This document shows, one piece after another, positions 1 to 64,000 of a DNA stretch of 64,000 bases (within the stretch, counting starts at the first letter, position 1; the number at the start of each line of letters is the position of its first letter). The stretch comes from Armatimonadota bacterium (GTDB lineage Bacteria > Armatimonadota > Fimbriimonadia > Fimbriimonadales > Fimbriimonadaceae), in contig DAIDHV010000003.1 in assembly GCA_027451905.1 (NCBI GenBank), positions 248,001 through 312,000 on the forward strand, in the 5' to 3' direction. The position numbers and the translations under genes were made by a program. The notes under the pieces are model-generated. The model was given only the letters and a program-made list of their open reading frames with translations, ran no database searches and was not told the DNA's origin.

Positions 1-50
1 CAATTATTGGAAGACCAAAAGTGAGAACTTCTGAAAAATTCTTTAAAAGC

Positions 51-82
51 AAGAAGCCTCGCCAAATTTGGAGAGGCTTCTT
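51..82 (-). terminator. Intrinsic terminator of the lipoprotein gene at 106
   Basis: A perfect 10-bp inverted repeat (AAGAAGCCTC at 51-60, GAGGCTTCTT at 73-82) with a 12-nt loop lies just past the stop of the minus-strand gene ending at 106. Read on the minus strand the stem is followed by a T-rich stretch, as in a factor-independent terminator. Confidence 0.75.
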
Positions 83-105
83 GGTTTCAGGTTCGTAAGG
101 ATCCT

Positions 106-1167
106 TTATTCTGGTTCCCAATTGGAGATGGGAGAAGTCGTCACTTGGATGGGGCTTCCCACCCCACCTGTGTATTCGTAGATAACCGGTGGTTCGCCAA
201 GGGAGACGTAGAGATTGCCAGCTGCCGACCAATCGTAGTGAGGATCTTCACTTCCGTAGGTTGCGGTGGTTGTAAGCAAGGTTCCGGTGCCGCTAATGAC
301 TTCAACCGTTCTCGTGGTCTTATCATTGGTTGCAATCAAGGTGGAAGCATCAGAATTGCCCCAGTAGATCTTAAGCCCGTCAAGATTGCCGTCGCTGCCT
401 TTCGTTAGGTTCACCGGTGTACCTCCGGAGACGGGCATGGTGTAAAGGTCTCCGCCAGTTCCTAGGTTTTCGGTTAGCACCAAGGTTGTTGGATCTAGAA
501 AGGCGACGCCAGATATTTCGGTGCCAATCGAAGTTTGGAGTACGGTCGAAACGGTGTTGGTTGCAAAGCTGTATTCTTCGACTGCAACTGGAGCCTCATC
601 CGTATCCCAAACAAGAGTTTGAGAATCTGGAGACCACGAGACTTTATCGGGTCCTTGGTTGGATTGCAAAGGAACCGAGATAAGGAGATTGCCAGATGCA
701 TCAAAGACTTGGATGGCTTGGGCTCTTTCGTTGTAGACGGCAAGCTTCTTGCCGTCTGGAGACCACGACGTATCATCTAATTTGCAGTTTGCACCCACAT
801 TCTTTTCGACGTGTGAATCCGTTTTCTCAATATCAATCTGACCTCCTTCCGCCCCGTCATTGAGGCTAAAGGCAATGGCTCCTCCGCCAGGAGCAAGGGC
901 TAAACTTCCAAGAATTCCGCTTGGATTGCTAAGCGTGACCGATTGGCTTGAACTGGCAAGATTAACTCCCGCCGAATTAATGAAGGCAACTTGATCGGTC
1001 GGCGGTATGTTGCTGAAAGCTCGACTGCCTGAGCCGCTGGTGTTGAGGAAGGAACCACCTCCGGTGATTCCTCCTCCATTGGCACCACCACACCCGATCA
1101 GCGATAAGGACAAAGCGGACGCAGCGGCTAACGACGAAATTGTGGTTAGTAAGTAAGGTTGTTTCAT
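106..1167 (-). CDS. Secreted lipoprotein, TolB/WD40-like beta-propeller
   Basis: The 353-residue product starts with a basic and hydrophobic signal sequence ending in a lipobox (SLIGC, Cys at about residue 26), so it should be a lipid-anchored envelope protein. After a Gly/Ser linker the chain carries repeats of the type W-SPDG-K-LA-- and WSPDSQTLVWD, typical of the blades of TolB/PD40-like six-bladed propellers. No catalytic motif is visible. Propellers of this type usually bind proteins or peptides, but the partner here cannot be told. It stands alone and ends at a strong terminator. Confidence 0.7.
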   Translation of the reverse strand: MKQPYLLTTISSLAAASALSLSLIGCGGANGGGITGGGSFLNTSGSGSRAFSNIPPTDQVAFINSAGVNLASSSQSVTLSNPSGILGSLALAPGGGAIAFSLNDGAEGGQIDIEKTDSHVEKNVGANCKLDDTSWSPDGKKLAVYNERAQAIQVFDASGNLLISVPLQSNQGPDKVSWSPDSQTLVWDTDEAPVAVEEYSFATNTVSTVLQTSIGTEISGVAFLDPTTLVLTENLGTGGDLYTMPVSGGTPVNLTKGSDGNLDGLKIYWGNSDASTLIATNDKTTRTVEVISGTGTLLTTTATYGSEDPHYDWSAAGNLYVSLGEPPVIYEYTGGVGSPIQVTTSPISNWEPE

Positions 1168-1556
1168 CTCCCTACGGCTATGACTGATTGTGTTCTGAAA
1201 AGGTTCTCAGGAATTACTGGTTTTGAGAGCAATTGCAAATTAACCCGCTTAAATAGACTAAAAAAGTACGAAATCTTAGAATTGTAGGTTATATAGTAAA
1301 ACTCTATATTGCCGTCTAGAGGAGAGATGTAACTGCTGTACTTGTGTTGGGTGAAAAGTAAAATAGGAAAGATTTTTCGCTTTACCTTAGTGAGCCAAGA
1401 AGATAGCAAGTGTTGGAATGGGACTTTGATTAGTGAACTAAACCGCGTCAGCTAAAGGAGATTCGCCTGGACATGGCTCGTCAAAAATTTTTTTGTGGCT
1501 GCCTCTTTTGAAGTAGCCACGATATCAATGACAATTTTTTTCGAAACAGGACTCTT
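1168..1556. other. Intergenic region without a recognisable gene
   Basis: About 390 bases, AT-rich, between two minus-strand genes. It presumably carries the promoter of the lipoprotein gene (TATA-like stretches near 1290-1310). I see no RNA gene, repeat or conserved ORF in it. Confidence 0.5.
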
Positions 1557-2846
1557 TTACCAGGGACGATTTTGGGAGGTGCCAAACTGGGTGATGATTG
1601 GTTGGCTGCCAGCAAAGTCAATGATAAATTCTTGGTAAACCCTTTGAAACTGTCCCCATGCGTCGTAAAAATCTTGCTCAGCAAGAACCCGTGCCTGGTA
1701 TCCGTTTCTGCGGACATCAAGAATCGTGTATTGATCGGTATTGACATCCATGATGTTGTCTCTCATCAAGCCATAAAAATCTTGGCCATCGAGGGAGTAC
1801 TGATACTGACCATTGATGAAGATCGGGACTTCTAGGTCGGGATTGGTCACATCAAGCAAGTTGCGAATGTCTCGGTGTTCAAAAGCATCTTGAATTTCTT
1901 CAAGCGCGGTATCGAGGCTTTTTACTGGCTGTTGGTTGTCATTTCCGTAGGGTGTTGACAGATTGTTGATCCAATTGCCACCTTGATTCCAGTAGTAAAC
2001 AGAACCCGGCCACTGATTAAAAAATGGCACGTAGCCATACGTGCAACCGTTTGTGGAAATGTAGCCAGGCAACATCGAATAGTAGTACCAAGGAGAGATC
2101 AGGCAGGGATCGTTGTAAGGTGAAAACACGTAATTTGGATAGAAAAAGTAACTATCATTCCAACCTGGATAGTATCCATAACCGTAATAGCCGACTCGAT
2201 AGGGTGACCGAACCGTGACATGAGACTGCCTTAAAACTAAGGTTGGAAGGGAGTTCACGGGGTGGCTATACATCGGAATCGAGGCAATGCGAACGGGGTT
2301 GATGGCTCGGGGTCGGAACAAATTATTGTTACCGGGATAATGGCTTAATCCAATTTTGGGTGACCACTGGTTTGGAGGGGGCGCAACGTTTCTAAACGGA
2401 AATCTCGGCTGAGCTTCGATGATTGTAGTTCCACTGGAACCCCGTCTTCCAAGCGTGTAGGACTGGCTTGAAGCCGACGAGTTTGAACTTCCAGAGTTGT
2501 TTCCGGGCGAGCCAAAACCGCCACCGCCGCGGTGCCCAAGACCGCCACTTTCGTGGCTAGACTGAGAAGACCCTCCTCCGAACACTTGATGATGGCTTTC
2601 TCCACCGCCAGAGGAGCCTCCTCCTCCGCGATGGCCAAGACCGCCTCCTGATGATCCACCACCGCCTCGGTGTCCAAGGCCACCACCGGAGTTTCCTCCG
2701 CCGGAGTTTCCACCACCCGAAGTTCTGCCTCCTGTGCGTCCGCCGGTGAAGCCGTCAGCAGCTCGGCTGGACCCGCTGAGTCCAATGACAAGCAAGCTGA
2801 TGCTTGGAACTGCAAAATAGGAAAGCGTTTTTAGGCTGAGTTTCAT
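1557..2846 (-). CDS. Secreted Gly/Ser/His-rich protein with C-terminal NTF2-like region
   Basis: The 429-residue product has a signal peptide with a likely cleavage after SSRA (about residue 29). Residues 33-130 are low complexity: repeats of GGGNSGGG and LGHRGGGGSSGGG. Residues about 215-290 are very rich in Tyr, Pro and Trp. The last 120 residues look like a folded domain (ALEEIQDAFEHRDIRNLLD, then QARVLAEQDFYDAWGQF), which resembles an NTF2-like small alpha+beta fold; this is inference only. The shadow frame of the repeat also gives a long ORF, but the chosen frame has the signal peptide. It is probably a cell-surface or extracellular structural protein; no family is recognised. Confidence 0.6.
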   Translation of the reverse strand: MKLSLKTLSYFAVPSISLLVIGLSGSSRAADGFTGGRTGGRTSGGGNSGGGNSGGGLGHRGGGGSSGGGLGHRGGGGSSGGGESHHQVFGGGSSQSSHESGGLGHRGGGGFGSPGNNSGSSNSSASSQSYTLGRRGSSGTTIIEAQPRFPFRNVAPPPNQWSPKIGLSHYPGNNNLFRPRAINPVRIASIPMYSHPVNSLPTLVLRQSHVTVRSPYRVGYYGYGYYPGWNDSYFFYPNYVFSPYNDPCLISPWYYYSMLPGYISTNGCTYGYVPFFNQWPGSVYYWNQGGNWINNLSTPYGNDNQQPVKSLDTALEEIQDAFEHRDIRNLLDVTNPDLEVPIFINGQYQYSLDGQDFYGLMRDNIMDVNTDQYTILDVRRNGYQARVLAEQDFYDAWGQFQRVYQEFIIDFAGSQPIITQFGTSQNRPW

Positions 2847-3021
2847 GGCTTTATCCTAGAGTTATCCTTATTATGTCAAACGCTTAACCAAGCTAACCGG
2901 TGCCAAACCCTTAAGAAAACTTCAAGTATTTTGAATTTTTTGCAAAGATTGCTCTTGGCAAAAAGAACAAATCCCAGTAACTCTACGCGTATTTAACCGA
3001 TCAACCGATAAAATATAGATC

Positions 3022-4032
3022 ATGGCAAAGCATCATATTGCAATCATCCCTGGCGATGGAATAGGTCCAGAAATTATGGAATCGGTTCTTACCATTCTTG
3101 GCTCGGTGGGATTTAGCGCGGAATACACCTATCTGGAAGCAGGCCTGAGTGCGATTGAAAAGGGTGAATCGGCAATGCCAAAATCCACTATTGAAGCAGT
3201 CAGGGAAATTGGAATCGCGTTAAAAAGCCCAACAACAACTCCAGTGGGCGGTGGCCATACAAGCGCAAACGTAGCCCTCAGGAAGGCGCTCGATCTTTTT
3301 GCAAATGTCAGGCCGGCAAAGTCACTCCCTGGAATCCGCGGGCCCTTTGCAGACAAAGAAATCGACCTGATTATTATTCGAGAAAACACGGAAGACCTCT
3401 ACGCAGGAATCGAGTTTCAGCCTCACCCCGATATTGCGCAAGCGGTCAAAGTGATTACACGGCCGGGCTCAAGAAGGCTTTTCCGCTATAGTTTCGAAAT
3501 GGTCAGACGCCAAGGAAGAAAGAGGCTGACCGTTGTTCACAAAGCAAATATCATGAAGCTAACCGATGGAATGTTTTTGGAAGAGTTTCGAAATATCGCC
3601 AAGGAGTATCCCGACATCATTTCTGATGACATCATCATTGACAATTGTTGCATGCAGCTAGTGACCAAGCCCGAGCAATTTGATGTGCTTGTCACCGAAA
3701 ACTTATACGGAGACATTGTGAGCGATCTTTGTGCGGGATTGGTCGGCGGTTTGGGGCTTGCTCCTGGCGCCAATATCGGTGAAAAGTGTGCGGTGTTTGA
3801 GGCAGTCCATGGTTCGGCGCCCGACATTGCCGGCAAAGGAATTGCTAATCCCACTGCGCTTTTGCTTAGCGCCTTAATGATGCTACGTCACCTAGGTGAG
3901 CACTCCATTGCCGATCGGCTGATGCAAGCGGTTCTTAAAGTTTGTGAAGAAGGCTTGCACTTAACCGGAGACTTGGGAGGCAAATCCTCGACGATCGAGT
4001 ATCAACAAGAGCTCATCTTAAAGGCAAGTTGA
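3022..4032 (+). CDS. icd: NAD-dependent isocitrate dehydrogenase-type enzyme
   Basis: This 336-residue protein is of the isocitrate/isopropylmalate dehydrogenase family: N-terminal IIPGDGIGPEI, substrate loop GGHTSANVALRK, FANVRPAKSLPGI, RENTEDLYAGIE, HKANIMKLTDGMF with the catalytic Lys, and the C-terminal nucleotide loop EAVHGSAPDIAGKGIANPTA. The loop with HTSAN and VALRK and the HKANIMK segment fit isocitrate dehydrogenase better than LeuB; a separate leuB lies at 19984. The length fits the NAD-type short isocitrate dehydrogenases of the TCA cycle. Homoisocitrate or tartrate-type activity cannot be excluded. The stop overlaps the TTG start of the next gene (TTGA), so the two are translationally coupled. 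Confidence 0.8.
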   Translation: MAKHHIAIIPGDGIGPEIMESVLTILGSVGFSAEYTYLEAGLSAIEKGESAMPKSTIEAVREIGIALKSPTTTPVGGGHTSANVALRKALDLFANVRPAKSLPGIRGPFADKEIDLIIIRENTEDLYAGIEFQPHPDIAQAVKVITRPGSRRLFRYSFEMVRRQGRKRLTVVHKANIMKLTDGMFLEEFRNIAKEYPDIISDDIIIDNCCMQLVTKPEQFDVLVTENLYGDIVSDLCAGLVGGLGLAPGANIGEKCAVFEAVHGSAPDIAGKGIANPTALLLSALMMLRHLGEHSIADRLMQAVLKVCEEGLHLTGDLGGKSSTIEYQQELILKAS

Positions 4033-4868
4033 TTCGGCTTTTTATAACGGGAGGTTCGGGGACACTGGGCACCGCACTTCTTTCCCTCTTAAAGAATCCG
4101 AAATATGAAGAAGTGTTTCACTTTCTCGCCCCAACTTCCACTGAATTTGATATCACGGACCCAATTCGATGTGCCGAACTGGCAGAGGGCAGCCTTGGTA
4201 CTTTTGATTGGGTTTTTAACCTTGCTGCCTACACAAAAGTTGATCTTGCTGAAACCGATCGAGAATCTTGCTTTGGACTGAATGCAATTGCCCCTGGATG
4301 GCTAGCCAAGGCTAGTGCGGACTTGGGGGCAAGGTTTCTTCAAATCTCTACCGATTGCGTCTTTAACGGTGAAAAGGGTTCTCCTTATATCGAAGAGGAT
4401 CTACCAAGCCCGATTCAGGCCTATGGAGAATCGAAACTGGAGGGTGAGCTTGCGGTGACAGAGGCGCATCCTGCCCCTGTCATTTTCCGCACGAGTTGGC
4501 TTTATGGCACCACCGGAAAGTCATTTCCACAGATAATTTTGGAAAAACTGGCACAAAACAAGCCAATTCAGGTGGTTAAAGACCAAATTGGAACCCCCAC
4601 CAATGCATCAGATTTAGCAGAAAACATCCTTTTATCGGTTATGTGCAACATTCCAGCAGGAACTTACCATTCAGCTGGAAGGGAAGTCCTCTCGAGATTT
4701 GAGTGGGCAAAGAGAATTGCAGAAGATTACAGCCGAAAATGTGGACAAACCTCACCACCGATCCTGCCAATTTCCTCCGCTGAGTTTCCAACTCCAGCTC
4801 GGCGGCCAAAAAACTCTGCCCTCAACTCGCGCAAGTTCAAGAGGGCAATTGAAGGTAATGGCGCCTAA
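4029..4868 (+). CDS. rfbD: dTDP-4-dehydrorhamnose reductase-like protein
   Basis: A 279-residue extended short-chain dehydrogenase. It begins with the Rossmann motif TGGSGTLG, continues with NLAAYTKVDLAE (RmlD signature), STDCVFNG and the catalytic YGESKLEGE (Tyr-x3-Lys), and ends with the RP-NSALNSRKFK segment seen in RmlD C-termini. RmlD makes dTDP-L-rhamnose, but the other rml genes are not in the window, so a related NAD(P)-dependent sugar reductase is possible. The start is TTG at 4029, overlapping the stop of the isocitrate dehydrogenase gene by 4 bases; no ATG fits near the Rossmann motif. Confidence 0.8.
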   Translation: MIRLFITGGSGTLGTALLSLLKNPKYEEVFHFLAPTSTEFDITDPIRCAELAEGSLGTFDWVFNLAAYTKVDLAETDRESCFGLNAIAPGWLAKASADLGARFLQISTDCVFNGEKGSPYIEEDLPSPIQAYGESKLEGELAVTEAHPAPVIFRTSWLYGTTGKSFPQIILEKLAQNKPIQVVKDQIGTPTNASDLAENILLSVMCNIPAGTYHSAGREVLSRFEWAKRIAEDYSRKCGQTSPPILPISSAEFPTPARRPKNSALNSRKFKRAIEGNGA

Positions 4869-4937
4869 GGATTCTCAGGAACTGGGTGAATTGGACCCAA
4901 CTGTTGCAACGAGTCGTCCCCGCTGGGTAGTTATCTA

Positions 4938-5630
4938 TTATCCGGCAACCCACGAAGTTCTCATGACTGGATCAGACACGTACTTCACGTGACCGTCAAA
5001 GTAAAGCAAGTTGTACCAGTACAAGCTTTGGTAGTGGCTCCATTCGGTAAGACCCGCTCCTGCGGGAACCTGCGGTTCTCGGCTGTGCCAAGCACCGTCC
5101 ATATCAAAAAGCAGTCCGTCTCTAGCGGGGTGGACAAGTTCAGAATCTAAGAAAGGCGGGCCTATAATGCCTTGGCCAGACAAAAGGTATAGGTAAGAGG
5201 TTCCATATGTCGCATACGCGGTAGGATGAGCGGGATCACCCATGGTCCCTCCATACGCTGAGCTAGAAAAATAAAAGCCGCTATCGTCGGGGCAATGCCA
5301 AACGGCTGGAGACTTAATATACGGCGCCAGTTGATTGGTGAGTTTGATGTTTTTTACATTACCGAAAGGTTCGGTTATACCATCTGTTCCGCTAGGATAA
5401 GCGCCACTTGAGTCCTGGATATACATTGAAACAGCGATACCAAGTTGCCCAAGGTTTGCGGCGCAGACTGATTTTAGGGCGCTGGCCTTTGCCGAAGAGA
5501 AAACGGGAAAGAGGATTGCAGCCAAGATCGCTATGATTCCAATCACAACCATCAGTTCGACAAGTGTAAAGGCACGATCCAGCTTTGAATCGGCTCTCCC
5601 AGCGGATACGCTAGGTTTTGATGAAATCAA
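4938..5630 (-). CDS. Pseudopilin with N-methylation motif and H-X9-DG-like end (locus A)
   Basis: The product has a type II/IV prepilin leader: a charged N-terminus, then RAFTLVELMVVIGIIAIL with the conserved Glu five residues into the mature chain, then a hydrophobic helix and FPVFSSAKASALKSVCAANL, typical of DUF1559/H-X9-DG pseudopilins. Near the end LLYFDGHVKYVSDP matches the DGH part of that family. I place the start at TTG 5630 because AGGAGGA (5644-5638) lies 7 bases ahead of it; the alternative TTG at 5648 sits next to that box. It overlaps the stop of the thioredoxin-like gene (5611), so it is the last gene of locus A. Pre-pilin peptidase should process it at the inner membrane. Confidence 0.85.
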   Translation of the reverse strand: MISSKPSVSAGRADSKLDRAFTLVELMVVIGIIAILAAILFPVFSSAKASALKSVCAANLGQLGIAVSMYIQDSSGAYPSGTDGITEPFGNVKNIKLTNQLAPYIKSPAVWHCPDDSGFYFSSSAYGGTMGDPAHPTAYATYGTSYLYLLSGQGIIGPPFLDSELVHPARDGLLFDMDGAWHSREPQVPAGAGLTEWSHYQSLYWYNLLYFDGHVKYVSDPVMRTSWVAG

Positions 5631-6720
5631 GGATAGCTCCTCCTGCAATATAAAATGGTCTTCTGCCGGCTTCCTCGATAACGAAAAATGGTGTACCCGT
5701 TATTCCAAGGTTATTGGCGACTGATTCATCGCCAGCAAGCTCTTTGTTAATTAAACTTCCGTCCACCGAGCTGCCCGCCATAATTGCCGCCAAGTGCGAC
5801 CGGCTGAGTCCAAGTTCTTTGGAGGCGTCCATAAATGCCCGGTAGTGTTACCCAAGTCTAATTACCATCTGCGAGACCCTCAAGAACCGTTTGTGGTGTT
5901 CTGCCCAGATTTCAAGCCGAGAGTATTCTGATGAATGGGGGTGGTAGGCAAGAGGGTACTGCAGCCAAAATAGCTGGAAGCCCTGGCTTGCTCTTAGAGA
6001 TTTCAAGATTGCTGGCATCACAGAGCGACAAGCAGGGCAAACTGGGTCAGAGAATGCGAAAATCTTGGTTGGAGACCTAGCATCGCCAAATCTTGCTGCG
6101 TTAATCGATCCAAGTTGCATAACGGCATCTAGGTTTCGTATGTATCCAGAATTCGGGCTGCCGGGCAAGTATCCTGCTGTGCCAGCAATTGTTGATAGGA
6201 CAGCCATCAATAATGCCACTGTGCCTGTAGCGACAAATTTCCTTGGCGATACGCCGATATGCTCCGGGCAAAAGCCTGAGACCAACCAGAAATTGACTAG
6301 TGCGGCCACAAGACAGCCAAGCAAGAGGAGCGATCTGTCCTCCGCGAGTCTAGATGCAGCTAAGTACGTCGCGCCAGATGTGGCTACGTTGAGGGGACTC
6401 GCAATCCGAGACAACAAATTTTTTTGTTTCAAAAGTGTTGCCACAAATGGTAAGGTACCTGTTCCCAGTGATAATGCCACGCCAAGGGCCCCTAGCCTGC
6501 TGTAAGCGGGCCGGTCAAAAAAGGGGAGCACAAGGCTTCCGATTACCACGGTGCCCTTACCCAGAAGTAGTGAGGCAATGCCAAAAACGGACATTAAACA
6601 ACCAACGCTCCGAACAAAAAATACAAGATTTGCAAAGAGCACACTACCGTGGTGTGCAGGTCTAAGTGGTGACAATAGCTGCTCAACGGGTGCATCTACG
6701 CAACTTAAATTGTCACTCAT
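5611..6720 (-). pseudogene. Membrane-anchored DsbA-like thiol oxidoreductase, broken by in-frame TAA
   Basis: From ATG 6720 (AGGAGG 4 bases upstream) the frame encodes about six hydrophobic segments, then a thioredoxin-fold start with FSDPVCPACRSVMP, where CPAC is a CxxC active site. It stops at TAA 5850-5848. The same frame goes on without a shift (HYRAF then MDASKELGLSRSHLAAIMAG) to GITGTPFFVIEEAG, the cis-Pro region of DsbA-like proteins, and ends at 5611. A nonsense change therefore splits one domain. The membrane part resembles a VKOR-DsbA fusion in layout, but I see no VKOR CxxC in it. Its partner is probably the Cys-rich peptide at 7087. Either a pseudogene or a sequence error. Confidence 0.7.
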
Positions 6721-7069
6721 GGACCCTCCTAATGTGGTCAATGCATGCGCTCCAATACGCCTTGTCCTTGGGATGAAGTTTGATCATCTTTTGGTACTCG
6801 GTAATTGCCTGTTCAGGAGTGAGGATGTGCTTGTCAACCGCCTCATAAAGAATTGGAGTTACCCGTGCTTCCACCCGAAAAGAGGAGCTTTTTTCACAGG
6901 TCTGTAGATATTTGACCTCAGAAGCGTCCATTGAGTCGACAGACTTGAGGTGGTTTAACTCAGAATGCACTTTCGCGACTTGAATGTCTTCGGCAGCTGG
7001 GTTTTGCCGATTACAACCGAACAAAAATAGCCCTAAAGCACTGATGGCAAAGCAGAGGAGCCTCTTCAT
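6713..7069 (-). CDS. Small lipoprotein (locus A)
   Basis: Start chosen at ATG 7069, which has AGGAG 7 bases upstream; the longer frame from 7108 lacks a signal. The 118-residue product has a signal sequence ending in a lipobox LFLFGC (Cys about residue 19), then a mostly helical polar region with the stretch TPEQAITEYQKMIKLHPKDK, which looks like one TPR-type helix pair. It overlaps the start of the membrane thioredoxin-like gene by a few bases, so the two are coupled. No family is recognised. Confidence 0.65.
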   Translation of the reverse strand: MKRLLCFAISALGLFLFGCNRQNPAAEDIQVAKVHSELNHLKSVDSMDASEVKYLQTCEKSSSFRVEARVTPILYEAVDKHILTPEQAITEYQKMIKLHPKDKAYWSACIDHIRRVHE

Positions 7070-7086
7070 AACTGTTCTCCTCTTGC

Positions 7087-7368
7087 TTATTTCGGAGGGC
7101 AGACACAAGGCATAGCCGAGACCTGGTCCTTGCTACACTGCAGATAGCAAGCTTGTTGACCGTTGGGGTCCTGCATCTGGTCGCAACAGTCCTGGCAGTC
7201 GGCCTGGAAGTTGCCACCGCCTCCTTCATTACAAGCCGTCAGGCAAGCGGGTTTAGAACATTCTGTCGTCGGCAAACCCGCCCGAGAAGCAGTTAGAACA
7301 ACTGCAAAGGTCAACAATCCAAACGTTAGATGATAGAGTGGTTTGAAAGCACCAATGTCTATCTTCAT
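7087..7368 (-). CDS. Cys-rich secreted small protein (locus A)
   Basis: A 93-residue protein with an N-terminal signal peptide (hydrophobic core LTFGLLTFAVVLTA, likely cut after SRAG or nearby). The mature part of about 60 residues has ten Cys in close pairs: TECSKPACLTAC, then DCQDCC, CYLQC and PCVC. An even number of Cys suggests disulfides made in the periplasm, or a metal site. Good ribosome site AAGGA before ATG. First gene of locus A, 17 bases ahead of the lipoprotein start, and followed by a thioredoxin-like gene that could act on it. No family is recognised. The promoter-like box at 7452 serves it. Confidence 0.65.
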   Translation of the reverse strand: MKIDIGAFKPLYHLTFGLLTFAVVLTASRAGLPTTECSKPACLTACNEGGGGNFQADCQDCCDQMQDPNGQQACYLQCSKDQVSAMPCVCPPK

Positions 7369-7698
7369 TTTAGTTCCTTAAGCAAGAAGAAAGAGATAGC
7401 CATCAATGCGAGAGATCATCAACCTTTACCCCTTTGCCACCTTGTAGAATAATTATACTACACATTTTGTGAAAGGTATGGACTATTTTGAAGATGGGGG
7501 CTGGGCCTCTGGTGAATCGTGCTTTGCAAGAGTTGCAAGGAGCCAATGAGCAAGGCTTCCTTGCGCTACAGCGGCTGGCTTCCAGCTCCTCCAATCAGGT
7601 ATCATGATGGCATCTCACACGGCAGACGCCGGGACATTATTCCCTTTGAGAACGATCGAAGTGGAACCCCGATCATCGGCTGACCGGAGGAATTGAAT
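7369..7698. other. Divergent intergenic region between locus A and rpsB
   Basis: No gene seen. It holds the locus A promoter (7452-7475) on the minus strand and the leader of rpsB on the plus strand; the rpsB Shine-Dalgarno GGAGG is at 7686-7690. A 63-codon minus-strand frame (7403-7594) lacks a ribosome site and recognisable features. Confidence 0.55.
7452..7475 (-). promoter_or_regulatory. Promoter-like element of locus A, shared with 15201
   Basis: On the minus strand the order is TTTCACAAAATG, TGTAG, TATAATTA; the -10 hexamer TATAAT is 7457-7452. Nearly the same sequence (TTCACAAAATG, CAG, TATAATTA) lies in front of the gene at 15132. The shared CACAAAATG is not a standard -35 and may bind a common regulator or sigma factor. 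Confidence 0.5.
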
Positions 7699-8532
7699 AT
7701 GGCTCAACTAAGCATGAAAGAACTGCTGGAGTCGGGTGTGCATTTTGGCCACCAGACCCGGCGCTGGAATCCGAAAATGAAGCGCTACATTTATGGCGCT
7801 CGCAACGGAATCTATATCATCGACCTTCACCAAACGATCAAGCTCTTCGAAGACGCATTGAACTACGTCAAGCGCGTTGTAGAAGATGGCGGTTCGGTTA
7901 TTTTTGTCGGCACCAAAAAGCAGGCTCAAGTCGCGGTTCAAGAAGCGGCTCAAAGGTCTGGTCAATATTGGGTTTCTGAGCGATGGCTTGGTGGGACTCT
8001 AACAAACTGGTCCACCATTCAACTTCGCATTAATCGTCTAAAGGACCTTGACCGTTGGGAAGCCGAGGGTCAATTTGAAAGGCTCCCGAAGAAAGAGGCC
8101 TTGCTTCGACGCAAAGAAAGAGATGGGCTCCAGAGATATTTAGAAGGCATTCGAAATATGTCCAGCCTTCCCAAGGTGATGTTTGTTGTTGACCTCAACA
8201 AGGAGTCTATTGCCGTCAAAGAAGCCAGAAAGCTCGGCATTCCCATTGTTGCAGTCGTGGATACCAACTGCGATCCAGACATGGCTGATGTTGTGATTCC
8301 TGGCAATGATGATGCCATCCGCGCAATCCGATTGGTCACTCAAAAAATGTGCGAGACGATTCTTGAGGCAAGGCCGATTGATGAGGCCCTCACAGGAGAT
8401 ATCTTCAAGCCGTCCGAGTATGTGGAGGATGAATCCGCCCCTATGCCAGTCGACAAGGAATTCCTTGAGGCGTTTAATGTTTCTGCTGATGAAATGAACA
8501 CTCCCGAAGAGCAAGAAGGTGAAGACGAATAA
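7699..8532 (+). CDS. rpsB: 30S ribosomal protein S2
   Basis: The sequence opens with [26 protein letters not shown], of which [15 protein letters not shown] is the S2 signature, followed by [15 protein letters not shown] and [14 protein letters not shown] (second S2 signature). About 277 residues with an acidic tail, slightly longer than E. coli S2 (241). The ATG at 7699 is preferred to the upstream in-frame TTG at 7693 because GGAGG at 7686-7690 is 8 bases from it. S2 binds the 30S platform with S1. Its stop overlaps the tsf start by one base (TAATG), the usual rpsB-tsf coupling. Confidence 0.97.
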
Positions 8533-9359
8533 TGGCGAACTATACTGCAGCCGACGTTAAGAGGCTTCGAGAAGATACGGACGCCCCCATGCTTGAGTGC
8601 AAGCATGCCTTAGAGGAGGCGGATGGAGACTTTGAAAAAGCCAAACAGCTTCTGAGAGAAAAAGGCAAGGCAGCTGCCGCAAAAAGGGCCGATCGGTCTA
8701 CTAGCGCGGGGGTCGTTGCCATCTCCGTTAGCCCCGATAAAAAGAGAGTCGGCGCGGTTGTCTTAGAATCCGAGACTGATTTTGTTGCCAAAAACGAGCA
8801 GTTTGTAGCTCTTGCCGAAGAAATTGCAGGCATTTATCAAAATGAGGATCCTGGGACTGATCCACTTGCCGTCACCAAAAATGGAAAGTCGGTTGGCACT
8901 TTGGTTGAAGAGGCAGTGGCAAAAATTCGAGAGAATATCAAGGTTTCTAAAGCCCTACACCTCAAAACGGATGGTTCGGTTGAGTTTTACGTTCATCATG
9001 ACCGCACCAAGGGTGCCCTTGTTTTGGTTGGGGGCCCAAGCGGCTCTGTAACTAGGTCTATTGCCATTCAGGTGGTGACTAATCCCCCAGAAGTGGTTAG
9101 CAAAGAAGACTTGAGCCAAGAGGCATTGAACCGTGAAATTGAGACCGAAACTCAGCGGGCCATTTTAGAAGGCAAAGATGAAAAGATTGCCAAGAACATT
9201 GCAACTGGTCGCGTCAACAAGGAATTTGTAAAGAGGGCAGCACTCTTAGAACAGCCTTACTATGCCGATCTTGCCAAATCGGTAGGACAATACTTGCAAG
9301 AGAACTCAAAAGAGTCCAAAATCACCGACTTCAGATATTTCCAGGTTGGTGGAAACTAA
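8532..9359 (+). CDS. tsf: Elongation factor Ts
   Basis: EF-Ts, the GDP/GTP exchange factor for EF-Tu. The N-terminal UBA-like part TAADVKRLREDTDAPMLECK is the family signature, with LLREKGKAAAAKRADR and ETDFVAKNEQF (second signature, which contacts EF-Tu) following. 275 residues, close to the E. coli length. Coupled to rpsB by TAATG and followed by a strong intrinsic terminator, so rpsB-tsf forms its own transcription unit. Confidence 0.97.
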   Translation: MANYTAADVKRLREDTDAPMLECKHALEEADGDFEKAKQLLREKGKAAAAKRADRSTSAGVVAISVSPDKKRVGAVVLESETDFVAKNEQFVALAEEIAGIYQNEDPGTDPLAVTKNGKSVGTLVEEAVAKIRENIKVSKALHLKTDGSVEFYVHHDRTKGALVLVGGPSGSVTRSIAIQVVTNPPEVVSKEDLSQEALNREIETETQRAILEGKDEKIAKNIATGRVNKEFVKRAALLEQPYYADLAKSVGQYLQENSKESKITDFRYFQVGGN

Positions 9360-9368
9360 GCATAAAAC

Positions 9369-9401
9369 CGGCTCCTTGCTGTAGCAAGGGGCCGATTTTT
9401 T
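9369..9401 (+). terminator. Intrinsic terminator after tsf
   Basis: An 11-bp GC-rich stem (CGGCTCCTTGC with GCAAGGGGCCG, one G-T pair) closed by a TGTA loop, followed by A and six T. It ends the rpsB-tsf transcript; pyrH starts 20 bases later. Confidence 0.9.
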
Positions 9402-9421
9402 AGGCAACCAATGATCAAGCA

Positions 9422-10144
9422 ATGCAAAGAAAGCCTTATCATCGAGTTTTAATCAAGTTAAGCGGCGAGGCATTAGCGGGAGATCTTGGATTTGGCATTG
9501 ATCCCGAGGTTGCCAACTACATTGCCCACGAGGTTGTCGAGGTTCAAGAAAGTGGCAGGGAAGTTGCCCTTGTTGTAGGGGGTGGCAATTTCATTCGAGG
9601 AGAGACCTTTGCCGAGAAAGGTGGCCTTGACCGAGCGGTTGCCGACCATATGGGCATGCTAGGAACCCTTATGAATGCGCTTGCTTTGCAATCTGCAATC
9701 GAAAAAGCTGGATCCTATGTTCGAGTGCAAAGCGCAATTGCAATCTCTCAGGTTGCAGAAAGTTTTATTAGAAGAAGGGCGATTCGGCACCTAGAAAAGA
9801 ATCGAGTCGTTGTGTTTGCAAGTGGAACTGGCAACCCCTATTTCACCACCGATACGGCTGCCGTTCTTCGTGCTCTAGAAATCGAAGCTGAGGTTCTGAT
9901 CAAAGCGACCAAAGTCGACGGAGTGTATACAAAGGATCCGAAGAAAGATCATACTGCCACGCGGTATGAGTTTATCAATTACTCGGATGCAATTTCAAAA
10001 AAGCTCGCGGTTATGGATCAAACCGCGTTCACGATGTGTCAGGAACATCACATGCCGGTGATTGTTCTTGACTTTAATAGTCCAGGGAGCTTGCTGAAGG
10101 CGGTGACGGGTCAGCAAGTGGGAACCTTGGTTGGAGGCGAATAA
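9422..10144 (+). CDS. pyrH: UMP kinase
   Basis: Bacterial hexameric UMP kinase of the amino acid kinase fold, making UDP for pyrimidine nucleotides. Visible are the phosphate loop VLIKLSGEALAG, VVGGGNFIRG, ADHMGMLGTLMNALALQ (UMP site), FASGTGNPYFTTDTAA and the KATKVDGVYTKDPKKD motif. 240 residues, the usual length. No clear Shine-Dalgarno precedes the ATG. The stop overlaps the ATG of frr (TAATG), as in many bacteria. Confidence 0.97.
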   Translation: MQRKPYHRVLIKLSGEALAGDLGFGIDPEVANYIAHEVVEVQESGREVALVVGGGNFIRGETFAEKGGLDRAVADHMGMLGTLMNALALQSAIEKAGSYVRVQSAIAISQVAESFIRRRAIRHLEKNRVVVFASGTGNPYFTTDTAAVLRALEIEAEVLIKATKVDGVYTKDPKKDHTATRYEFINYSDAISKKLAVMDQTAFTMCQEHHMPVIVLDFNSPGSLLKAVTGQQVGTLVGGE

Positions 10145-10704
10145 TGTCTGTTGATGAAATACTGCACGACGCAGAAAGAAAAATGAAAGGCGCAATCGAA
10201 CATATGGTTCATGATTTTGGGACGTATCGCACGGGCCGTGCAAACGCGGGTGTTTTAGATCGTGTCCATGTGGAAGCTTACGGGGCAGAAACACCAATCA
10301 ATCAGGTTGCCAATATCAGCATTCCTGAACCACGGCAGATTTTTATTCAGCCCTATGACCGATCCTTGGTACCAGCTATCGAAAGGGCAATCCTTAAAAG
10401 TGATCTTGGATTAAGCCCCGTCAATGATGGCACTGGAATCCGGTTGAACTTTCCGGCAATGACGGAAGAGCGCCGCAAGGAGATGGTGAAGCAGGTTCAT
10501 GCTCGCGCTGAACAGTGCCGCATTGCGGTGCGAAACGTACGCCGGGATGCCAACGAACACATCAAAGGACTTGAAAAGAAGAAAGAGATCACGACCGACG
10601 ACGTGAAACACGCCGAAACCCGTTCTCAGAAGGTAACGGATGGATTTATCTCTCAAATAGACGACCTGTCTAAAAAGAAAGAGCAAGAACTGCTCAGCGT
10701 TTAG
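10144..10704 (+). CDS. frr: Ribosome recycling factor
   Basis: The 186-residue protein matches RRF throughout: FGTYRTGRANAGVLDRVHV, INQVANISIPEPRQIFIQPYD, LSPVNDGTGIRLNFPAMTEERRKEM and VRNVRRDANEHIKGLEK. RRF splits the post-termination ribosome with EF-G. Coupled to pyrH by a one-base stop/start overlap and followed after 16 bases by uppS. Confidence 0.97.
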   Translation: MSVDEILHDAERKMKGAIEHMVHDFGTYRTGRANAGVLDRVHVEAYGAETPINQVANISIPEPRQIFIQPYDRSLVPAIERAILKSDLGLSPVNDGTGIRLNFPAMTEERRKEMVKQVHARAEQCRIAVRNVRRDANEHIKGLEKKKEITTDDVKHAETRSQKVTDGFISQIDDLSKKKEQELLSV

Positions 10705-10720
10705 GCGTTGCCATTCACTC

Positions 10721-11482
10721 ATGGTAAACCCAGAAAACCGGATGAACGCCATTCAACTGCAGGCAAAATCGTTGGGCATTGACCTAGACGCATTGCCATC
10801 TCATATTGCTGTGATCATGGACGGCAATGGACGATGGGCAAAAAAGAGGGGGCTTGTCAGATTGCTAGGGCATCGAGAAGGGTACAAAACGCTCAGGAGG
10901 GTCCTTCTGGATTGCTCTGAACTTGGCATCCAATACCTAACCGTTTACGCATTTTCCTCAGAAAATTGGCGGAGGCCGCAAGAGGAAGTATCGGGGCTGA
11001 TGGCCCTCATCGAAGCCGCCGCAAGAGATGAATTGCGCTTGATGCACCAGAACAATGTGCGGGTTCGAGTGGCAGGAAGGGTTTCCGAGGTTCCACAGGG
11101 TTTGCAAAACGCCTTGCACCATGGAATTGAAACAACTCGCTCTAATTCGGGAATCACTTTTACCCTTGCCATCAATTATGGGGGAAGGGCAGAAATTGTG
11201 GACGCAGTAAAAACCCTCATCAAGCAAGGGATTGATGCGGAGCAAGTATCGGAAGAACTGATTTCAGCAAATCTTTATAACCCCGACATCCCCGACCCCG
11301 ATCTCATGGTTCGCACGGCAGGCGAGATGCGCTGGAGTAACTTTTTGGTGTGGCAATCTAGCTACAGCGAGTTGTACGTTACGGAAAAGTCATGGCCAGA
11401 ATTTGGTACGGACCAGCTCCTTGAAGGCATTTGTCAGTACCAGGGCAGAATCAGAAAGTTTGGTGCCGTGGTCGATGACTAG
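10721..11482 (+). CDS. uppS: Undecaprenyl diphosphate synthase (cis-prenyltransferase)
   Basis: Makes the C55 carrier lipid for peptidoglycan and O-antigen. The active-site motif HIAVIMDGNGRWAKKRGL holds the catalytic Asp and is followed by GHREGYKTLRR, VYAFSSENWRRP and the C-terminal signature PDLMVRTAGEMRWSNFLVWQ with SELYV. 253 residues, family-typical. The family consensus at the second signature is RTGGE; here it reads RTAGE, a mild change. The start may be ATG 10721 or the in-frame ATG at 10742. Last gene of the pyrH-frr-uppS unit. Confidence 0.95.
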   Translation: MVNPENRMNAIQLQAKSLGIDLDALPSHIAVIMDGNGRWAKKRGLVRLLGHREGYKTLRRVLLDCSELGIQYLTVYAFSSENWRRPQEEVSGLMALIEAAARDELRLMHQNNVRVRVAGRVSEVPQGLQNALHHGIETTRSNSGITFTLAINYGGRAEIVDAVKTLIKQGIDAEQVSEELISANLYNPDIPDPDLMVRTAGEMRWSNFLVWQSSYSELYVTEKSWPEFGTDQLLEGICQYQGRIRKFGAVVDD

Positions 11483-11541
11483 GAACTTTGCTACCCCAAG
11501 CCTCGTTTGATTTTTTAGCCCCTTAAGGAAAACAATTTAAG

Positions 11542-12129
11542 ATGATTGCACCATTGATAGCCACAATTCTTGTGAGTAGCCCAAGCACCGGGTTAACTGG
11601 CGGAATCTTCCATTGCGTCTCGACCCATGATGCCTATGATAAACCATTCGATACGATTGATTACAAAGGGATCCGTTACGGCACATGTTGCGCCGGGTGT
11701 GCACCCCAGTTTGACCGCCATCCCGATGCGATGATTGCCGCCGACAAGAAACTTGGTAAATTGTTTGGAGAATCCCTCTTTGATATGGTTTCTGGCAAGA
11801 GAATCACCGAGAAAGAGTCCAAATCTCATTTTGATTACCAGGGAATTCGGTACCTATTCCAGTCAACTCATGATGAAGCTTTGTTCAAAAGCAGTCCAAC
11901 AAAGTACACCCAAGCCCCTAAGAAGGAACTTCTTCATTGCCCCGTTTACGATCAAGACATTGCCAACATTGCTGATGCGGGAGGATTTGTTGACTTCAAA
12001 GGGACCCGTTATTACGTGTGTTGCTCTGACTGCTTGGCTGCGATGCATAAAGATGTCAGCAAGTACGTTGCAAAGCTTGAATCTAAAGCCAAAACCGCCC
12101 AGCCAGAAAAGAATGCTAAGCCTGGTTAG
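11542..12129 (+). CDS. YHS-like (TRASH-type) metal-binding protein, secreted
   Basis: The 195-residue protein starts with a short hydrophobic segment that may be a signal peptide. It then shows three related modules: FHCVSTHDAYDKP with YGTCCAGCAPQF, a middle module with DYQGIRYLF but without Cys pairs, and LLHCPVYDQDI with YYVCCSDCLAAM. The pattern Cys-x-Val, then Tyr-x-Cys-Cys-x-x-Cys, is that of YHS/TRASH domains, which bind metal ions, often copper or iron. The last 20 residues are Lys/Ala rich. Expected in the envelope; the metal cannot be told. It stands alone behind uppS, with a possible SD AAGGA. Confidence 0.6.
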   Translation: MIAPLIATILVSSPSTGLTGGIFHCVSTHDAYDKPFDTIDYKGIRYGTCCAGCAPQFDRHPDAMIAADKKLGKLFGESLFDMVSGKRITEKESKSHFDYQGIRYLFQSTHDEALFKSSPTKYTQAPKKELLHCPVYDQDIANIADAGGFVDFKGTRYYVCCSDCLAAMHKDVSKYVAKLESKAKTAQPEKNAKPG

Positions 12130-12333
12130 TATTAGTCTCAACTGGGAAGTGTTGTGCAACGTCCACTTAGGCAGGGGACTCGTTTCACTCATTCCGAGCG
12201 GTCGGTACTTCTTTCAATTCTTTCCTTAGCACCCGGTGGATTGTCCTTCATCAGCCGCTTCGGTAAAGGCGCACGAAGGGGCGCTTGCCGGCGCCATTAA
12301 CTTGAAGTCGCTTTCTTCGCCTTGAAGTGCTTT

Positions 12334-13389
12334 CTAGAAGTGCCCAGGATATAGTTTAGATTCGTCGTCGCTATATGGAAAGGTTAGCCAAGGTAAATGA
12401 AAGCGAGAGAAGACAATCGTCGGATGATTAGTGTCAAGAACACTCAGTGTCTTACTTAATGCCTTATAATGTTTAGATCGAGTTCCTTTATCAAGATTGA
12501 CCGTCGCTTGATAATCTAGATCAAGACACGTTTTGACGAGGCTTGACGCGGTGGGAATCAACTTCGCATTGATACTAATATCTCCGGATTCTGACTTACT
12601 GTAAACTTGCGCAAGCAGGTCATTCGTTGCAACCATGTAGGCCTGCTTAGCAAATTCAATTTGTTCGGGATTTTGGTTAAACATTTCTCGGACGGCACGT
12701 TGGTCTTGATCTTCAAAATGAGCGATTAAAAAGTCGCAGGTTTTCATGGCTCTTTTTCGAAAATCCGCAGAATTAAAAACTAGGTGGTAGCCGGATTTGT
12801 TCTCGGTCACATCTGCCCCGATAGCCTGTGCGATGGCGTGAACAAAAATGCATTCTCTTGCCGGTCGAACATCGATCAAGAGTGGAATTGATCCAAAAAA
12901 GGGTGAGAAGTGGAGGGGTTGCCTAAGTAGGTCACGGGCAAAAGTGACCAAACTCGTCGGCACCGGTGAGATTCCAAGAGTCCAAACCAATCCATCCTTT
13001 GCATAAAGTTGTCTTGTGTTTTTCAGAGAACTTGAGGCGGTCCTCGCCTTATTTATTTCAGTATTTTGCTGATTCTGAGGTGGGCTTAAAATGCCGACAG
13101 GCCAGCGAGCATTACTAAACGCAAAATATCCCTTGGTGGGATTTGTGAACCCCGCCAAGCGTGCCAAAGTGACACTTGCCGAACCTCTACTAAGTGAAAC
13201 TGAAAAGGAAGGTACTTTTTGCGACTCTCCAAGAGAGACTAAATTTGGAATAACCACAATTGGATCTCGTGTAATGCTCCGCACAAATTTAACAAAATTT
13301 GACAACGAACCACCGGAAAATTGAACAGGACTTGCCTTCGAGACTTGCGGGTGCAAAAGAGCAAGTAGAAAGAAGGATGATGCTAGCAT
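12334..13389 (-). CDS. Secreted protein, paralogue of the gene at 13412
   Basis: 351 residues with a signal peptide (SSFFLLALLHPQVSKA). The mature N-terminus has GGSLSNFVKFVRSITRDPIV, a beta-alpha layout like the short STN domain of secretins and TonB-dependent receptors (inference). It shares KGYFAFSNARW, KDGLVW, AIGADVTENKSGYHL, FRKRAMKTC and DTNHPTIVF with the neighbour upstream at matching spacing, so the two arose by tandem duplication. The function is unknown. It is the third gene of a minus-strand run starting at 15132; the gap to its neighbour is only 22 bases. Confidence 0.6.
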   Translation of the reverse strand: MLASSFFLLALLHPQVSKASPVQFSGGSLSNFVKFVRSITRDPIVVIPNLVSLGESQKVPSFSVSLSRGSASVTLARLAGFTNPTKGYFAFSNARWPVGILSPPQNQQNTEINKARTASSSLKNTRQLYAKDGLVWTLGISPVPTSLVTFARDLLRQPLHFSPFFGSIPLLIDVRPARECIFVHAIAQAIGADVTENKSGYHLVFNSADFRKRAMKTCDFLIAHFEDQDQRAVREMFNQNPEQIEFAKQAYMVATNDLLAQVYSKSESGDISINAKLIPTASSLVKTCLDLDYQATVNLDKGTRSKHYKALSKTLSVLDTNHPTIVFSRFHLPWLTFPYSDDESKLYPGHF

Positions 13390-13411
13390 GAGTTCAAAGG
13401 GCTACCAATTT

Positions 13412-14497
13412 CTAGTTAAATTCTCCGAAGACTTCCATTTGAGTTCCATGATCAATGAATCCCAGAAGTGGCAGGGCAAAGTTGTCAATCTGAATAATTG
13501 GGTGAGTCACATCCAGCTGAGACAAGGCATCTCGATACTGATTTGTTTGAGGCCCAATACGCCCTCCGTCGGACCGCAAACAGGCTCTTCCATAGCTATT
13601 TAGAAACTCTACGATTGTTTCGTTTGCTCCAGGAAAGTGCGAGGCATACTCAATGCTGTCATTCATACCTTTCGCATCAAAAATCTTCGTCACCTGGAGA
13701 TCGGGTAGGTTTTTGTAAACTTCGGCACCCAAATTCCAACTGAAGAGATGACTTATCTGAGTTTGCGCGTGTACTGAACTTGAAGCACTGAGGTGCTCGG
13801 ACATGTATACGCAAGTCGAAACCGCCCTTTTACGAAATACGCTTGGGTCGAGTTTAAGCTTGTATTCTGTCGGAGTCTCGGTGAATTGAGCGCCGATGGC
13901 CCGGGCAAGAATCTTAAGAAAAAGATAGTCACGTGTTTTCGGACAAGAAGCCACTACGTTCAGCATGAGTAGAAATGGCGAAATCGACAATTTTTTGGCA
14001 AATTTTAATTCGAGAAGCTGTACGGGCCGGAATGTTACCACGGGGCGCCCAGTTAGTCGCACAAAGCCATTTTTGACCATCAGTCTTTTTGGAGGCACAA
14101 AATTGGGTCGTTGTTTAGTTGGAAGGAGGAAGACCGAATTTGCTCTTTCCAAAGTTTTGCGCTTGCCGTGGTAAAAGAATGCAAAACCAGTATTTTGATC
14201 GAGAACTTCTGGGCTCCATCGACCAAATGAAAAAGCAAAGTAGTTTTTCCGATTTTGCCCAAGGCCAAGTTGATTACCCAATTCGACCCTGAGGTTAGCT
14301 CTGGTACTTGCGGAAAATTTAAATGCATTAACGGGTTCAGGATCACCGCCCGCCGTTCGTGAAGTTAAAAAAACAACCGGCTCTTTCGCAAAACGCGAAA
14401 CTGTGGCCACAAAATCTGAAACGCTACCTCCTGGGAATGTGATCTCAGGAGGGCGAGGACAAATTGTGAATACTGCGGCTACTAGGGCGGTGAACAT
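13412..14497 (-). CDS. Secreted protein, paralogue of the gene at 12334
   Basis: 361 residues beginning with a short hydrophobic signal segment (FTALVAAVFTI). The mature part shows GGSVSDFVATVSRFAKEPVVF (STN-like), KNYFAFSFGRW, VKNGFVR, ARAIGAQFTETPTEYKL, FRKRAVSTC and DVTHPIIQI, the same motifs in the same order as the next gene downstream. No enzyme signature is visible. It lies 50 bases behind the phase-variable-looking gene at 15132 and is probably on the same transcript. Confidence 0.6.
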   Translation of the reverse strand: MFTALVAAVFTICPRPPEITFPGGSVSDFVATVSRFAKEPVVFLTSRTAGGDPEPVNAFKFSASTRANLRVELGNQLGLGQNRKNYFAFSFGRWSPEVLDQNTGFAFFYHGKRKTLERANSVFLLPTKQRPNFVPPKRLMVKNGFVRLTGRPVVTFRPVQLLELKFAKKLSISPFLLMLNVVASCPKTRDYLFLKILARAIGAQFTETPTEYKLKLDPSVFRKRAVSTCVYMSEHLSASSSVHAQTQISHLFSWNLGAEVYKNLPDLQVTKIFDAKGMNDSIEYASHFPGANETIVEFLNSYGRACLRSDGGRIGPQTNQYRDALSQLDVTHPIIQIDNFALPLLGFIDHGTQMEVFGEFN

Positions 14498-14547
14498 GAT
14501 ACTTTCTTTCTCTATGGCAAAATCGTCAGATGACGCGTTGCGGGTTC

Positions 14548-15132
14548 CTATTTCCCGGTGGGAGGAGGAGGTGGTGGGGTCAACGTCGGTCTCACCTCCA
14601 CGTTAAGCGTGGCAGTTTGAGGCGGGTCAACTAAAGTTACAATCGACTGCCCTTGATCCAAAAATGTCCACGTGTCAACGTATACTTTCGTATACTTATT
14701 AACCAGGTTTGGGTCGGTGACTACAATGGAGTTAAGGTTGCTCAATATTGTTTGGGTTGCAGTCAGTGTCCCTGTTTGACCGTTGATGCCGGTCACGGAT
14801 GTTGGACCAACCGGTGTGCCAGAGTTTAGAGTAGTGAGTACTGCCATTTCCGTTGGGTCAACTAGTTGAACCAGGGTTTTCGGTGAAATATTCTCGGTAT
14901 AGGTGTCCATATCTGTGACCGATCCGACTTCAGAGAACTGAAACTGCCTGGTGCCAATGATCGTGTTGCCGACAACAGTTGTATTGGGCTCGGCAGGTCC
15001 GAATTTAAGCGTATGGCTCATCGGTGGATAGTTACTGTAAGGAGTGTAGCCGTTATATTGGCCAAAGGACAGCGAAGCAACTCCGCCGAGAGTCAATATT
15101 GCGAGTCCTCTAAGAATTAGGCTACATTTCAA
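14548..15132 (-). CDS. Secreted Pro-tailed protein, possibly phase-variable
   Basis: The 194-residue frame begins at TTG 15132 with a clear signal peptide (LILRGLAILTLGGVASLSFG). The rest has related beta-like units built around LVDPTEMAVLTT and LVDPPQTATLNV, and a tail of six Pro. No family recognised. TTG 15132 has no ribosome site. A good one, AAGGAG with GTG at 15184, lies upstream but is separated by an 8.8-copy pentanucleotide tract, and as sequenced GTG reads into TAG after 20 codons. Gain of one repeat unit or loss of two would join GTG to this frame. See the repeat entry. First gene of a three-gene secreted-protein run. Confidence 0.6.
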   Translation of the reverse strand: MKCSLILRGLAILTLGGVASLSFGQYNGYTPYSNYPPMSHTLKFGPAEPNTTVVGNTIIGTRQFQFSEVGSVTDMDTYTENISPKTLVQLVDPTEMAVLTTLNSGTPVGPTSVTGINGQTGTLTATQTILSNLNSIVVTDPNLVNKYTKVYVDTWTFLDQGQSIVTLVDPPQTATLNVEVRPTLTPPPPPPTGK

Positions 15133-15137
15133 ACAAG

Positions 15138-15181
15138 GATTTGATTTGATTTGATTTGATTTGATTTGATTTGATTTGATT
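15138..15181. repeat. Pentanucleotide tract (GATTT)8.8 at a translation start
   Basis: 44 bases of perfect GATTT repeats (AAATC on the coding minus strand). It lies between AAGGAG/GTG (GTG at 15184-15182) and the signal-peptide frame starting at 15132. The unit length of 5 means each slip changes the frame, as in bacterial contingency loci. Confidence 0.9.
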
Positions 15182-15200
15182 CACTTCAATCTCCTTGGTA

Positions 15201-15220
15201 ATTATACTGCATTTTGTGAA
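15201..15220 (-). promoter_or_regulatory. Promoter-like element of the 15132 gene
   Basis: On the minus strand TTCACAAAATG is followed by CAG and TATAATTA; the -10 TATAAT is 15206-15201. Transcription should start close to the AAGGAG box, giving a very short leader. The element is nearly identical to that at 7452. Confidence 0.5.
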
Positions 15221-15460
15221 TATTGTGTGTTCGTTGCTTGCTTCGCAAGCATCTAGCATCGATCAACTTATAGGTAAATCCAACTTTACTTTCGGTGCGC
15301 GCAAGCCAAATTCTATTTCTCCAAAAGTCATGTCAAGCGTAATGTCAGGAGACATTAGCCTTCCGCTGGCTATGTCTCTCAACAGTGAAATTCTGGCAGA
15401 CCGCCATCCTCAACAGCGCAGATGAGGTGGAGAATAAGAAGGATTCGGTCGTCGTTGCGT

Positions 15461-16276
15461 TCAGTCGCAAAGGTAGTACCAACTAGAGCCATTGGGGTCA
15501 GAGGAAGGATCACCACTTTTGTGGCCATCGGGAGAGACAACGGTTGCATCAAACTGACCGCTCGAGGTCACTGACTTGGCATGGCTATCAGAAAAGATGA
15601 CGGTGCCGCCTATAGAACTCCATTGCTGATAGTAGTCATACGGCGCCGGGCAATCATAGCCATACTTAGCGCAGCCTGGATCAAACTGCTTGGCAAAAAA
15701 GGGCATCATTTCTAAACGGATAACCCTAGAGTCGGAGGGAAACTCAATACTACTCACGTTAACGGATTGAGTCACGTCAAATTGTTGTAAAAACGGGTTG
15801 TAAATCTGAAAAGAGTTGTCTTGAGAAGACTCATTGGCAACGGTTGTAAACATGCAATGATCAAACCGATAGGAACTGCCATAGGCTTGCCAATAGGTGG
15901 AAGCGCCTCCATTTTTGATGACTCCTGGGTCAATGGATAGGTAAGGACTTCCGTCATCAAGAGGGCTCTTAAAAATTTTATGGCTCTTGGTGTAGGGAAA
16001 CAGCAACACTTCGGTGCCATGGTGAACGGGCGGATTATAGATTGTTGGATCGCTATTATAGGCGTAAAAAATGGGCATTGTGTCGTCGTTATCGGTGTCG
16101 TACATCGTCACCGAAAGTCCGATCTGACTGGCATTGCTTAGGTCAACCGTTCGCTTTGCGGCATCTTTGGCAGAAGCAAAAACAGGGAACAGTATCGCCG
16201 CTAAAATCGCGATGATGGCAATAACTACGAGGAGCTCGATAAGGGTGAAACCGAGTTTGGTTGAGTGGTTTTTCAC
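15461..16276 (-). CDS. Pseudopilin (H-X9-DG type) behind a TPP riboswitch
   Basis: 271 residues from GTG 16276 (AAGGA 10 bases upstream). N-terminus: [18 protein letters not shown] with the +5 Glu, then [26 protein letters not shown], the N-methylated pilin helix of H-X9-DG/DUF1559 proteins. The C-terminal half has [16 protein letters not shown], corresponding to the DGH region, here SDSH. Such proteins are processed by prepilin peptidase and go to a type II secretion or pilus-like assembly; their individual jobs are unknown. The oddity is its leader: an intact-looking thiamine pyrophosphate riboswitch 65 bases ahead (16341-16430). Confidence 0.85.
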
Positions 16277-16278
16277 TT

Positions 16279-16335
16279 TGCATTTATCCTTGAGCCACCC
16301 AACGGTTCATTTTGGGCGGCTATCTTTTGGATAAG
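16279..16335 (-). promoter_or_regulatory. Likely expression platform of the TPP riboswitch
   Basis: Between the aptamer and the GTG start the minus strand carries a 10-bp hairpin (AGCCGCCCAA with TTGGGTGGCT, one G-T pair) and then AAGGATAA, the ribosome site. TTATCC, just after the aptamer, can pair with GGATAA, so translation could be blocked by sequestering that site. No T-run follows the hairpin, so control of translation rather than transcription is likelier. Confidence 0.5.
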
Positions 16336-16340
16336 CGCGT

Positions 16341-16430
16341 CCGCAATCCCTCCGTCGGTACTAACCGAATCAGGTTTAAGGGGTCATTTGGATTTCTCCA
16401 AAACTCTCAGCCATGGGCTCCCCCTGCGGG
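16341..16430 (-). ncRNA. TPP (thiamine pyrophosphate) riboswitch aptamer
   Basis: On the minus strand the order is CCGCA (P1), GGGGGAGCCC, ATGGCTGAGAG, a P3 hairpin (TTTGGA, GAAA, TCCAAA), ATGACCCC, AACCTGATTCGGTTAGTACC, GACGGAGGGA and TGCGG (P1'). GCTGAGA, ACCTGAT and the CG-AGGGA ending are the conserved bases of the THI element, and P1, P2 and P3 all pair. The variants are CGGAGGGA for the usual CGTAGGGA and TTAGTACC for TAATGCC. The downstream gene is a pseudopilin, not a thiamine gene. Confidence 0.9.
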
Positions 16431-16443
16431 TGATCTCAATTCC

Positions 16444-16449
16444 ATTATA
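16444..16449 (-). promoter_or_regulatory. -10 box of the riboswitch transcript
   Basis: TATAAT on the minus strand, about 15 bases ahead of the aptamer P1 strand. No good -35 is seen 17 bases upstream. Confidence 0.5.
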
Positions 16450-16548
16450 CGAAAGTTTTTTCATTCTTGCTGCTAATGAAAGTCAACGTAAGCTCAGAAT
16501 TCAAAGGATTTGCAATAGACAAATCTGCATTTGCGTCAATATATCGTA

Positions 16549-17436
16549 ATGGTTATCAACCTCCTAGTTCTTTTTGGCTTGGCAAGCGCGCCGCCTCAAG
16601 TGAGCCATCCCAAAGTACCTCAGTTTGACTTTTCGGTGAAAGAGTACGGGGCAGGACCTCCCTTGATTTTTATTCCCGGATTGGCTTGCGGTGGTGGGGT
16701 GTGGGATCCTACGGTTGAGGCTCTCAAGGGTCGATACCACTGCTACGTCTTGACCTTGCCAGGGTTTGGAGGAGTTAAACCCATTGACAATCGGCCCTTG
16801 CTGAGGTCGCTTCGCAATGAAGTTATTTCCTATATCGAATTTCATCACCTAGAAAAGCCAATTATTATCGGACATAGCCTTGGTGGATTTTTGGCGTGGT
16901 GGATCGCAGAAAAGGACAGCAAAAACCTTGGAGGAATTGTTGCGGTGGACGGGGTTCCGTACTTGCCTGCCATTTCCTTGCCAACCATGACCGTGAAGAT
17001 GATGATGCCTTACAAGCAGCAGATTTATAACAGCCTCGCAAAGCCAAACAATCAAAAGTTTGTCAGTTCTGAAGAAGAAAGTTTAGGAGCCATGATTACC
17101 CACAAAAGGGATATTTCCTTTGTTGAGGCCTGCAGCGGACCTCCTGATCAAACCACAACCGCGGAGTGCATGACGGAGATGATGATGACAGATTTAAGGC
17201 CACGGGTCTCCAGGATTCAATGCCCTGCCTTCTTAATGATGTCTGGCAAAGAATACAAAGGCAACAGTTCTGCCATGGAAGCAAGTTACTTGGAGCAGGT
17301 CAAAGGAGTTAAAAAGCTGACCTTTAAGGACTTTCAAGATTCCCTCCACTTTATCATGCTGGATCAACCCAAAGAGTTTATGGCCGCTTTAACCGGTTTC
17401 CTTTCTAACGTGGAAGTGTCCTCCAAGGGAAAATAA
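16549..17436 (+). CDS. Secreted alpha/beta hydrolase
   Basis: An alpha/beta-hydrolase fold protein with an N-terminal signal peptide (VINLLVLFGLASA). The oxyanion part FIPGLACGGGVWD is followed by the nucleophile elbow GHSLGGFLAWW (Ser), and near the C-terminus DSLHFIMLDQP provides the His. About 296 residues. The layout is that of periplasmic esterases or carboxylesterases of the MhpC/BioH superfamily; the substrate is unknown. The start is taken at ATG 16549 rather than TTG 16531, because the signal peptide begins there; no Shine-Dalgarno helps. It points away from the riboswitch gene. Confidence 0.75.
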   Translation: MVINLLVLFGLASAPPQVSHPKVPQFDFSVKEYGAGPPLIFIPGLACGGGVWDPTVEALKGRYHCYVLTLPGFGGVKPIDNRPLLRSLRNEVISYIEFHHLEKPIIIGHSLGGFLAWWIAEKDSKNLGGIVAVDGVPYLPAISLPTMTVKMMMPYKQQIYNSLAKPNNQKFVSSEEESLGAMITHKRDISFVEACSGPPDQTTTAECMTEMMMTDLRPRVSRIQCPAFLMMSGKEYKGNSSAMEASYLEQVKGVKKLTFKDFQDSLHFIMLDQPKEFMAALTGFLSNVEVSSKGK

Positions 17437-17520
17437 GAAAAAAAACATAAACTGAGGAAGCATCAGTACGGTCGCCTTGCTGGCGGCGCCTCTTCCCTAA
17501 TTGATGTAAAAAGGTTTCTT

Positions 17521-18141
17521 GTGCCAAAAAACCCACGTAACCCCCCGTTTTTTCTCTCCGCAGAATTGATTTTGCTGGGATACTCAAGCGGAGCCTTTGT
17601 CATGTGCGAGGATGGCGAGCACAACTGGTACTCGGTAAAACAGCGTGCACTCTTGCCGATTGAAGGCATTCATGTTTCCAAAAGCCTTGCCAAATTTATG
17701 AAGAACCACAGGTTCTTGGTGACTTTTGATCAAGATCTAGAAGGTGTTATGAGAGGTTGTATGAGGCCAGAGACTTGGATTTCTGAGGAAATTATCGCCG
17801 GATTTTTGGATGGGTTTCAAAAGGGACTGGTCCATTCTTGCGAGGTTTGGAATGGGGATCGGCTTGTCGGCGGGGTTTATGGCATTGGAATCGGGCTTGT
17901 CTTTTCGGCAGAATCCATGTTCCATTCTGAAACCAACGCTAGCAAAATTGCGCTTTGGGCAATGGTCAATCGGTGCAGGGAGTTAGGGTTTCAGACATTT
18001 GATGCTCAGATCATGAATCCTCACCTAAAGTCTCTAGGCGCCTATGAAGTGACTTCGGATCAATATATGCGTCTGCTTAGGCAGAATGGAGATCAATGCA
18101 CCGATTGGAGCCTCCCGCCCTCCCAAATTCTTTATGACTAG
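17521..18141 (+). CDS. aat: Leucyl/phenylalanyl-tRNA--protein transferase
   Basis: The enzyme adds Leu or Phe from tRNA to N-terminal Lys or Arg of proteins, marking them for ClpAP/ClpS (N-end rule). Recognisable are LLGYSSGAFVM, the RCMRPETWIS-like stretch RGCMRPETWISEEIIAGF, GLVHSCEVWNGDRLVGGVYG, AESMFHSETNASKIAL and FDAQIMNPHLKSLGAYEV. At 206 residues from GTG 17521 it is shorter than E. coli Aat (234), as the N-terminal extension is missing. No clpS or clpA is nearby. Confidence 0.9.
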   Translation: MPKNPRNPPFFLSAELILLGYSSGAFVMCEDGEHNWYSVKQRALLPIEGIHVSKSLAKFMKNHRFLVTFDQDLEGVMRGCMRPETWISEEIIAGFLDGFQKGLVHSCEVWNGDRLVGGVYGIGIGLVFSAESMFHSETNASKIALWAMVNRCRELGFQTFDAQIMNPHLKSLGAYEVTSDQYMRLLRQNGDQCTDWSLPPSQILYD

Positions 18142-18250
18142 CCCCAAATCCCAGTAAGAATATCAACTGGTATTGCATTTTGTTATCCGATAATTGAGGA
18201 TACGAGGCAAAGGATTGCCTTGAAAAGGCCGAGGGGCTTTGGGAGCAGGG

Positions 18251-18460
18251 ATGGGGCGTAAGCAAATGAAAATCGTGAGGCTGTTAGAGCCGGAGTTGTG
18301 CCTAGAGTGCCGCTTTGCCGAGAGGGCGATGGTAGAAAACGAAGCAGGTGAAGTGCAGAGAATGGTTTATTGCCGACGCCTTGATTGCGATAATTGGGAT
18401 ATCTTGAGCTTTGAACCGGCCCACAATGTTCATCTTGAACAAGATGAAGAAGCTGCATAA
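18251..18460 (+). CDS. Small Cys-containing protein
   Basis: About 69 residues from ATG 18251. Two Cys pairs, LCLECRFAERA and YCRRLDCDNW, could hold one zinc ion. Short conserved-looking proteins of this kind occur in many bacteria without a known role. A TTG at 18239 is an alternative start. It ends in an acidic stretch. It lies 98 bases after aat; co-transcription is possible. Confidence 0.5.
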   Translation: MGRKQMKIVRLLEPELCLECRFAERAMVENEAGEVQRMVYCRRLDCDNWDILSFEPAHNVHLEQDEEAA

Positions 18461-18619
18461 GGCTGTCATCTCAGCTTAGTCGTTGCTTGCCCCCACTGCC
18501 TTATCCCCGGTGGATTGCTTCCAGCGGCACTGCATGGGCTTAGGGCTCGTAGCTGGCCCCACAGGCTTATTCCCTGCTGCCCTCATATCGTGGCTTTCCC
18601 TCGCCATGAGAACCGAAAG

Positions 18620-19972
18620 CTAGTTTTCGGGCTTTGATGGGATGCCTGACTGAGTTATCCAATTGGTAAGTGCTTCTTTCGCGTCGCTCAGCATTTGAGA
18701 GCGGCTTGCACCTTTATCTTTGATCCCGTTGCGTGGGAAAAGCCCCCAGTTGATGTTCATCGGTGCGAACTCTCTTGGCGTGTCATCCTGCAAATGAGAA
18801 ATCAGGCTGCCCAATGCGGATTCTCGAGGCAAATCTGGCAAGGGCTTTTGGCGGACTTTAGCCACTGCAAAATAACCAGCTAAGATGCCCATTGCCGCCG
18901 ATTCTACGTACCCTTCCACGCCGGTAATTTGACCCGCTGCATACAGATTTGGCTTCTTTTGAAACTCCAACTGGCTTGTCAGTGCGGTTGGAGACTGCAA
19001 GTATGTATTTCGGTGGATAACCCCAAACCGCACAAATTCTGCGCTTTCTAACCCCGGAACAAGCCTAAAGACTCTTTTTTGCTCATTCCATTTGAGCCGG
19101 TTTTGGCAGGCAACAAGAGAGTAAAGGGTTTTGTCTTTATTCTCTGGCCTGAGCTGAAGAGCGGCGTACGGCCTTCTTCCGGTTCGAGGATCAGTCAGAC
19201 CGACTGGCTTAAAATTACCAAAAGCAAGGCTCCGAGCCCCTTTTTCGGCGATGGCTTCTATTGGGGTGCATCCTGCAAAGTATTTGATTTTTTCTAAGGT
19301 CTCTTCTTCGGCTTGAACTCCGTGAGGGAGGGCGCGCTCTGCATTGACCAGTTCCGATACAAAAAGCTCATAGGATTCTTTGTCAAAGGGGCAATTTAGG
19401 TAGTCATCACCGCCTTTGTCGTACCGGCTTTGGGCAAAGGCAACGGATTGATCAATAGTTGAACCATCAACGGTTGGGCTGACCGCATCGTAAAAGTAGA
19501 GATTTTCGGCACCGGTAACATTGGCAAGCCAAGCCGCCAAGTTCTTGGTGGTAAGGGGACCTGTGGAAAGAATAACCGGCCCCTTCGATAGCATCTCTTC
19601 CAGCTCTTCGGGATTTACAACCCTGCGCTCTAGCTTGATTTTGGGATGAGACTCGATCTTTTTTGTGACCTCTGCCGCAAATTCGTTCCGATCAATTGCC
19701 AACGCCTCGCCTCCCGGAACTTCATGATGAAAGGCACAATCGAGCACCAAAGACCCTAACTTAGCCATTTCCCACTTCAGTTGACCAGCAGGCGAAGTGG
19801 GAGACTTGGACTTAAAAGAATTGGAACAGACTAATTCGGCAAGAAACTCGGTTTTGTGGGCACCAGTCATCTCAAGTGGGCGCATCTCATAAAGAGTCAC
19901 TTCACAGCCAGATTCTGCCGCTGCCCAAGCCGCCTCGACCCCTGCCAGCCCTCCGCCAATAATAGAAATCAA
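18620..19972 (-). CDS. trmFO: Methylenetetrahydrofolate--tRNA-(uracil-5-)-methyltransferase
   Basis: Folate- and FAD-dependent enzyme that makes m5U54 in the tRNA T-loop. N-terminal FAD motif IIGGGLAGVEAAWAAA, then YEMRP, ELVCSNSFKS, PGGEALAIDR, YDAVSPTV, YLNCPFDKESYELF, FAGCTPIEAIAEKG, GLTDPRTGRRPYAA and GYVESAAMGILA, all TrmFO hallmarks. 450 residues, the normal size. The start is TTG 19972, at the very beginning of the FAD motif. It follows leuB by 11 bases, so both share a transcript. Bacteria with TrmFO generally lack TrmA. Confidence 0.95.
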   Translation of the reverse strand: MISIIGGGLAGVEAAWAAAESGCEVTLYEMRPLEMTGAHKTEFLAELVCSNSFKSKSPTSPAGQLKWEMAKLGSLVLDCAFHHEVPGGEALAIDRNEFAAEVTKKIESHPKIKLERRVVNPEELEEMLSKGPVILSTGPLTTKNLAAWLANVTGAENLYFYDAVSPTVDGSTIDQSVAFAQSRYDKGGDDYLNCPFDKESYELFVSELVNAERALPHGVQAEEETLEKIKYFAGCTPIEAIAEKGARSLAFGNFKPVGLTDPRTGRRPYAALQLRPENKDKTLYSLVACQNRLKWNEQKRVFRLVPGLESAEFVRFGVIHRNTYLQSPTALTSQLEFQKKPNLYAAGQITGVEGYVESAAMGILAGYFAVAKVRQKPLPDLPRESALGSLISHLQDDTPREFAPMNINWGLFPRNGIKDKGASRSQMLSDAKEALTNWITQSGIPSKPEN

Positions 19973-19983
19973 ATTGAGGACCT

Positions 19984-21060
19984 TTAAGGAGACATTAACT
20001 TGAAGGCAACCGCGTCTCCAAGTTCTTTTGTTGTCACCAGCTTCGAATTCTTCTCGAAGATGTCGGCAGTGCGTAGCCCAGCTTCCAATACATGCTCAAC
20101 TGCAAGTTCAATGCGCTCAGCCGCTTTGTCGTCTTTTAAGGAGTACCGAAGCAACATTGCCGCGCTGAGGATGGCAGCTATGGGGTTTGCCCTGCCTTGG
20201 CCGGCAATATCAGGGGCGCTGCCGTGAACCGGTTCGTAGAGGCCAAATTCAGGCTCGTCACTGTCTCCTCCCAGGGATGCAGACGGAAGCAGCCCAAGAG
20301 AGCCGGTGATCATAGATGCTTCATCCGACAAAATGTCGCCAAACATGTTCTCGGTGAGGATGACATCAAATTGGGCAGGATCGCGCACCAGCTGCATCGC
20401 ACAATTGTCAATCAGCAAGTGAGAAAACTTAACGTCTTGATTGGCAGCCGCTATTTCATCAATTGTCTCTCGCCATAGGCGGCTTGTTTCTAAAACATTG
20501 GCCTTATCAACGCTTACAATTTCGTGCTTTCTGGTGCGGGCAACCTTCAGGGCAACTTTGGCAATCCGTTCAATTTCAGCTTTGCTGTAGATACAAGTGT
20601 CGACCGCGGTGGTGCCATTGTCTCGACGCTCACTTGGTTTTCCAAAGTAAATTCCTCCGGTGAGTTCCCTCACCACAACTAGATCAACCCTGCCTCGATC
20701 TCCTTTGAGCGGGCTAGCGTGAAGCAGCGGTTTCCAGGTGATGGCGGGGCGGACATTGGCAAAGAGGTTTAGCTCTTGACGCAGCCTCAGCAAGGCTCCG
20801 GTTTCGGGCCGCAATGATGGCGGCTGGATATGATCGTACCGAGGTCCCCCTACCGCGCCAAATATAATGGCGTCTGACTTTTTGCAAAGCGCCAATGTGT
20901 CATCGGGCAAGGGGTTGCCGGTTTCATCGTAGGCGGCGCCTCCCACCAGTGCATCCGAAAACTGAAGGGTTGGCTTGACTGCAGAAAGCGCCTTGACCGC
21001 CTCTGCGGTAACTTCGGGTCCAATGCCGTCGCCACCCAAAACTGCTATTGTATAGGCCAT
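19984..21060 (-). CDS. leuB: 3-isopropylmalate dehydrogenase
   Basis: Third enzyme of leucine synthesis. It has AVLGGDGIGPEV, GGPRYDHI, LRLRQELNLFANVRPA, VVVRELTGGIYFGKPSER, VDKANVLETSRLWRE, the acidic metal site in DNCAMQLVRDPAQFDVI and EPVHGSAPDIAGQGRANPIA. The RELTGGIYFG loop and VDKANVL are specific for LeuB against isocitrate dehydrogenase. 358 residues. ATG 21060 with AGGAAG ahead. leuA, leuC and leuD are not in the window. Confidence 0.95.
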   Translation of the reverse strand: MAYTIAVLGGDGIGPEVTAEAVKALSAVKPTLQFSDALVGGAAYDETGNPLPDDTLALCKKSDAIIFGAVGGPRYDHIQPPSLRPETGALLRLRQELNLFANVRPAITWKPLLHASPLKGDRGRVDLVVVRELTGGIYFGKPSERRDNGTTAVDTCIYSKAEIERIAKVALKVARTRKHEIVSVDKANVLETSRLWRETIDEIAAANQDVKFSHLLIDNCAMQLVRDPAQFDVILTENMFGDILSDEASMITGSLGLLPSASLGGDSDEPEFGLYEPVHGSAPDIAGQGRANPIAAILSAAMLLRYSLKDDKAAERIELAVEHVLEAGLRTADIFEKNSKLVTTKELGDAVAFKLMSP

Positions 21061-21156
21061 AGAAACTTCCTGAAAGTATATCTTTTTAAGCTCATCGACC
21101 CCGAGAAGCTGGTTAGCTTAGCTTAAAAATGGGCCGAATCCTGTTCTTAACCGAAG

Positions 21157-21205
21157 TCAAAAAAAGATGGCTAGGAGGATGGTGATACCCTTCCTGCCAT
21201 CTTTT
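21157..21205 (-). terminator. Intrinsic terminator downstream of cysK
   Basis: On the minus strand AAAAGATGGC and GCCATCTTTT form a 10-bp stem, extended inward by GGA/TCC pairs, and the 3' arm runs into seven T. It lies between cysK and leuB and should end the cysE-cysK transcript. Confidence 0.8.
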
Positions 21206-21264
21206 GGCAGTTGTCAAAGCTAAGAGAGTGCTGCATAATTGCCGATCCATGGCAATTGTTCAAA

Positions 21265-21300
21265 GTAACCGTCTGATTTGCGCTGAAATCAGACGGTTAC
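21265..21300. repeat. Perfect 15-bp inverted repeat, six-base loop
   Basis: GTAACCGTCTGATTT at 21265-21279 and its exact complement at 21286-21300. There is no T-run behind it on either strand except TTTG on the minus strand. Part of a cluster of three hairpins after cysK. Confidence 0.8.
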
Positions 21301-21353
21301 CGACGATGTTCAGGTTCAAAGCGCCTTCACAGTGCGTCCTGACTCCCGCCAGG

Positions 21354-21388
21354 CTAGGTGGGAGTTGAGCTCCTCAACCCCCACCTAG
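21354..21388 (-). terminator. 16-bp hairpin directly after the cysK stop
   Basis: CTAGGTGGGAGTTGAG (21354-21369) pairs with CTCAACCCCCACCTAG (21373-21388), with one G-U on the minus-strand RNA. It touches the cysK stop codon. It lacks a T-run and may protect the mRNA end rather than terminate. Confidence 0.5.
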
Positions 21389-22300
21389 TTAGAAGAGGCC
21401 TTCAATCGATAGATAACGCTCGCCGGTATCGTAGTTGAAGGCAAGGACGGTTGCCCCTTTGGGAATTTCCGGTAGCTTTTGGTTAACAGCAGAAAGGGAA
21501 GCTCCTGTGGAGATTCCTACCAACACGCCTTCTTCTTTCACCGCGCGGCGGGCAAATTCCATGGCGGAGGCATCCTCAACCGTGATGACCCCATCCAGAA
21601 TCTTTTGATTAAGAATTGAAGGGATAAAGTTGGCACCAAGCCCTTGGATTTTATGGGGGCCAGCTTGGCCACCGCTCAGCAACGGCGATGCAGCCGGCTC
21701 GACCGCGAATACCTTGAGCTGGGGCCACTTGGCTTTGAGCACTTCGGAAACACCGGTAATGTGGCCGCCGGTGCCAACCCCCGTGATCAAGTAATCCAGC
21801 CCGCTAGGGAAGTCTTCGATAATCTCCTTGGCGGTGGTTTCGCGGTGAATTTGAGCGTTGGCACTATTTTCAAACTGCTGAGGAACCCAAGATCCAGAAA
21901 TCTCTGTGGCAAGCTCTTCGGCTCGATCCACGGCACCCTTCATCCCTTTTTCACGTTGGGTGAGGTCAAGCTCTGCGCCGTAGGCGGTCATGATTTTTCT
22001 TCTTTCAATCGACATGGATTCTGGCATTACGAGGATAATCCGATACCCCTTCACCGCTGCCACCATTGCCAATCCGATGCCGGTGTTGCCAGACGTGGGT
22101 TCGATAATGGTGCCTCCCGGTTTGAGCTTGCCAGATTTTTCTGCCTCTGTGATCATGGCAAGGGCAATGCGGTCTTTAATGGATCCGCCCGGATTCTGGC
22201 GTTCTAGCTTGAGGTACACGTTGGCATGGTCACCAAATAGCCGATTGATTTTTAAGTGGGGTGTTTTACCGATTCCTTCTAAAACTGATTCTAAGATCAT
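21389..22300 (-). CDS. cysK: Cysteine synthase A (O-acetylserine sulfhydrylase)
   Basis: PLP enzyme making cysteine from O-acetylserine and sulfide. It contains [28 protein letters not shown] (PLP Lys in SIKDR), [35 protein letters not shown] (phosphate loop), [11 protein letters not shown] and the C-terminal GISTGAS. 303 residues, standard. Preceded by the serine acetyltransferase gene 117 bases upstream on the same strand, giving the two-step pathway from serine. The usual PxxxP variant PQQFEN is present as in CysK. Confidence 0.95.
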
Positions 22301-22417
22301 AACTCAGTCTACGCAGGTCAAGCAGAATCTGATTTATGATTTACAATGATCTTGCTGAGTCTTTGATGAAAATAAACTACTAAACCACTAATGTTATGGA
22401 GTTTTGCCTTGCCAAGA

Positions 22418-23257
22418 CTAGATGAAATACTCCAGCGAGTTCATTTCCGCAAGAGGAATGACCTCTGCCGAGCGGCTCACTAGAGAATCGGGAGGGATGG
22501 ATTTTGTGACCCACGCGTTGCCACCAATAATGGATCTTGCCCCGATGACGGTATTTCCGCCAAGGATGGTGGCATTGGCATAGATCACGACGCCATCTTG
22601 AATGGTGGGGTGGCGCTTCGAGCCAGCCATTGCCTTTTCAACCGAGAGGGCACCCAGCGTGACCCCTTGGTACAGCTTGACGTGCTCACCGATGTGGCAA
22701 GTTTCTCCAACCACGATGCCAGTGCCATGATCGATACAAAATCGGGGACCTATTACCGCGCCGGGGTGAATATCAATTCCGGTTGCCTCATGGGCCCACT
22801 CGGTGAGCATTCTTGGCAGCAGGGGGGCATTGAGCTCATATAGCACATGGGCAATTCTGTACACCGCAACTGCCAGAAAGCCAGGATAGGTCAGGATGAC
22901 CTCATCAAGAGATCGCGCGGCGGGGTCACCATCGAGGATAGCGCCTGCATCAAGGAGCAAGGCAGAATGGACCTTGGGTAGCTGGCCCAAGTAGTGGATA
23001 GGATCAGGCTGAGGCGCTCCATTAATATGTTGGGCAATGCTTTCTTGATACTCATGAATCCGGGTCTGTAGCCTTTCGACTTCTTCTTCGATCGTGAGAT
23101 TGTCGCAATCCAAGCGGTCGGCAAAGTGAGGGAACAGCAGCCCAAGTGAAAGGTGAGCAATGCTTCTTGCTAGACGCCTCGTTTGAGGCGGAAAGCATTG
23201 AGCCTTTCTAGATTCCGCCAGCTGCTCGATGAGCGACGGGGGGATTTTTTTGTTCAT
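22418..23257 (-). CDS. cysE: Serine O-acetyltransferase
   Basis: Left-handed beta-helix acetyltransferase that makes O-acetylserine for CysK. ATEWAHEATGIDIHPGAVIG, FCIDHGTGIVVGETCHIG (catalytic His), LYQGVTLGALSVEK, KRHPTIQDGVVIYANATILGG and GGNAWVTKSIPPDS follow the hexapeptide pattern. The ATG at 23257 with AAGG ahead is preferred; the open frame runs 55 codons further upstream but that part is Pro-rich and unlike the family. About 279 residues with a long helical N-terminal domain, as in the EpsC/SRPBCC-free longer bacterial type. The C-terminus is short and may bind CysK only weakly. Confidence 0.9.
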   Translation of the reverse strand: MNKKIPPSLIEQLAESRKAQCFPPQTRRLARSIAHLSLGLLFPHFADRLDCDNLTIEEEVERLQTRIHEYQESIAQHINGAPQPDPIHYLGQLPKVHSALLLDAGAILDGDPAARSLDEVILTYPGFLAVAVYRIAHVLYELNAPLLPRMLTEWAHEATGIDIHPGAVIGPRFCIDHGTGIVVGETCHIGEHVKLYQGVTLGALSVEKAMAGSKRHPTIQDGVVIYANATILGGNTVIGARSIIGGNAWVTKSIPPDSLVSRSAEVIPLAEMNSLEYFI

Positions 23258-23644
23258 GATATGCCTTTCAGAATACCGATGCGGTTTGGTTAGGCGGTAT
23301 CTAATTTTTTTGCTTTTGCCTTGAGGGTTGGTCGCTGACCTGGGTTTTGCGGCGGGGGCTTGTGCCTCGGATGGGGGAAATTTGGTCGGTCGGTTACTGG
23401 CTGGAGGGGGTGATGGGGGCAAGTGGTCCGGGGTTTATGTTGGGAGAGGTTAGGGAGTGCATAGGTTTGGCAACTGCTGATGGATCGGCTTGGATAGAAA
23501 GAGAAGTCGCGGCCGCTGATTGTCCCATACGGGTAGAAGAGGGGTTTGCCGTTCATGCGGAGAGGGATTTCCTTAAGGGTTGGTCTTTAGGTGACCGCTG
23601 GAGGATTGACGTCGCCGTTGAAACTGGTATAACTTTAGGTTCCT
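23258..23644. other. Intergenic region between cysE and tRNA-Arg
   Basis: About 390 bases, GC-richer than the flanks, with open frames in several directions but no ribosome site, signal or family motif in them. It should contain the promoters of cysE (minus) and the tRNA (plus). I see no gene. Confidence 0.5.
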
Positions 23645-23720
23645 GCGCTCGTAGCTCAGTGGATAGAGCATCAGCTTGCGGAGCTGGGGGTCGGAGGTTC
23701 GAGTCCTCTCGAGCGCGCCA
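23645..23720 (+). tRNA. tRNA-Arg, anticodon GCG
   Basis: 76 bases with CCA encoded. Acceptor GCGCTCG pairs with CGAGCGC; D-arm GCTC/GAGC with loop AGTGGATA (A20, an arginine identity base); anticodon stem TCAGC/GCTGG around the loop TTGCGGA, giving anticodon GCG (codon CGC, and CGU by wobble); T-arm GGAGG TTCGAGT CCTCT. GCG is unusual, as most bacteria read CGU/CGC/CGA with tRNA-Arg(ACG) deaminated to ICG. Confidence 0.93.
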
Positions 23721-23856
23721 ATTTTTCAATTTCAACAATCACATTATTCGGGAGTGAGTCTCTCGAGAGGACGAGAAGTTTATCCCGCCGAACGGAGTGA
23801 GGGAAATGAAGCGAAGCTGAATCGGGAAGTCCTCTCGAGCGCGCCAATTATTCAAT
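23702..23856. repeat. Direct repeat of the tRNA-Arg 3' end (att-like)
   Basis: 29 bases with a single mismatch occur at 23702-23730, covering the tRNA T-arm, acceptor and CCA, and again at 23828-23856. Such a duplication is what integration into a tRNA 3' end leaves. Only 97 bases lie between the copies. Inside, CTCGAGAGGAC (23762-23772) is an exact inverted copy of part of the second repeat (23829-23839). Confidence 0.8.
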
Positions 23857-24172
23857 CGTTCATACCGGAAACATGGGTGACATTTCGTTCCGAAGACATT
23901 GGTTACACCTTTTGCAATCAGAAAGTGTTTTCGAGGTGTTGCAGCTTATTTTCGTCGAGGTCGATGTGGCTGGGTCCCTGTTAAATGACTAGCCCGATGT
24001 GCCTTTGTTTAGAATCCGATATCGAGGAGCAACTGGATTTAACAAACCAATACTCCGAAGAACAAATCATAAAGGTGCTTCAGGACTTATAGGCTAGAGC
24101 TAAGGACCGGCTTTTCTTTCCCGGCGAACTAGTCTATTCATTCAAACGTTGGATTTAACTGGCGCGAAATGG
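23857..24172. other. Intergenic stretch with a transposase remnant
   Basis: No intact gene. Besides the orfA-like remnant near 24040-24090 it shows nothing recognisable. Together with the tRNA repeat it looks like the scar of a lost mobile element. Confidence 0.4.
24029..24090 (+). pseudogene. IS3-family orfA remnant (HTH_Tnp_1 start)
   Basis: The frame gives NQYSEEQIIKVLQDL then a stop. Tyr-Ser-Glu-Glu-Gln-Ile-Ile at the start of the first helix is characteristic of IS3-family OrfA. The remaining transposase is absent. The match is only about 14 residues, so confidence is limited. Confidence 0.4.
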
Positions 24173-24823
24173 CTAGTCCCCATACCAAGGGAGGTAGGTT
24201 TTGACGACGACGCCTGATGCAAACTCCTTCAAGTCTTCTAGCTTTAAACTGAGAGGGTGCTTCAGGTCCGCAAAAATGGAGAGTCCGCGACCAAGGACGA
24301 CCGGGTGCACCCTCAACCGAATAACATCCACCACATGAGCCGCGATCAGGCTGGAGGCAAAAGAGGCACCTCCGTGGGCGTAAATGGGCTTGCCCTCGGC
24401 TTGCTTCAACTGCAGAATATCACCAGCAAGGTCTTTGCCGCCTACAATCGGATTGAGCCAGCTTTCCACGACGGCAGGATCGGCAACCATGGCCCCATGC
24501 GTTTCTGCACTTGTTGCGTTTTTAAGAGCAGTGGTGGTTTTGCCCAAATTGGGGGGAGAAATCTTACCGCTTCTAGAAAAAACTGCCTTAGGAATTTCAT
24601 TCATGGGCTTAGCGATAGGATGGGTTGATGTCGGCCAAAAGGCAACCATGTCTTGATAGGTCCGGTGGCCCATTGCATGAAGGCTCACCTGCCCGATTTG
24701 CTCCACAATCCACTTGGTGGAATCATCGCTTGTGCTGCGAAAAATCCAGTCAATCTCTCCGTTTGGGCCACCCACAAACCCATCGACCGTTACCGACATG
24801 CTTAAAATCAACTCCCTACCCAT
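24173..24823 (-). CDS. RibD C-terminal/dihydrofolate reductase-like protein
   Basis: The product begins RELILSMSVTVDGFVGGPNGEIDW, the start of the RibD-C/DHFR-like family (YwjB, YyaP type), has GHRTYQDMVAFWP and KAVFSRSG, and ends with YAHGGASFASSLI and VDVIRLRVHPVVLGRGLSIF, which is the family's nucleotide-binding region (GG-x-x-S and HPVVLG-G). These cytosolic NADPH-dependent reductases have mostly unknown substrates. The start is set at ATG 24823; a TTG at 24841 lies in a TATAAT-containing stretch that is more likely the -10 box. About 216 residues. No riboflavin genes nearby. Confidence 0.75.
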   Translation of the reverse strand: MGRELILSMSVTVDGFVGGPNGEIDWIFRSTSDDSTKWIVEQIGQVSLHAMGHRTYQDMVAFWPTSTHPIAKPMNEIPKAVFSRSGKISPPNLGKTTTALKNATSAETHGAMVADPAVVESWLNPIVGGKDLAGDILQLKQAEGKPIYAHGGASFASSLIAAHVVDVIRLRVHPVVLGRGLSIFADLKHPLSLKLEDLKEFASGVVVKTYLPWYGD

Positions 24824-24933
24824 GATCTGGATTATATCCAAGGCAAAAAAAATGTTTTTGGCAAGTGGAGGACGGAGGTTGGGAAGCTGAGGGGGTGGGG
24901 AGCAAAGAGGCGGGTCTGGTACACATCACTGTG

Positions 24934-25734
24934 ATGCGAAGGAAAATGGTGCTGGGAAACTGGAAGATGAATCTGACATCTTCCGAATCGAAGGCAGTGA
25001 TTCAAGAGTTCTTGAGCCGGTGGGAATTTAACGAGAATGTAAGAGTAGGGTTTGCGCCCTCTTACCTCTCGGTGGAAACAGTGAAAACAGCTCTGGGCGA
25101 GAACTCGATTTGGACCGGTGGGCAAGATTGCCTGTGGGCAGAAAAAGGGGCCTTTACGGGATGCGTCTCGGTGCCAATGCTTGCCGACGCAGGAGCCGAG
25201 TTTTGTTTGGTGGGGCATAGCGAGCGCAGAGGCAGATTTGGAAAACTAGAAACCCCAGAAAGCACGATCGCCTATTTTGCTGAATCGGATGAAACTGCGA
25301 ACCTCAAAATCAAGGCCCTAACATGCCATGGCATCAGTGCTATTTTGTGCGTTGGAGAAACCCTGGCTGAAAGGGAAGATGGCCATACCGATTCCACCAT
25401 TGCCGCCCAAATCCAAGGGGCATTGGCAACCATTGATCAAGAGTCCGCTGCCTTGGTGACAATTGCCTACGAGCCGGTTTGGGCGATCGGCACCGGTAAA
25501 GTGTGTGATGCAAAAGAAGCCAACCGCGTGTGTGGTGTCATCCGCAAGGTGGTGGAATCTCTTTTGGGTGAAGAATCGGCGGATGCAATGCGCATTTTAT
25601 ACGGAGGAAGCGTCAAGGCGTCTAATGCCCAAGAGCTTTTTAGCCAGGATTCTATTGATGGCGGCTTGGTTGGCGGCGCAAGTTTGGACCCAATTGAGTT
25701 TGCGGATATCGTGGCAACCGCGGGTGCTTTGTAG
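24934..25734 (+). CDS. tpiA: Triosephosphate isomerase
   Basis: Glycolytic/gluconeogenic enzyme interconverting DHAP and glyceraldehyde 3-phosphate. It has GNWKMNLTS (catalytic Lys), VGHSERR (catalytic His), AYEPVWAIGTGK (catalytic Glu) and the phosphate loop LYGGSVKASNAQEL with GGLVGGASLDP. From ATG 24934 it is about 266 residues; the open frame extends 23 codons further upstream, but TIM begins with the residues after MRRK, so the shorter start is chosen. No other glycolysis gene is adjacent. It is followed after 5 bases by the thioesterase gene, probably co-transcribed. Confidence 0.95.
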   Translation: MRRKMVLGNWKMNLTSSESKAVIQEFLSRWEFNENVRVGFAPSYLSVETVKTALGENSIWTGGQDCLWAEKGAFTGCVSVPMLADAGAEFCLVGHSERRGRFGKLETPESTIAYFAESDETANLKIKALTCHGISAILCVGETLAEREDGHTDSTIAAQIQGALATIDQESAALVTIAYEPVWAIGTGKVCDAKEANRVCGVIRKVVESLLGEESADAMRILYGGSVKASNAQELFSQDSIDGGLVGGASLDPIEFADIVATAGAL

Positions 25735-25739
25735 CCATC

Positions 25740-26297
25740 TTGGAAGCAAAAACGGTTAGTTCGACCCGCGTCGAGATGTCGGAGGTGATGACTCCTTCTC
25801 ACGCCAACTTCCTCGGCAAGGTGTTCGGAGGGTCCATTTTAAGCCTCTTAGACTTGTGCGGTTATCTGACTGCCAGCAAGTTCGCCGGCAATATCTGCGT
25901 GACGGCAAGCTTCGATCGGGTGGATTTTCATGATCCGATAGAGGTTGGAGAGTTTGTTGCGTTTGTGGGTAGGGTCAGCTATGCGGGGCGAACAAGCGTT
26001 GAGGTGACAATCGAGGTTTTTTCAGAAAACGTTGTTTCTGGGGTTCGAAGGCACACAAACACGGCGAGGGTGACTATGGTTTCGATGAAGGATGGCAAGC
26101 CTTGCCCCGTGCCAAAACTGGTCTGTGAAACAAGAGAAGAGAAGATTGACTTTTTGAAAGGCAGGCTAAGAAGAGAGCTGCGGGCAAGCGTTTCAGAGGG
26201 GAATCATGCCATCGCCGCCAAGCTCGATGCGATGACAGACGCCGAAATTGAATTGGCGCTTCAATCTACTGAAGTCTTGCCTTACTTGGTGGATTGA
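25740..26297 (+). CDS. Acyl-CoA thioesterase, hotdog fold (YciA/BFIT type)
   Basis: Hotdog-fold enzyme hydrolysing acyl-CoA esters. Residues VMTPSHANFLGKVFGGSILSLLDLCGYL contain the family's His/Asn-x-x-G-x-(I/V)-x-GG-x-L-x-x-x-D motif with the catalytic Asp; VTASFDRVDFHDPIEVGEFVAF and RTSVEVTIEVFSE follow as in acyl-CoA hydrolases of the YciA/ACOT family. 185 residues; the last 50 form a helical tail. The start is TTG 25740 just behind tpiA, or possibly ATG 25772. Convergent with atpG. Confidence 0.85.
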   Translation: MEAKTVSSTRVEMSEVMTPSHANFLGKVFGGSILSLLDLCGYLTASKFAGNICVTASFDRVDFHDPIEVGEFVAFVGRVSYAGRTSVEVTIEVFSENVVSGVRRHTNTARVTMVSMKDGKPCPVPKLVCETREEKIDFLKGRLRRELRASVSEGNHAIAAKLDAMTDAEIELALQSTEVLPYLVD

Positions 26298-26361
26298 AAG
26301 CCCATTGCGGCAATCTTCTAGTTTCGGTGTAGACCGGGGCTTCTCGGCTGGTCGCTTAAGA

Positions 26362-27228
26362 TCAGCCTTTTAAGGCTTCGGCTCCGCCCACAACTTCAAG
26401 GATTTCCTTGGTAATGGCGGCTTGGCGCTCTCGGTTAGCAGTCAGCGTCAGCTTTTGAATCATCTTGCCGGCGTTATCGGTGGCAGAAGTCATCGCCGTC
26501 ATTCGGGATCCAAACTCACTTGCCGTGCTCTCTAGCATAGCTTGCCACACAAGGGTGAGGAAGTATCGGGGAAGCAGGACATTGAGAACGGAATGGGCAT
26601 CTGGCTCGAAGTCGAATGCCCCTCCCGATGACGGGCTAACCAAATTAGTGGAAGTAGGCGGCTCGATAGGAAGCAACTGCACCATTTGGGGCACGGTTCT
26701 GATTGCGGAAAAGAACTTGGCGTAGCAGATGTAAATGGCATCAAATTCGCCAGATTCAAACTTTTCTCGGGCCAAGTTGGCAACTTCTTCCGCCATTTGC
26801 AGGGTTGCACCCGCGCTGGGCACGCTGATAGCGCGCAGAACTTCATATCCCCGTCTGGAAAAGAACTGAGTTCCTTTCTTACCAACCGTGATCAGAGAGG
26901 TGGGTACGGTTTGAGCCTTTAGAAAGTCACTTGTTTTGCGAATTAAGTTGGTGTTGTAAGACCCAGCAAGTCCCCGATCTGAGGTCAGCAAGATGACGCA
27001 AGCCCTATGAATGGGGCGCTTTTCCATCAGGGGGTTCTGGGGCAGCTCTCCGGATTGGGCAATGGAAAGCATGACTTCTCGAAGCTTATCCGCGTAAGGT
27101 CGAGCTTCTTGCACGCGATCGGTTGCGCGCTTAAATCTAGCCGCTGCCACCAGCTTCATAGCTTTTGTAATCTGCTGGATATTTTTGGCGGTTCGAATCC
27201 TCGCCCTAATTTGCTTAAGAGTTGCCAT
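26362..27228 (-). CDS. atpG: ATP synthase F1 subunit gamma
   Basis: Central rotor shaft of F1. N-terminus TLKQIRARIRTAKNIQQITKAMKLVAAARFKRA and C-terminus ASEFGSRMTAMTSATDNAGKMIQ with LTANRERQAAITKEILEVVGGAEA are the conserved coiled-coil helices. 288 residues. Last gene of this minus-strand operon; beyond it lies a convergent gene, so atpD and atpC are not adjacent as they normally are. Confidence 0.97.
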   Translation of the reverse strand: MATLKQIRARIRTAKNIQQITKAMKLVAAARFKRATDRVQEARPYADKLREVMLSIAQSGELPQNPLMEKRPIHRACVILLTSDRGLAGSYNTNLIRKTSDFLKAQTVPTSLITVGKKGTQFFSRRGYEVLRAISVPSAGATLQMAEEVANLAREKFESGEFDAIYICYAKFFSAIRTVPQMVQLLPIEPPTSTNLVSPSSGGAFDFEPDAHSVLNVLLPRYFLTLVWQAMLESTASEFGSRMTAMTSATDNAGKMIQKLTLTANRERQAAITKEILEVVGGAEALKG

Positions 27229-27248
27229 TTTTTGTTACTTTGGTTGCC

Positions 27249-28769
27249 TTACCTAAAGCTTGCTTTGAATTCGGCACAAGCCTTCTTCAGAGCGTCCTCA
27301 ATTTCTGGCTTGATTGCCTTATTGGTCGCGATCGATTCCACGATGTCGGGGTACTTTTCGTGAACCAGCTTAAGGAGCCCGGTTTCGTAGGAAGAGACCT
27401 GATCATTGCGGATGTCATCCAAGTCTCCAAGCCCACCTGCAAAGATGGCAATGATCTGATCAACAACGTCAACGGGGCTTGCCAAATCTTGCTTAAGGAG
27501 TTCGGTTAGTCTCTGGCCTCTTGTCAGCTGCATTTGGGTTGCTTTGTCGAGGTCAGATGCGAACTGGCTAAAGGCCTGCACATCTCGGTATTGGGCCATT
27601 TCCAATTTCAATCGTCCCGCAACCGACTTCATGGCTTTGATCTGGGCGTTTCCACCAACACGGCTTACTGAGATGCCAACGTTAATGGCAGGGCGGATAC
27701 CGGCAAAGAATAGGTCGGGTTCAAGATAGATTTGGCCATCTGTAATCGAGATAACGTTGGTAGGGATGTAAGCCGACACGTCTCCAGACTGGGTTTCGAT
27801 AATCGGGAGGGCAGTCAGCGAGCCAGCGCCTTTGGCATCAGAGAGCTTAGCCGCTCGTTCCAGCAATCTCGAGTGAAGGTAGAAAACGTCTCCAGGATAG
27901 GCTTCTCGTCCTGGCGGGCGTCGAAGCAACAAGGATAGGGCTCGATAGGCCTGAGCGTGCTTGCTAAGGTCATCGTAAACAACCAAGGCGTGCATTCCGT
28001 TGTCTCGGAAGTACTCTCCAATTGCGCATCCTGCAAACGGCGCCAGGTATTGCATGGCATTCGAGTCGGAGGCAGAGGCCACAACAACAGTTGTGTATTC
28101 CATGGCACCATGGTCGGTCAAAGTTTGTACAACGCGGGCAACGTTGGCTTGTTTTTGTCCGCATGCCACATAGATGCAGTAGACCGGCGAATCACCAGAA
28201 AAGGTGGATTTCTGGTTGAGGATTGTATCGATACAGATTTGGGTTTTTCCGGTACCTCGGTCACCAATAACCAGTTCTCGCTGACCTCGACCGATTGGGA
28301 TCATGGCGTCAACCGCTTTGATTCCGGTTTGAAGGGGCTCTTTTACGGGCTGTCGATCCACAACACCGGGTGCAATCACTTCTAGCCTTGCCATCTTGTC
28401 TCCTTTGATGGCTCCGCCATTATCGAGGGGCTGACCAAGGGCGTTCACAACTCGGCCAAGTAGGCTCTTGCCGACCGGAATTTCGATGATTCGGCCGGAG
28501 CGGCGAACCTGGTCGCCTTCGCGGACTTTGGTGTCATCGCCAATAAGAACAGCGCCGATGGAGTCTTCCTCAAGGTTTAAGGCAAGACCGGATACGCCGC
28601 CGGGAAATTCCAAAAGTTCTCCCATTTGGCACTCTTTGAGGCCGTAAACTCGGGCAATGCCGTCGCCGTCTTGAAGGACGGTTCCAACAGTCTCGGCTTC
28701 GACTGTCCGCTCAAATTTTAGGAGCTCTTTTTCAAGAATTGACGTGATTTCTTCGGGTTTGATAGCCAT
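27249..28769 (-). CDS. atpA: ATP synthase F1 subunit alpha
   Basis: Nucleotide-binding, non-catalytic subunit of the F1 hexamer. 506 residues. P-loop [15 protein letters not shown] (most bacteria have GDRQTGKT), [60 protein letters not shown] and the arginine finger region [19 protein letters not shown] are all visible. 20 bases ahead of atpG and 5 bases behind atpH. Confidence 0.97.
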
Positions 28770-28774
28770 AGAGG

Positions 28775-29332
28775 TTAATTTGTTTGGTGAGATAAATCGT
28801 AAGTGAGGCGCCCTTGCAACTTTTGAAGTTGACCTTGAAGGGTAGCGTCGTAAATGACGTTTTCAAAGAGAAGGCGAACGCCTCCAATAAGCTGGGGGTT
28901 GACGGCAAAGGTGGCTTCCACGCGCTTTCCAGAAAGCACTTCCGCTTTCTTCAGCAGTTGGGCCTGTTCGGAGTCGGTGGTTTCAAAAGCGGTTTCAATT
29001 GTAACGGCAACGGCTCGGTTGGCTTCGCGCCTCAGCTCTTCGTATTCAAATTGAATGGAAAAGATTTCCGCTTCTCTTTTCTTTTCCAAAATCAATTTAA
29101 GCAGATGAAGTGTGGTCGAGGAGAGGCGATCTCCAAACACATTATCAATGAGGCTTGCTTTTTGGGTTTTCTCAACTTCTGGGCTCAATAAAAAGCTTCG
29201 AAACTTAGGGTTGTCTTGCAGCAACTGCACAAAGGTAGCAAGATCCGAGCCGACATTGTCGACGCTTTGGGCTCTCTTCGCAACGGAAAAGAGAGCAGCC
29301 GAGTATCTTTTGGCAACTCGATGATCTTGCAT
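28775..29332 (-). CDS. atpH: ATP synthase F1 subunit delta
   Basis: Stator subunit that ties F1 to the peripheral stalk. [18 protein letters not shown] at the N-terminus and [26 protein letters not shown] at the C-terminus are family signatures. 185 residues, standard. Placed between atpF and atpA with 2 and 5 base gaps. Confidence 0.93.
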
Positions 29333-29334
29333 TC

Positions 29335-29952
29335 TTAGGAGGTTGCCCCCGCTTGATTGATGAACTCTTCGACCAAGGACCGATTCTTTGCCGAATCAAC
29401 ATTTTCATCAAGCAATTTTTCGGTAGCTTTTAGGGTGAGGTTCACAACTTGCCCTCGAAGTTCGCCAATCATGCGTGATCTTTCCGCTTCGATATCGGTT
29501 TCGGCTTGAGCAATCATGGCATCGTACTTTTCTGAGGCTTCTGCCATCAACCGCTGTCGCAGATCTTGAGCTTCCTTGAGCTGAGCCTGGATCTGAGCTC
29601 GTGCCTCGGCTTCGGTTTGGGAAAGCCTTTGCTCGTAATTGGCTTGCATTTCCGTCATTCTCTGCTTAAGGTGGTCTGCTTCTTCAAAGGTAGATTCCAA
29701 CGCCGCCGTTCTTTGGCTTATCGCCTCGTCAAGAGGTTGATAAAAGAAGGCGTAGTTGATGCCAAGCCAAGCGATGAAAACTCCAACGTTAATCACAACC
29801 TTAGAAAGGTCAAGATCAAGGGCAGTGAACATCTGAGGCTTAATCCACGGCTGAGAGCTCATGGCAATGCCAACCCCAATGAGGACCAAGCCTACAATGA
29901 GGCTTGCCACTGTATTGGGTTTCTTTGCTGTCTTTTCGTCTGAGTGCGTCAT
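29335..29952 (-). CDS. atpF: ATP synthase F0 subunit b
   Basis: Peripheral stalk subunit. The 205-residue chain has two membrane segments near the N-terminus (about residues 15-33 and 48-72) followed by a long charged coiled coil (TFEEADHLKQRMTEMQANYE onward) and the delta-binding end. Most b subunits have one membrane helix; the extra first helix may be a signal anchor. It sits between atpE and atpH. Confidence 0.92.
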   Translation of the reverse strand: MTHSDEKTAKKPNTVASLIVGLVLIGVGIAMSSQPWIKPQMFTALDLDLSKVVINVGVFIAWLGINYAFFYQPLDEAISQRTAALESTFEEADHLKQRMTEMQANYEQRLSQTEAEARAQIQAQLKEAQDLRQRLMAEASEKYDAMIAQAETDIEAERSRMIGELRGQVVNLTLKATEKLLDENVDSAKNRSLVEEFINQAGATS

Positions 29953-30007
29953 GTGGTTGAAGGGAAGGCGTCTTGCCGTTCCCTAATTGAATTTGCCGAT
30001 GCGGACC

Positions 30008-30232
30008 TTAGCTGATTTTGCCGATAAGAGCAAGAAGCCAGGTGAGAAGGAACACGAGTTCCATAAACGCAAGGCCAATCAAAAGCAAGGTCTGAATTCT
30101 TCCGCCTGCTTCTGGCTGTCTGGCCATTCCGTTAGTTCCACCATTCGTGGCGATGCCCTGTCCGATACCAACGCCCATTCCGCAGAGGCCGAGCGCGAGT
30201 CCAATTCCAATTGCTGCTGTATGTGTATCCAT
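30008..30232 (-). CDS. atpE: ATP synthase F0 subunit c
   Basis: 74-residue hairpin of two membrane helices with the polar loop ARQPEAGG. Helix 2 carries the ion-binding Glu in LAFMELVFLL. Helix 1 contains GIGQG, whose Gln is a ligand in Na+-type rings, but the Ser/Thr that follows the Glu in Na+ rings is Leu here, so a proton ring is more likely. Confidence 0.95.
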   Translation of the reverse strand: MDTHTAAIGIGLALGLCGMGVGIGQGIATNGGTNGMARQPEAGGRIQTLLLIGLAFMELVFLLTWLLALIGKIS

Positions 30233-30267
30233 CTTCTTTTTAAGTGATTTCCTGTGAGTTGATTTCT

Positions 30268-31092
30268 TTAGCCAGCCATCACCGCTTCTGCGATTCCATC
30301 GTGAGAATCCTCTTCACTATGGTCTTCGTGAGAAGTGACGAGACTAATATAGGTTGCGGTCAAAATGACCCAAACGAACGCCTGAATGACGCACGCTAAA
30401 ACTTTGAGGGGCAAAAGTAGCCCTCCAATGGGCAGTCCCTCGATAATAAATTGAAGGACAGTAGGGTGGGCGGGGTTATGCATCATAATGGTCGGCACTG
30501 AACTTAATCCAGTTACCAACTGGTGACCACCATGGATATTTGCAAAAAGCCTAATCGAAAGGGAAAGCAGCTTAAAGCACTCAGAAATGATCTCAATGAT
30601 CATTAAAAGGCCGCTGATAATCACAAAACCTCCCGTCATTTTTGGTCCCGAAAAGTGAAGGATGTGCCCCCCGATTCCGTTTTCCTTAATCCCTTCAAAC
30701 TGCACGTATCCCATAGTCACTAGGGCCATGCCAAGGTTAAGGCTCCAATCTGCAGTGGGGGTTTGATTTAAAATGAGGCCGTAAAGGTTTCCAATAAAAA
30801 TGAAGGACCAAAGTCCAAACAAGAAGGGGCCATATTTTTTGCCCCTCGGTCCCATCATTCCTGTTGCAAGGCCGTTGGCAAATAATATGGAGTGTTCGGC
30901 AAGCCTCGCAGGAACCGTCGTCCAGGCTCCATTTGTTCGGATTCCTTTTTTGGCGATAGCCCCAAAAATAAGAATGGTTGCCATAACCAGGGCACTGTAA
31001 ACAAAGATGTAATAGCCAATGTAAGCCTCTCCTCCGGATTCATCGGCGAGGCGAGGGAACGTCAAAGCTATAGAGTGCAGTAGCGGGTTCAT
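30268..31092 (-). CDS. atpB: ATP synthase F0 subunit a
   Basis: Proton channel half-subunit. About five or six membrane helices; the essential Arg is in SLSIRLFANIHGGH, and LKVLACVIQAFVWVILTATYI is the last conserved helix. About 274 residues with a C-terminal acidic/His tail. TGATG joins the upstream stop to ATG 31092. Confidence 0.95.
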   Translation of the reverse strand: MNPLLHSIALTFPRLADESGGEAYIGYYIFVYSALVMATILIFGAIAKKGIRTNGAWTTVPARLAEHSILFANGLATGMMGPRGKKYGPFLFGLWSFIFIGNLYGLILNQTPTADWSLNLGMALVTMGYVQFEGIKENGIGGHILHFSGPKMTGGFVIISGLLMIIEIISECFKLLSLSIRLFANIHGGHQLVTGLSSVPTIMMHNPAHPTVLQFIIEGLPIGGLLLPLKVLACVIQAFVWVILTATYISLVTSHEDHSEEDSHDGIAEAVMAG

Positions 31093-31487
31093 CAATTATG
31101 AACGCGATCGGCGCTTGTTTGGCAAAACACGCCGATCACGATGGCGAAGTATACCAGCACAATCGCTGTCAACAAGGGGCCAAAATGGCGGTGTGCCATC
31201 CAAACGCTTAGGGCAAGCAATCCAAGAGTCATGGGAAGCTTAAAAAGACTGGCAAGAATGACGGAAGTGGATGCCGATTGACTGGGGTTTGGCTTGCCTA
31301 AGGCCAGATTGACACTTTTTTTGAGGGCAAAGAGGCTGAATGCCATCGCACCAGATCCGATGAATACAGCAAGACCATTAAGGATGCCGTAGCAAATGGC
31401 GCCAATAAGAGCGCAAATGACCGTGATGATCGCTCCGATAATCCACCCCAGCTGAGGGTTGTTTTTGATCCAAATCGGTCGGCTCAT
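31092..31487 (-). CDS. AtpI-like membrane protein of the ATP synthase operon
   Basis: 131 residues, four predicted membrane helices. The place between atpZ and atpB, the stop/start overlap with atpB and the size fit ATP synthase protein I, which helps c-ring assembly or Mg2+ supply. Sequence conservation in this family is low, so the call rests mostly on context. Confidence 0.65.
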   Translation of the reverse strand: MSRPIWIKNNPQLGWIIGAIITVICALIGAICYGILNGLAVFIGSGAMAFSLFALKKSVNLALGKPNPSQSASTSVILASLFKLPMTLGLLALSVWMAHRHFGPLLTAIVLVYFAIVIGVFCQTSADRVHN

Positions 31488-31497
31488 GGGGCTTTTC

Positions 31498-31896
31498 TTA
31501 TTTGTTGAGGTTGGATTTGTTGATCAAAACAAAGGTTACGTAGATTCCAAAAAGGGCTCCGAACATGCCGCAAATCCCCAAGTAGAGTGAGGAATGAGTG
31601 AGTTTATCAAGTAGGGCGCCGCAGATCAGACCAAAAGCCATGGAACCCACTAGGTAATAAGATATGCTGATCCCGACCCCAAGCGCTTTATAGTCATTGG
31701 GATCATCTTGAGTTCGAAACTGACTCCCACCATTTTTGGCTTGCCCTACTGGCCTCGCGGGCCTTGAGGGTGCTTTTGTACCTATATGTGCTTCGGTTTT
31801 TAGCTTGTGCCGGAGTTCGTTTGCCTTTTCTTCAATTTCAAGAAAAGCGGAGTCATTAGGAAGATCAGGATTCTTGCGCTCCTCTCCATCCGTCAT
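31498..31896 (-). CDS. AtpZ-type F0F1-ATPase accessory protein
   Basis: From ATG 31896 about 132 residues. The first 75 are charged and presumably cytosolic; then GVGISISYYLVGSMAFGLICG, LLDKLTHSS and a second helix match the ATPase_gene1 (AtpZ) family, a two-helix protein that begins many atp operons. First gene of the operon here. An in-frame TTG at 31917 is less likely. recG is divergent, 41 bases away. Confidence 0.75.
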   Translation of the reverse strand: MTDGEERKNPDLPNDSAFLEIEEKANELRHKLKTEAHIGTKAPSRPARPVGQAKNGGSQFRTQDDPNDYKALGVGISISYYLVGSMAFGLICGALLDKLTHSSLYLGICGMFGALFGIYVTFVLINKSNLNK

Positions 31897-31937
31897 ATCT
31901 AAACGGTACCACTTCAAGCCTAGAAATACACATAAAA

Positions 31938-34136
31938 ATGTCGGAAAGCGTTCTCAAGCAAGAACTCAGATTTGTGAAAGGAGTTGGGCCAAGGCTGGCT
32001 CAACTTTTTGGAAAACTGGGCATCAACACAGTTGGCCAGCTGCTTGTTATATCTCCCAGAAGATATGAGGATCGAAGAAAACTGCCCCCAATCTCTCAGG
32101 TTAAAGTAGGAGACACCGCAACCATTCGGGGCAATCTTCGGGGCGTGGAGGTGAAAACGTTGAGGCATGGCAAAGTGCTGATAAAGGCTTATGTTGAAGA
32201 TGGCACGGGGGTGATGGCTTTAACCTGGTTTAACCAGCCCTGGCTGGCTAAAAAGCTTCAAGAAGGCACCGGAGACATCGTGGCGTTTGGAACTGTTAAG
32301 GGGTCTCCCAGCCAAAAAGAAATCACCGGCCCAGAATTTGAATTTCTAGAAGATGAAGAATCGGTAGCTAACTTTGCCCAAATCGTGCCGGTGTACGGTC
32401 TTACAGAGGGGCTTCAGCAACAATCCTATAGAAAGGTGATGGCAGCCGTGCTGGACCTAAGCTTGCCAACCATGACTGATCCTTTGCCTGAACAATTTAG
32501 AAGGAAACAGATGTTACCGAGCCTGCGGTGGTCTTTACAGCAACTTCACCGTCCGGAATCTCTAGAATCGCTCAAAAAGGCAAGAGACCGGCTGGTCTTT
32601 GAGGAATTCTTATATGCCCAAATTGCGCTTGCCCAGAGAAGACACGAAAGCTCCTTAGAACTTGGGATCGCTTTTCCCATTGATGATCTGCTGGCTGGCA
32701 GGCCAATCTTTGAACATGCGGTGGGAGGGACTAGCCCTTCACCTGACGGCAAGGCGCCATCAAGCTCAAATCTCTTTATCTCCGAAATTCAAGAGTCATT
32801 AGGTTCCCAGCCATTTCTAGAGCAGGTTGCCGAAATCTTTCCGTACGAACTAACAAACGCTCAAAAAAGGGTGGTTCAAGAAATTCTAGAAGACATGAAG
32901 CGCCCCCACCCGATGAACCGGCTTGTGCTTGGAGACGTTGGAGCTGGAAAGACGGCAGTGGCAGCGTGCGCGATGCTTGCCGCGGTGCGGTCTCACCAAC
33001 AAGCTGCCCTCATGGCGCCCACTGAGATCTTAGCCGAGCAGCACTATTTTAACCTTAAGAACTTATTTGCGCCGGCGAAAATAGAAGTGGTTCTTTTAGC
33101 TGGAAAACTAACCGCCAAGGCAAAAAAAGCAGCAAGAGACATGGCCGAGTCTGGAGATGGACATGTGTTTCTTGGCACCCAAGCGTTGATTGCAGAAGCG
33201 GTTGAATTTCATCGGCTTGGCCTTGTGGTAGTGGATGAACAGCATCGGTTTGGAGTTATGCAGAGGGCAGCCCTCAAGGACAAAAGCCATACCAGCCCCG
33301 ATGTTTTGTACATGACAGCAACCCCAATACCAAGGACGCTTGCCCAAACCCAGTTTGGAGATCTGGATATCAGCATCATTGATGAACTTCCTCCTGGGCG
33401 CAAACCCATCAAAACTCATTGGAGAAATCGAAGCCAAAGAAAAAAGGTTTATGACACGGTGAAGGAGCTTCTGGCGCAAGGTCGGCAGGTTTACGTGGTT
33501 TGCCCGATGGTCAGTGAAAGTGAAATGATGCTGGCTCAGGCAGCAGAAGAGTTGTATAGGGTGCTATCGACAAAAGTTCTGCAAGATATTCCGATGGGTT
33601 TGCTTCATGGCAAGATGCCGGTTAAAGAAAAGGAAGCGGTCATGGAAGAGTTTAGAAGCGGAAAGTTAAGGCTGTTGGTAAGCACTACTGTGATTGAAGT
33701 TGGAGTAGACGTCCCAAATGCCTCGGTGATGGTGATCGAAGATGCAAATCGGTTTGGCTTAGCTCAGCTTCATCAGTTAAGAGGACGAGTTGGAAGGGGT
33801 TCAACCCAAAGCTATTGCATCTTGCTTGCCGATGCCAACAATGAGGATGCAGCCGCAAGACTAGAAACCATGACTTTAACCACCGATGGGTTTGTCATTG
33901 CAGAAAAGGATATGGAGCTAAGAGGGCCCGGTGATGTAGCCGGCACCATGCAAAGCGGAAGGCTGGATTACACCTTTGGCGACCTTGTTAAAGACGGGAT
34001 CTTGCTATCTTTGGCAAGAAATGAAGCCAAAGCAATCGTTGAGAATGATCCCGATTTGCTAGCTCCAGATTGGGCTATGGCACGAGAAAAAGTTCAAGAA
34101 CGAAGATCCAAAATGGCTCAAGCAACTTTGTCTTGA
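31938..34136 (+). CDS. recG: ATP-dependent DNA helicase RecG
   Basis: Reverses stalled replication forks. N-terminal wedge/OB part FVKGVGPRLAQLFGKLGINT, SPRRYEDRR; helicase motifs LVLGDVGAGKTAVA (Walker A), MAPTEILAEQHYFNL, VVDEQHRFGVMQR (DEQH), YMTATPIPRTLA, VEVGVDVPNASVMVIEDANRFGLAQLHQLRGRVGRG and the C-terminal hairpin GPGDVAGTMQSG. 732 residues, slightly longer than E. coli (693). Starts at ATG 31938, divergent from the atp operon. Confidence 0.96.
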   Translation: MSESVLKQELRFVKGVGPRLAQLFGKLGINTVGQLLVISPRRYEDRRKLPPISQVKVGDTATIRGNLRGVEVKTLRHGKVLIKAYVEDGTGVMALTWFNQPWLAKKLQEGTGDIVAFGTVKGSPSQKEITGPEFEFLEDEESVANFAQIVPVYGLTEGLQQQSYRKVMAAVLDLSLPTMTDPLPEQFRRKQMLPSLRWSLQQLHRPESLESLKKARDRLVFEEFLYAQIALAQRRHESSLELGIAFPIDDLLAGRPIFEHAVGGTSPSPDGKAPSSSNLFISEIQESLGSQPFLEQVAEIFPYELTNAQKRVVQEILEDMKRPHPMNRLVLGDVGAGKTAVAACAMLAAVRSHQQAALMAPTEILAEQHYFNLKNLFAPAKIEVVLLAGKLTAKAKKAARDMAESGDGHVFLGTQALIAEAVEFHRLGLVVVDEQHRFGVMQRAALKDKSHTSPDVLYMTATPIPRTLAQTQFGDLDISIIDELPPGRKPIKTHWRNRSQRKKVYDTVKELLAQGRQVYVVCPMVSESEMMLAQAAEELYRVLSTKVLQDIPMGLLHGKMPVKEKEAVMEEFRSGKLRLLVSTTVIEVGVDVPNASVMVIEDANRFGLAQLHQLRGRVGRGSTQSYCILLADANNEDAAARLETMTLTTDGFVIAEKDMELRGPGDVAGTMQSGRLDYTFGDLVKDGILLSLARNEAKAIVENDPDLLAPDWAMAREKVQERRSKMAQATLS

Positions 34137-34193
34137 TGGAATTGCGGGCAGCGCGACCTTGAACCAAAGGAACCAACAAGGTAAATTGAGGCA

Positions 34194-35786
34194 ATGTTCC
34201 TTGCTCAGCCTCATGTTCGACCTTTAAATCCTCACCAACGGCACTGGATTCCTTCCGTAGGAGCCGCACCAAGGTCGGTACTTGTGGCGGACATGAGAAC
34301 GGTAACCGATGTGGGGTTGCGCAACCTGGCGGCTTCCGTAGAAGGGCTCTATAACCAAGGTAACTCTGGCAAGAAAATCTACTTGCTGTGGTCAGACCAA
34401 GATGTGATGTGGCTACCCTGGCTTAAGGCAAATCACTACATTTCAAGCTACAAAACGATATCGGGAATGAAGGGGTTGATGAAGATGGCTCCAACAAACG
34501 AGGCTGTCGTTTGCACCGATTCTCCCTTCCATATCACGGACGTGGCCGCAACTTTGGCAGGCTGCAAACATGAATTGCTTGTGACAGACCCCAATCTTGT
34601 TCCTCAATTTCATCTCAAAGTAGGGGTGAATCTTGTGGGCAAATTTCAATCAAACGTGCAGGCTTACAAGTGGCTGTTCAAAAATGAACTCAGGCACTTG
34701 TGCCGTCAATCGGTCGCCATTTCTGCGCCTTACACCCCCAAGATTCACTCAAATCTCCTTGACTACCTGGTTGCGAACCGAATCTTTACCTTTTGGCTTT
34801 CTGGCTCAGCCGAACAAAATCTGCCAGGTGCCAATTCAACCCAGGAGCGCAAAGTTGTAGGAAACGCTTTACTGAAGGAATTTCCTGCCAACATTCCTTG
34901 TTTTGGGTATCCGTGGAATGGTGATGGGTACGGACCAGGCGAGGGCGATGGAGTCACTTTTTTAAGCCATCATGCCAAGTGGCTGGTTGCCACCGATACT
35001 TTCGATAATCTCAGCTTTTGGTCTACGTTTGCTCCTAGCCATCGAAAACTGCCAAAGCCTCAGTTTGCAATAATCCGCGGCTCAACTCAGCATTTGGCTT
35101 CGGTAGTCGTTTCTGACGGAGACAATTTGTGCACATTTCAAGGCTGGTTTCCTACGTTGTGGACGGGATTAAGGAAATCAGTGACCGGCAATTTTCCGGT
35201 CGCATGGACGATGGGTCCAACATTAAGAGAGCTGGCGCCCCCCATGTTTGATTACGCAATAGACCACATCCCTCATGGGGGCTCGTTTGGATCGGGGGTT
35301 TCAGGCATTGGTTATATGTCGATGCAAGAGTGGGGAAAAGATTATCCTCATCGCTCTGCCGTCATCCACGGGTTTTTGCAAGAAACCCAACAAGCCTGTA
35401 GCTTGGCAGATGAAAAATGGCTCTGGATCATGCGGTATGGCAAGCCGGGTGGGTGGGAAATTAAAGATTACGCTGGCATTAAGGGTATTCGGGCCATCCT
35501 CGGCGGCTATGGTAGGTCAGTTGATTCGCCTCAGCAAGGCTATGAAAGAGAGGGGCGAGTTTCGATTTTTCATGACTTTTTTAATGCCAGTGACGTGAAA
35601 GGCGTTGAATCGGAAATCACTAGTTTGCTGGCTTCCCACACATTGCCCCCAAGATTTCAGATATTTCTGATGAACTGGGGTACGACTGCTGCAGATTTAG
35701 TGAATCTTAGCCAGTTCTGCCGTAGAGGGGGTATTCAGTTAGTTTCACCCGAACAACTCGCTTCACAAGTTTTGCCATCAAAGTAG
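34194..35786 (+). CDS. GxGYxYP-like putative glycoside hydrolase
   Basis: 530 residues, no signal peptide. The middle and C-terminal part resembles the GxGYxYP family: VVSDGDNLCTFQGWF, PVAWTMGPTLRELAP, and SGVSGIGYMSMQEWGKDYP at the position of the family's name motif, which here lacks the YP (GIGYMSM). LGGYGR and a C-terminal alpha/beta region also fit. Family members are thought to be glycoside hydrolases, without proof of substrate. Lies alone behind recG and ends at a strong terminator. Confidence 0.6.
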   Translation: MFLAQPHVRPLNPHQRHWIPSVGAAPRSVLVADMRTVTDVGLRNLAASVEGLYNQGNSGKKIYLLWSDQDVMWLPWLKANHYISSYKTISGMKGLMKMAPTNEAVVCTDSPFHITDVAATLAGCKHELLVTDPNLVPQFHLKVGVNLVGKFQSNVQAYKWLFKNELRHLCRQSVAISAPYTPKIHSNLLDYLVANRIFTFWLSGSAEQNLPGANSTQERKVVGNALLKEFPANIPCFGYPWNGDGYGPGEGDGVTFLSHHAKWLVATDTFDNLSFWSTFAPSHRKLPKPQFAIIRGSTQHLASVVVSDGDNLCTFQGWFPTLWTGLRKSVTGNFPVAWTMGPTLRELAPPMFDYAIDHIPHGGSFGSGVSGIGYMSMQEWGKDYPHRSAVIHGFLQETQQACSLADEKWLWIMRYGKPGGWEIKDYAGIKGIRAILGGYGRSVDSPQQGYEREGRVSIFHDFFNASDVKGVESEITSLLASHTLPPRFQIFLMNWGTTAADLVNLSQFCRRGGIQLVSPEQLASQVLPSK

Positions 35787-35808
35787 TTCATGGTTTGTCG
35801 CTATTGAA

Positions 35809-35856
35809 GGCAGTGCCCTCCCAAGCGTAATTGAGCTTAGGAGGGCACTGCCTTTG
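35809..35856. terminator. Intrinsic terminator between the GxGYxYP-like gene and clpB
   Basis: GGCAGTGCCCTCC (35809-35821) pairs perfectly with GGAGGGCACTGCC (35840-35852), followed by TTT on the plus strand. With convergent genes on both sides it may work in both directions. Confidence 0.8.
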
Positions 35857-35901
35857 GAGCCTTGCCCATCCGAGGCGATAGATATCCTTAATTTCGAAGG
35901 A

Positions 35902-38514
35902 TCAAACCGACGAGGGGGAAGGCATGGATTCGGATCGAAATTCGAACCCGCCATTCTGGAAGCTGACTTCAACTTTTTGGCCGTCTTTTACTTCACCTTT
36001 CAGCAAAGCAGCAGCAAGCGGATTGATGATCTCGGCTTGAATCGCGCGTTTGAGGGGTCTTGCCCCGTACACTGGGTCAAACCCAGCGGAAGCAATCTGA
36101 GACAAGGCTTCATCAGACACAACCAATTCAATTCTTCGTTCGGTTAGCCGCTTAGCCAGACCTGCAATCTGCATTTTGACAATCTCTTTGATCTCCGCTA
36201 CACCAAGTTGATGGAAGACAATAATGTCATCGAGCCGATTCAGGAACTCGGGGCGGAAAAACCGCCTAACTTCCTCAAGAACTTCAAGCTTGATTTCTTC
36301 GAAAGATGTTTTGCCGGAAACAGGATCGTTGTAAAATTGAGAACCTAAGTTGCTGGTCATTATCAAGACTGCATTTTTGAAATCAACCGTGCGTCCGTGA
36401 CCGTCCGTTAAACGCCCATCATCTAACACCTGCAGCAGCACATTGAAAACCTCGGGGTGAGCCTTTTCAACTTCGTCAAGCAGGACTACCGCATAGGGTC
36501 TACGACGAACCGCTTCAGTCAGCTGACCGCCGCTTTCGTAACCCACATATCCGGGAGGGGCTCCGATGAGCCTTGCCACCGAGTGACGCTCGGAAAACTC
36601 GCTCATGTCAATTCGAATCATGTTCTTTTCGTCGTCAAATAAAAACTCGGCGAGGGCCCGCGCCGTTTCCGTTTTTCCGACACCGGTTGGGCCGAGGAAC
36701 AAAAAGCTGCCGATCGGACGGTTAGGATCGGATAATCCGCTTCGAGACCGTCTCACCGCATCGGAGACCGCTTGCAAGGCTTCATCTTGGCCAACAACTC
36801 GAAGCTTAAGCAAGTCCTCCATCTGAATTAGCTTCTGCATTTCTCCGGTCAACAACTTGCTTACGGGGATTCCCGTCCACTTCGAGACAACTTCGGCAAT
36901 GTCTTCGCTATCCACTTCCTCCTTCAGCATTTTGCCCTGAATTTGAATTGCAGCCAATTCAGCCGATTGGTTTTCAAGCTCTTTTGACAATTTAGGAAGA
37001 ATTCCATGCTGGATTTCGGCAGCTTTTGCCCAATCAAGCTCGCGCTCTGCAGTGGCCAAAATATTGCGCTGCTCTTCCATCTTCGCCTTGGTGTTGCGCA
37101 CCGCCTCGATCTTTTCTTTTTCTTGCTGCCAAGCCGCTCTCAGCTGAGATATTTGCTCGTTGAGCTCACTCAAGCGCTTTTCTGTAACCCTCAGTCTTTC
37201 TTTACTGGCAGGGTCGTCTTCTTTTTTTAGGGCCTCTCGGTCTATTTCGCACTGCCTTGCCTGTCTTTCTACATCATCGATTTCTGCAGGAACCGATTCG
37301 ATTTCAATTTTTAACCTGGAAGCAGCTTCATCCATCAGGTCGATCGCCTTATCCGGTAAGAATCGATCCGAAATATAACGGTTGCTCAGGGTTGCGGCTG
37401 CCACCAGGGCGCTATCCGTAATCCTCACCCCGTGGTGGATTTCATACCGCTCTTTGAGTCCTCTTAAGATGCTGACGGTTTCTCCCACCGAGGGCTCTCC
37501 AACATAAACCATCTGAAATCTGCGCTCAAGAGCCTTATCTTTTTCGATATATTGCCGGTACTCATCCAAGGTTGTTGCCCCGATACATCTCAGCTCGCCC
37601 CTTGCCAGCATCGGTTTTAGCATGTTGGCCGCGTCCAAGGCTCCTTCTGCCTTGCCAGCCCCAACCAACGTGTGAAGTTCATCAATAAACACAATGATCT
37701 CGCCGTTGCTTTGCTTAATTTCATCAAGCACTGCCTTTAGCCTTTCTTCAAATTCACCCCTGTACTTTGCTCCTGCCAACAGGCTGCCAATATCTAAAAC
37801 CATGATGGTTTTGCTTCTTAAACCCTCGGGTACGTCACCGGCAATGATCCTTGCCGCAAGGCCCTCTGCGATCGCGGTCTTACCGACCCCCGGCTCTCCG
37901 ATCAAGACAGGGTTATTCTTGGTCCGTCGGCTTAAAACCTGGATGCACCTTCTAATTTCTTCATCCCTACCGATAACGGGATCAAGCTCTCCTTGCCGAG
38001 CCCTTGCGGTAAGGTCAACCGCGTACTTTTCCAAGGCTTGATACCGATCCTCGCTGGAGGCGCTATCCGATTTTCGGCCCTGACGAAGTTCTAGGACCGC
38101 TGCCCGCACCTGCTTTTCCGAACCTCCCGCCGCACGGATCATGTTGCCAACCGGACCCTTGTCATCCACCAACCCAAGCAGCAAGTGCTCAGTTGAAACA
38201 TATTCGTCTCCAAGTTTTTCCGCCTGCTTAAACGCATTTTGGAGTAGCTGCTGAAGGGAAGTGGACATCGAGTTAACGGGGCTTCCGCCCTGAATTTTGG
38301 GTAGGTTATCCAAGCGCTTTTTAAGGTCTGCAACAAGGTTAGGAACCCGCACTTCGAGCTTTTCTAGTAAGGGTCTAGCAAGTCCATCTTCTTGTTCTAG
38401 CAAAGCAAGAGCAAGATGGTCTACGTCTACGCTGCCATGATTTTGGTTCTGAGCCAGCTCGGTAGCTTCTTGCAATATGGATTGGGCCTTTAGGGTTAAT
38501 TTATCAAATCTCAT
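35902..38514 (-). CDS. clpB: Chaperone ClpB (disaggregase)
   Basis: 870-residue Hsp100 protein. N domain ([17 protein letters not shown]), first AAA+ module with [13 protein letters not shown] and [22 protein letters not shown], the long coiled-coil middle domain that marks ClpB (about residues 400-525), and the second AAA+ module with [30 protein letters not shown] and TSNLGSQF. It rescues aggregated proteins with DnaK. No CIRCE element is seen upstream. Single gene. Confidence 0.97.
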
Positions 38515-38730
38515 GGATTGAGTCTATCACACTCAGGTGAATTGTTATCAATAGAAACAGATTGTATGATGATGGAGTTCCCGCTCTTCGAACGATCTCA
38601 AACTATTGTAGGCCTTCGCGGAATCTTTGAGTTCACAATTCCTGTTTCTAAGATAACTGTGGGACTTTTGTCACGTTTTTGCCGCGTCAGGTCAATAAAG
38701 AATAGAACACTCAGTTCGCCCAAAGCCATC

Positions 38731-39507
38731 ATGAAACGCACTTACTTTATCGGGTCCATTGCCGCTCTTGCCCTTGGGATGCCCTGCGCGTCCTTTGCCA
38801 GCATCCACTTTTATCAAACTAACCAGGTTGATACCTACTCGGCAAATTATTTGGACCTTTCTAATCCATCTATCAGCAATCAGGTCGATACCAAACTTCG
38901 GGCTGACAATGTAGGCGATACCAATTACGAAAGCTATACCGAAGGTTACAACCCAATTCTTGATGAGTTCCAAGCGGACGGGGTCAACTTTCAAGGTTCA
39001 AACTTTTCTCAGACTCAGCTCAATCCTTCAACTGTAAAGTATCACTTGGACCTCACTGCCTTAACCACCAATCCTGGCGATGTATACTTTAAGTTCCACC
39101 TTGATCCCACTCAATTTGCCGCCAATGGGTACACGGGGGTTTACAATGGCTATTCCTACTTTGAAATCTATCAAGACGCCTACGGCTATGTTGACAATGG
39201 AGGGGTTTGGAATTACACGGCCACAATCAATGGAGACTGGTCTCAGACCGGGGTAGGTACCCACATGCACCAACTTATCATGAGCCCAGGTACGGGATGG
39301 ACTGTGGATCAAAACTTTGTGTTTAACTCGCTAACGGATACAACAACCTTCCAAATGCACAACAGCAACTATCAGTACGATCCAAGTGGATCCACTAATT
39401 GTCAATTTGCAGCGGTTCTCTACGGCCAAGCTGTTCCAGAACCGGCTTGTTGGACTGGACTTCTGGTCGGGTTAGGGGCCTTAATCCTAGCCAAACGCAA
39501 TCATTGA
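38731..39507 (+). CDS. PEP-CTERM secreted protein
   Basis: From ATG 38731 the chain begins with a signal peptide (YFIGSIAALALGMPCASFA); the frame is open further upstream but the signal fixes the start. About 258 residues, Tyr/Asn-rich, beta-like. The end AVPEPACWTGLLVGLGALI with AKRNH is a PEP-CTERM sorting signal: VPEP, a membrane helix, then basic residues. Exosortase would process it and move it to the envelope matrix. The region 38518-38730 holds its leader and nothing else seen. Confidence 0.8.
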   Translation: MKRTYFIGSIAALALGMPCASFASIHFYQTNQVDTYSANYLDLSNPSISNQVDTKLRADNVGDTNYESYTEGYNPILDEFQADGVNFQGSNFSQTQLNPSTVKYHLDLTALTTNPGDVYFKFHLDPTQFAANGYTGVYNGYSYFEIYQDAYGYVDNGGVWNYTATINGDWSQTGVGTHMHQLIMSPGTGWTVDQNFVFNSLTDTTTFQMHNSNYQYDPSGSTNCQFAAVLYGQAVPEPACWTGLLVGLGALILAKRNH

Positions 39508-39608
39508 AGCCTAGGGCGGAGGTTCTGGATTAGCCGCCGATTTGGCTTAAGCTTCTCGTAAAATGCCTAGAATTTCAATAATGCAGGTTGTCACAATAGG
39601 GGCCTAGC

Positions 39609-40943
39609 CTACTTGCCGATGCAGAACTGAGAGAAAATGGTCTCCAAGATGTCGGCGGAGGCACCCTTGCCAACAACATCGTTGAGAGAGGCAATTGAAT
39701 CCCTTAAGCAAGCGGACATGAGGTCAAGGGGAAATTCATTCTGCAACGCAGAAATTGCCTGACGCAGACTGGATTCTGCCTTGGTCATCAATTGAAAATG
39801 GCGATCATTGGCAAGAAAGGGAAGAGGCTCGGCTTTAGGAAGGGCATCGCCAATCAGTCTTGCCAATTCTGCAAGCCCTTCACCGGTTTTTGAGGACGTT
39901 TTTGTAAGGAGGGGAGCGGCAACAATTCGCGCTCTCGAAGAATGGGGGCCGGGCTCAAGGTCTGCCTTGGCTCCAACTAACAGTACATGAGGATGGGCAA
40001 GAATTGCGGCGCTCATCGCCCCGTCCATTTCTTGACCTTCATCGGAAAGATCAACCAACGCGATAACCACGTCGGCAGAGGCCACTTCTGATAATCCCCT
40101 TCGAATTCCCTCAAGCTCTATAACATCATCAGTGGTACGGATGCCAGCCGTGTCCACCAGCTCTAAATGGACACCCTTTAGGCTCAAATTGGCATGAAGT
40201 GTATCCCTGGTGGTGCCAGGGATGGGGGTGACAATGGCGCGATCCTCGTTTAAGAGCGCGTTGTACAGCGATGACTTGCCCGAGTTTGGAGGTCCTACAA
40301 AGACAACTTTAATGCCGGAACGCTGTTTGGGAGCAAGTGCCGCAAGGTCCAAGTTATTACATAGAGATTGATGGGCTTGATTCAACTTCAAAAGGAGATG
40401 GCTGGGGTCTAAATCTCCAATTTCTTCACTAAAATCAACCCAAGCCTCAATCGAAGCAAGAACCAGTTCAAGCTCATTGACAATGGAATCGACCACTGCC
40501 TTAAGGCTTCCGTAAAGCTGCCTTGCAGCCGATTCAAAAACGGGATCGGATTCTGCGTCAATGATTTGTGGGATGGCTTCAGCTTGGGTTAGGTCTAACT
40601 TGCCGTTGAGAAAGGCTCTTAGAGTAAATTCGCCACGGGCAGCCAGCCGAGCACCTTTTTGGAGCGCAGATTCTAAAAGGGAATCTATGGAATAGGGTGA
40701 GCCATGGGTAAAAAGCTCAACAACGTCCTCACCAGTGTAAGAATTGGGAGCTAGAAAGCAGATCGCAATGCCATGGTCTCCATGGCAAAAGGGCCCAACA
40801 TAGGCGTGATGAGACTGGGGTCGGGTCGGCAACTTCTCAAAAAGCTGAGCAGCAATCTCGATCGCTCCGTCGCCGCTTAATCTTAGGGCGGCAACCGCTC
40901 CTTTGCCTCGGGGTGTGATCATAGCCGCAATTGTTTCTAGCAT
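39609..40943 (-). CDS. mnmE: tRNA modification GTPase MnmE
   Basis: With MnmG it makes the cmnm5 group on U34 of several tRNAs. N-terminal TIAAMITPRGKGAVAALRLSG (folate-binding domain), G domain with GPPNSGKSSLYNALL, IVTPIPGTTRD, DTAGIR and the NKxD-like VGAKADL, and the C-terminal signature FCIGK with its catalytic Cys. 444 residues. MnmG is not in the window. Confidence 0.97.
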   Translation of the reverse strand: MLETIAAMITPRGKGAVAALRLSGDGAIEIAAQLFEKLPTRPQSHHAYVGPFCHGDHGIAICFLAPNSYTGEDVVELFTHGSPYSIDSLLESALQKGARLAARGEFTLRAFLNGKLDLTQAEAIPQIIDAESDPVFESAARQLYGSLKAVVDSIVNELELVLASIEAWVDFSEEIGDLDPSHLLLKLNQAHQSLCNNLDLAALAPKQRSGIKVVFVGPPNSGKSSLYNALLNEDRAIVTPIPGTTRDTLHANLSLKGVHLELVDTAGIRTTDDVIELEGIRRGLSEVASADVVIALVDLSDEGQEMDGAMSAAILAHPHVLLVGAKADLEPGPHSSRARIVAAPLLTKTSSKTGEGLAELARLIGDALPKAEPLPFLANDRHFQLMTKAESSLRQAISALQNEFPLDLMSACLRDSIASLNDVVGKGASADILETIFSQFCIGK

Positions 40944-41231
40944 GAGAATTCACTTAGGTTTGCGCGGCACGGCAGGCATGGCTTTGACTGGTTGTTGATA
41001 GGTGAATTAGGTTCTGCCAAGGCAAGAGAAGAGGACATGTTGATGCAAGGAAATTAAGGTGGATACAACTTGACTCTTTAACAAATGTCACGCTTCCTAG
41101 CCCATTTTACAATAAGATGGTGAATTAGTAAGAATCATCTTTTTTAAGCTGGCAACCTTTTCGTGATCTTGGACCTAGCTTTGAAACTACCGCTTTCACG
41201 CGGGAACGATTCCCTGATTTTGAGGAGAACT
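40944..41231. other. Divergent intergenic region mnmE / PEP-CTERM gene
   Basis: 288 bases without a gene. A TTTTACAATAAG stretch near 41103-41114 could be the -10 region of the plus-strand gene. Nothing else is recognised. Confidence 0.4.
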
Positions 41232-42095
41232 ATGAAACCCATTCGCACATTCGTTGTCGGCGCCTTATTGGCTTGCCTTTCTGCTTCCTTTGCCCAAACT
41301 GTCAATGTCTATAGCAATAATCCGGGGGGAGACGCGTTTACTTGGTCGGGGAATAACCCCGATGGGTTTCAGGCCATCGGCAATTCGGGTTGGTACTATG
41401 CCAATGTCCGCAATGGATCAACGGTAGGGATTGACAATTCTCGCAACGATACCTTGATGACTAACAGCAACGGCTCGGTCCATTTTCAGATGCCAGACAC
41501 CGGTACAAACCCAACTGGCAAGGCGGACGTTGAGTATTACGGTTGGAACGTTGCAGACCCCGGCTCATTTTTAACTTCGGCAGGCTTGGGGACGCTTGGG
41601 AATCTAACTTCGTTTAGTTACGATTGGTACAAGGACCCTGCATCGACCACCAGCTCAGCGACGGCTCCATCGCTTCGGTTGATCCTAAGAGACAGCTCTG
41701 GCGGATTCCATTATCTTGTTTATGAGGATTACACTAACAATGGAGGCAGTTCCGTTTCGGGCACTTGGGTCCATGATTCCGTGACCGCCAATTCACAGTT
41801 GTGGCTCACTCACGACGGGGGCAATGGATCGGAGCATGATAATTCGCTTTCTCAATGGATGGGCGGCACTGGCTTTGATTCGGCAATCAATTCCGGCACG
41901 ACCGTCATGGGGATTAGCATGGGAGTTGGTTCAGGCTGGAACGGGGCGTTTAATGGTTGGGCAGATAACATCACGATTGGATTCAACGGTCAGAACACCC
42001 AATACAAATTTGAGACTGTTCCTGCACCAACGTGGTTTGTGTTGCCTGGTCTTTTGTTGGCCTTTGCAATTCTCAAGAGCCGACCTAAAGCCTAA
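41232..42095 (+). CDS. Secreted protein with PEP-CTERM-like tail
   Basis: Start ATG 41232 with GAGGAG ahead, directly before a signal peptide (IRTFVVGALLACLSASFA). About 287 residues, rich in Asn, Gly and Thr; the middle resembles laminin-G/jelly-roll-like secreted PEP-CTERM proteins (YKDPASTTSSATAPSLRLIL, GWADNITIGFNG). The tail VPAPTWFVLPGLLLAFAILK then SRPKA has the PEP-CTERM layout, but PAP replaces PEP. Ends in a strong terminator. Confidence 0.75.
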   Translation: MKPIRTFVVGALLACLSASFAQTVNVYSNNPGGDAFTWSGNNPDGFQAIGNSGWYYANVRNGSTVGIDNSRNDTLMTNSNGSVHFQMPDTGTNPTGKADVEYYGWNVADPGSFLTSAGLGTLGNLTSFSYDWYKDPASTTSSATAPSLRLILRDSSGGFHYLVYEDYTNNGGSSVSGTWVHDSVTANSQLWLTHDGGNGSEHDNSLSQWMGGTGFDSAINSGTTVMGISMGVGSGWNGAFNGWADNITIGFNGQNTQYKFETVPAPTWFVLPGLLLAFAILKSRPKA

Positions 42096-42116
42096 ACCTT
42101 TTTGATTTGCCTAGAG

Positions 42117-42153
42117 AGCATCCGTCCAGCTTGTGTTGGCCGGATGCTTTTTT
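42117..42153 (+). terminator. Intrinsic terminator of the PEP-CTERM-like gene
   Basis: AGCATCCG pairs with CGGATGCT, extended by CCA/TGG, and is followed by six T. Confidence 0.9.
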
Positions 42154-42361
42154 GTGTGGATGGGGCTGGTTTAGGATGGTGGGTTCTTTTTGCTGTAAGC
42201 AGTAAGGCGCAGGACGAGTGCGAGCGATTGTGAGATCTCACGCAAAAAATCCAAAAAATTATTTTGCGGTCGAAACAGCAAGTTTAGGCGGTTTTTATAG
42301 ACTCAATTTATGAAGTGCCAACAATATTTCAAAAAAAGATCTCAAAAAGGGGATTACCGCC

Positions 42362-42390
42362 TTGACATTTCAAATAAGCCTTGGTATTAT
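42362..42390 (+). promoter_or_regulatory. Sigma-70-type promoter of the 23S-5S unit
   Basis: TTGACA at 42362-42367 and TATTAT at 42385-42390 with a 17-base spacer, about 115 bases ahead of the mature 23S. No other strong promoter lies in 42154-42500, and no gene is seen there. Confidence 0.8.
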
Positions 42391-42481
42391 TTCTCTTTGC
42401 CGCCACTTGAATGCAAATTCCAGAAGCGGCATGCGAAAAGCACTTTGAAAGCCGTATAGAGAAGATCTATGCATAATCGAG

Positions 42482-42503
42482 CACTCGTTAAAGCTGCGAG
42501 TTT

Positions 42504-42509
<6 letters not shown>
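42482..42509 (+). other. 5' arm of the 23S processing stem
   Basis: CACTCGTTAAAGC (42482-42494) and GTTTTGAAGC (42500-42509) are exact complements of 45459-45471 and 45444-45453. The two flanks of 23S thus form the long stalk cut by RNase III. Confidence 0.85.
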
Positions 42510-45452
<2,943 letters not shown>

Positions 45453-45530
45453 CCGTACGCTTTAACGAGTGTTCGGTTATGCAATGATCTTCATGTACGG
45501 CTATCAAAGCGCTTGAGCGCTCCCGATTTC

Positions 45531-45652
45531 TATTCGGGTGACCATAGCGAGGATGTTACACCCGTTCCCATCCCGAACACGGCAGTTAAGCTCCTCAGCG
45601 GCGGAAGTAGTTGGGTCGCAGGGCCCCGCCAGATAAGCACGTTGCCCGGATA
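45531..45652 (+). rRNA. 5S ribosomal RNA
   Basis: TATTCGGGTGACCATAGCG opens the gene and GTTGCCCGGATA closes it, the two pairing as the terminal helix. CCCGTTCCCATCCCGAACACG and TTAAGCTCC are the conserved core. About 80 bases behind 23S and followed by a terminator. Confidence 0.95.
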
Positions 45653-45664
45653 GATAACCTTTTC

Positions 45665-45698
45665 AAAAGCCTCTTGAAAAATTCAAGGGGCTTTTTTA
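45665..45698 (+). terminator. Intrinsic terminator after 5S
   Basis: AAAAGCCTCTTGAA and TTCAAGGGGCTTTT form a long stem with one G-T pair, ending in a T-run. Ends the rRNA unit. Confidence 0.9.
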
Positions 45699-45862
45699 AT
45701 GCGTAAAGTTGAGATCCAGAAAAAAGCTGGTATCTATCGGGTCGCGATGAGATTTAAAATAGTGCAGTTTGTACAGTACTCAAACTTGACTTACTTTGAA
45801 GCAGTGAGTCGTTGCTTTTGCCTCGAAGGAAAAGGCTTTAGCGCAACCATGGTCGAGTCTAT

Positions 45863-48394
45863 TTAGAGCCGTGGGTCGACAGGTTCGCTCTCTAAGGCAA
45901 GTACGCCGAAGACGCATTCGTGCACTCGCCTGATGGACTCTCGACCTACAAACCTCTGCAGTCCTTCTAGCCCTAAAGCAAATTCTCTGCTTGCTAGGGC
46001 TCTCTTGCGGCTGATGCCACGCCTGCGAAGCCGATCAAGATTGGCGGGTAAAAGATATTCGGGTCCGTAAATAATCCGCAGGTACTCAGGGCCACGGCAC
46101 TTAATCGCGGGTTGCAAGACTTGATTGGCTTCAAATTCTAGGAAGTTAAGTGGCTTTACCACCATACCTTCACCGCCCTTGTTGGTAAGTTGCATCCACC
46201 AATCAACCGCATCTTGCCAGGAATCTTTGTTGTCTAGTTCGACAATTTTAAATGGGGTTTCTCGCAGGATCGCGGGGTCCTGAGCGCAAAGACTTTTCAG
46301 TTTCTCCATGTGCCACAGGTGACTTTTGTTCGAATGCACTGCGCCTTCCGAGGCAAGCAAATGAAACGGTGCTAATTTGTAGTCTTCAACCGAGGTGACG
46401 TTCCAGCAGTAGCGTCGGTAAGCGTCTCGATACTTTTCCACGGACTCTTGTTTAGCTTGCGCCAGCTCATAGTATTCCGTGGCTCCATCAATGCCTCTTT
46501 CTTGGAGCTTCCGGGCAATTTCCATCCGCGCGTTCGCCGAGTGATTTGCGGCCGCTGAAACAGGGGCATATTGGGTTTGCAAAAGTCCCATGGCTTTGGC
46601 AGACCACGGCATTAGCTCAAGGTCGAGCAGCAGCCAACTCGTATTGAACTCTGTAAAGAGGTTGGCTTTTTCAGCTGCCGCCCGCAACCGAACCAAGATT
46701 TGCTTCACTATTTCCGCGTCATTAAAAAATCGGCGACCGGTCCGGGTTGTGATAATGCCTAATTCTTCGCTAGGGACGCCAAATCTTTTCTCGGCATCTC
46801 CACTCTGCTGAGTGACAATCGCGATCGCTCTGGAACCCATGTGTTTTTCTTGACACACAACATGGGTTACTCCCGCCTTGCGGTAGTAATCTAGAGCTTC
46901 GTCGGGATGCTCCAGGTACCCGTCTTTCAGCGAAGTCTGACAGGGAGACATCGTAGGTGGCAAATAAATGAGCCAGCGAGGGTCAACCGCAAAGCGAGAC
47001 ATGACCTCAAGAGCGGCGATGGCGTTTTCCTCTCTTATTGTTATTCGATGGTGCAATTCGGTTTCGATGCTTCTTCTACCAAGAACCTCTTCTATGTCCA
47101 GAATCCCGTCGTCAATTGCAAGGGCAAACGGTGTTGCCGGCGAATCGAGGGGCCTTGCTGGCACTACGTAGGTGCGATTGGCGGAGACACATACGACCTC
47201 ACGCTCGGGATACTTTAGGGCAGAGAGTTTGCCGCCAAAGCAGCAGCCGGTATCAATATCAATCGTGTTATTGAAAAACTCAGCTTGAGGCACCGGCGTA
47301 TGGCCGAAAACAACTAGGGCATGCCCATCGTAGTCCTTAGCCCAGTTTTGTCGGACTGGCAGCCCAAACTCATCAATTTCACCGGTAGTCTCTCCATACA
47401 TGCAAAACTCACGAACAGCGGCTGAACCCCGACCTTGCATGTTTTCTTTAAGCCCTGCGTGGGCAACACAAAGCTTGCCGTCATCTAGAACCTGGTGACT
47501 GACAAGGCCGTATAAAAACTCCTGAACTCGCTTGCGAAAATCTACGTGCTCTAGGGAAAGTTGGGCCATGGTTGCATCCAGACCATGATTTAGTTGAACT
47601 TTTTGCCCCCTAAGGGCTTTGACCAACTTGATATCGTGATTACCGGGAACGCAATAGGCAATGCCCCGTTCCACCGCATCCATGACAAGTCTAAGCACCC
47701 CCACCGAATCTGGGCCCCGGTCAACCAGATCACCTACAAAAATCAATTTGCGTTGTTTGGGGTGGCTGAGTTCTGGTTCAATCTGCCAGCCTAGTTGGTT
47801 CAGAAGGTCCCTTAGCTCATCGATGCAGCCGTGCACGTCTCCTATAATGTCAAAGGGTCCGTGCTCGTCCGGATTCTTGGTCCAGCTTCTTTCTCGCTCA
47901 ACCACAACCTGTTCCATGTTTTCGGGAGTGATCGTATAAGTTTTATGCCAGCGTTCTTGGCGGAAAGCTCCGAAAGAGCGACGCATCTCGCGGTATTGAT
48001 TTCGGATGACATGGGGCCCAAACTGGCGGTCTGGACGAGTTTTGTTCCGTTCTAAGCACACTTCCTCGGGCGTATCAATAACAATGGCAACCTTAAGGGC
48101 ATGCCACTTGGATGCAATTCTAAGGAGCTGGGCACGTGATTCCTTCTGAACATTTGTGGCATCGATCACCGTAAGCCGCCCCAGTTCTAATCGCTTTTCA
48201 AGCACAAAATGGAGGGCTTCAAATGCCTGACCTGATATGTCTTGCCGATTTTCATCATCGGAAACAAGCCCTCGAAATGCGTCGCTGCTAAGGATCTCGG
48301 TTGGCAGAAAGTGCTTCTTGCAAAAAGTTGACTTCCCAGAGCCTGAAGTTCCAATGACAACAACAACTGAAAACTCTGGGATTTGGATCTTCAT
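45863..48394 (-). CDS. pnkp: Polynucleotide kinase-phosphatase-ligase (Pnkp), RNA repair
   Basis: Three-domain RNA end-healing and sealing enzyme, 843 residues. Kinase: P-loop GTSGSGKST (15-23), IDAT (77-80). Phosphatase: metallophosphoesterase motifs IIGDVHGC (183-190), GDLVDRGPD (221-229), GNHD (251-254), VAHAG (310-314) and FGHT (363-366). Ligase: adenylate Lys517 in EKHMGSRA (516-523) with VVKP further on. It converts 2',3'-cyclic-phosphate and 5'-OH ends into 3'-OH and 5'-phosphate and seals them with Hen1. Its ATG overlaps the hen1 stop by 4 bases. It faces the rRNA unit. Confidence 0.95.
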   Translation of the reverse strand: MKIQIPEFSVVVVIGTSGSGKSTFCKKHFLPTEILSSDAFRGLVSDDENRQDISGQAFEALHFVLEKRLELGRLTVIDATNVQKESRAQLLRIASKWHALKVAIVIDTPEEVCLERNKTRPDRQFGPHVIRNQYREMRRSFGAFRQERWHKTYTITPENMEQVVVERERSWTKNPDEHGPFDIIGDVHGCIDELRDLLNQLGWQIEPELSHPKQRKLIFVGDLVDRGPDSVGVLRLVMDAVERGIAYCVPGNHDIKLVKALRGQKVQLNHGLDATMAQLSLEHVDFRKRVQEFLYGLVSHQVLDDGKLCVAHAGLKENMQGRGSAAVREFCMYGETTGEIDEFGLPVRQNWAKDYDGHALVVFGHTPVPQAEFFNNTIDIDTGCCFGGKLSALKYPEREVVCVSANRTYVVPARPLDSPATPFALAIDDGILDIEEVLGRRSIETELHHRITIREENAIAALEVMSRFAVDPRWLIYLPPTMSPCQTSLKDGYLEHPDEALDYYRKAGVTHVVCQEKHMGSRAIAIVTQQSGDAEKRFGVPSEELGIITTRTGRRFFNDAEIVKQILVRLRAAAEKANLFTEFNTSWLLLDLELMPWSAKAMGLLQTQYAPVSAAANHSANARMEIARKLQERGIDGATEYYELAQAKQESVEKYRDAYRRYCWNVTSVEDYKLAPFHLLASEGAVHSNKSHLWHMEKLKSLCAQDPAILRETPFKIVELDNKDSWQDAVDWWMQLTNKGGEGMVVKPLNFLEFEANQVLQPAIKCRGPEYLRIIYGPEYLLPANLDRLRRRGISRKRALASREFALGLEGLQRFVGRESIRRVHECVFGVLALESEPVDPRL

Positions 48395-49770
48395 TGTGTG
48401 AACACCGCCATCTGGCTTGGTGCGCCATAGTTGTCATCAACTTCTCCGATGCTTTCTATTTGGACTCGGTAGTGAAACCGACTACAAATGTTATCTGCCC
48501 AATTCTTGAATTCTGCGCGGGTCCACTCAAAGCGGTGGTCCTCGTGGCGAAGTTCAATGCCACCGTAAAGAACGTTATATTCTCGATTCGGAGTTGTGAT
48601 AATGGCGCACTTTGGCCTCGCAAACTCAAAGAGGACTCGTTCAAAGGCACCAAGCCGCGGTCCATCAAGATGTTCGATAACTTCCACTACGGTGGCAACA
48701 TCAAAGCCGCTTATCCGCGCATCACGATACATAAGGCTGCCATGGATGAACTCAAGGCGGTTTCCATACCGAGTGCCATCTTCATCAAGCTTAAATTTTC
48801 GAATCGTCCGCTCTAGGGTTGAGTACGAAACTTCAAGACCTAGGATCTTTTGAATACCTTGAATCGGGATGAGGAGTCGAATAAGTTTTCCTTCCCCACA
48901 TCCTAAATCCACCACTGAGCTTGGGTGCATTTGGCGGACGACTTCTGCGACTCTGCTGTGCCTAATGCTGTGAAGAGAAGGAGCAGGATTTGCGGCAGGT
49001 ACTAACTCAACCTCGCCCTCTGAGCTGGCCTCATCAATTTGGCTTTCAACACTTGCAAGTTGAGAAATGGCTTCTTGTATCAAGGAGGGCCTTCTGCCTA
49101 GGTAGCTCTGCAAAATGGAGTCTTTGTTGGGGTGGTTTGCCAACCATCCTTCCCCTTTTTGCAAGATTTTGCTTACCTCATCTGAACTCATGAAATAGTG
49201 CTTTTTGGCATCTAAGACAGGCAACAGAATGTATAAATGGCGCAAAGCGTCACTAAGAAGTTGGGTTCCGGTTAGACTGACGTCGAAGTAAGGTGCTTTG
49301 CCCCATTCTGGAAACTTTTCATCAAGATCTAACTGAGCTGCTTCAACCTTATATCCCAAGGGCTCAAACAGGGCACTAAGAAAGCCAATTCCATAACGAA
49401 CTGGCAGGACGGGAATTCTTATTTCAAGAGGGATGGACGCCTTGGCAAGGTCGGGCCGCTCTTTACTTCTTGCCGACATTGCGGTTCCAAAGGCTTCGGC
49501 AATGGCTACCGAAACATAGCTATTGGCTGTGTAAGGGCGATCATTTAGGTACGGCTCAACGGACTTGTTTGAATCGGGGCTTTTGCGGGATAGCCCTATC
49601 GGATCAATGTCAACATCAAGGATGGCAGTTGCCCTTTCAACATCTGCTTCTGTAAATGCCACAGTGACCTTACCAAACGAAACATTCGACGTGTGCATGC
49701 GGTTAGGATTCTTGTGAAGCAGATATCCGAGGTCGGTAGCGGGCTGGTGAGTGGTCGAAATAAGGAGCAC
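48391..49770 (-). CDS. hen1: 3'-terminal RNA ribose 2'-O-methyltransferase Hen1
   Basis: 459-residue bacterial Hen1. The N-terminal half (LLISTTHQPATDLGYLLHKN) interacts with and is needed for ligase activity of Pnkp. The C-terminal half is the methyltransferase: VVDLGCGEGKLIRLL binds SAM, and EVIEHLDGPRL with RHEDHRFEW carries the Glu, Glu, His and His metal ligands of the Hen1 family. It methylates the ribose at the break so that a repaired RNA resists a second cut. A TACAAT -10 is visible near 49784-49789 on the minus strand. Confidence 0.95.
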   Translation of the reverse strand: MLLISTTHQPATDLGYLLHKNPNRMHTSNVSFGKVTVAFTEADVERATAILDVDIDPIGLSRKSPDSNKSVEPYLNDRPYTANSYVSVAIAEAFGTAMSARSKERPDLAKASIPLEIRIPVLPVRYGIGFLSALFEPLGYKVEAAQLDLDEKFPEWGKAPYFDVSLTGTQLLSDALRHLYILLPVLDAKKHYFMSSDEVSKILQKGEGWLANHPNKDSILQSYLGRRPSLIQEAISQLASVESQIDEASSEGEVELVPAANPAPSLHSIRHSRVAEVVRQMHPSSVVDLGCGEGKLIRLLIPIQGIQKILGLEVSYSTLERTIRKFKLDEDGTRYGNRLEFIHGSLMYRDARISGFDVATVVEVIEHLDGPRLGAFERVLFEFARPKCAIITTPNREYNVLYGGIELRHEDHRFEWTRAEFKNWADNICSRFHYRVQIESIGEVDDNYGAPSQMAVFTQ

Positions 49771-50129
49771 GAATGTTCACAGGCTATTGTACCAACGAGG
49801 GAATACCCCAGCCAGCAATGAAGCTATTAGCTTCAGATTTCGACAAGGTGCTCTTAAAAGGAGTTCGGAAACGTCTTCTTTATGCGGGCGCTTCTTGAGC
49901 CGGTAAGAGGTCTTGTTTGGTTAACGGTCCACTAAGTCTATTGACGATCGAAGATTGCGCAGTTGGAGATAGACAAACCCAGTCGGGATTATTTTGTACC
50001 AGCCAGGCTATTTCAAGATCCTTTGCTTCCTCGGGAGAATCTCAAAATGGCAATGTGCAAGTGATACTAGTAGGGCACATGAATAATGTGCAAGGGAATT
50101 GTTAACTTAGGTTCGATAACCTTCTAAGA

Positions 50130-50158
50130 GTTCATTCCTTTTTGGAATGAGCTTTTTT
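50130..50158 (+). terminator. Intrinsic terminator without an assigned gene
   Basis: GTTCATTCC pairs with GGAATGAGC (one G-T) around a T-rich loop, followed by six T. The transcript it ends is unknown. Confidence 0.75.
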
Positions 50159-50172
50159 ATTTCATTGCTACA

Positions 50173-50240
50173 CTTCGGCTGTCGCCTCCCATCGGCTATC
50201 GCAGCGCCTCGGCTGTCGCCGCGCCTCGGCTGACGCCGCA
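50173..50240. repeat. Four imperfect 17-bp GC-rich tandem units
   Basis: Units CTTCGGCTGTCGCCTCC, ATCGGCTATCGCAGCG, CCTCGGCTGTCGCCGCG and CCTCGGCTGACGCCGCA follow one another with a core YTCGGCTGTCGCC. Function unknown. Confidence 0.75.
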
Positions 50241-50387
50241 CATCTGCCTGAATCTCAATGAAGCACAAATGATCTGAATTTGAAGATTTGAGGGACTTTT
50301 TGCTTGGTGAGTACTCTTTGACTTTCCAAACTACACCAGGCACAAGAGCATAATTTGATACAATGGAGAAAGGCCCGTGGTGACTAC

Positions 50388-52418
50388 ATGAAGGGAAGCA
50401 TTATAAGACGAAATGTCCTGACTTGCATATTTCTAGTGAGTTTTCCTCAAATTACATTGCCGAGGCAAACCCCAAGCCTCATTACATTAGATGCGCCGGG
50501 CTGGTCCATCAAAATGATTTGCGCGGCAATCTCAACTCAAATTGGTCAGAAAGTTGAGCCTCATGGGTCCTGCGTCGATGACCATTTGATTGTTAAGGTT
50601 CACAATGTGCCCTGGCCGGTCTTCATGAAAAAGCTAGCATGGGCAGAATACGGTGAATGGTACAAAGATGGAAGCACCTTGATATTAGAGAGGGACTGTA
50701 ACCAGGTAACTGCCGAGATCCAAAAGAATATACAAGAAGTTGCAAAAAGGTTAGATGTCCAGTTCAAAAGAGATTCCGCCGCTGATGCAACTCCATTTAA
50801 TGCCGATAATCTGGTCAAAAAAATCAAATACAGAGCACAAGAACTTGCACGTAAGGATACTGACACCGTAAGTGTTGCAGCAAAATATCAAAACGGGGTC
50901 TTGAATGCACTACTTGAGTTTTGCGAGCAAATGCCTTTGGGGAGATTCCTACGGAAAGTTGTTGAAGCTTTTCCTGTTGAAGTGTTTGCGCAGATTCCCC
51001 CTGATGTGCGGGTGGTATTTTCTAACCGGCCAACATCTTTGGAATACCCTTTTCCTTCTTCAGCTGAAAAGCAACTGAGTCGGCTCATTGCCAACACAAG
51101 AAAGTTTCAAAGAGCGGCTCATGCGCTTGGCATTCCCCTTAGCAATACCTTGGGTGCTACCTTGGCTGTCAAGCAGGTGGGAGAGCTTGGTCCAGTGGAA
51201 ACAGTTTTGATTTCGATTCGGTCAACGAGCGGCATTGGATTCGATGCAAAGGTCCGCGAGTTCGATTCTAATGGAAATCTCATTGCAACTTCCGCAGAAG
51301 CTTTTTATGGAGCCAACGCATTGCCAAGCAAAAATCAATCGAAGAGTAAGGATCAATTCGTAAAACTTGGGAAAAATGTAGTTCGAAACTATCGAAGCCT
51401 CGAATTGTTTCATCCTGAACCGCCGACTGCTAATTTTAAGAAGGTGTTGAGGCATCCGAGCAAGGTTGATCCGCTGGAAGTCATTTTGGGACCTATCATA
51501 AATGCAACAGTCCCTGCAAAGGACATCATTGTCCGAAATGACTTCATTGGACTTTGGGTTCCTGACATCATTACAGATGAAGACAAGGGAGTTATCCCTA
51601 GAAAAATATTAACGGATGGCAATTTGGCGGCAACTGCAGACATTAACAGGTCCAATCGGTGGATCGTCATAAGGCCAAGTATCCCCTCAAACTCAAGTGA
51701 ACAAGCGGTTTCTAGATTTGAATTCCAGAACCTGATTCATAGTGTCACTTCGGACGGCCTAGTTGATTTTATGAGTGCAATGAAATTTGTGCATAGTGTC
51801 GGGTCTAGCGGTATCGAAGGAATGGGAACGACCGCCAACTATCTTTCCGCCCTTACTTACGGAACAAATCCACTTGCGGTTAGCGGGTTGGATTGGCTAA
51901 TCTTTGATCTGGTTGGGTCGTTAGATGCTGGTCAGTTTGCCCAAACTAACAGTGAGCATGGGTTGAATCTAGCAGAACTACGTCCTCAGCAAATGAGAAT
52001 ATTTAAGCGAATACTTCTTTACCATTTCCTACCTGGATACAGCAACCTTAATCAAGGTGAGCCTACAGTTGCATTTGCCAATTTGATACCGAAGGCAATT
52101 TTAAGAGTGAGTAGCAAGACCGAACAAATGATCTCATACCACGACACTCAAGGAGGTTTTACTTTTAATGAAACAAGTGACCCGAACCAATTTGCTGCAC
52201 AACTACCATATTTTAAAAATGAAGTCATAAGCGACCTAAGGCTTGAGCCCGAACGAACTGTAACAATAACAATTTCTTTTCCAGACAGTAAAAAGCATCC
52301 CTATACTTCAGAGTTCGTCACTCGTAGCCATTCAACCCATATTTATGCAAGTTGGAAGGATTTTCCGCACGAAGTAACTGAAGCAATCGCGACGAGACTA
52401 CAAAAGCAAGGCAAATGA
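50388..52418 (+). CDS. Large secreted protein of unknown function
   Basis: From ATG 50388, 17 bases past the likely start of transcription from TACAAT, about 676 residues. A signal peptide (VLTCIFLVSFPQITLP) is followed by SLITLDAPGWSIKMICAAIS, HLIVKVHNVPWPVFMKKLAW and DGSTLILERD: a beta-alpha-beta layout like an STN domain of secretins, also suggested for the genes at 12334 and 13412. The rest has no recognisable motif. Base composition is more AT-rich than the neighbouring housekeeping genes. Possibly an envelope protein of this lineage. Confidence 0.6.
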   Translation: MKGSIIRRNVLTCIFLVSFPQITLPRQTPSLITLDAPGWSIKMICAAISTQIGQKVEPHGSCVDDHLIVKVHNVPWPVFMKKLAWAEYGEWYKDGSTLILERDCNQVTAEIQKNIQEVAKRLDVQFKRDSAADATPFNADNLVKKIKYRAQELARKDTDTVSVAAKYQNGVLNALLEFCEQMPLGRFLRKVVEAFPVEVFAQIPPDVRVVFSNRPTSLEYPFPSSAEKQLSRLIANTRKFQRAAHALGIPLSNTLGATLAVKQVGELGPVETVLISIRSTSGIGFDAKVREFDSNGNLIATSAEAFYGANALPSKNQSKSKDQFVKLGKNVVRNYRSLELFHPEPPTANFKKVLRHPSKVDPLEVILGPIINATVPAKDIIVRNDFIGLWVPDIITDEDKGVIPRKILTDGNLAATADINRSNRWIVIRPSIPSNSSEQAVSRFEFQNLIHSVTSDGLVDFMSAMKFVHSVGSSGIEGMGTTANYLSALTYGTNPLAVSGLDWLIFDLVGSLDAGQFAQTNSEHGLNLAELRPQQMRIFKRILLYHFLPGYSNLNQGEPTVAFANLIPKAILRVSSKTEQMISYHDTQGGFTFNETSDPNQFAAQLPYFKNEVISDLRLEPERTVTITISFPDSKKHPYTSEFVTRSHSTHIYASWKDFPHEVTEAIATRLQKQGK

Positions 52419-52531
52419 ATTTTTCAGCAAGTACTTTAGTATTCAAAACTCAAGTGGTCTCGTCTTAACTTGCCATCGCAAATGGCGGCTGACCAGTATT
52501 TGCTAGTTACCATCACATTAAGACAAGTAAG

Positions 52532-52755
52532 ATGGCGAAACGTGGGGTTGTCGATAATTGGTACTACTTTGGCTTAGTTGCCGGCCTCATTTCATTTGCT
52601 CTCCTTCCCATATTCAACCGATTCCTGTCAACCATCGAATTTTGGACCTATCTTGGTTCGCCGGTGTATATGATGCACCAGTTTGAAAAGCATCTTCATG
52701 ACCGTTTTCGTCGCTTCGAAAATGTTAAATTATGCAAGGGAAAGCCAGGACTGAC
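52532..52755 (+). pseudogene. HXXEE-like membrane protein, truncated by an IS end
   Basis: The frame begins MAKRGVVDNW with a membrane segment (YFGLVAGLISFALLPIF), then EFWTYLGSPVYMMHQFEKHLHDRF, which resembles the start of HXXEE-domain proteins (HQFEEH). The frame then runs into the end of an IS3-like element at 52756 and stops inside it, so most of the domain is lost. Confidence 0.5.
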
Positions 52756-53035
52756 TGACCTGTCCCCAAGAGTTGACCCACTTCTAATGTCAGACACTAA
52801 CTTCCTTTAGTGTAGTCTTTGTTGGGCTAGACGGAGGACGGGAGGACGAAGTCCGACCGAATTGCCTATAGCCTGCGGCGAATTTGGAAGGTGGAAGGTT
52901 GCCTAAAGCCGAATGGGGGCGAAGATTGTTGTAAGAGTCAATGGCTTCACAGAGCCTGCACTCTAGGTCTTTAAGCTTGGGAAAGAGCTCTCGATTCAAG
53001 ACTTCAAAGCGAAGCTTGCCAAAAAAGCCTTCGAC
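52756..53035 (-). mobile_element. IS3-family element, 3' end only
   Basis: One end begins TGACCTGTCCCCAAGAGTTG at 52756 (terminal TG, as in IS3-family inverted repeats). Only the last part of orfB remains; the other end, the orfA region and the catalytic DDE triad residues D and D are gone. No matching repeat was found in the window. Confidence 0.65.
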
Positions 53036-53071
53036 ATGACCGTTCTGCCAGATATTGCTACGACATGTCAC
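52790..53071 (-). pseudogene. IS3 transposase OrfB C-terminus fused to a pseudopilin fragment
   Basis: The residues NGHVEGFFGKLRFEVLN, then CEAIDSYNNLRPHSALGNL and PPSKFAAGY are the C-terminal end of the IS3/IS150 integrase domain, with the third catalytic Glu in VEGFFGKL. In front, in the same frame, stand AAKKVTCRSNIWQ codons (53036-53083) that match the pseudopilin gene at 57396 ([13 protein letters not shown]) almost base for base, including the stretch CACCTTTTTGGCGGCC. So a deletion or recombination joined a pseudopilin gene to the transposase. Confidence 0.7.
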
Positions 53072-53083
53072 CTTTTTGGCGGC

Positions 53084-53420
53084 CGCCGTGGCGATTGCCG
53101 CTAATGAACTTCAGATCCAGGGCCTTTTTGGGAGGGACTTTAAGCCCCTCGTATCCCAGATTGGCTCAGCGCGCCTCGCCCTCCTCGATAGGTTCGGCGA
53201 TATGAGCGCCCCAGATATGGCAAAGGTGATGCTAAGGTCGCTAGGTGCTGATTGTACCAATCAAGACTTGCAAGAGGCTGTCAGGAATTTCCAGATGCAG
53301 CAAGACTACCTATCAAGCCTAGGGGTAAGGAAAATCCCGGGCCTTATCGTCCTCCATCGTGGCTCCGAAAGGATCTACACTAACAAAAACGCAATTCGCG
53401 TTATTCTAATGCTAAAATGA
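53084..53420 (+). pseudogene. DsbA-like C-terminal fragment (locus B)
   Basis: The open frame (from 53055) carries the second half of a thioredoxin/DsbA-like protein: a helical part (ANELQIQGLFGRDFKPLV) and SLGVRKIPGLIVLHRGSERI, the cis-Pro segment, compared with GITGTPFFVIEEAGRRPF in locus A. The CxxC half and any membrane part are missing, cut off at the junction near 53083. The stop overlaps the next start (ATGA), so it was once the gene before the Cys-containing peptide. Confidence 0.6.
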
Positions 53421-53806
53421 AAAAGCAACTAAATAAACGAATCGTCATTTCCGCACTCGCCTTTGTCGCGGCATCCGTATCATTGGTGACAGCGCAAGTA
53501 TTTACCAACGACAAGGTGCATCCAGTCACTGAAAATCCGGTTCCCAACCCCCGTTGTTACCATGGGCTTTTAGCTAACGTCTGCCAAAACGATTCGTGGA
53601 ACGACGGAGAGTGTGGGCCAGACTATTGGGATGGCATATGTCAGCTTATTTCGGTGCCGCTTGAGCAAACTTACTGGCCAAGCGTTGCTGGTCACCAATG
53701 CGACACAGTGTGGCAAGGGCAAATTGTCATTTGCATCCCCGGTGGAAAGGATAACATCAACCAGGCTCAGGCCTATGCACCTCCACCCCCAGGAGGCGGA
53801 AACTAA
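53417..53806 (+). CDS. Secreted six-Cys protein with Pro/Gly tail (locus B)
   Basis: 129 residues. Signal peptide (VISALAFVAASVSLVTAQ), then PRCYHGLLANVC, GECGPDYWDGICQL and HQCDTVWQGQIVICIPG give six Cys at regular spacing, likely three disulfides. Ends in PPPPPGGGN, like the Pro tail of the protein at 14548. Coupled by ATGA to the thioredoxin-like fragment and followed after 2 bases by a membrane protein. The analogue in locus A is the ten-Cys protein at 7087, with no clear residue alignment between them. Confidence 0.65.
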   Translation: MKKQLNKRIVISALAFVAASVSLVTAQVFTNDKVHPVTENPVPNPRCYHGLLANVCQNDSWNDGECGPDYWDGICQLISVPLEQTYWPSVAGHQCDTVWQGQIVICIPGGKDNINQAQAYAPPPPGGGN

Positions 53807-53808
53807 TC

Positions 53809-54774
53809 ATGGTTAAACGGGCTCGCCTGCAGCTTTCCATAGGTCTTTTTTTCCTCATTCCAGGAACGGCCTTGGCCAATGGAGTCGAACTGACCTACTC
53901 AATCAGCCAGACGAGCCCGACTTCCAAGCCATTGGGACAACTCAAGATTGTCGAGGATCCTGGGAGAAGTATTTATTTTCAGCTGCTTGGCGAGCGGCCC
54001 AGCAATAGCCAAAGTGGCAGTGAATCGATATCAGGAGCAGACGGAGAATTTTTCTACCTGAACTCAAGGTATGCCGTCCACGGCGACACCTTTCAACGCC
54101 AGTCTAAGACTTTGTGCGAATATGCCTACATAGATGGCTTGAACTCTTTAACCGAGTGCCTCCGAGTGCCTTACTTGCCTGGCCTTTGGATGCCTTTTGC
54201 CACCCTGCGAAAAACTGGCACGAAGTACTATGCGAGATTCCCATTCGATAAAACCTTCCAGCGAGTTCGAATTGAGGGACCTATAAACCAGCCAACTCAA
54301 ATTCTCTATGGCTGTTTTCCCCATTTGCCAGATAGCTGGGCCCTTGGTGACTACATCTATAGCAATTGGGTGAAGGTCGGCAAAGGAGAAGTCCCATCCA
54401 TGATTGCTTTTCAAGGTGTTCAAATCACCAAAATAGCCCTTTCTTGGACACTAATTGATGCACGCGACTCGGTTATCGTGCCAAAGACGTTATCCGTACG
54501 ATGTGATTTGGTAGAAGATGAGCGCATTCTTCAGAAAGGTTGGCCTAAGATAGCACTCACCTCGGTCTCAAAGAATTTTGATCCCACCGATGTCACCGCT
54601 ATAGCTGATCATAATTCCACCGTACTAGCAACTCTTGCTGAAAATAAAAACCAAACTGGCTGGTTATCAAATACCTTAGTCGTGATCATGGCTCTTTTGG
54701 GGCTTTCGGTGGCTTCAATTCTTACCTTTGCAATTGTGCAAGTGCTGAAAAGGCACGGGAAACCTAATGAATAG
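53809..54774 (+). CDS. Single-span membrane protein (locus B)
   Basis: 321 residues: signal peptide (LSIGLFFLIPGTALA), a large extracytoplasmic beta-rich part with a few Cys, a C-terminal membrane helix (LVVIMALLGLSVASILTFAIV) and a short basic tail. No family recognised. Its stop overlaps the start of the pseudopilin gene (ATGA region 54767-54774), so the products are made together. Confidence 0.65.
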   Translation: MVKRARLQLSIGLFFLIPGTALANGVELTYSISQTSPTSKPLGQLKIVEDPGRSIYFQLLGERPSNSQSGSESISGADGEFFYLNSRYAVHGDTFQRQSKTLCEYAYIDGLNSLTECLRVPYLPGLWMPFATLRKTGTKYYARFPFDKTFQRVRIEGPINQPTQILYGCFPHLPDSWALGDYIYSNWVKVGKGEVPSMIAFQGVQITKIALSWTLIDARDSVIVPKTLSVRCDLVEDERILQKGWPKIALTSVSKNFDPTDVTAIADHNSTVLATLAENKNQTGWLSNTLVVIMALLGLSVASILTFAIVQVLKRHGKPNE

Positions 54775-55591
54775 AAAATTCCTGCAATCCAATTCAAAAG
54801 GAGCCTTCACCCTCATGGAGCTAATGGTGGTGATTGGAATCCTTGCCATCCTTGCCGGCATTTTATTCCCAGTTTTTGCAAGATCAAAGAAGTCATCCTT
54901 CGAGGCGGTGGCTATTTCAAATGTCCGCCAGTTGTATGTAGGAATGAGCCTGTATTTAAATGACAATGGCGACCGGTTTCCCATAGAAAAAGTAACCCTG
55001 CATTCTGGAATAGAGAGGTATTGGACTCAAACCGTTGGGAACTACATCTCCAAGATAACTCCAACTGGGCCACATGGAACCGTACTCGATGACGATTTGC
55101 CAAAAGTTTTCTTTGATCCAGGTAAGCCTTACATTTCTCAGCCAAAATCAGGAAAATTGGCAAGGGCCGGAATTTCCGGCTGGGGCCTTAGTGATGACCT
55201 TTCTAATCAAGCTTCACCCACATGGGATCCGTTTGGGCAGCCTTTTGGACCCCCTTACAACTCTTCTAGTGTTGTAAAACCAGCATCGACCTTGATGCTT
55301 ACAGAGACCATTGACTCCCTAGTAGAGAAATACTCTGGCTACGCAGAGGCAATTTCGCCGCTGGTGGATTTGACGATTGAGCCGCCAGGAACAATCGTAA
55401 ACACCGATATTGATGCACCTTATGGCGGCAATGGGCCAGTCGTATTGCGAAACGGATCTGCCTATCCTGCCAATCTGCATGGGTTCAATATCACTGTTTA
55501 CTGCGATGGGCATGCCAAGCCCACCCACGTCTCTGAGATTATCGGCAGTGGAAAACTTTGGAGCATATCAGGAAATGGACAGTGGCCTTGA
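54767..55591 (+). CDS. Pseudopilin (locus B)
   Basis: 274 residues with the prepilin signature KGAFTLMELMVVIGILAIL (Gly before the cut, Phe, +5 Glu), FPVFARSKKSSFEAVAISNV and a C-terminal VYCDGHAKPTHVSE, the DGH element of the H-X9-DG family. Overlaps the membrane protein gene before it and the next gene after it (TTGA at 55588). Together with the pseudopilin of locus A it belongs to the same gene neighbourhood type. Confidence 0.85.
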   Translation: MNRKFLQSNSKGAFTLMELMVVIGILAILAGILFPVFARSKKSSFEAVAISNVRQLYVGMSLYLNDNGDRFPIEKVTLHSGIERYWTQTVGNYISKITPTGPHGTVLDDDLPKVFFDPGKPYISQPKSGKLARAGISGWGLSDDLSNQASPTWDPFGQPFGPPYNSSSVVKPASTLMLTETIDSLVEKYSGYAEAISPLVDLTIEPPGTIVNTDIDAPYGGNGPVVLRNGSAYPANLHGFNITVYCDGHAKPTHVSEIIGSGKLWSISGNGQWP

Positions 55592-56010
55592 ACGTCTTTG
55601 GATTTGGTACTGAGTCGTTAGCCGACAAAAAAGAAAAGGATCATGCCTTTTTGATGACGGTGGCTTTTTGCTGCGTTCTTGGAACTTTGGGAAGTATTGA
55701 AGTCAATAACCTGGCTGGCACCGGGCTGACTCTTGCCATGTGGCTGGAGATCGTTGTTTGGATTTCCCTAGCTCCGACTTTGGCACTAGCCGCATTTTTT
55801 ATTTACCGAAAGTCTTCTATGAAGATGTCGGTTTACCTTCTTGCCGAGGGAGCAATCAATTTTGTTATTTATGGAATTTGGTACTTCGTCGTTAACCCGA
55901 TGTTTTCCGTATCGCACAACATCATTTTGATCTTGAGCGAAAGCTTGGTGTACGTCGTTTCATGCTATTTTGCGATGATTGCAACTCGGCTTATAGGGGC
56001 TTTGAACTAA
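55588..56010 (+). CDS. Four-helix membrane protein (locus B)
   Basis: From TTG 55588, overlapping the pseudopilin stop, about 140 residues. Four hydrophobic segments (TVAFCCVLGTLGSIEV, WLEIVVWISLAPTLALAAFF, VYLLAEGAINFVIYGIW, IILILSESLVYVVSCYFAMI). No family recognised. The frame is open up to TTG 55558, but the overlap pattern used throughout this operon favours 55588. Probably the last gene of locus B. Confidence 0.55.
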   Translation: MNVFGFGTESLADKKEKDHAFLMTVAFCCVLGTLGSIEVNNLAGTGLTLAMWLEIVVWISLAPTLALAAFFIYRKSSMKMSVYLLAEGAINFVIYGIWYFVVNPMFSVSHNIILILSESLVYVVSCYFAMIATRLIGALN

Positions 56011-56465
56011 CCCTTCTTAAGAACGAAGAGAATACTTCAATAGTGTCGATTTATGTCAGGCATTGAATTTGATTCTTGGTTCCAAGTTTCGGAAGCCATG
56101 GTTTGAGGGAATAGCCAAGACAGAGCTATTGAGCTAAAGCGATGTATGTCTTTAAAATTGTGAAGAGCGATGTCGCGCGCGGAGTCTAAGTGGCCATTAG
56201 GTTTTTGTGATTGCATGTCCAGGAGGAAAGACATATTTCACATGCCCAACAACTGTTCTCAAAAACAGATTAAAAGTGTTAAGACTTTTTAATTGATCTG
56301 CAATTTTATCATCTACTAGCTATAAACTGGCAAAAATACTTGTCCAAATCAATAATTTGGTAGGTTTCATCCTGAGTTAGTGATACAAAGTTGCAGTAGC
56401 GGCAGAAAATATTTTGTATAATGAACCCGAGGGCGGAGAAATCCGCTACGCACTTCGAGAGGAAA
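56011..56465. other. Intergenic region before the PEP-CTERM gene
   Basis: About 450 AT-rich bases. It has TATAAT at 56417-56422, the likely -10 of the next gene. A minus frame of 65 codons (56037-56234) has no ribosome site and no recognisable motif. Nothing else seen. Confidence 0.45.
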
Positions 56466-57230
56466 ATGAAAAAATTAGCTATCGCTACAGCATTTGGTTT
56501 GTTGGGGGCAGTCGCCTTTGGTCAAGCCAACCCGATCTCCCTTTCTGGATATAACCAAGACTGCATAGCAAACGGCACAGGGACCGTTGCCCAGACCACA
56601 ACCGTAACCCTGGATAGTTACTATGACTTTTACACCCAAAGCTATTATGGGGATGGAACTGGATTGCCAGATAGTGGATCGTTCCTGAGTTCTTACGATG
56701 GAACCACTAATTTCCAGTTTGCAAACTATTCTTCCAACAACGTCTTACTACTATTCGAGAGCGGCCAAGGCACAGATTCAGGCACTTTGAGTTTGACAAC
56801 TCCCGATGCGTACACCAATCTTCAGTTCTTAGCCGATGGTTTTAACGGTGGTCACTCATTTAACTACACTTTAAACTTCGCGGACGGGAGCCAAACAACA
56901 GGCAGTTTGACCGCAAACGACAACTTTGATAATTCAGGGCCAATCGCCTACTATGCCTTTGGTCGTGCAAATGCGATAACAAACTCTGAGGAATATGACG
57001 GTGGGCCACCTTATTTGTTCCAATACGGAGTAACTTTGTCTCAGGCGGATTCAATGAAATCCTTGAAGAGCGTGACTTTCACTAATAACGATACGAATGG
57101 AAATGGCTACGATACAGTTGGAATCTGGGCGATTAGCGGAACCGTGAATCAGTCAGTTCCAGAGCCTGCAGAACTAGCCCCATTTGCGCTCGGAGCTATT
57201 GGACTATTTGCTCGAAAGAGACGCAAATAA
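56466..57230 (+). CDS. PEP-CTERM secreted protein
   Basis: Start ATG 56466, after GAGAGGAAA and before a signal peptide (LAIATAFGLLGAVAFGQ). About 254 residues, rich in Asn, Tyr, Gly and Ser with a beta-sandwich look. The end VPEPAELAPFALGAIGLFA then RKRRK is a full PEP-CTERM signal. Promoter TATAAT 44 bases upstream; strong terminator after the stop. Confidence 0.8.
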   Translation: MKKLAIATAFGLLGAVAFGQANPISLSGYNQDCIANGTGTVAQTTTVTLDSYYDFYTQSYYGDGTGLPDSGSFLSSYDGTTNFQFANYSSNNVLLLFESGQGTDSGTLSLTTPDAYTNLQFLADGFNGGHSFNYTLNFADGSQTTGSLTANDNFDNSGPIAYYAFGRANAITNSEEYDGGPPYLFQYGVTLSQADSMKSLKSVTFTNNDTNGNGYDTVGIWAISGTVNQSVPEPAELAPFALGAIGLFARKRRK

Positions 57231-57251
57231 TCTAACTGCCGTAAAAGAGTT

Positions 57252-57291
57252 AAGGTTGGAAGCCGCCGAAAGGTGACTTTCAACCTTTTTT
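57252..57291 (+). terminator. Intrinsic terminator of the PEP-CTERM gene
   Basis: AAGGTTGGAAG and CTTTCAACCTT form an 11-bp stem (one G-T) followed by a T-run. Confidence 0.9.
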
Positions 57292-57340
57292 GTGAGTGGA
57301 CAACAAATATAGACTTTTTTGTAGGCAGATAAATACAATG

Positions 57341-57373
57341 AGTAGAGGGTGACCCAACGGTTCACCCTCTACT
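57341..57373 (-). terminator. Hairpin after the pseudopilin gene at 57396
   Basis: AGTAGAGGGTGA pairs perfectly with TCACCCTCTACT. It lies just past the stop of the minus-strand pseudopilin gene, with only a weak T-run on the minus strand. Confidence 0.65.
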
Positions 57374-57395
57374 CATTTCAATCGTTTAGATACTT

Positions 57396-58244
57396 CTAAG
57401 GATTAAAAACCTGAGTTGGCTTTTGAACCTTAAACTGATAAAAGTCATTCTGGCGGACTTGATACCACGTCTGAAGCTTGGCATGACCATCCACGTACGC
57501 GTAGTTTGTTCCACCGGTGTGACCTGCAGCGGGGGCATCTGGTAATCGACCTTGGCAGTCAGCAGTGTGAGGAAGGATGTCCCCAGGTCCCTTTGGCGGG
57601 AACTGTCGCCCTCCAAGCTCGGAGATGTCGCAGTTGATAAAGGCAGAACCGTATGGCCCACCGATCCAAGAGTCGTATTCGCCGTTGGAATTCAGCCAGT
57701 CCTCCACCAATGAAATGGTGTTTGATGGCTGATCAAATTGAGTGAGCGATCTGGGGTCGGCGTACTGAGCGTAAACCGAGTCATAAGGGGTAGTACTTAA
57801 CCCCGTGTTTGTGTCCTCTTGGCCGGCCTCAACCGTATCAATCGGGCCAACAATGGCATAAGATCGCTTTATGGGATTGGCCCTATCCGCACCGTTCCAA
57901 AACGGCACATAGCTTGGGACGGGTGGAGATGCGGGATCATCTGGGCATCCAAAGAGCTGCCAGTTTTTGATGTAAGGCCCAATCTGCTGATCATAAGGGA
58001 TGTTGGCTCCGCCAGGATCACCAAAATTAATGGTGTTTTGGCTTTGAAGGATGGCGGGGGCATAATCGTCATTGTCATTGGCATACATAAAGATGCCAAG
58101 ACCGATCTGCCGAATATTGCTAAGACAGGTCACCTTTTTGGCGGCCTCCTTGGCTTGAGCGAAAACTGGGAAAAGAATTGCCGCCAAAATTGCAATGATT
58201 GCAATGACGACGAGTAATTCAATTAAAGTGAAACCTCGTTTCAT
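57396..58244 (-). CDS. Pseudopilin (H-X9-DG type)
   Basis: 282 residues starting [20 protein letters not shown], the canonical prepilin start, then [37 protein letters not shown]. The C-terminal [12 protein letters not shown] is the DGH element. Part of its coding sequence is found again at 53036-53083 in the IS junction. TACAAT lies only about 12 bases ahead of the ATG, with no Shine-Dalgarno, so the mRNA may be almost leaderless. Confidence 0.88.
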
Positions 58245-58662
58245 AACAAAACCATTGTAACAATATTTTTGGCTAGAGGAACCTATTTTGATTGTTCTTA
58301 AAGCAAGCGGATCAACCTCTTGAACCTATTGCCCTGAATCTGATGGAACTGATTCTAAGTTTTATGCGCGAGTGTTATGATGACTAGTGAACGACTTGGC
58401 CCTTTGACCTGCAACTTATCGAAAAGTTAGATTCCAGTTTACAATGCTTTTACTCAATGGCCAGCCGGCCACCCGGTAATTGAGATATCCAAATCCAGTC
58501 TAAAGCAGCTTTAAAGGGATTGAGCTTAATCTGCTTTCCAAGCCGTGTCGATTGGCGTGATCGTCAATTTGAAGAACTGTGGATTTACAGAGCTGACGCC
58601 TCAAGGAGTCTGTGAAGTGCCGTAGCAAAACAGGTAGGCTCGGTCGGTAATAATGGACTTAA
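58245..58662. other. Intergenic region between pseudopilin and oxidase genes
   Basis: About 420 bases, divergent. It contains the TACAAT -10 of the pseudopilin gene (58256-58261 on the minus strand). No gene, RNA or repeat recognised in the rest. Confidence 0.45.
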
Positions 58663-59793
58663 GTGGAGAAATTTGATTGTGCCGTAGTCGGGCTGGGATC
58701 AATGGGGTCTGCCGCTGCTTGGCAGCTTGCTTATAGGGGATATAGCACTATTGGTTTCGATCAATTTGCCCCCTTGCACAACCTTGGCAGTTCGCACGGG
58801 AAAACTCGAATCATTCGTAAGGCTTACTTCGAAAATCCCAAGTTTGTCTCGCTACTGAACCGAGCCTATGAACTGTGGCATGACCTTCAATCCTCTACAA
58901 AGGAACCTATTATTGATCTGTGTGGAGGGCTTTATGTTGGGCCAGCGCATTGCGATCTCATCGAGGGGACATTGGAAGCGGCTGCCATCCACGGTTTAGA
59001 TTGCGAGCGCTTATCACAATCCGAGCTTCAAGAACGGTATCCATTTCTATGTGTTCGTAGTGATGAAATTGGGTTAATCGAAAAAGATGCGGGGATGATC
59101 TTTGCTGAAAACTCACTAGTGGCGATGAATAGCCTTGCGTCGGCCTTAGGCGCAACATTACTTCGAGAGAAAGTTCTTCATTTAGATTTGTTGGCTAGTC
59201 CTAAGCTCATTGTCACCTCTCATCGAACCGTCAAGGCAGAAAGGGTGATCTTAACTCAAGGACCATGGATGGCTTCGATTTTTGAGGAACTTGGCGTAAA
59301 AGTGAAGATAACACGCCAAACGGTTGGATGGTTCAACGGGAAGGATCTGGCGCACTTTCACCGCAGCGCGTTTCCTGTTTATGCCATGGAAAGAGATGGC
59401 TTGTTTGTTTATGGAATCCCAAGTGGTGATTCAGAGGATTTATCTGGCGTGAAAGTAGCGTGCCACAACCCAGGTCCGGTCATCGATCCTCATTCTCCAG
59501 TGATGCCGGTTAGCACTCAAGAGGAGGAGGAGCTCAAGAATCTAGCCGCTTTGGCATTCCCAGGTGCCAACCTGTCTTTGAGCCACTTTTTGGCTTGCAA
59601 GTATTCCAATAGCCCAGATGGTCACTTTCTCATCGACGTTCTTCCAAGCGATCCCCCCGTCGTTTTGGCAGGAGGTTTTAGCGGCCATGGATTCAAATTT
59701 GCACCCGTCATTGGAGAAATTTTAGTCAGCCTAGCTTTTGAAGGCAAAAGCCAACATTCAGTAGACTTCTTATCCCTCAAGAGATTTGCCTAA
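58663..59793 (+). CDS. Monomeric sarcosine oxidase / N-methyl amino acid oxidase
   Basis: 376-residue FAD enzyme of the MSOX/SolA family: AVVGLGSMGSAAAWQLA (FAD motif), FDQFAPLHNLGSSHGKTRIIR, GGLYVG, ILTQGPWMA, and CKYSNSPDGHFLIDVLP, where the Cys matches the one that binds FAD covalently in MSOX, then GGFSGHGFKFAPVIGEILV. The reaction oxidises N-methyl amino acids such as sarcosine to the amine, formaldehyde and H2O2. The start is GTG 58663. No formaldehyde or glycine genes nearby, so the exact substrate is open. Confidence 0.85.
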   Translation: MEKFDCAVVGLGSMGSAAAWQLAYRGYSTIGFDQFAPLHNLGSSHGKTRIIRKAYFENPKFVSLLNRAYELWHDLQSSTKEPIIDLCGGLYVGPAHCDLIEGTLEAAAIHGLDCERLSQSELQERYPFLCVRSDEIGLIEKDAGMIFAENSLVAMNSLASALGATLLREKVLHLDLLASPKLIVTSHRTVKAERVILTQGPWMASIFEELGVKVKITRQTVGWFNGKDLAHFHRSAFPVYAMERDGLFVYGIPSGDSEDLSGVKVACHNPGPVIDPHSPVMPVSTQEEEELKNLAALAFPGANLSLSHFLACKYSNSPDGHFLIDVLPSDPPVVLAGGFSGHGFKFAPVIGEILVSLAFEGKSQHSVDFLSLKRFA

Positions 59794-59904
59794 ATCTATG
59801 AGCTGGCACCCGGATACGCATCTAGTAAAGTGAACCTAAACGGATATTTTAGACCATAGATTCTTGCGCGCGTGGATATTCCCAACAAACTAAAGTGAAA
59901 GGTG

Positions 59905-59910
59905 TATAAT
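59905..59910 (+). promoter_or_regulatory. -10 box of the zinc-ribbon gene
   Basis: TATAAT within GGTGTATAATTG, 24 bases ahead of ATG 59935. No clear -35. Confidence 0.5.
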
Positions 59911-59934
59911 TGCTCCAGTTTTGTCAGTGAAGCC

Positions 59935-60738
59935 ATGATTACATGTCCAAAATGCAAAAATACACTGCCCGATTGGGCTCAGTCTTGCCAGTTTTGCCAC
60001 AGTGACCTTAAAGCAGTTGCCCGGCCCGTTACTGTAAAAAAGGAGGTCAGCTATTATGGGCAAATGGCAAAATGGGTTTGGCCCTGCTACTATGCGATAT
60101 CCGGATACATTGTCTTTATTGCCGTTGTCTTAGCCGCTCTAACCTTGTTGGCAGGACCGTTAGATATCATGTCCAAGATCGGCCTGACTATAGACGCACT
60201 CATTTTGATTGTGGGGCTGGGGCTCCTCGTTCAAAACGACTTTATCCGTGGGATTGGAATGTATTTTGCGGCAATCGCGGCGGTTATTTCCGTGATTCAA
60301 ACCGCTCATATTGTGACCTTTAATGCCTCGGTACCTGCCTTTAACCGCCAGATGGCAAATATCACTAATGCGATTGCCCCGCCTGCTCCCAGCGCTGGAA
60401 ATAAAGGTGGAACTGCGTCAACTGCAGCCAATCAACAAAATGGAATGATTCAGATTCAAGGGATGCCAGGCCAGCAGCTCACCGCGGATCAGCAGGCCCA
60501 ACTTCAGCAGTTTCAAGATCAGATCAATAAAGACCTTGAGCAGTCACTACCCCCAGACAAACGCAAAGCCTTTGAACAAGAATTAAAGAAATCGTCGTCT
60601 ACCCAGGGTTCTTTATTGACCCCATTCCAGCCAGTCAAGCCAATAAGTCCCATCATTTTATTTCTTTCTGCGGGAAACATCTTCGTCTTTCTTTTCCTGA
60701 TGTATTTGATTTACGAGACCGAGCACAATAGTTACTAG
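59935..60738 (+). CDS. Zinc-ribbon membrane protein, paralogue of 60823
   Basis: From ATG 59935 about 267 residues. N-terminal zinc ribbon CPKCKNTLPDWAQSCQFCHSD (four Cys), then four membrane segments (YYAISGYIVFIAVVLAALTLL, DALILIVGLGLLV, GMYFAAIAAVISV, IILFLSAGNIFVFLFLMYLI) with a Gln-rich hydrophilic stretch between the third and fourth (AANQQNGMIQ to DQINKDLEQSL). The next gene is clearly a shorter paralogue. The role is unknown. Confidence 0.65.
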   Translation: MITCPKCKNTLPDWAQSCQFCHSDLKAVARPVTVKKEVSYYGQMAKWVWPCYYAISGYIVFIAVVLAALTLLAGPLDIMSKIGLTIDALILIVGLGLLVQNDFIRGIGMYFAAIAAVISVIQTAHIVTFNASVPAFNRQMANITNAIAPPAPSAGNKGGTASTAANQQNGMIQIQGMPGQQLTADQQAQLQQFQDQINKDLEQSLPPDKRKAFEQELKKSSSTQGSLLTPFQPVKPISPIILFLSAGNIFVFLFLMYLIYETEHNSY

Positions 60739-60822
60739 GATTTAGATTCAGTGAAGGAGATTTGAATCAGAATTGTTGGCAGCAAACTAGAGCAATTCAA
60801 CGTCTAGGAATGAGTCTTTACC

Positions 60823-61350
60823 ATGATCATTTGCCCAAAATGTAAGAAGTCATTGCCAGATTGGACTCAGAACTGTCAATTTTGCGGATCGGATTTGAAG
60901 TCGGTAGCAAGGCCAATAGGGGGCGATACTCCAAACTATAGGCGGGGAAGTGCAAGAACCGCATCATGGATTTGGCCCGCCTATTACGGAATTAGCGCTT
61001 GGTTTGTATTCCGGGGCCTGTTTAACATCATCACGGGGATGATGCATCACCAGCCTAAGAACATTTTTGATTCTGGTGGCCCCAATTACTTTTTAGTGGT
61101 CATAGGTGCTATTGGAGTCGTTTGGGGGATCGGACTTCTTGCAAAAATCGAGTTTATCCGCGGTATAACCAATGTCTTATGCTTCTTAAGCATAGCCGTA
61201 GATTTGCTCTCCTTGGTAGGTTACGTTCTAGGGGCAGGATTGGCGGCGATGCTTGGCGGAAGTCTTCTGGTTGTGATATCGATGTTTGCTACCGCATTCA
61301 ACATTGCCTTGAATGGACTCATGATCTACCTTCTTGGTGAGACGGATTAG
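60823..61350 (+). CDS. Zinc-ribbon membrane protein, paralogue of 59935
   Basis: 175 residues with CPKCKKSLPDWTQNCQFCGSDLKSVARPI (zinc ribbon), nearly identical in layout to the upstream gene, then WIWPAYYGISAWFVFRG and three further hydrophobic segments. It lacks the Gln-rich insert of its neighbour. 84 bases separate them; they probably share a transcript. Convergent with the ROK kinase gene, 16 bases apart. No function known. Confidence 0.65.
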   Translation: MIICPKCKKSLPDWTQNCQFCGSDLKSVARPIGGDTPNYRRGSARTASWIWPAYYGISAWFVFRGLFNIITGMMHHQPKNIFDSGGPNYFLVVIGAIGVVWGIGLLAKIEFIRGITNVLCFLSIAVDLLSLVGYVLGAGLAAMLGGSLLVVISMFATAFNIALNGLMIYLLGETD

Positions 61351-61366
61351 CTAGACGGGCGGAAGT

Positions 61367-62272
61367 TTAGCTTCGCTGGCAAAGAAGAGCGGCCCCAAAT
61401 ACGCCGGCACTGTCTCCTAGGCTTGCCTTGACAACCTTAGTTTTTGGGCTGTCGTGAAAGGTGAATTGGTGAAGAGCCAAGACACCCTCTGTGTAAAATC
61501 CGGGGAGAGAGCTAACCCCACCTCCAAGCACAATCATCTCGGGATCCAAGATGTTGACAACCACACTGAGAGCTTTGCCAAACCACTGGTAGGTTTGCTG
61601 CAAGGTTTCTCGGCAGGATTCATCTCCTTGCATCGCTTTAGAGTTCAGCACTTCTAGGCTTAGCTGTTCGCCGGTCTGCAATTGGTGTCGCTTAGAAATC
61701 CCTGGTCCCGAAAGCACAGTTTCCACGCATCCTGTTTTGCCACAGTAGCAAGGTGTTCCTTTTGGATCTAACACATTATGCCCCCACTCGCCTGCAATTC
61801 CATTGAGCCCATCCAGAACAGAGCGATGAACAACAATGCCCCCGCCAACTCCGGTACCCATAATGACGCCAAAAACAACGCTGCTCGCTTTTCCGGCTCC
61901 TAACATAGCTTCGGCTAGGGCAAAGCAGTTGGCATCATTGGCAAGGGTCGTCTGGACCCCTAAAAGCTGATCAAGATCGGTTTTAAGTGGCTTTCCAATG
62001 AGGCAAGTTGTATTAGAGTTTCTTAATAATTTTGTTTCAATATCAAGAGCCCCAGGGGTGCAGATGCCAATCTGTTGGCCACGACTAAGCCCCGATTCTC
62101 GCTCTGCCAGTTCCAGTGTCTTTTTGATCTGGTCAAGGACGTGTTGGTAGCCTAAATGGGCTTCGGTAGGTTGGCGCAGCCTGGTGATTGGCTTTAATGA
62201 ACCGGGATCAATAACGGCAACCTCAATTTTAGTTCCCCCTAAGTCAATTCCCCAATAAGGGCTGTTTGCCAT
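61367..62272 (-). CDS. ROK family sugar kinase (glucokinase-like)
   Basis: About 301 residues. GIDLGGTKIEVAVID (phosphate 1 motif), GICTPGALD, NDANCFALAEAMLGAG (catalytic Asp in NDAN), GTGVGGGIVVH, GEWGHNVL and the zinc site CYCGKTGCVETVLSGPG are the ROK hallmarks. Family members phosphorylate glucose, N-acetylglucosamine, N-acetylmannosamine or fructose; without the substrate loop data I cannot choose. No helix-turn-helix, so a kinase and not a repressor. GTG at 62275 is an alternative start. Confidence 0.9.
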   Translation of the reverse strand: MANSPYWGIDLGGTKIEVAVIDPGSLKPITRLRQPTEAHLGYQHVLDQIKKTLELAERESGLSRGQQIGICTPGALDIETKLLRNSNTTCLIGKPLKTDLDQLLGVQTTLANDANCFALAEAMLGAGKASSVVFGVIMGTGVGGGIVVHRSVLDGLNGIAGEWGHNVLDPKGTPCYCGKTGCVETVLSGPGISKRHQLQTGEQLSLEVLNSKAMQGDESCRETLQQTYQWFGKALSVVVNILDPEMIVLGGGVSSLPGFYTEGVLALHQFTFHDSPKTKVVKASLGDSAGVFGAALLCQRS

Positions 62273-62572
62273 CACGTTTCATTATGGAGCATGCTCGTCA
62301 GAATGAAGGTCCCTCAACCAGTAGCCCATGACTCACTGTCGCCAAAGAGGGTTGAGGATCTAATTGGTTTGCAAATCGGAGTCCTAAAAGCAAGACTGTT
62401 CAAGAGTAAAGTCACTGAATCCACAAGGGCAAACCTGGGTGGCAGAAAATGGGGCAAGCTAAAGTTGGAGTCGGCAAGACCTTGAAAGCCTGACCTTTCC
62501 ACTGGATGGATGGGTTCACCGCAAGCGGGTAACCTGAAATGGATTGCCACAAGGCAATTTGGGAGCCAAGTT

Positions 62573-63052
62573 ATGCCGATTTCAGTAGGATCAGCTGCAC
62601 CACAATTTACATTAAAATCCAAAACCGATTCTGAGCTGATAGACGTTCAGCCTCTTCAAGAGTCTGCCGGAAAGGCAGTTGTTCTTATCTTTTTCCCAGC
62701 CGCATTCACCGGCGTCTGCACCGAAGAGATGTGTGATCTTTCTAGCGGATTTGGTGCTTATCAGGCCCTGAACGCGGATGTTTATGGAATCTCAACAGAT
62801 AATCCATTTGCCCAAGAAGCGTGGGCCAAGCAAAATAAAATCACGGTGCCTTTGCTTAGCGATTACGCTCACAAAGTTGTGAAAGCCTATGACGTTGAAT
62901 TTCCTGATTTAGCGGGATTGGGCCCATCGGCAGCAAGAGCCGCGATTGTTGTGGACTCACATGGCAAAGTTGTCTATGCCGAGCAAACCGCTTCGCCCGG
63001 TGACTTGCCCAACTTTGAAGCGATTAAAGCTTGCCTGGGTGAACTTCAATGA
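62573..63052 (+). CDS. Peroxiredoxin (AhpE/TSA type)
   Basis: From ATG 62573 about 159 residues. SVGSAAPQFTLKS opens the family fold, VVLIFFPAAFTGVCTEEMCDLSSG contains the peroxidatic Cys (in FTGVCTEE), and YGISTDNPFAQEAWAKQNKITVPLLSD with AAIVVDSHGKVVYAE complete it. It reduces H2O2 or organic peroxides. A further Cys lies four residues after the first. The frame is open for 21 more codons upstream, but the family begins at the chosen ATG. Its stop overlaps the next gene (ATGA). Confidence 0.9.
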   Translation: MPISVGSAAPQFTLKSKTDSELIDVQPLQESAGKAVVLIFFPAAFTGVCTEEMCDLSSGFGAYQALNADVYGISTDNPFAQEAWAKQNKITVPLLSDYAHKVVKAYDVEFPDLAGLGPSAARAAIVVDSHGKVVYAEQTASPGDLPNFEAIKACLGELQ

Positions 63053-64000
63053 AGATCGGAATTTTTACCGCTCTTTTTGGAGACAAGAATCTCCATGAGA
63101 CCCTAGATATTGTCAAAGCTGAAGGGATTGAGGCGGTTGAATTTGGGGCTGGAGCTTATCCTGGGAATGCGCATATCCATGCCGATAAGCTGCTTGAGAG
63201 CAAGGCTGCCCGCGATGAACTGCTGAAGGAAGTTCATTCAAGAGGTCTCATGATCTCGGCAATTTCTTGTCACGGGAACCCCATTCATCCAATCAAGGAA
63301 GTTGCCAAAGCTCACCACGACGCTTTTCGCAAGGCAGTAGAACTTGCCGACGCCTTGGACGTGAGATGCGTTAATGGCTTTAGCGGATGTCCGGGAGATG
63401 GCCCTGATGCGGTCAATCCAAACTGGGTGACCTGCGCATGGCCCGATGAGTACCGAGATATTCTAAAGTGGCAATGGGATGAAGTTGTTGTGCCCTATTG
63501 GAAAGAGCAACACGCCCACTTAGAAAAGCACAACGTTAACTTCTGCATCGAAATGCACCCCGGTTTTGTATGTTACGCAAACGACAACTTGTTGCGTCTG
63601 CGTCATGCGGTAGGTAAGAGAATCGGAGCAAACTTTGATCCGTCTCATCTTTGGTGGCAGGGAATTGATCCCATTGCAGCGGTAAGGGAACTTGGCAAAG
63701 AGGGAGCCCTCTTCCACGTTCATGCCAAAGACACCCGCATAGACCCCTACAATTCGGCAAGGAACGGAAACCTAGATACCAAGTCTTATGGCAAAATCTT
63801 AGACCGATCGTGGGTTTTCCGGTCGGTTGGATACGGCCACTCAGAAGCCTGGTGGAAAGATTTTGTTTCGAACCTACGAATGGTTGGCTACGATTATGTT
63901 CTTTCCATCGAGCACGAAGATGGGTTGATGTCTCCCATGGAAGGTCTCAGAAAGGCAGTCGAATGCCTAAAAGCCGCCGTCATTTCTGAATCGGCCGGCG
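63049..64000 (+). CDS. Sugar phosphate isomerase/epimerase (AP endonuclease 2 fold), 3' end beyond window
   Basis: The frame starts at ATG 63049, overlapping the peroxiredoxin stop, and stays open for 317 codons to the edge of the window, so it is partial. KIGIFTALFGDKNLHETLDIV, VEFGAGAYPGNAH, ISAISCHGNPIHP, NFCIEMHPGFVCYAND, GANFDPSHLWWQGIDP, HVHAKDTRI and YVLSIEHEDGLM are the TIM-barrel and metal-binding residues (Glu, Asp, His, Glu) of the xylose isomerase-like family. Substrates of this group vary (sugars, inositol derivatives); none can be named here. Confidence 0.85.
   Translation, partial: MKIGIFTALFGDKNLHETLDIVKAEGIEAVEFGAGAYPGNAHIHADKLLESKAARDELLKEVHSRGLMISAISCHGNPIHPIKEVAKAHHDAFRKAVELADALDVRCVNGFSGCPGDGPDAVNPNWVTCAWPDEYRDILKWQWDEVVVPYWKEQHAHLEKHNVNFCIEMHPGFVCYANDNLLRLRHAVGKRIGANFDPSHLWWQGIDPIAAVRELGKEGALFHVHAKDTRIDPYNSARNGNLDTKSYGKILDRSWVFRSVGYGHSEAWWKDFVSNLRMVGYDYVLSIEHEDGLMSPMEGLRKAVECLKAAVISESAG

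What the first reader, a model, noticed from the sequence alone, without database searches (positions are those of the whole stretch)
14548..15220. Possible phase-variable secreted-protein operon: (GATTT)8.8 at the translation start
AAGGAG with GTG at 15184 is followed by a 44-bp pentanucleotide tract. As sequenced GTG reads through the tract and hits TAG after 20 codons, while the signal-peptide frame begins at a TTG with no ribosome site. One more repeat or two fewer would bring GTG into frame. This is the design of contingency genes such as Neisseria opa (CTCTT repeats). Two more secreted proteins follow closely and might be affected through coupling. Phase variation is not a well known feature of this kind of organism (inference).
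Basis: partly seen in the sequence, partly recalled or inferred. Interest (0 to 1): 0.87.

Follow-up and report, generated by a model that had tools for sequence, protein, structure and literature searches.

The report
Repeat-tract on/off switch for secreted protein
A short DNA repeat at the start of a secreted-protein gene in an uncultured Armatimonadota bacterium is built like the slippage-prone on/off switches of Neisseria, and at least eight more such gene starts lie in the same genome, so this little-known environmental bacterium probably switches surface proteins on and off at random.

Summary
A perfect (GATTT)8.8 tract (44 bp, 15138-15181) lies between AAGGAG-GTG (15184, minus strand) and the signal-peptide frame. 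As sequenced, GTG stops after 20 codons; one more repeat or two fewer would join the frames. The 194-aa protein has no relative in 101 related genomes, so strains cannot be compared. The decisive new evidence comes from the rest of the genome. In 1.66 Mb sampled (58%), 14 slippage-prone tracts were found. Ten sit at the 5' end of a long ORF, against 5% of random positions. Nine look like real switches: (TCCAC)10 in front of a PA14/Fn3 protein, a heptamer x9, (TGAGT)5.8, C10 in front of an RHS-repeat protein, G10, two G9 tracts inside the signal peptides of tandem paralogues, (CT)6.5, and this one. Eight are out of frame yet keep intact ORFs. Relatives' poly-G tracts show no such placement. The best explanation is an SSR 'phasome' working like Neisseria opa. 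No repeat-number variation was observed, because no reads or sister strains were available. Constitutive use of the downstream TTG remains the main rival, since most genes here lack a Shine-Dalgarno. Effects on the two downstream genes are untested.

The parts
15138..15181 (-). (GATTT)8.8 tract; (AATCA)n in the sense strand
   Evidence: unique in the genome and absent from 84 family genomes
15191..15196 (-). AAGGAG, Shine-Dalgarno-like, 6 nt before GTG
   Evidence: sequence directly
15182..15184 (-). GTG, presumed start codon of the switch
15122..15184 (-). 20-codon ORF read from GTG in the sequenced (OFF) state, VNQIKSNQIKSNQIKSLFEM*
15181..15183 (-). TGA that closes the signal-peptide frame upstream, overlapping the GTG
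15201..15206 (-). TATAAT, possible -10 box; no -35 partner was found by the scan
   Evidence: sequence; not listed as a full promoter
14548..15132 (-). Body ORF, 194 aa from TTG: signal peptide MKCSLILRGLAILTLGGVASLSFG|Q plus an orphan secreted domain and a Pro-rich tail
   Evidence: coding by codon usage; no relative; AF2 model without alignment uninformative, pLDDT 34
13412..14497 (-). Downstream gene, 361 aa, predicted secreted; ATG 50 nt after the body ORF's stop
   Evidence: weak relatives in 3 family genomes; no Pfam
12334..13389 (-). Second downstream gene, 351 aa, 27%-identical paralogue of the previous one, 22 nt after it
   Evidence: no Pfam

Best explanation
The tract is a translational phase-variation switch (contingency locus) of a secreted protein, one of about nine in this genome. 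Ribosomes start at GTG 15184 and read through the AATCA repeats. When the repeat number puts GTG in frame with the body (+1 or -2 units from the sequenced state, then every third unit), a pre-protein with an NQIKS-repeat extension before the Sec signal peptide is made. In the other two registers translation stops within about 20 codons and little or no protein is made. Slipped-strand mispairing during replication changes the repeat number reversibly. The assembled sequence is an OFF register. Shown here: the anatomy, the frames, and the genome-wide placement of slippage-prone tracts at gene starts with intact ORFs behind them. Inferred: use of GTG, slippage, the ON/OFF phenotype, and loss of co-expression of the two downstream genes in the OFF state.
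For: Anatomy. In 1.257 Mb of the genome, 14 SSRs with a unit not divisible by 3 were found. Ten lie at the 5' end of an ORF of 150 codons or more, against 5.0% of 20,000 random positions (binomial 8e-11). In stretches not chosen for a tract it is 5 of 6 without this locus (1.8e-6). A further 0.4 Mb added none. The other loci have the same design. L118 15237: signal peptide MGGSNVLLTMVASLCALMFVG, then (TCCAC)10.4, then a 578-codon PA14/Fn3 body. L120 2532: heptamer x9.3. L125 7153: C10 ahead of a 1230-codon RHS-repeat ORF (Pfam 9e-106). L129 5658: G10 directly after an ATG. L189 7577 and 10274: G9 inside the signal peptide MKNILI|GGG|IFALFLLPLSAFAQ of paralogues whose bodies are only 40% identical. 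L190 1558: (TGAGT)5.8. L205 6133: (CT)6.5 inside a lipoprotein signal peptide. In L118, L125, both L189 genes and L190 no start codon lies between the tract and the body, so expression with a signal peptide must depend on the tract register. Eight of nine are out of frame, yet bodies of 157 to 1230 codons are intact, as expected only if ON states recur. Eight of nine meet the repeat-number limits used for Neisseria phasomes (PMC5953494).
Against: No repeat-number variation was seen: there is a single assembly, no reads and no strain of the same species or genus. At this locus TTG 15132 (MKCS...) gives a textbook signal peptide on its own, and most genes of this genome lack a Shine-Dalgarno, so a constitutive TTG start is possible. 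The protein is an orphan, so selection on it cannot be measured. By a crude automatic signal-peptide test only 5 of 9 loci pass, against 30% of long ORFs, so 'all secreted' rests partly on inspection; this locus itself fails that test.
Confidence: 0.72

Rival explanations
1. The gene starts constitutively at TTG 15132. The GTG mini-ORF and tract are a 5' leader whose length only tunes expression, for example by coupling: the sequenced GTG ORF stops just past TTG, and the third register would end in TGA overlapping TTG (TTTGA).
For: TTG-AAA... begins a complete signal peptide; 10 of 79 unambiguous starts in this genome are TTG and 62 of 79 have no Shine-Dalgarno; stop and start overlap in the two non-fused registers.
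Against: AAGGAG-6 nt-GTG is a far better start than TTG. At five sibling loci no start exists after the tract, so the shared design is frame switching. A pure leader would not need a unit that breaks frame.
Confidence: 0.2
2. The tract is a neutral repeat expansion in a dying or non-functional orphan gene.
For: Orphan protein; codon usage weaker than typical long ORFs (0.074 against a 5th percentile of 0.098).
Against: The frame is intact for 195 codons with codon bias only in that frame; there are several independent tracts of different units at gene starts and few elsewhere.
Confidence: 0.06
3. Assembly or sequencing artefact.
For: Draft assembly of 37 contigs; homopolymers are error-prone in long-read data.
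Against: Perfect 44-65 bp tracts of 5- and 7-mers fit inside reads and are not a usual error type (general knowledge); errors would not concentrate at gene starts.
Confidence: 0.02

Closest known systems
Neisseria opa genes (CTCTT pentamers in the leader-peptide sequence)
   Same: Pentanucleotide tract just after the start codon of a signal-peptide gene; repeat number sets the frame (PMC3745409). The sibling G9 tracts in L189 lie inside the signal peptide, as in opa.
   Different: No homology to Opa by Pfam; here the tract lies before the signal peptide, the unit is GATTT, and the host is an uncultured Armatimonadota. Switching has not been observed.
SSR phasomes of Neisseria, Haemophilus and Campylobacter
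   Same: Several loci per genome with mono-, penta- and heptanucleotide tracts in 5' coding regions of surface proteins, within the repeat limits used by PhasomeIt (PMC5953494).
   Different: Fewer loci (about 9 in 58% of the genome); target genes are orphans, RHS and PA14/Fn3 proteins; no host or pathogenic lifestyle is known.
Promoter-spacer or UTR repeat switches (e.g. meningococcal nadA distal-spacing type, PMC2791445, abstract only)
   Same: L190 9327 has G11 shortly before the ATG of a signal-peptide gene.
   Different: Not the mechanism of the window locus; only a lead.

Membership tests
SSR-mediated translational phase-variable (contingency) gene | Perfect SSR, unit not a multiple of 3, above accepted repeat number | tested here: met
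   8.8 units of a 5-mer; limit of 5 used for Neisseria
SSR-mediated translational phase-variable (contingency) gene | Tract between a start codon and an intact body so that unit changes alter frame | tested here: met
SSR-mediated translational phase-variable (contingency) gene | Body retained intact while out of frame | tested here: met
   195 open codons with in-frame codon bias; eight such loci in the sampled genome
SSR-mediated translational phase-variable (contingency) gene | Reversible repeat-number variation within a population | not testable with these tools
   no reads, clones or sister strains held
SSR-mediated translational phase-variable (contingency) gene | Expression follows repeat number | not testable with these tools
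   needs reporter or proteomics
Genome with a phasome (several contingency loci) | SSRs over-represented at 5' ends of genes | tested here: met
   10/14 against 5% of random positions; relatives' poly-G 2/29
Opa-like outer-membrane adhesin | Homology to the Opa beta-barrel family | tested here: not met
   no Pfam match to Opa or any barrel family for the window protein

The most novel reading that the evidence does not exclude
An uncultured environmental Armatimonadota bacterium carries a genome-wide phasome: at least nine genes, mostly for secreted or surface proteins, each under a frame-switching repeat, with six different units (G/C, CT, three pentamers, a heptamer). This would be the first described in its phylum, and it appears private to its genus within the family.
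Probability: 0.6. Interest if true: 0.75.

Novelty: new member of a known kind. Interest (0 to 1): 0.63.

Why it matters
SSR contingency genes are known mostly from host-adapted pathogens and commensals, where immune evasion is the usual explanation. A phasome in a Fimbriimonadaceae bacterium from an environmental assembly would point to other selective forces, such as phage receptors, predation or biofilm structure. It also gives nine concrete loci whose repeat numbers can be read directly from existing metagenome reads.

Tried and rejected
Relatives of the 194-aa protein: none in 101 related genomes, GTDB contigs or viral contigs. Single-sequence AF2: pLDDT 34, not used. Phase variation as a family-wide trait: not supported at this sampling; poly-G runs are common in the family, but only 2 of 29 sampled first tracts lie at gene starts, and the long ones in the G-rich genomes examined mostly lie inside ORFs or at contig ends. 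The relatives' 7- and 8-mers (L155, L020) do not meet the gene-start test. L188 G9 meets the positional test but the ORF is an acyl-CoA dehydrogenase whose domain begins further in, so the tract is probably in a leader; not counted. RNA folding of the start region: z = 0.37, no signal. Orthologues of the G9 paralogues with other tract lengths: only fragments in the own genome and one weak hit.

Full report
WHAT IS THERE. The minus strand at 15200-15120 reads TACCAAGGAGATTGAA-GTG-(AATCA)8.8-CCTTGTTTGAAATGTAG. Tandem Repeats Finder gives GATTT x8.8, 100% match, at 15138-15181. GTG translates to VNQIKSNQIKSNQIKSLFEM*. The long frame is MKCSLILRGLAILTLGGVASLSFGQ... (TTG 15132, 194 aa). It is closed upstream by a TGA overlapping the GTG and has no ordinary start codon inside the tract. 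GTG and TTG are 52 nt apart, so +1 or -2 units fuse them.

IS IT CHANCE? The tract is the only GATTT tract of three or more units in the 2.87-Mb genome, and (GATTT)4 occurs in none of 84 other genomes of the family. The body is coding by codon usage: +0.074 per codon, against -0.105 and -0.094 in the shifted frames.

WHO AND WHAT. The best named UppS relatives are Armatimonadota / Fimbriimonadaceae MAGs (60-70% identity). The 194-aa protein is an orphan and its fold could not be modelled. It is followed after 50 nt by a 361-aa gene and, 22 nt after that, by its 27%-identical 351-aa paralogue; none has a significant Pfam match. A three-gene operon is plausible but untested.

THE DECISIVE EVIDENCE. 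I sampled 1.66 Mb (58%) of the genome as stretches and scanned for simple repeats. Fourteen tracts had units not divisible by three and passed length limits. Ten lie within 75 nt after a start codon and at the 5' end of an ORF of 150 codons or more, against 5.0% of 20,000 random positions; binomial P = 8e-11, or 1.8e-6 using only the stretches not chosen for a tract and leaving out this locus. One of the ten, G9 before an acyl-CoA dehydrogenase (L188), is probably a leader tract and I discount it. The nine others are: this locus; L118 (TCCAC)10.4; L120 heptamer x9.3; L125 C10 with an RHS-repeat protein; L129 G10; L189 G9 twice; L190 (TGAGT)5.8; L205 (CT)6.5. In both L189 genes the G9 interrupts the signal peptide itself (MKNILI-GGG-IFALFLLPLSAFAQ). 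The DNA around the switch is nearly identical in the two, while the bodies are 40% identical. Eight of the nine are out of frame as assembled, needing one or two units to be in frame; L205 is in frame. That eight out-of-frame genes keep bodies of 157 to 1230 codons is hard to explain unless in-frame states recur.

HOW IT PROBABLY WORKS. Replication slippage changes the repeat number, and one register of three joins GTG to the signal-peptide frame. This is the opa logic, where CTCTT repeats in the leader-peptide sequence set the frame (PMC3745409). Steps shown: anatomy, registers, genome-wide placement. Steps inferred: initiation at GTG, slippage, expression states, effect on the two downstream genes.

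WHAT SPEAKS AGAINST. First, no variation has been seen. Second, TTG 15132 could start translation in every register; only 17 of 79 unambiguous starts in this genome have even a weak Shine-Dalgarno (12 strong) and 10 of 79 are TTG. At five sibling loci (L118, L125, both L189, L190) no such bypass exists, which favours frame switching as the common design. L120 and L129, like this locus, do have a possible start in the body frame. Third, a crude signal-peptide test passes only 5 of the 9 against a generous 30% background, so 'all secreted' rests partly on inspection.

IS IT LINEAGE-WIDE? Apparently not. Poly-G runs of 9 or more occur in 78 of 85 family genomes, but the sampled ones are not at gene starts (2 of 29), and the few longer SSRs in 0.48 Mb of relatives do not meet the gene-start test. 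This genome is the only member of its genus in the set, so the age of the system cannot be judged.

NOVELTY. The mechanism is a known kind. Its host is new as far as the held literature shows: no paper mentions phase variation together with Armatimonadetes, and none of the top papers combines Fimbriimonas or Armatimonadota with contingency loci. The library lacks most subscription journals.

Noticed in passing
L189 7577-7585 and 10274-10282 (G000:C2:417577, 420274): Two tandem paralogues (40% identity) each carry G9 in the middle of an otherwise nearly identical signal-peptide coding region; short C-terminal fragments of the family lie in C12 and C5.
   Followed up: partly
L190 9327-9337 (G000:C5:9327): G11 lies about 12 nt before the ATG of a 137-aa signal-peptide protein, downstream of a TTGACA; possibly a promoter- or leader-type switch.
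   Followed up: partly
L192 8864-8874 (G000:C6:8864): C11 directly after a signal-peptide-like start MKATLLLTLAFCNAVLLPLQIASLSS; the frame behind it does not look coding.
   Followed up: no
L191 10560-10569 (G000:C5:191560): G10 just after a TTGACA, no obvious gene start, about 1.8 kb from a fragment of the L189 family.
   Followed up: no
L118 19615-19626: (CT)6 near the N-terminus of an apparent cytosine-5 DNA methyltransferase (by inspection); short, but a phase-variable methyltransferase would be worth checking.
   Followed up: no
window 15134-15139 and 15192-15197: CAAGGA (with the Shine-Dalgarno) and TCCTTG flank the tract as a perfect 6-bp inverted repeat; folding energy is not unusual (z 0.37).
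   Followed up: partly
window 50175-50239: Imperfect 17-bp tandem repeat (3.8 copies) in a stretch without an ORF of 100 codons or more.
   Followed up: no
own genome, sampled ORFs: Only 17 of 79 unambiguous starts have a Shine-Dalgarno-like motif, so most genes seem to start without one.
   Followed up: partly
genomes G048, G027, G002, G124 of the same family: Unusually many overlapping poly-G matches of 9 or more; the few examined are mostly not at gene starts.
   Followed up: partly
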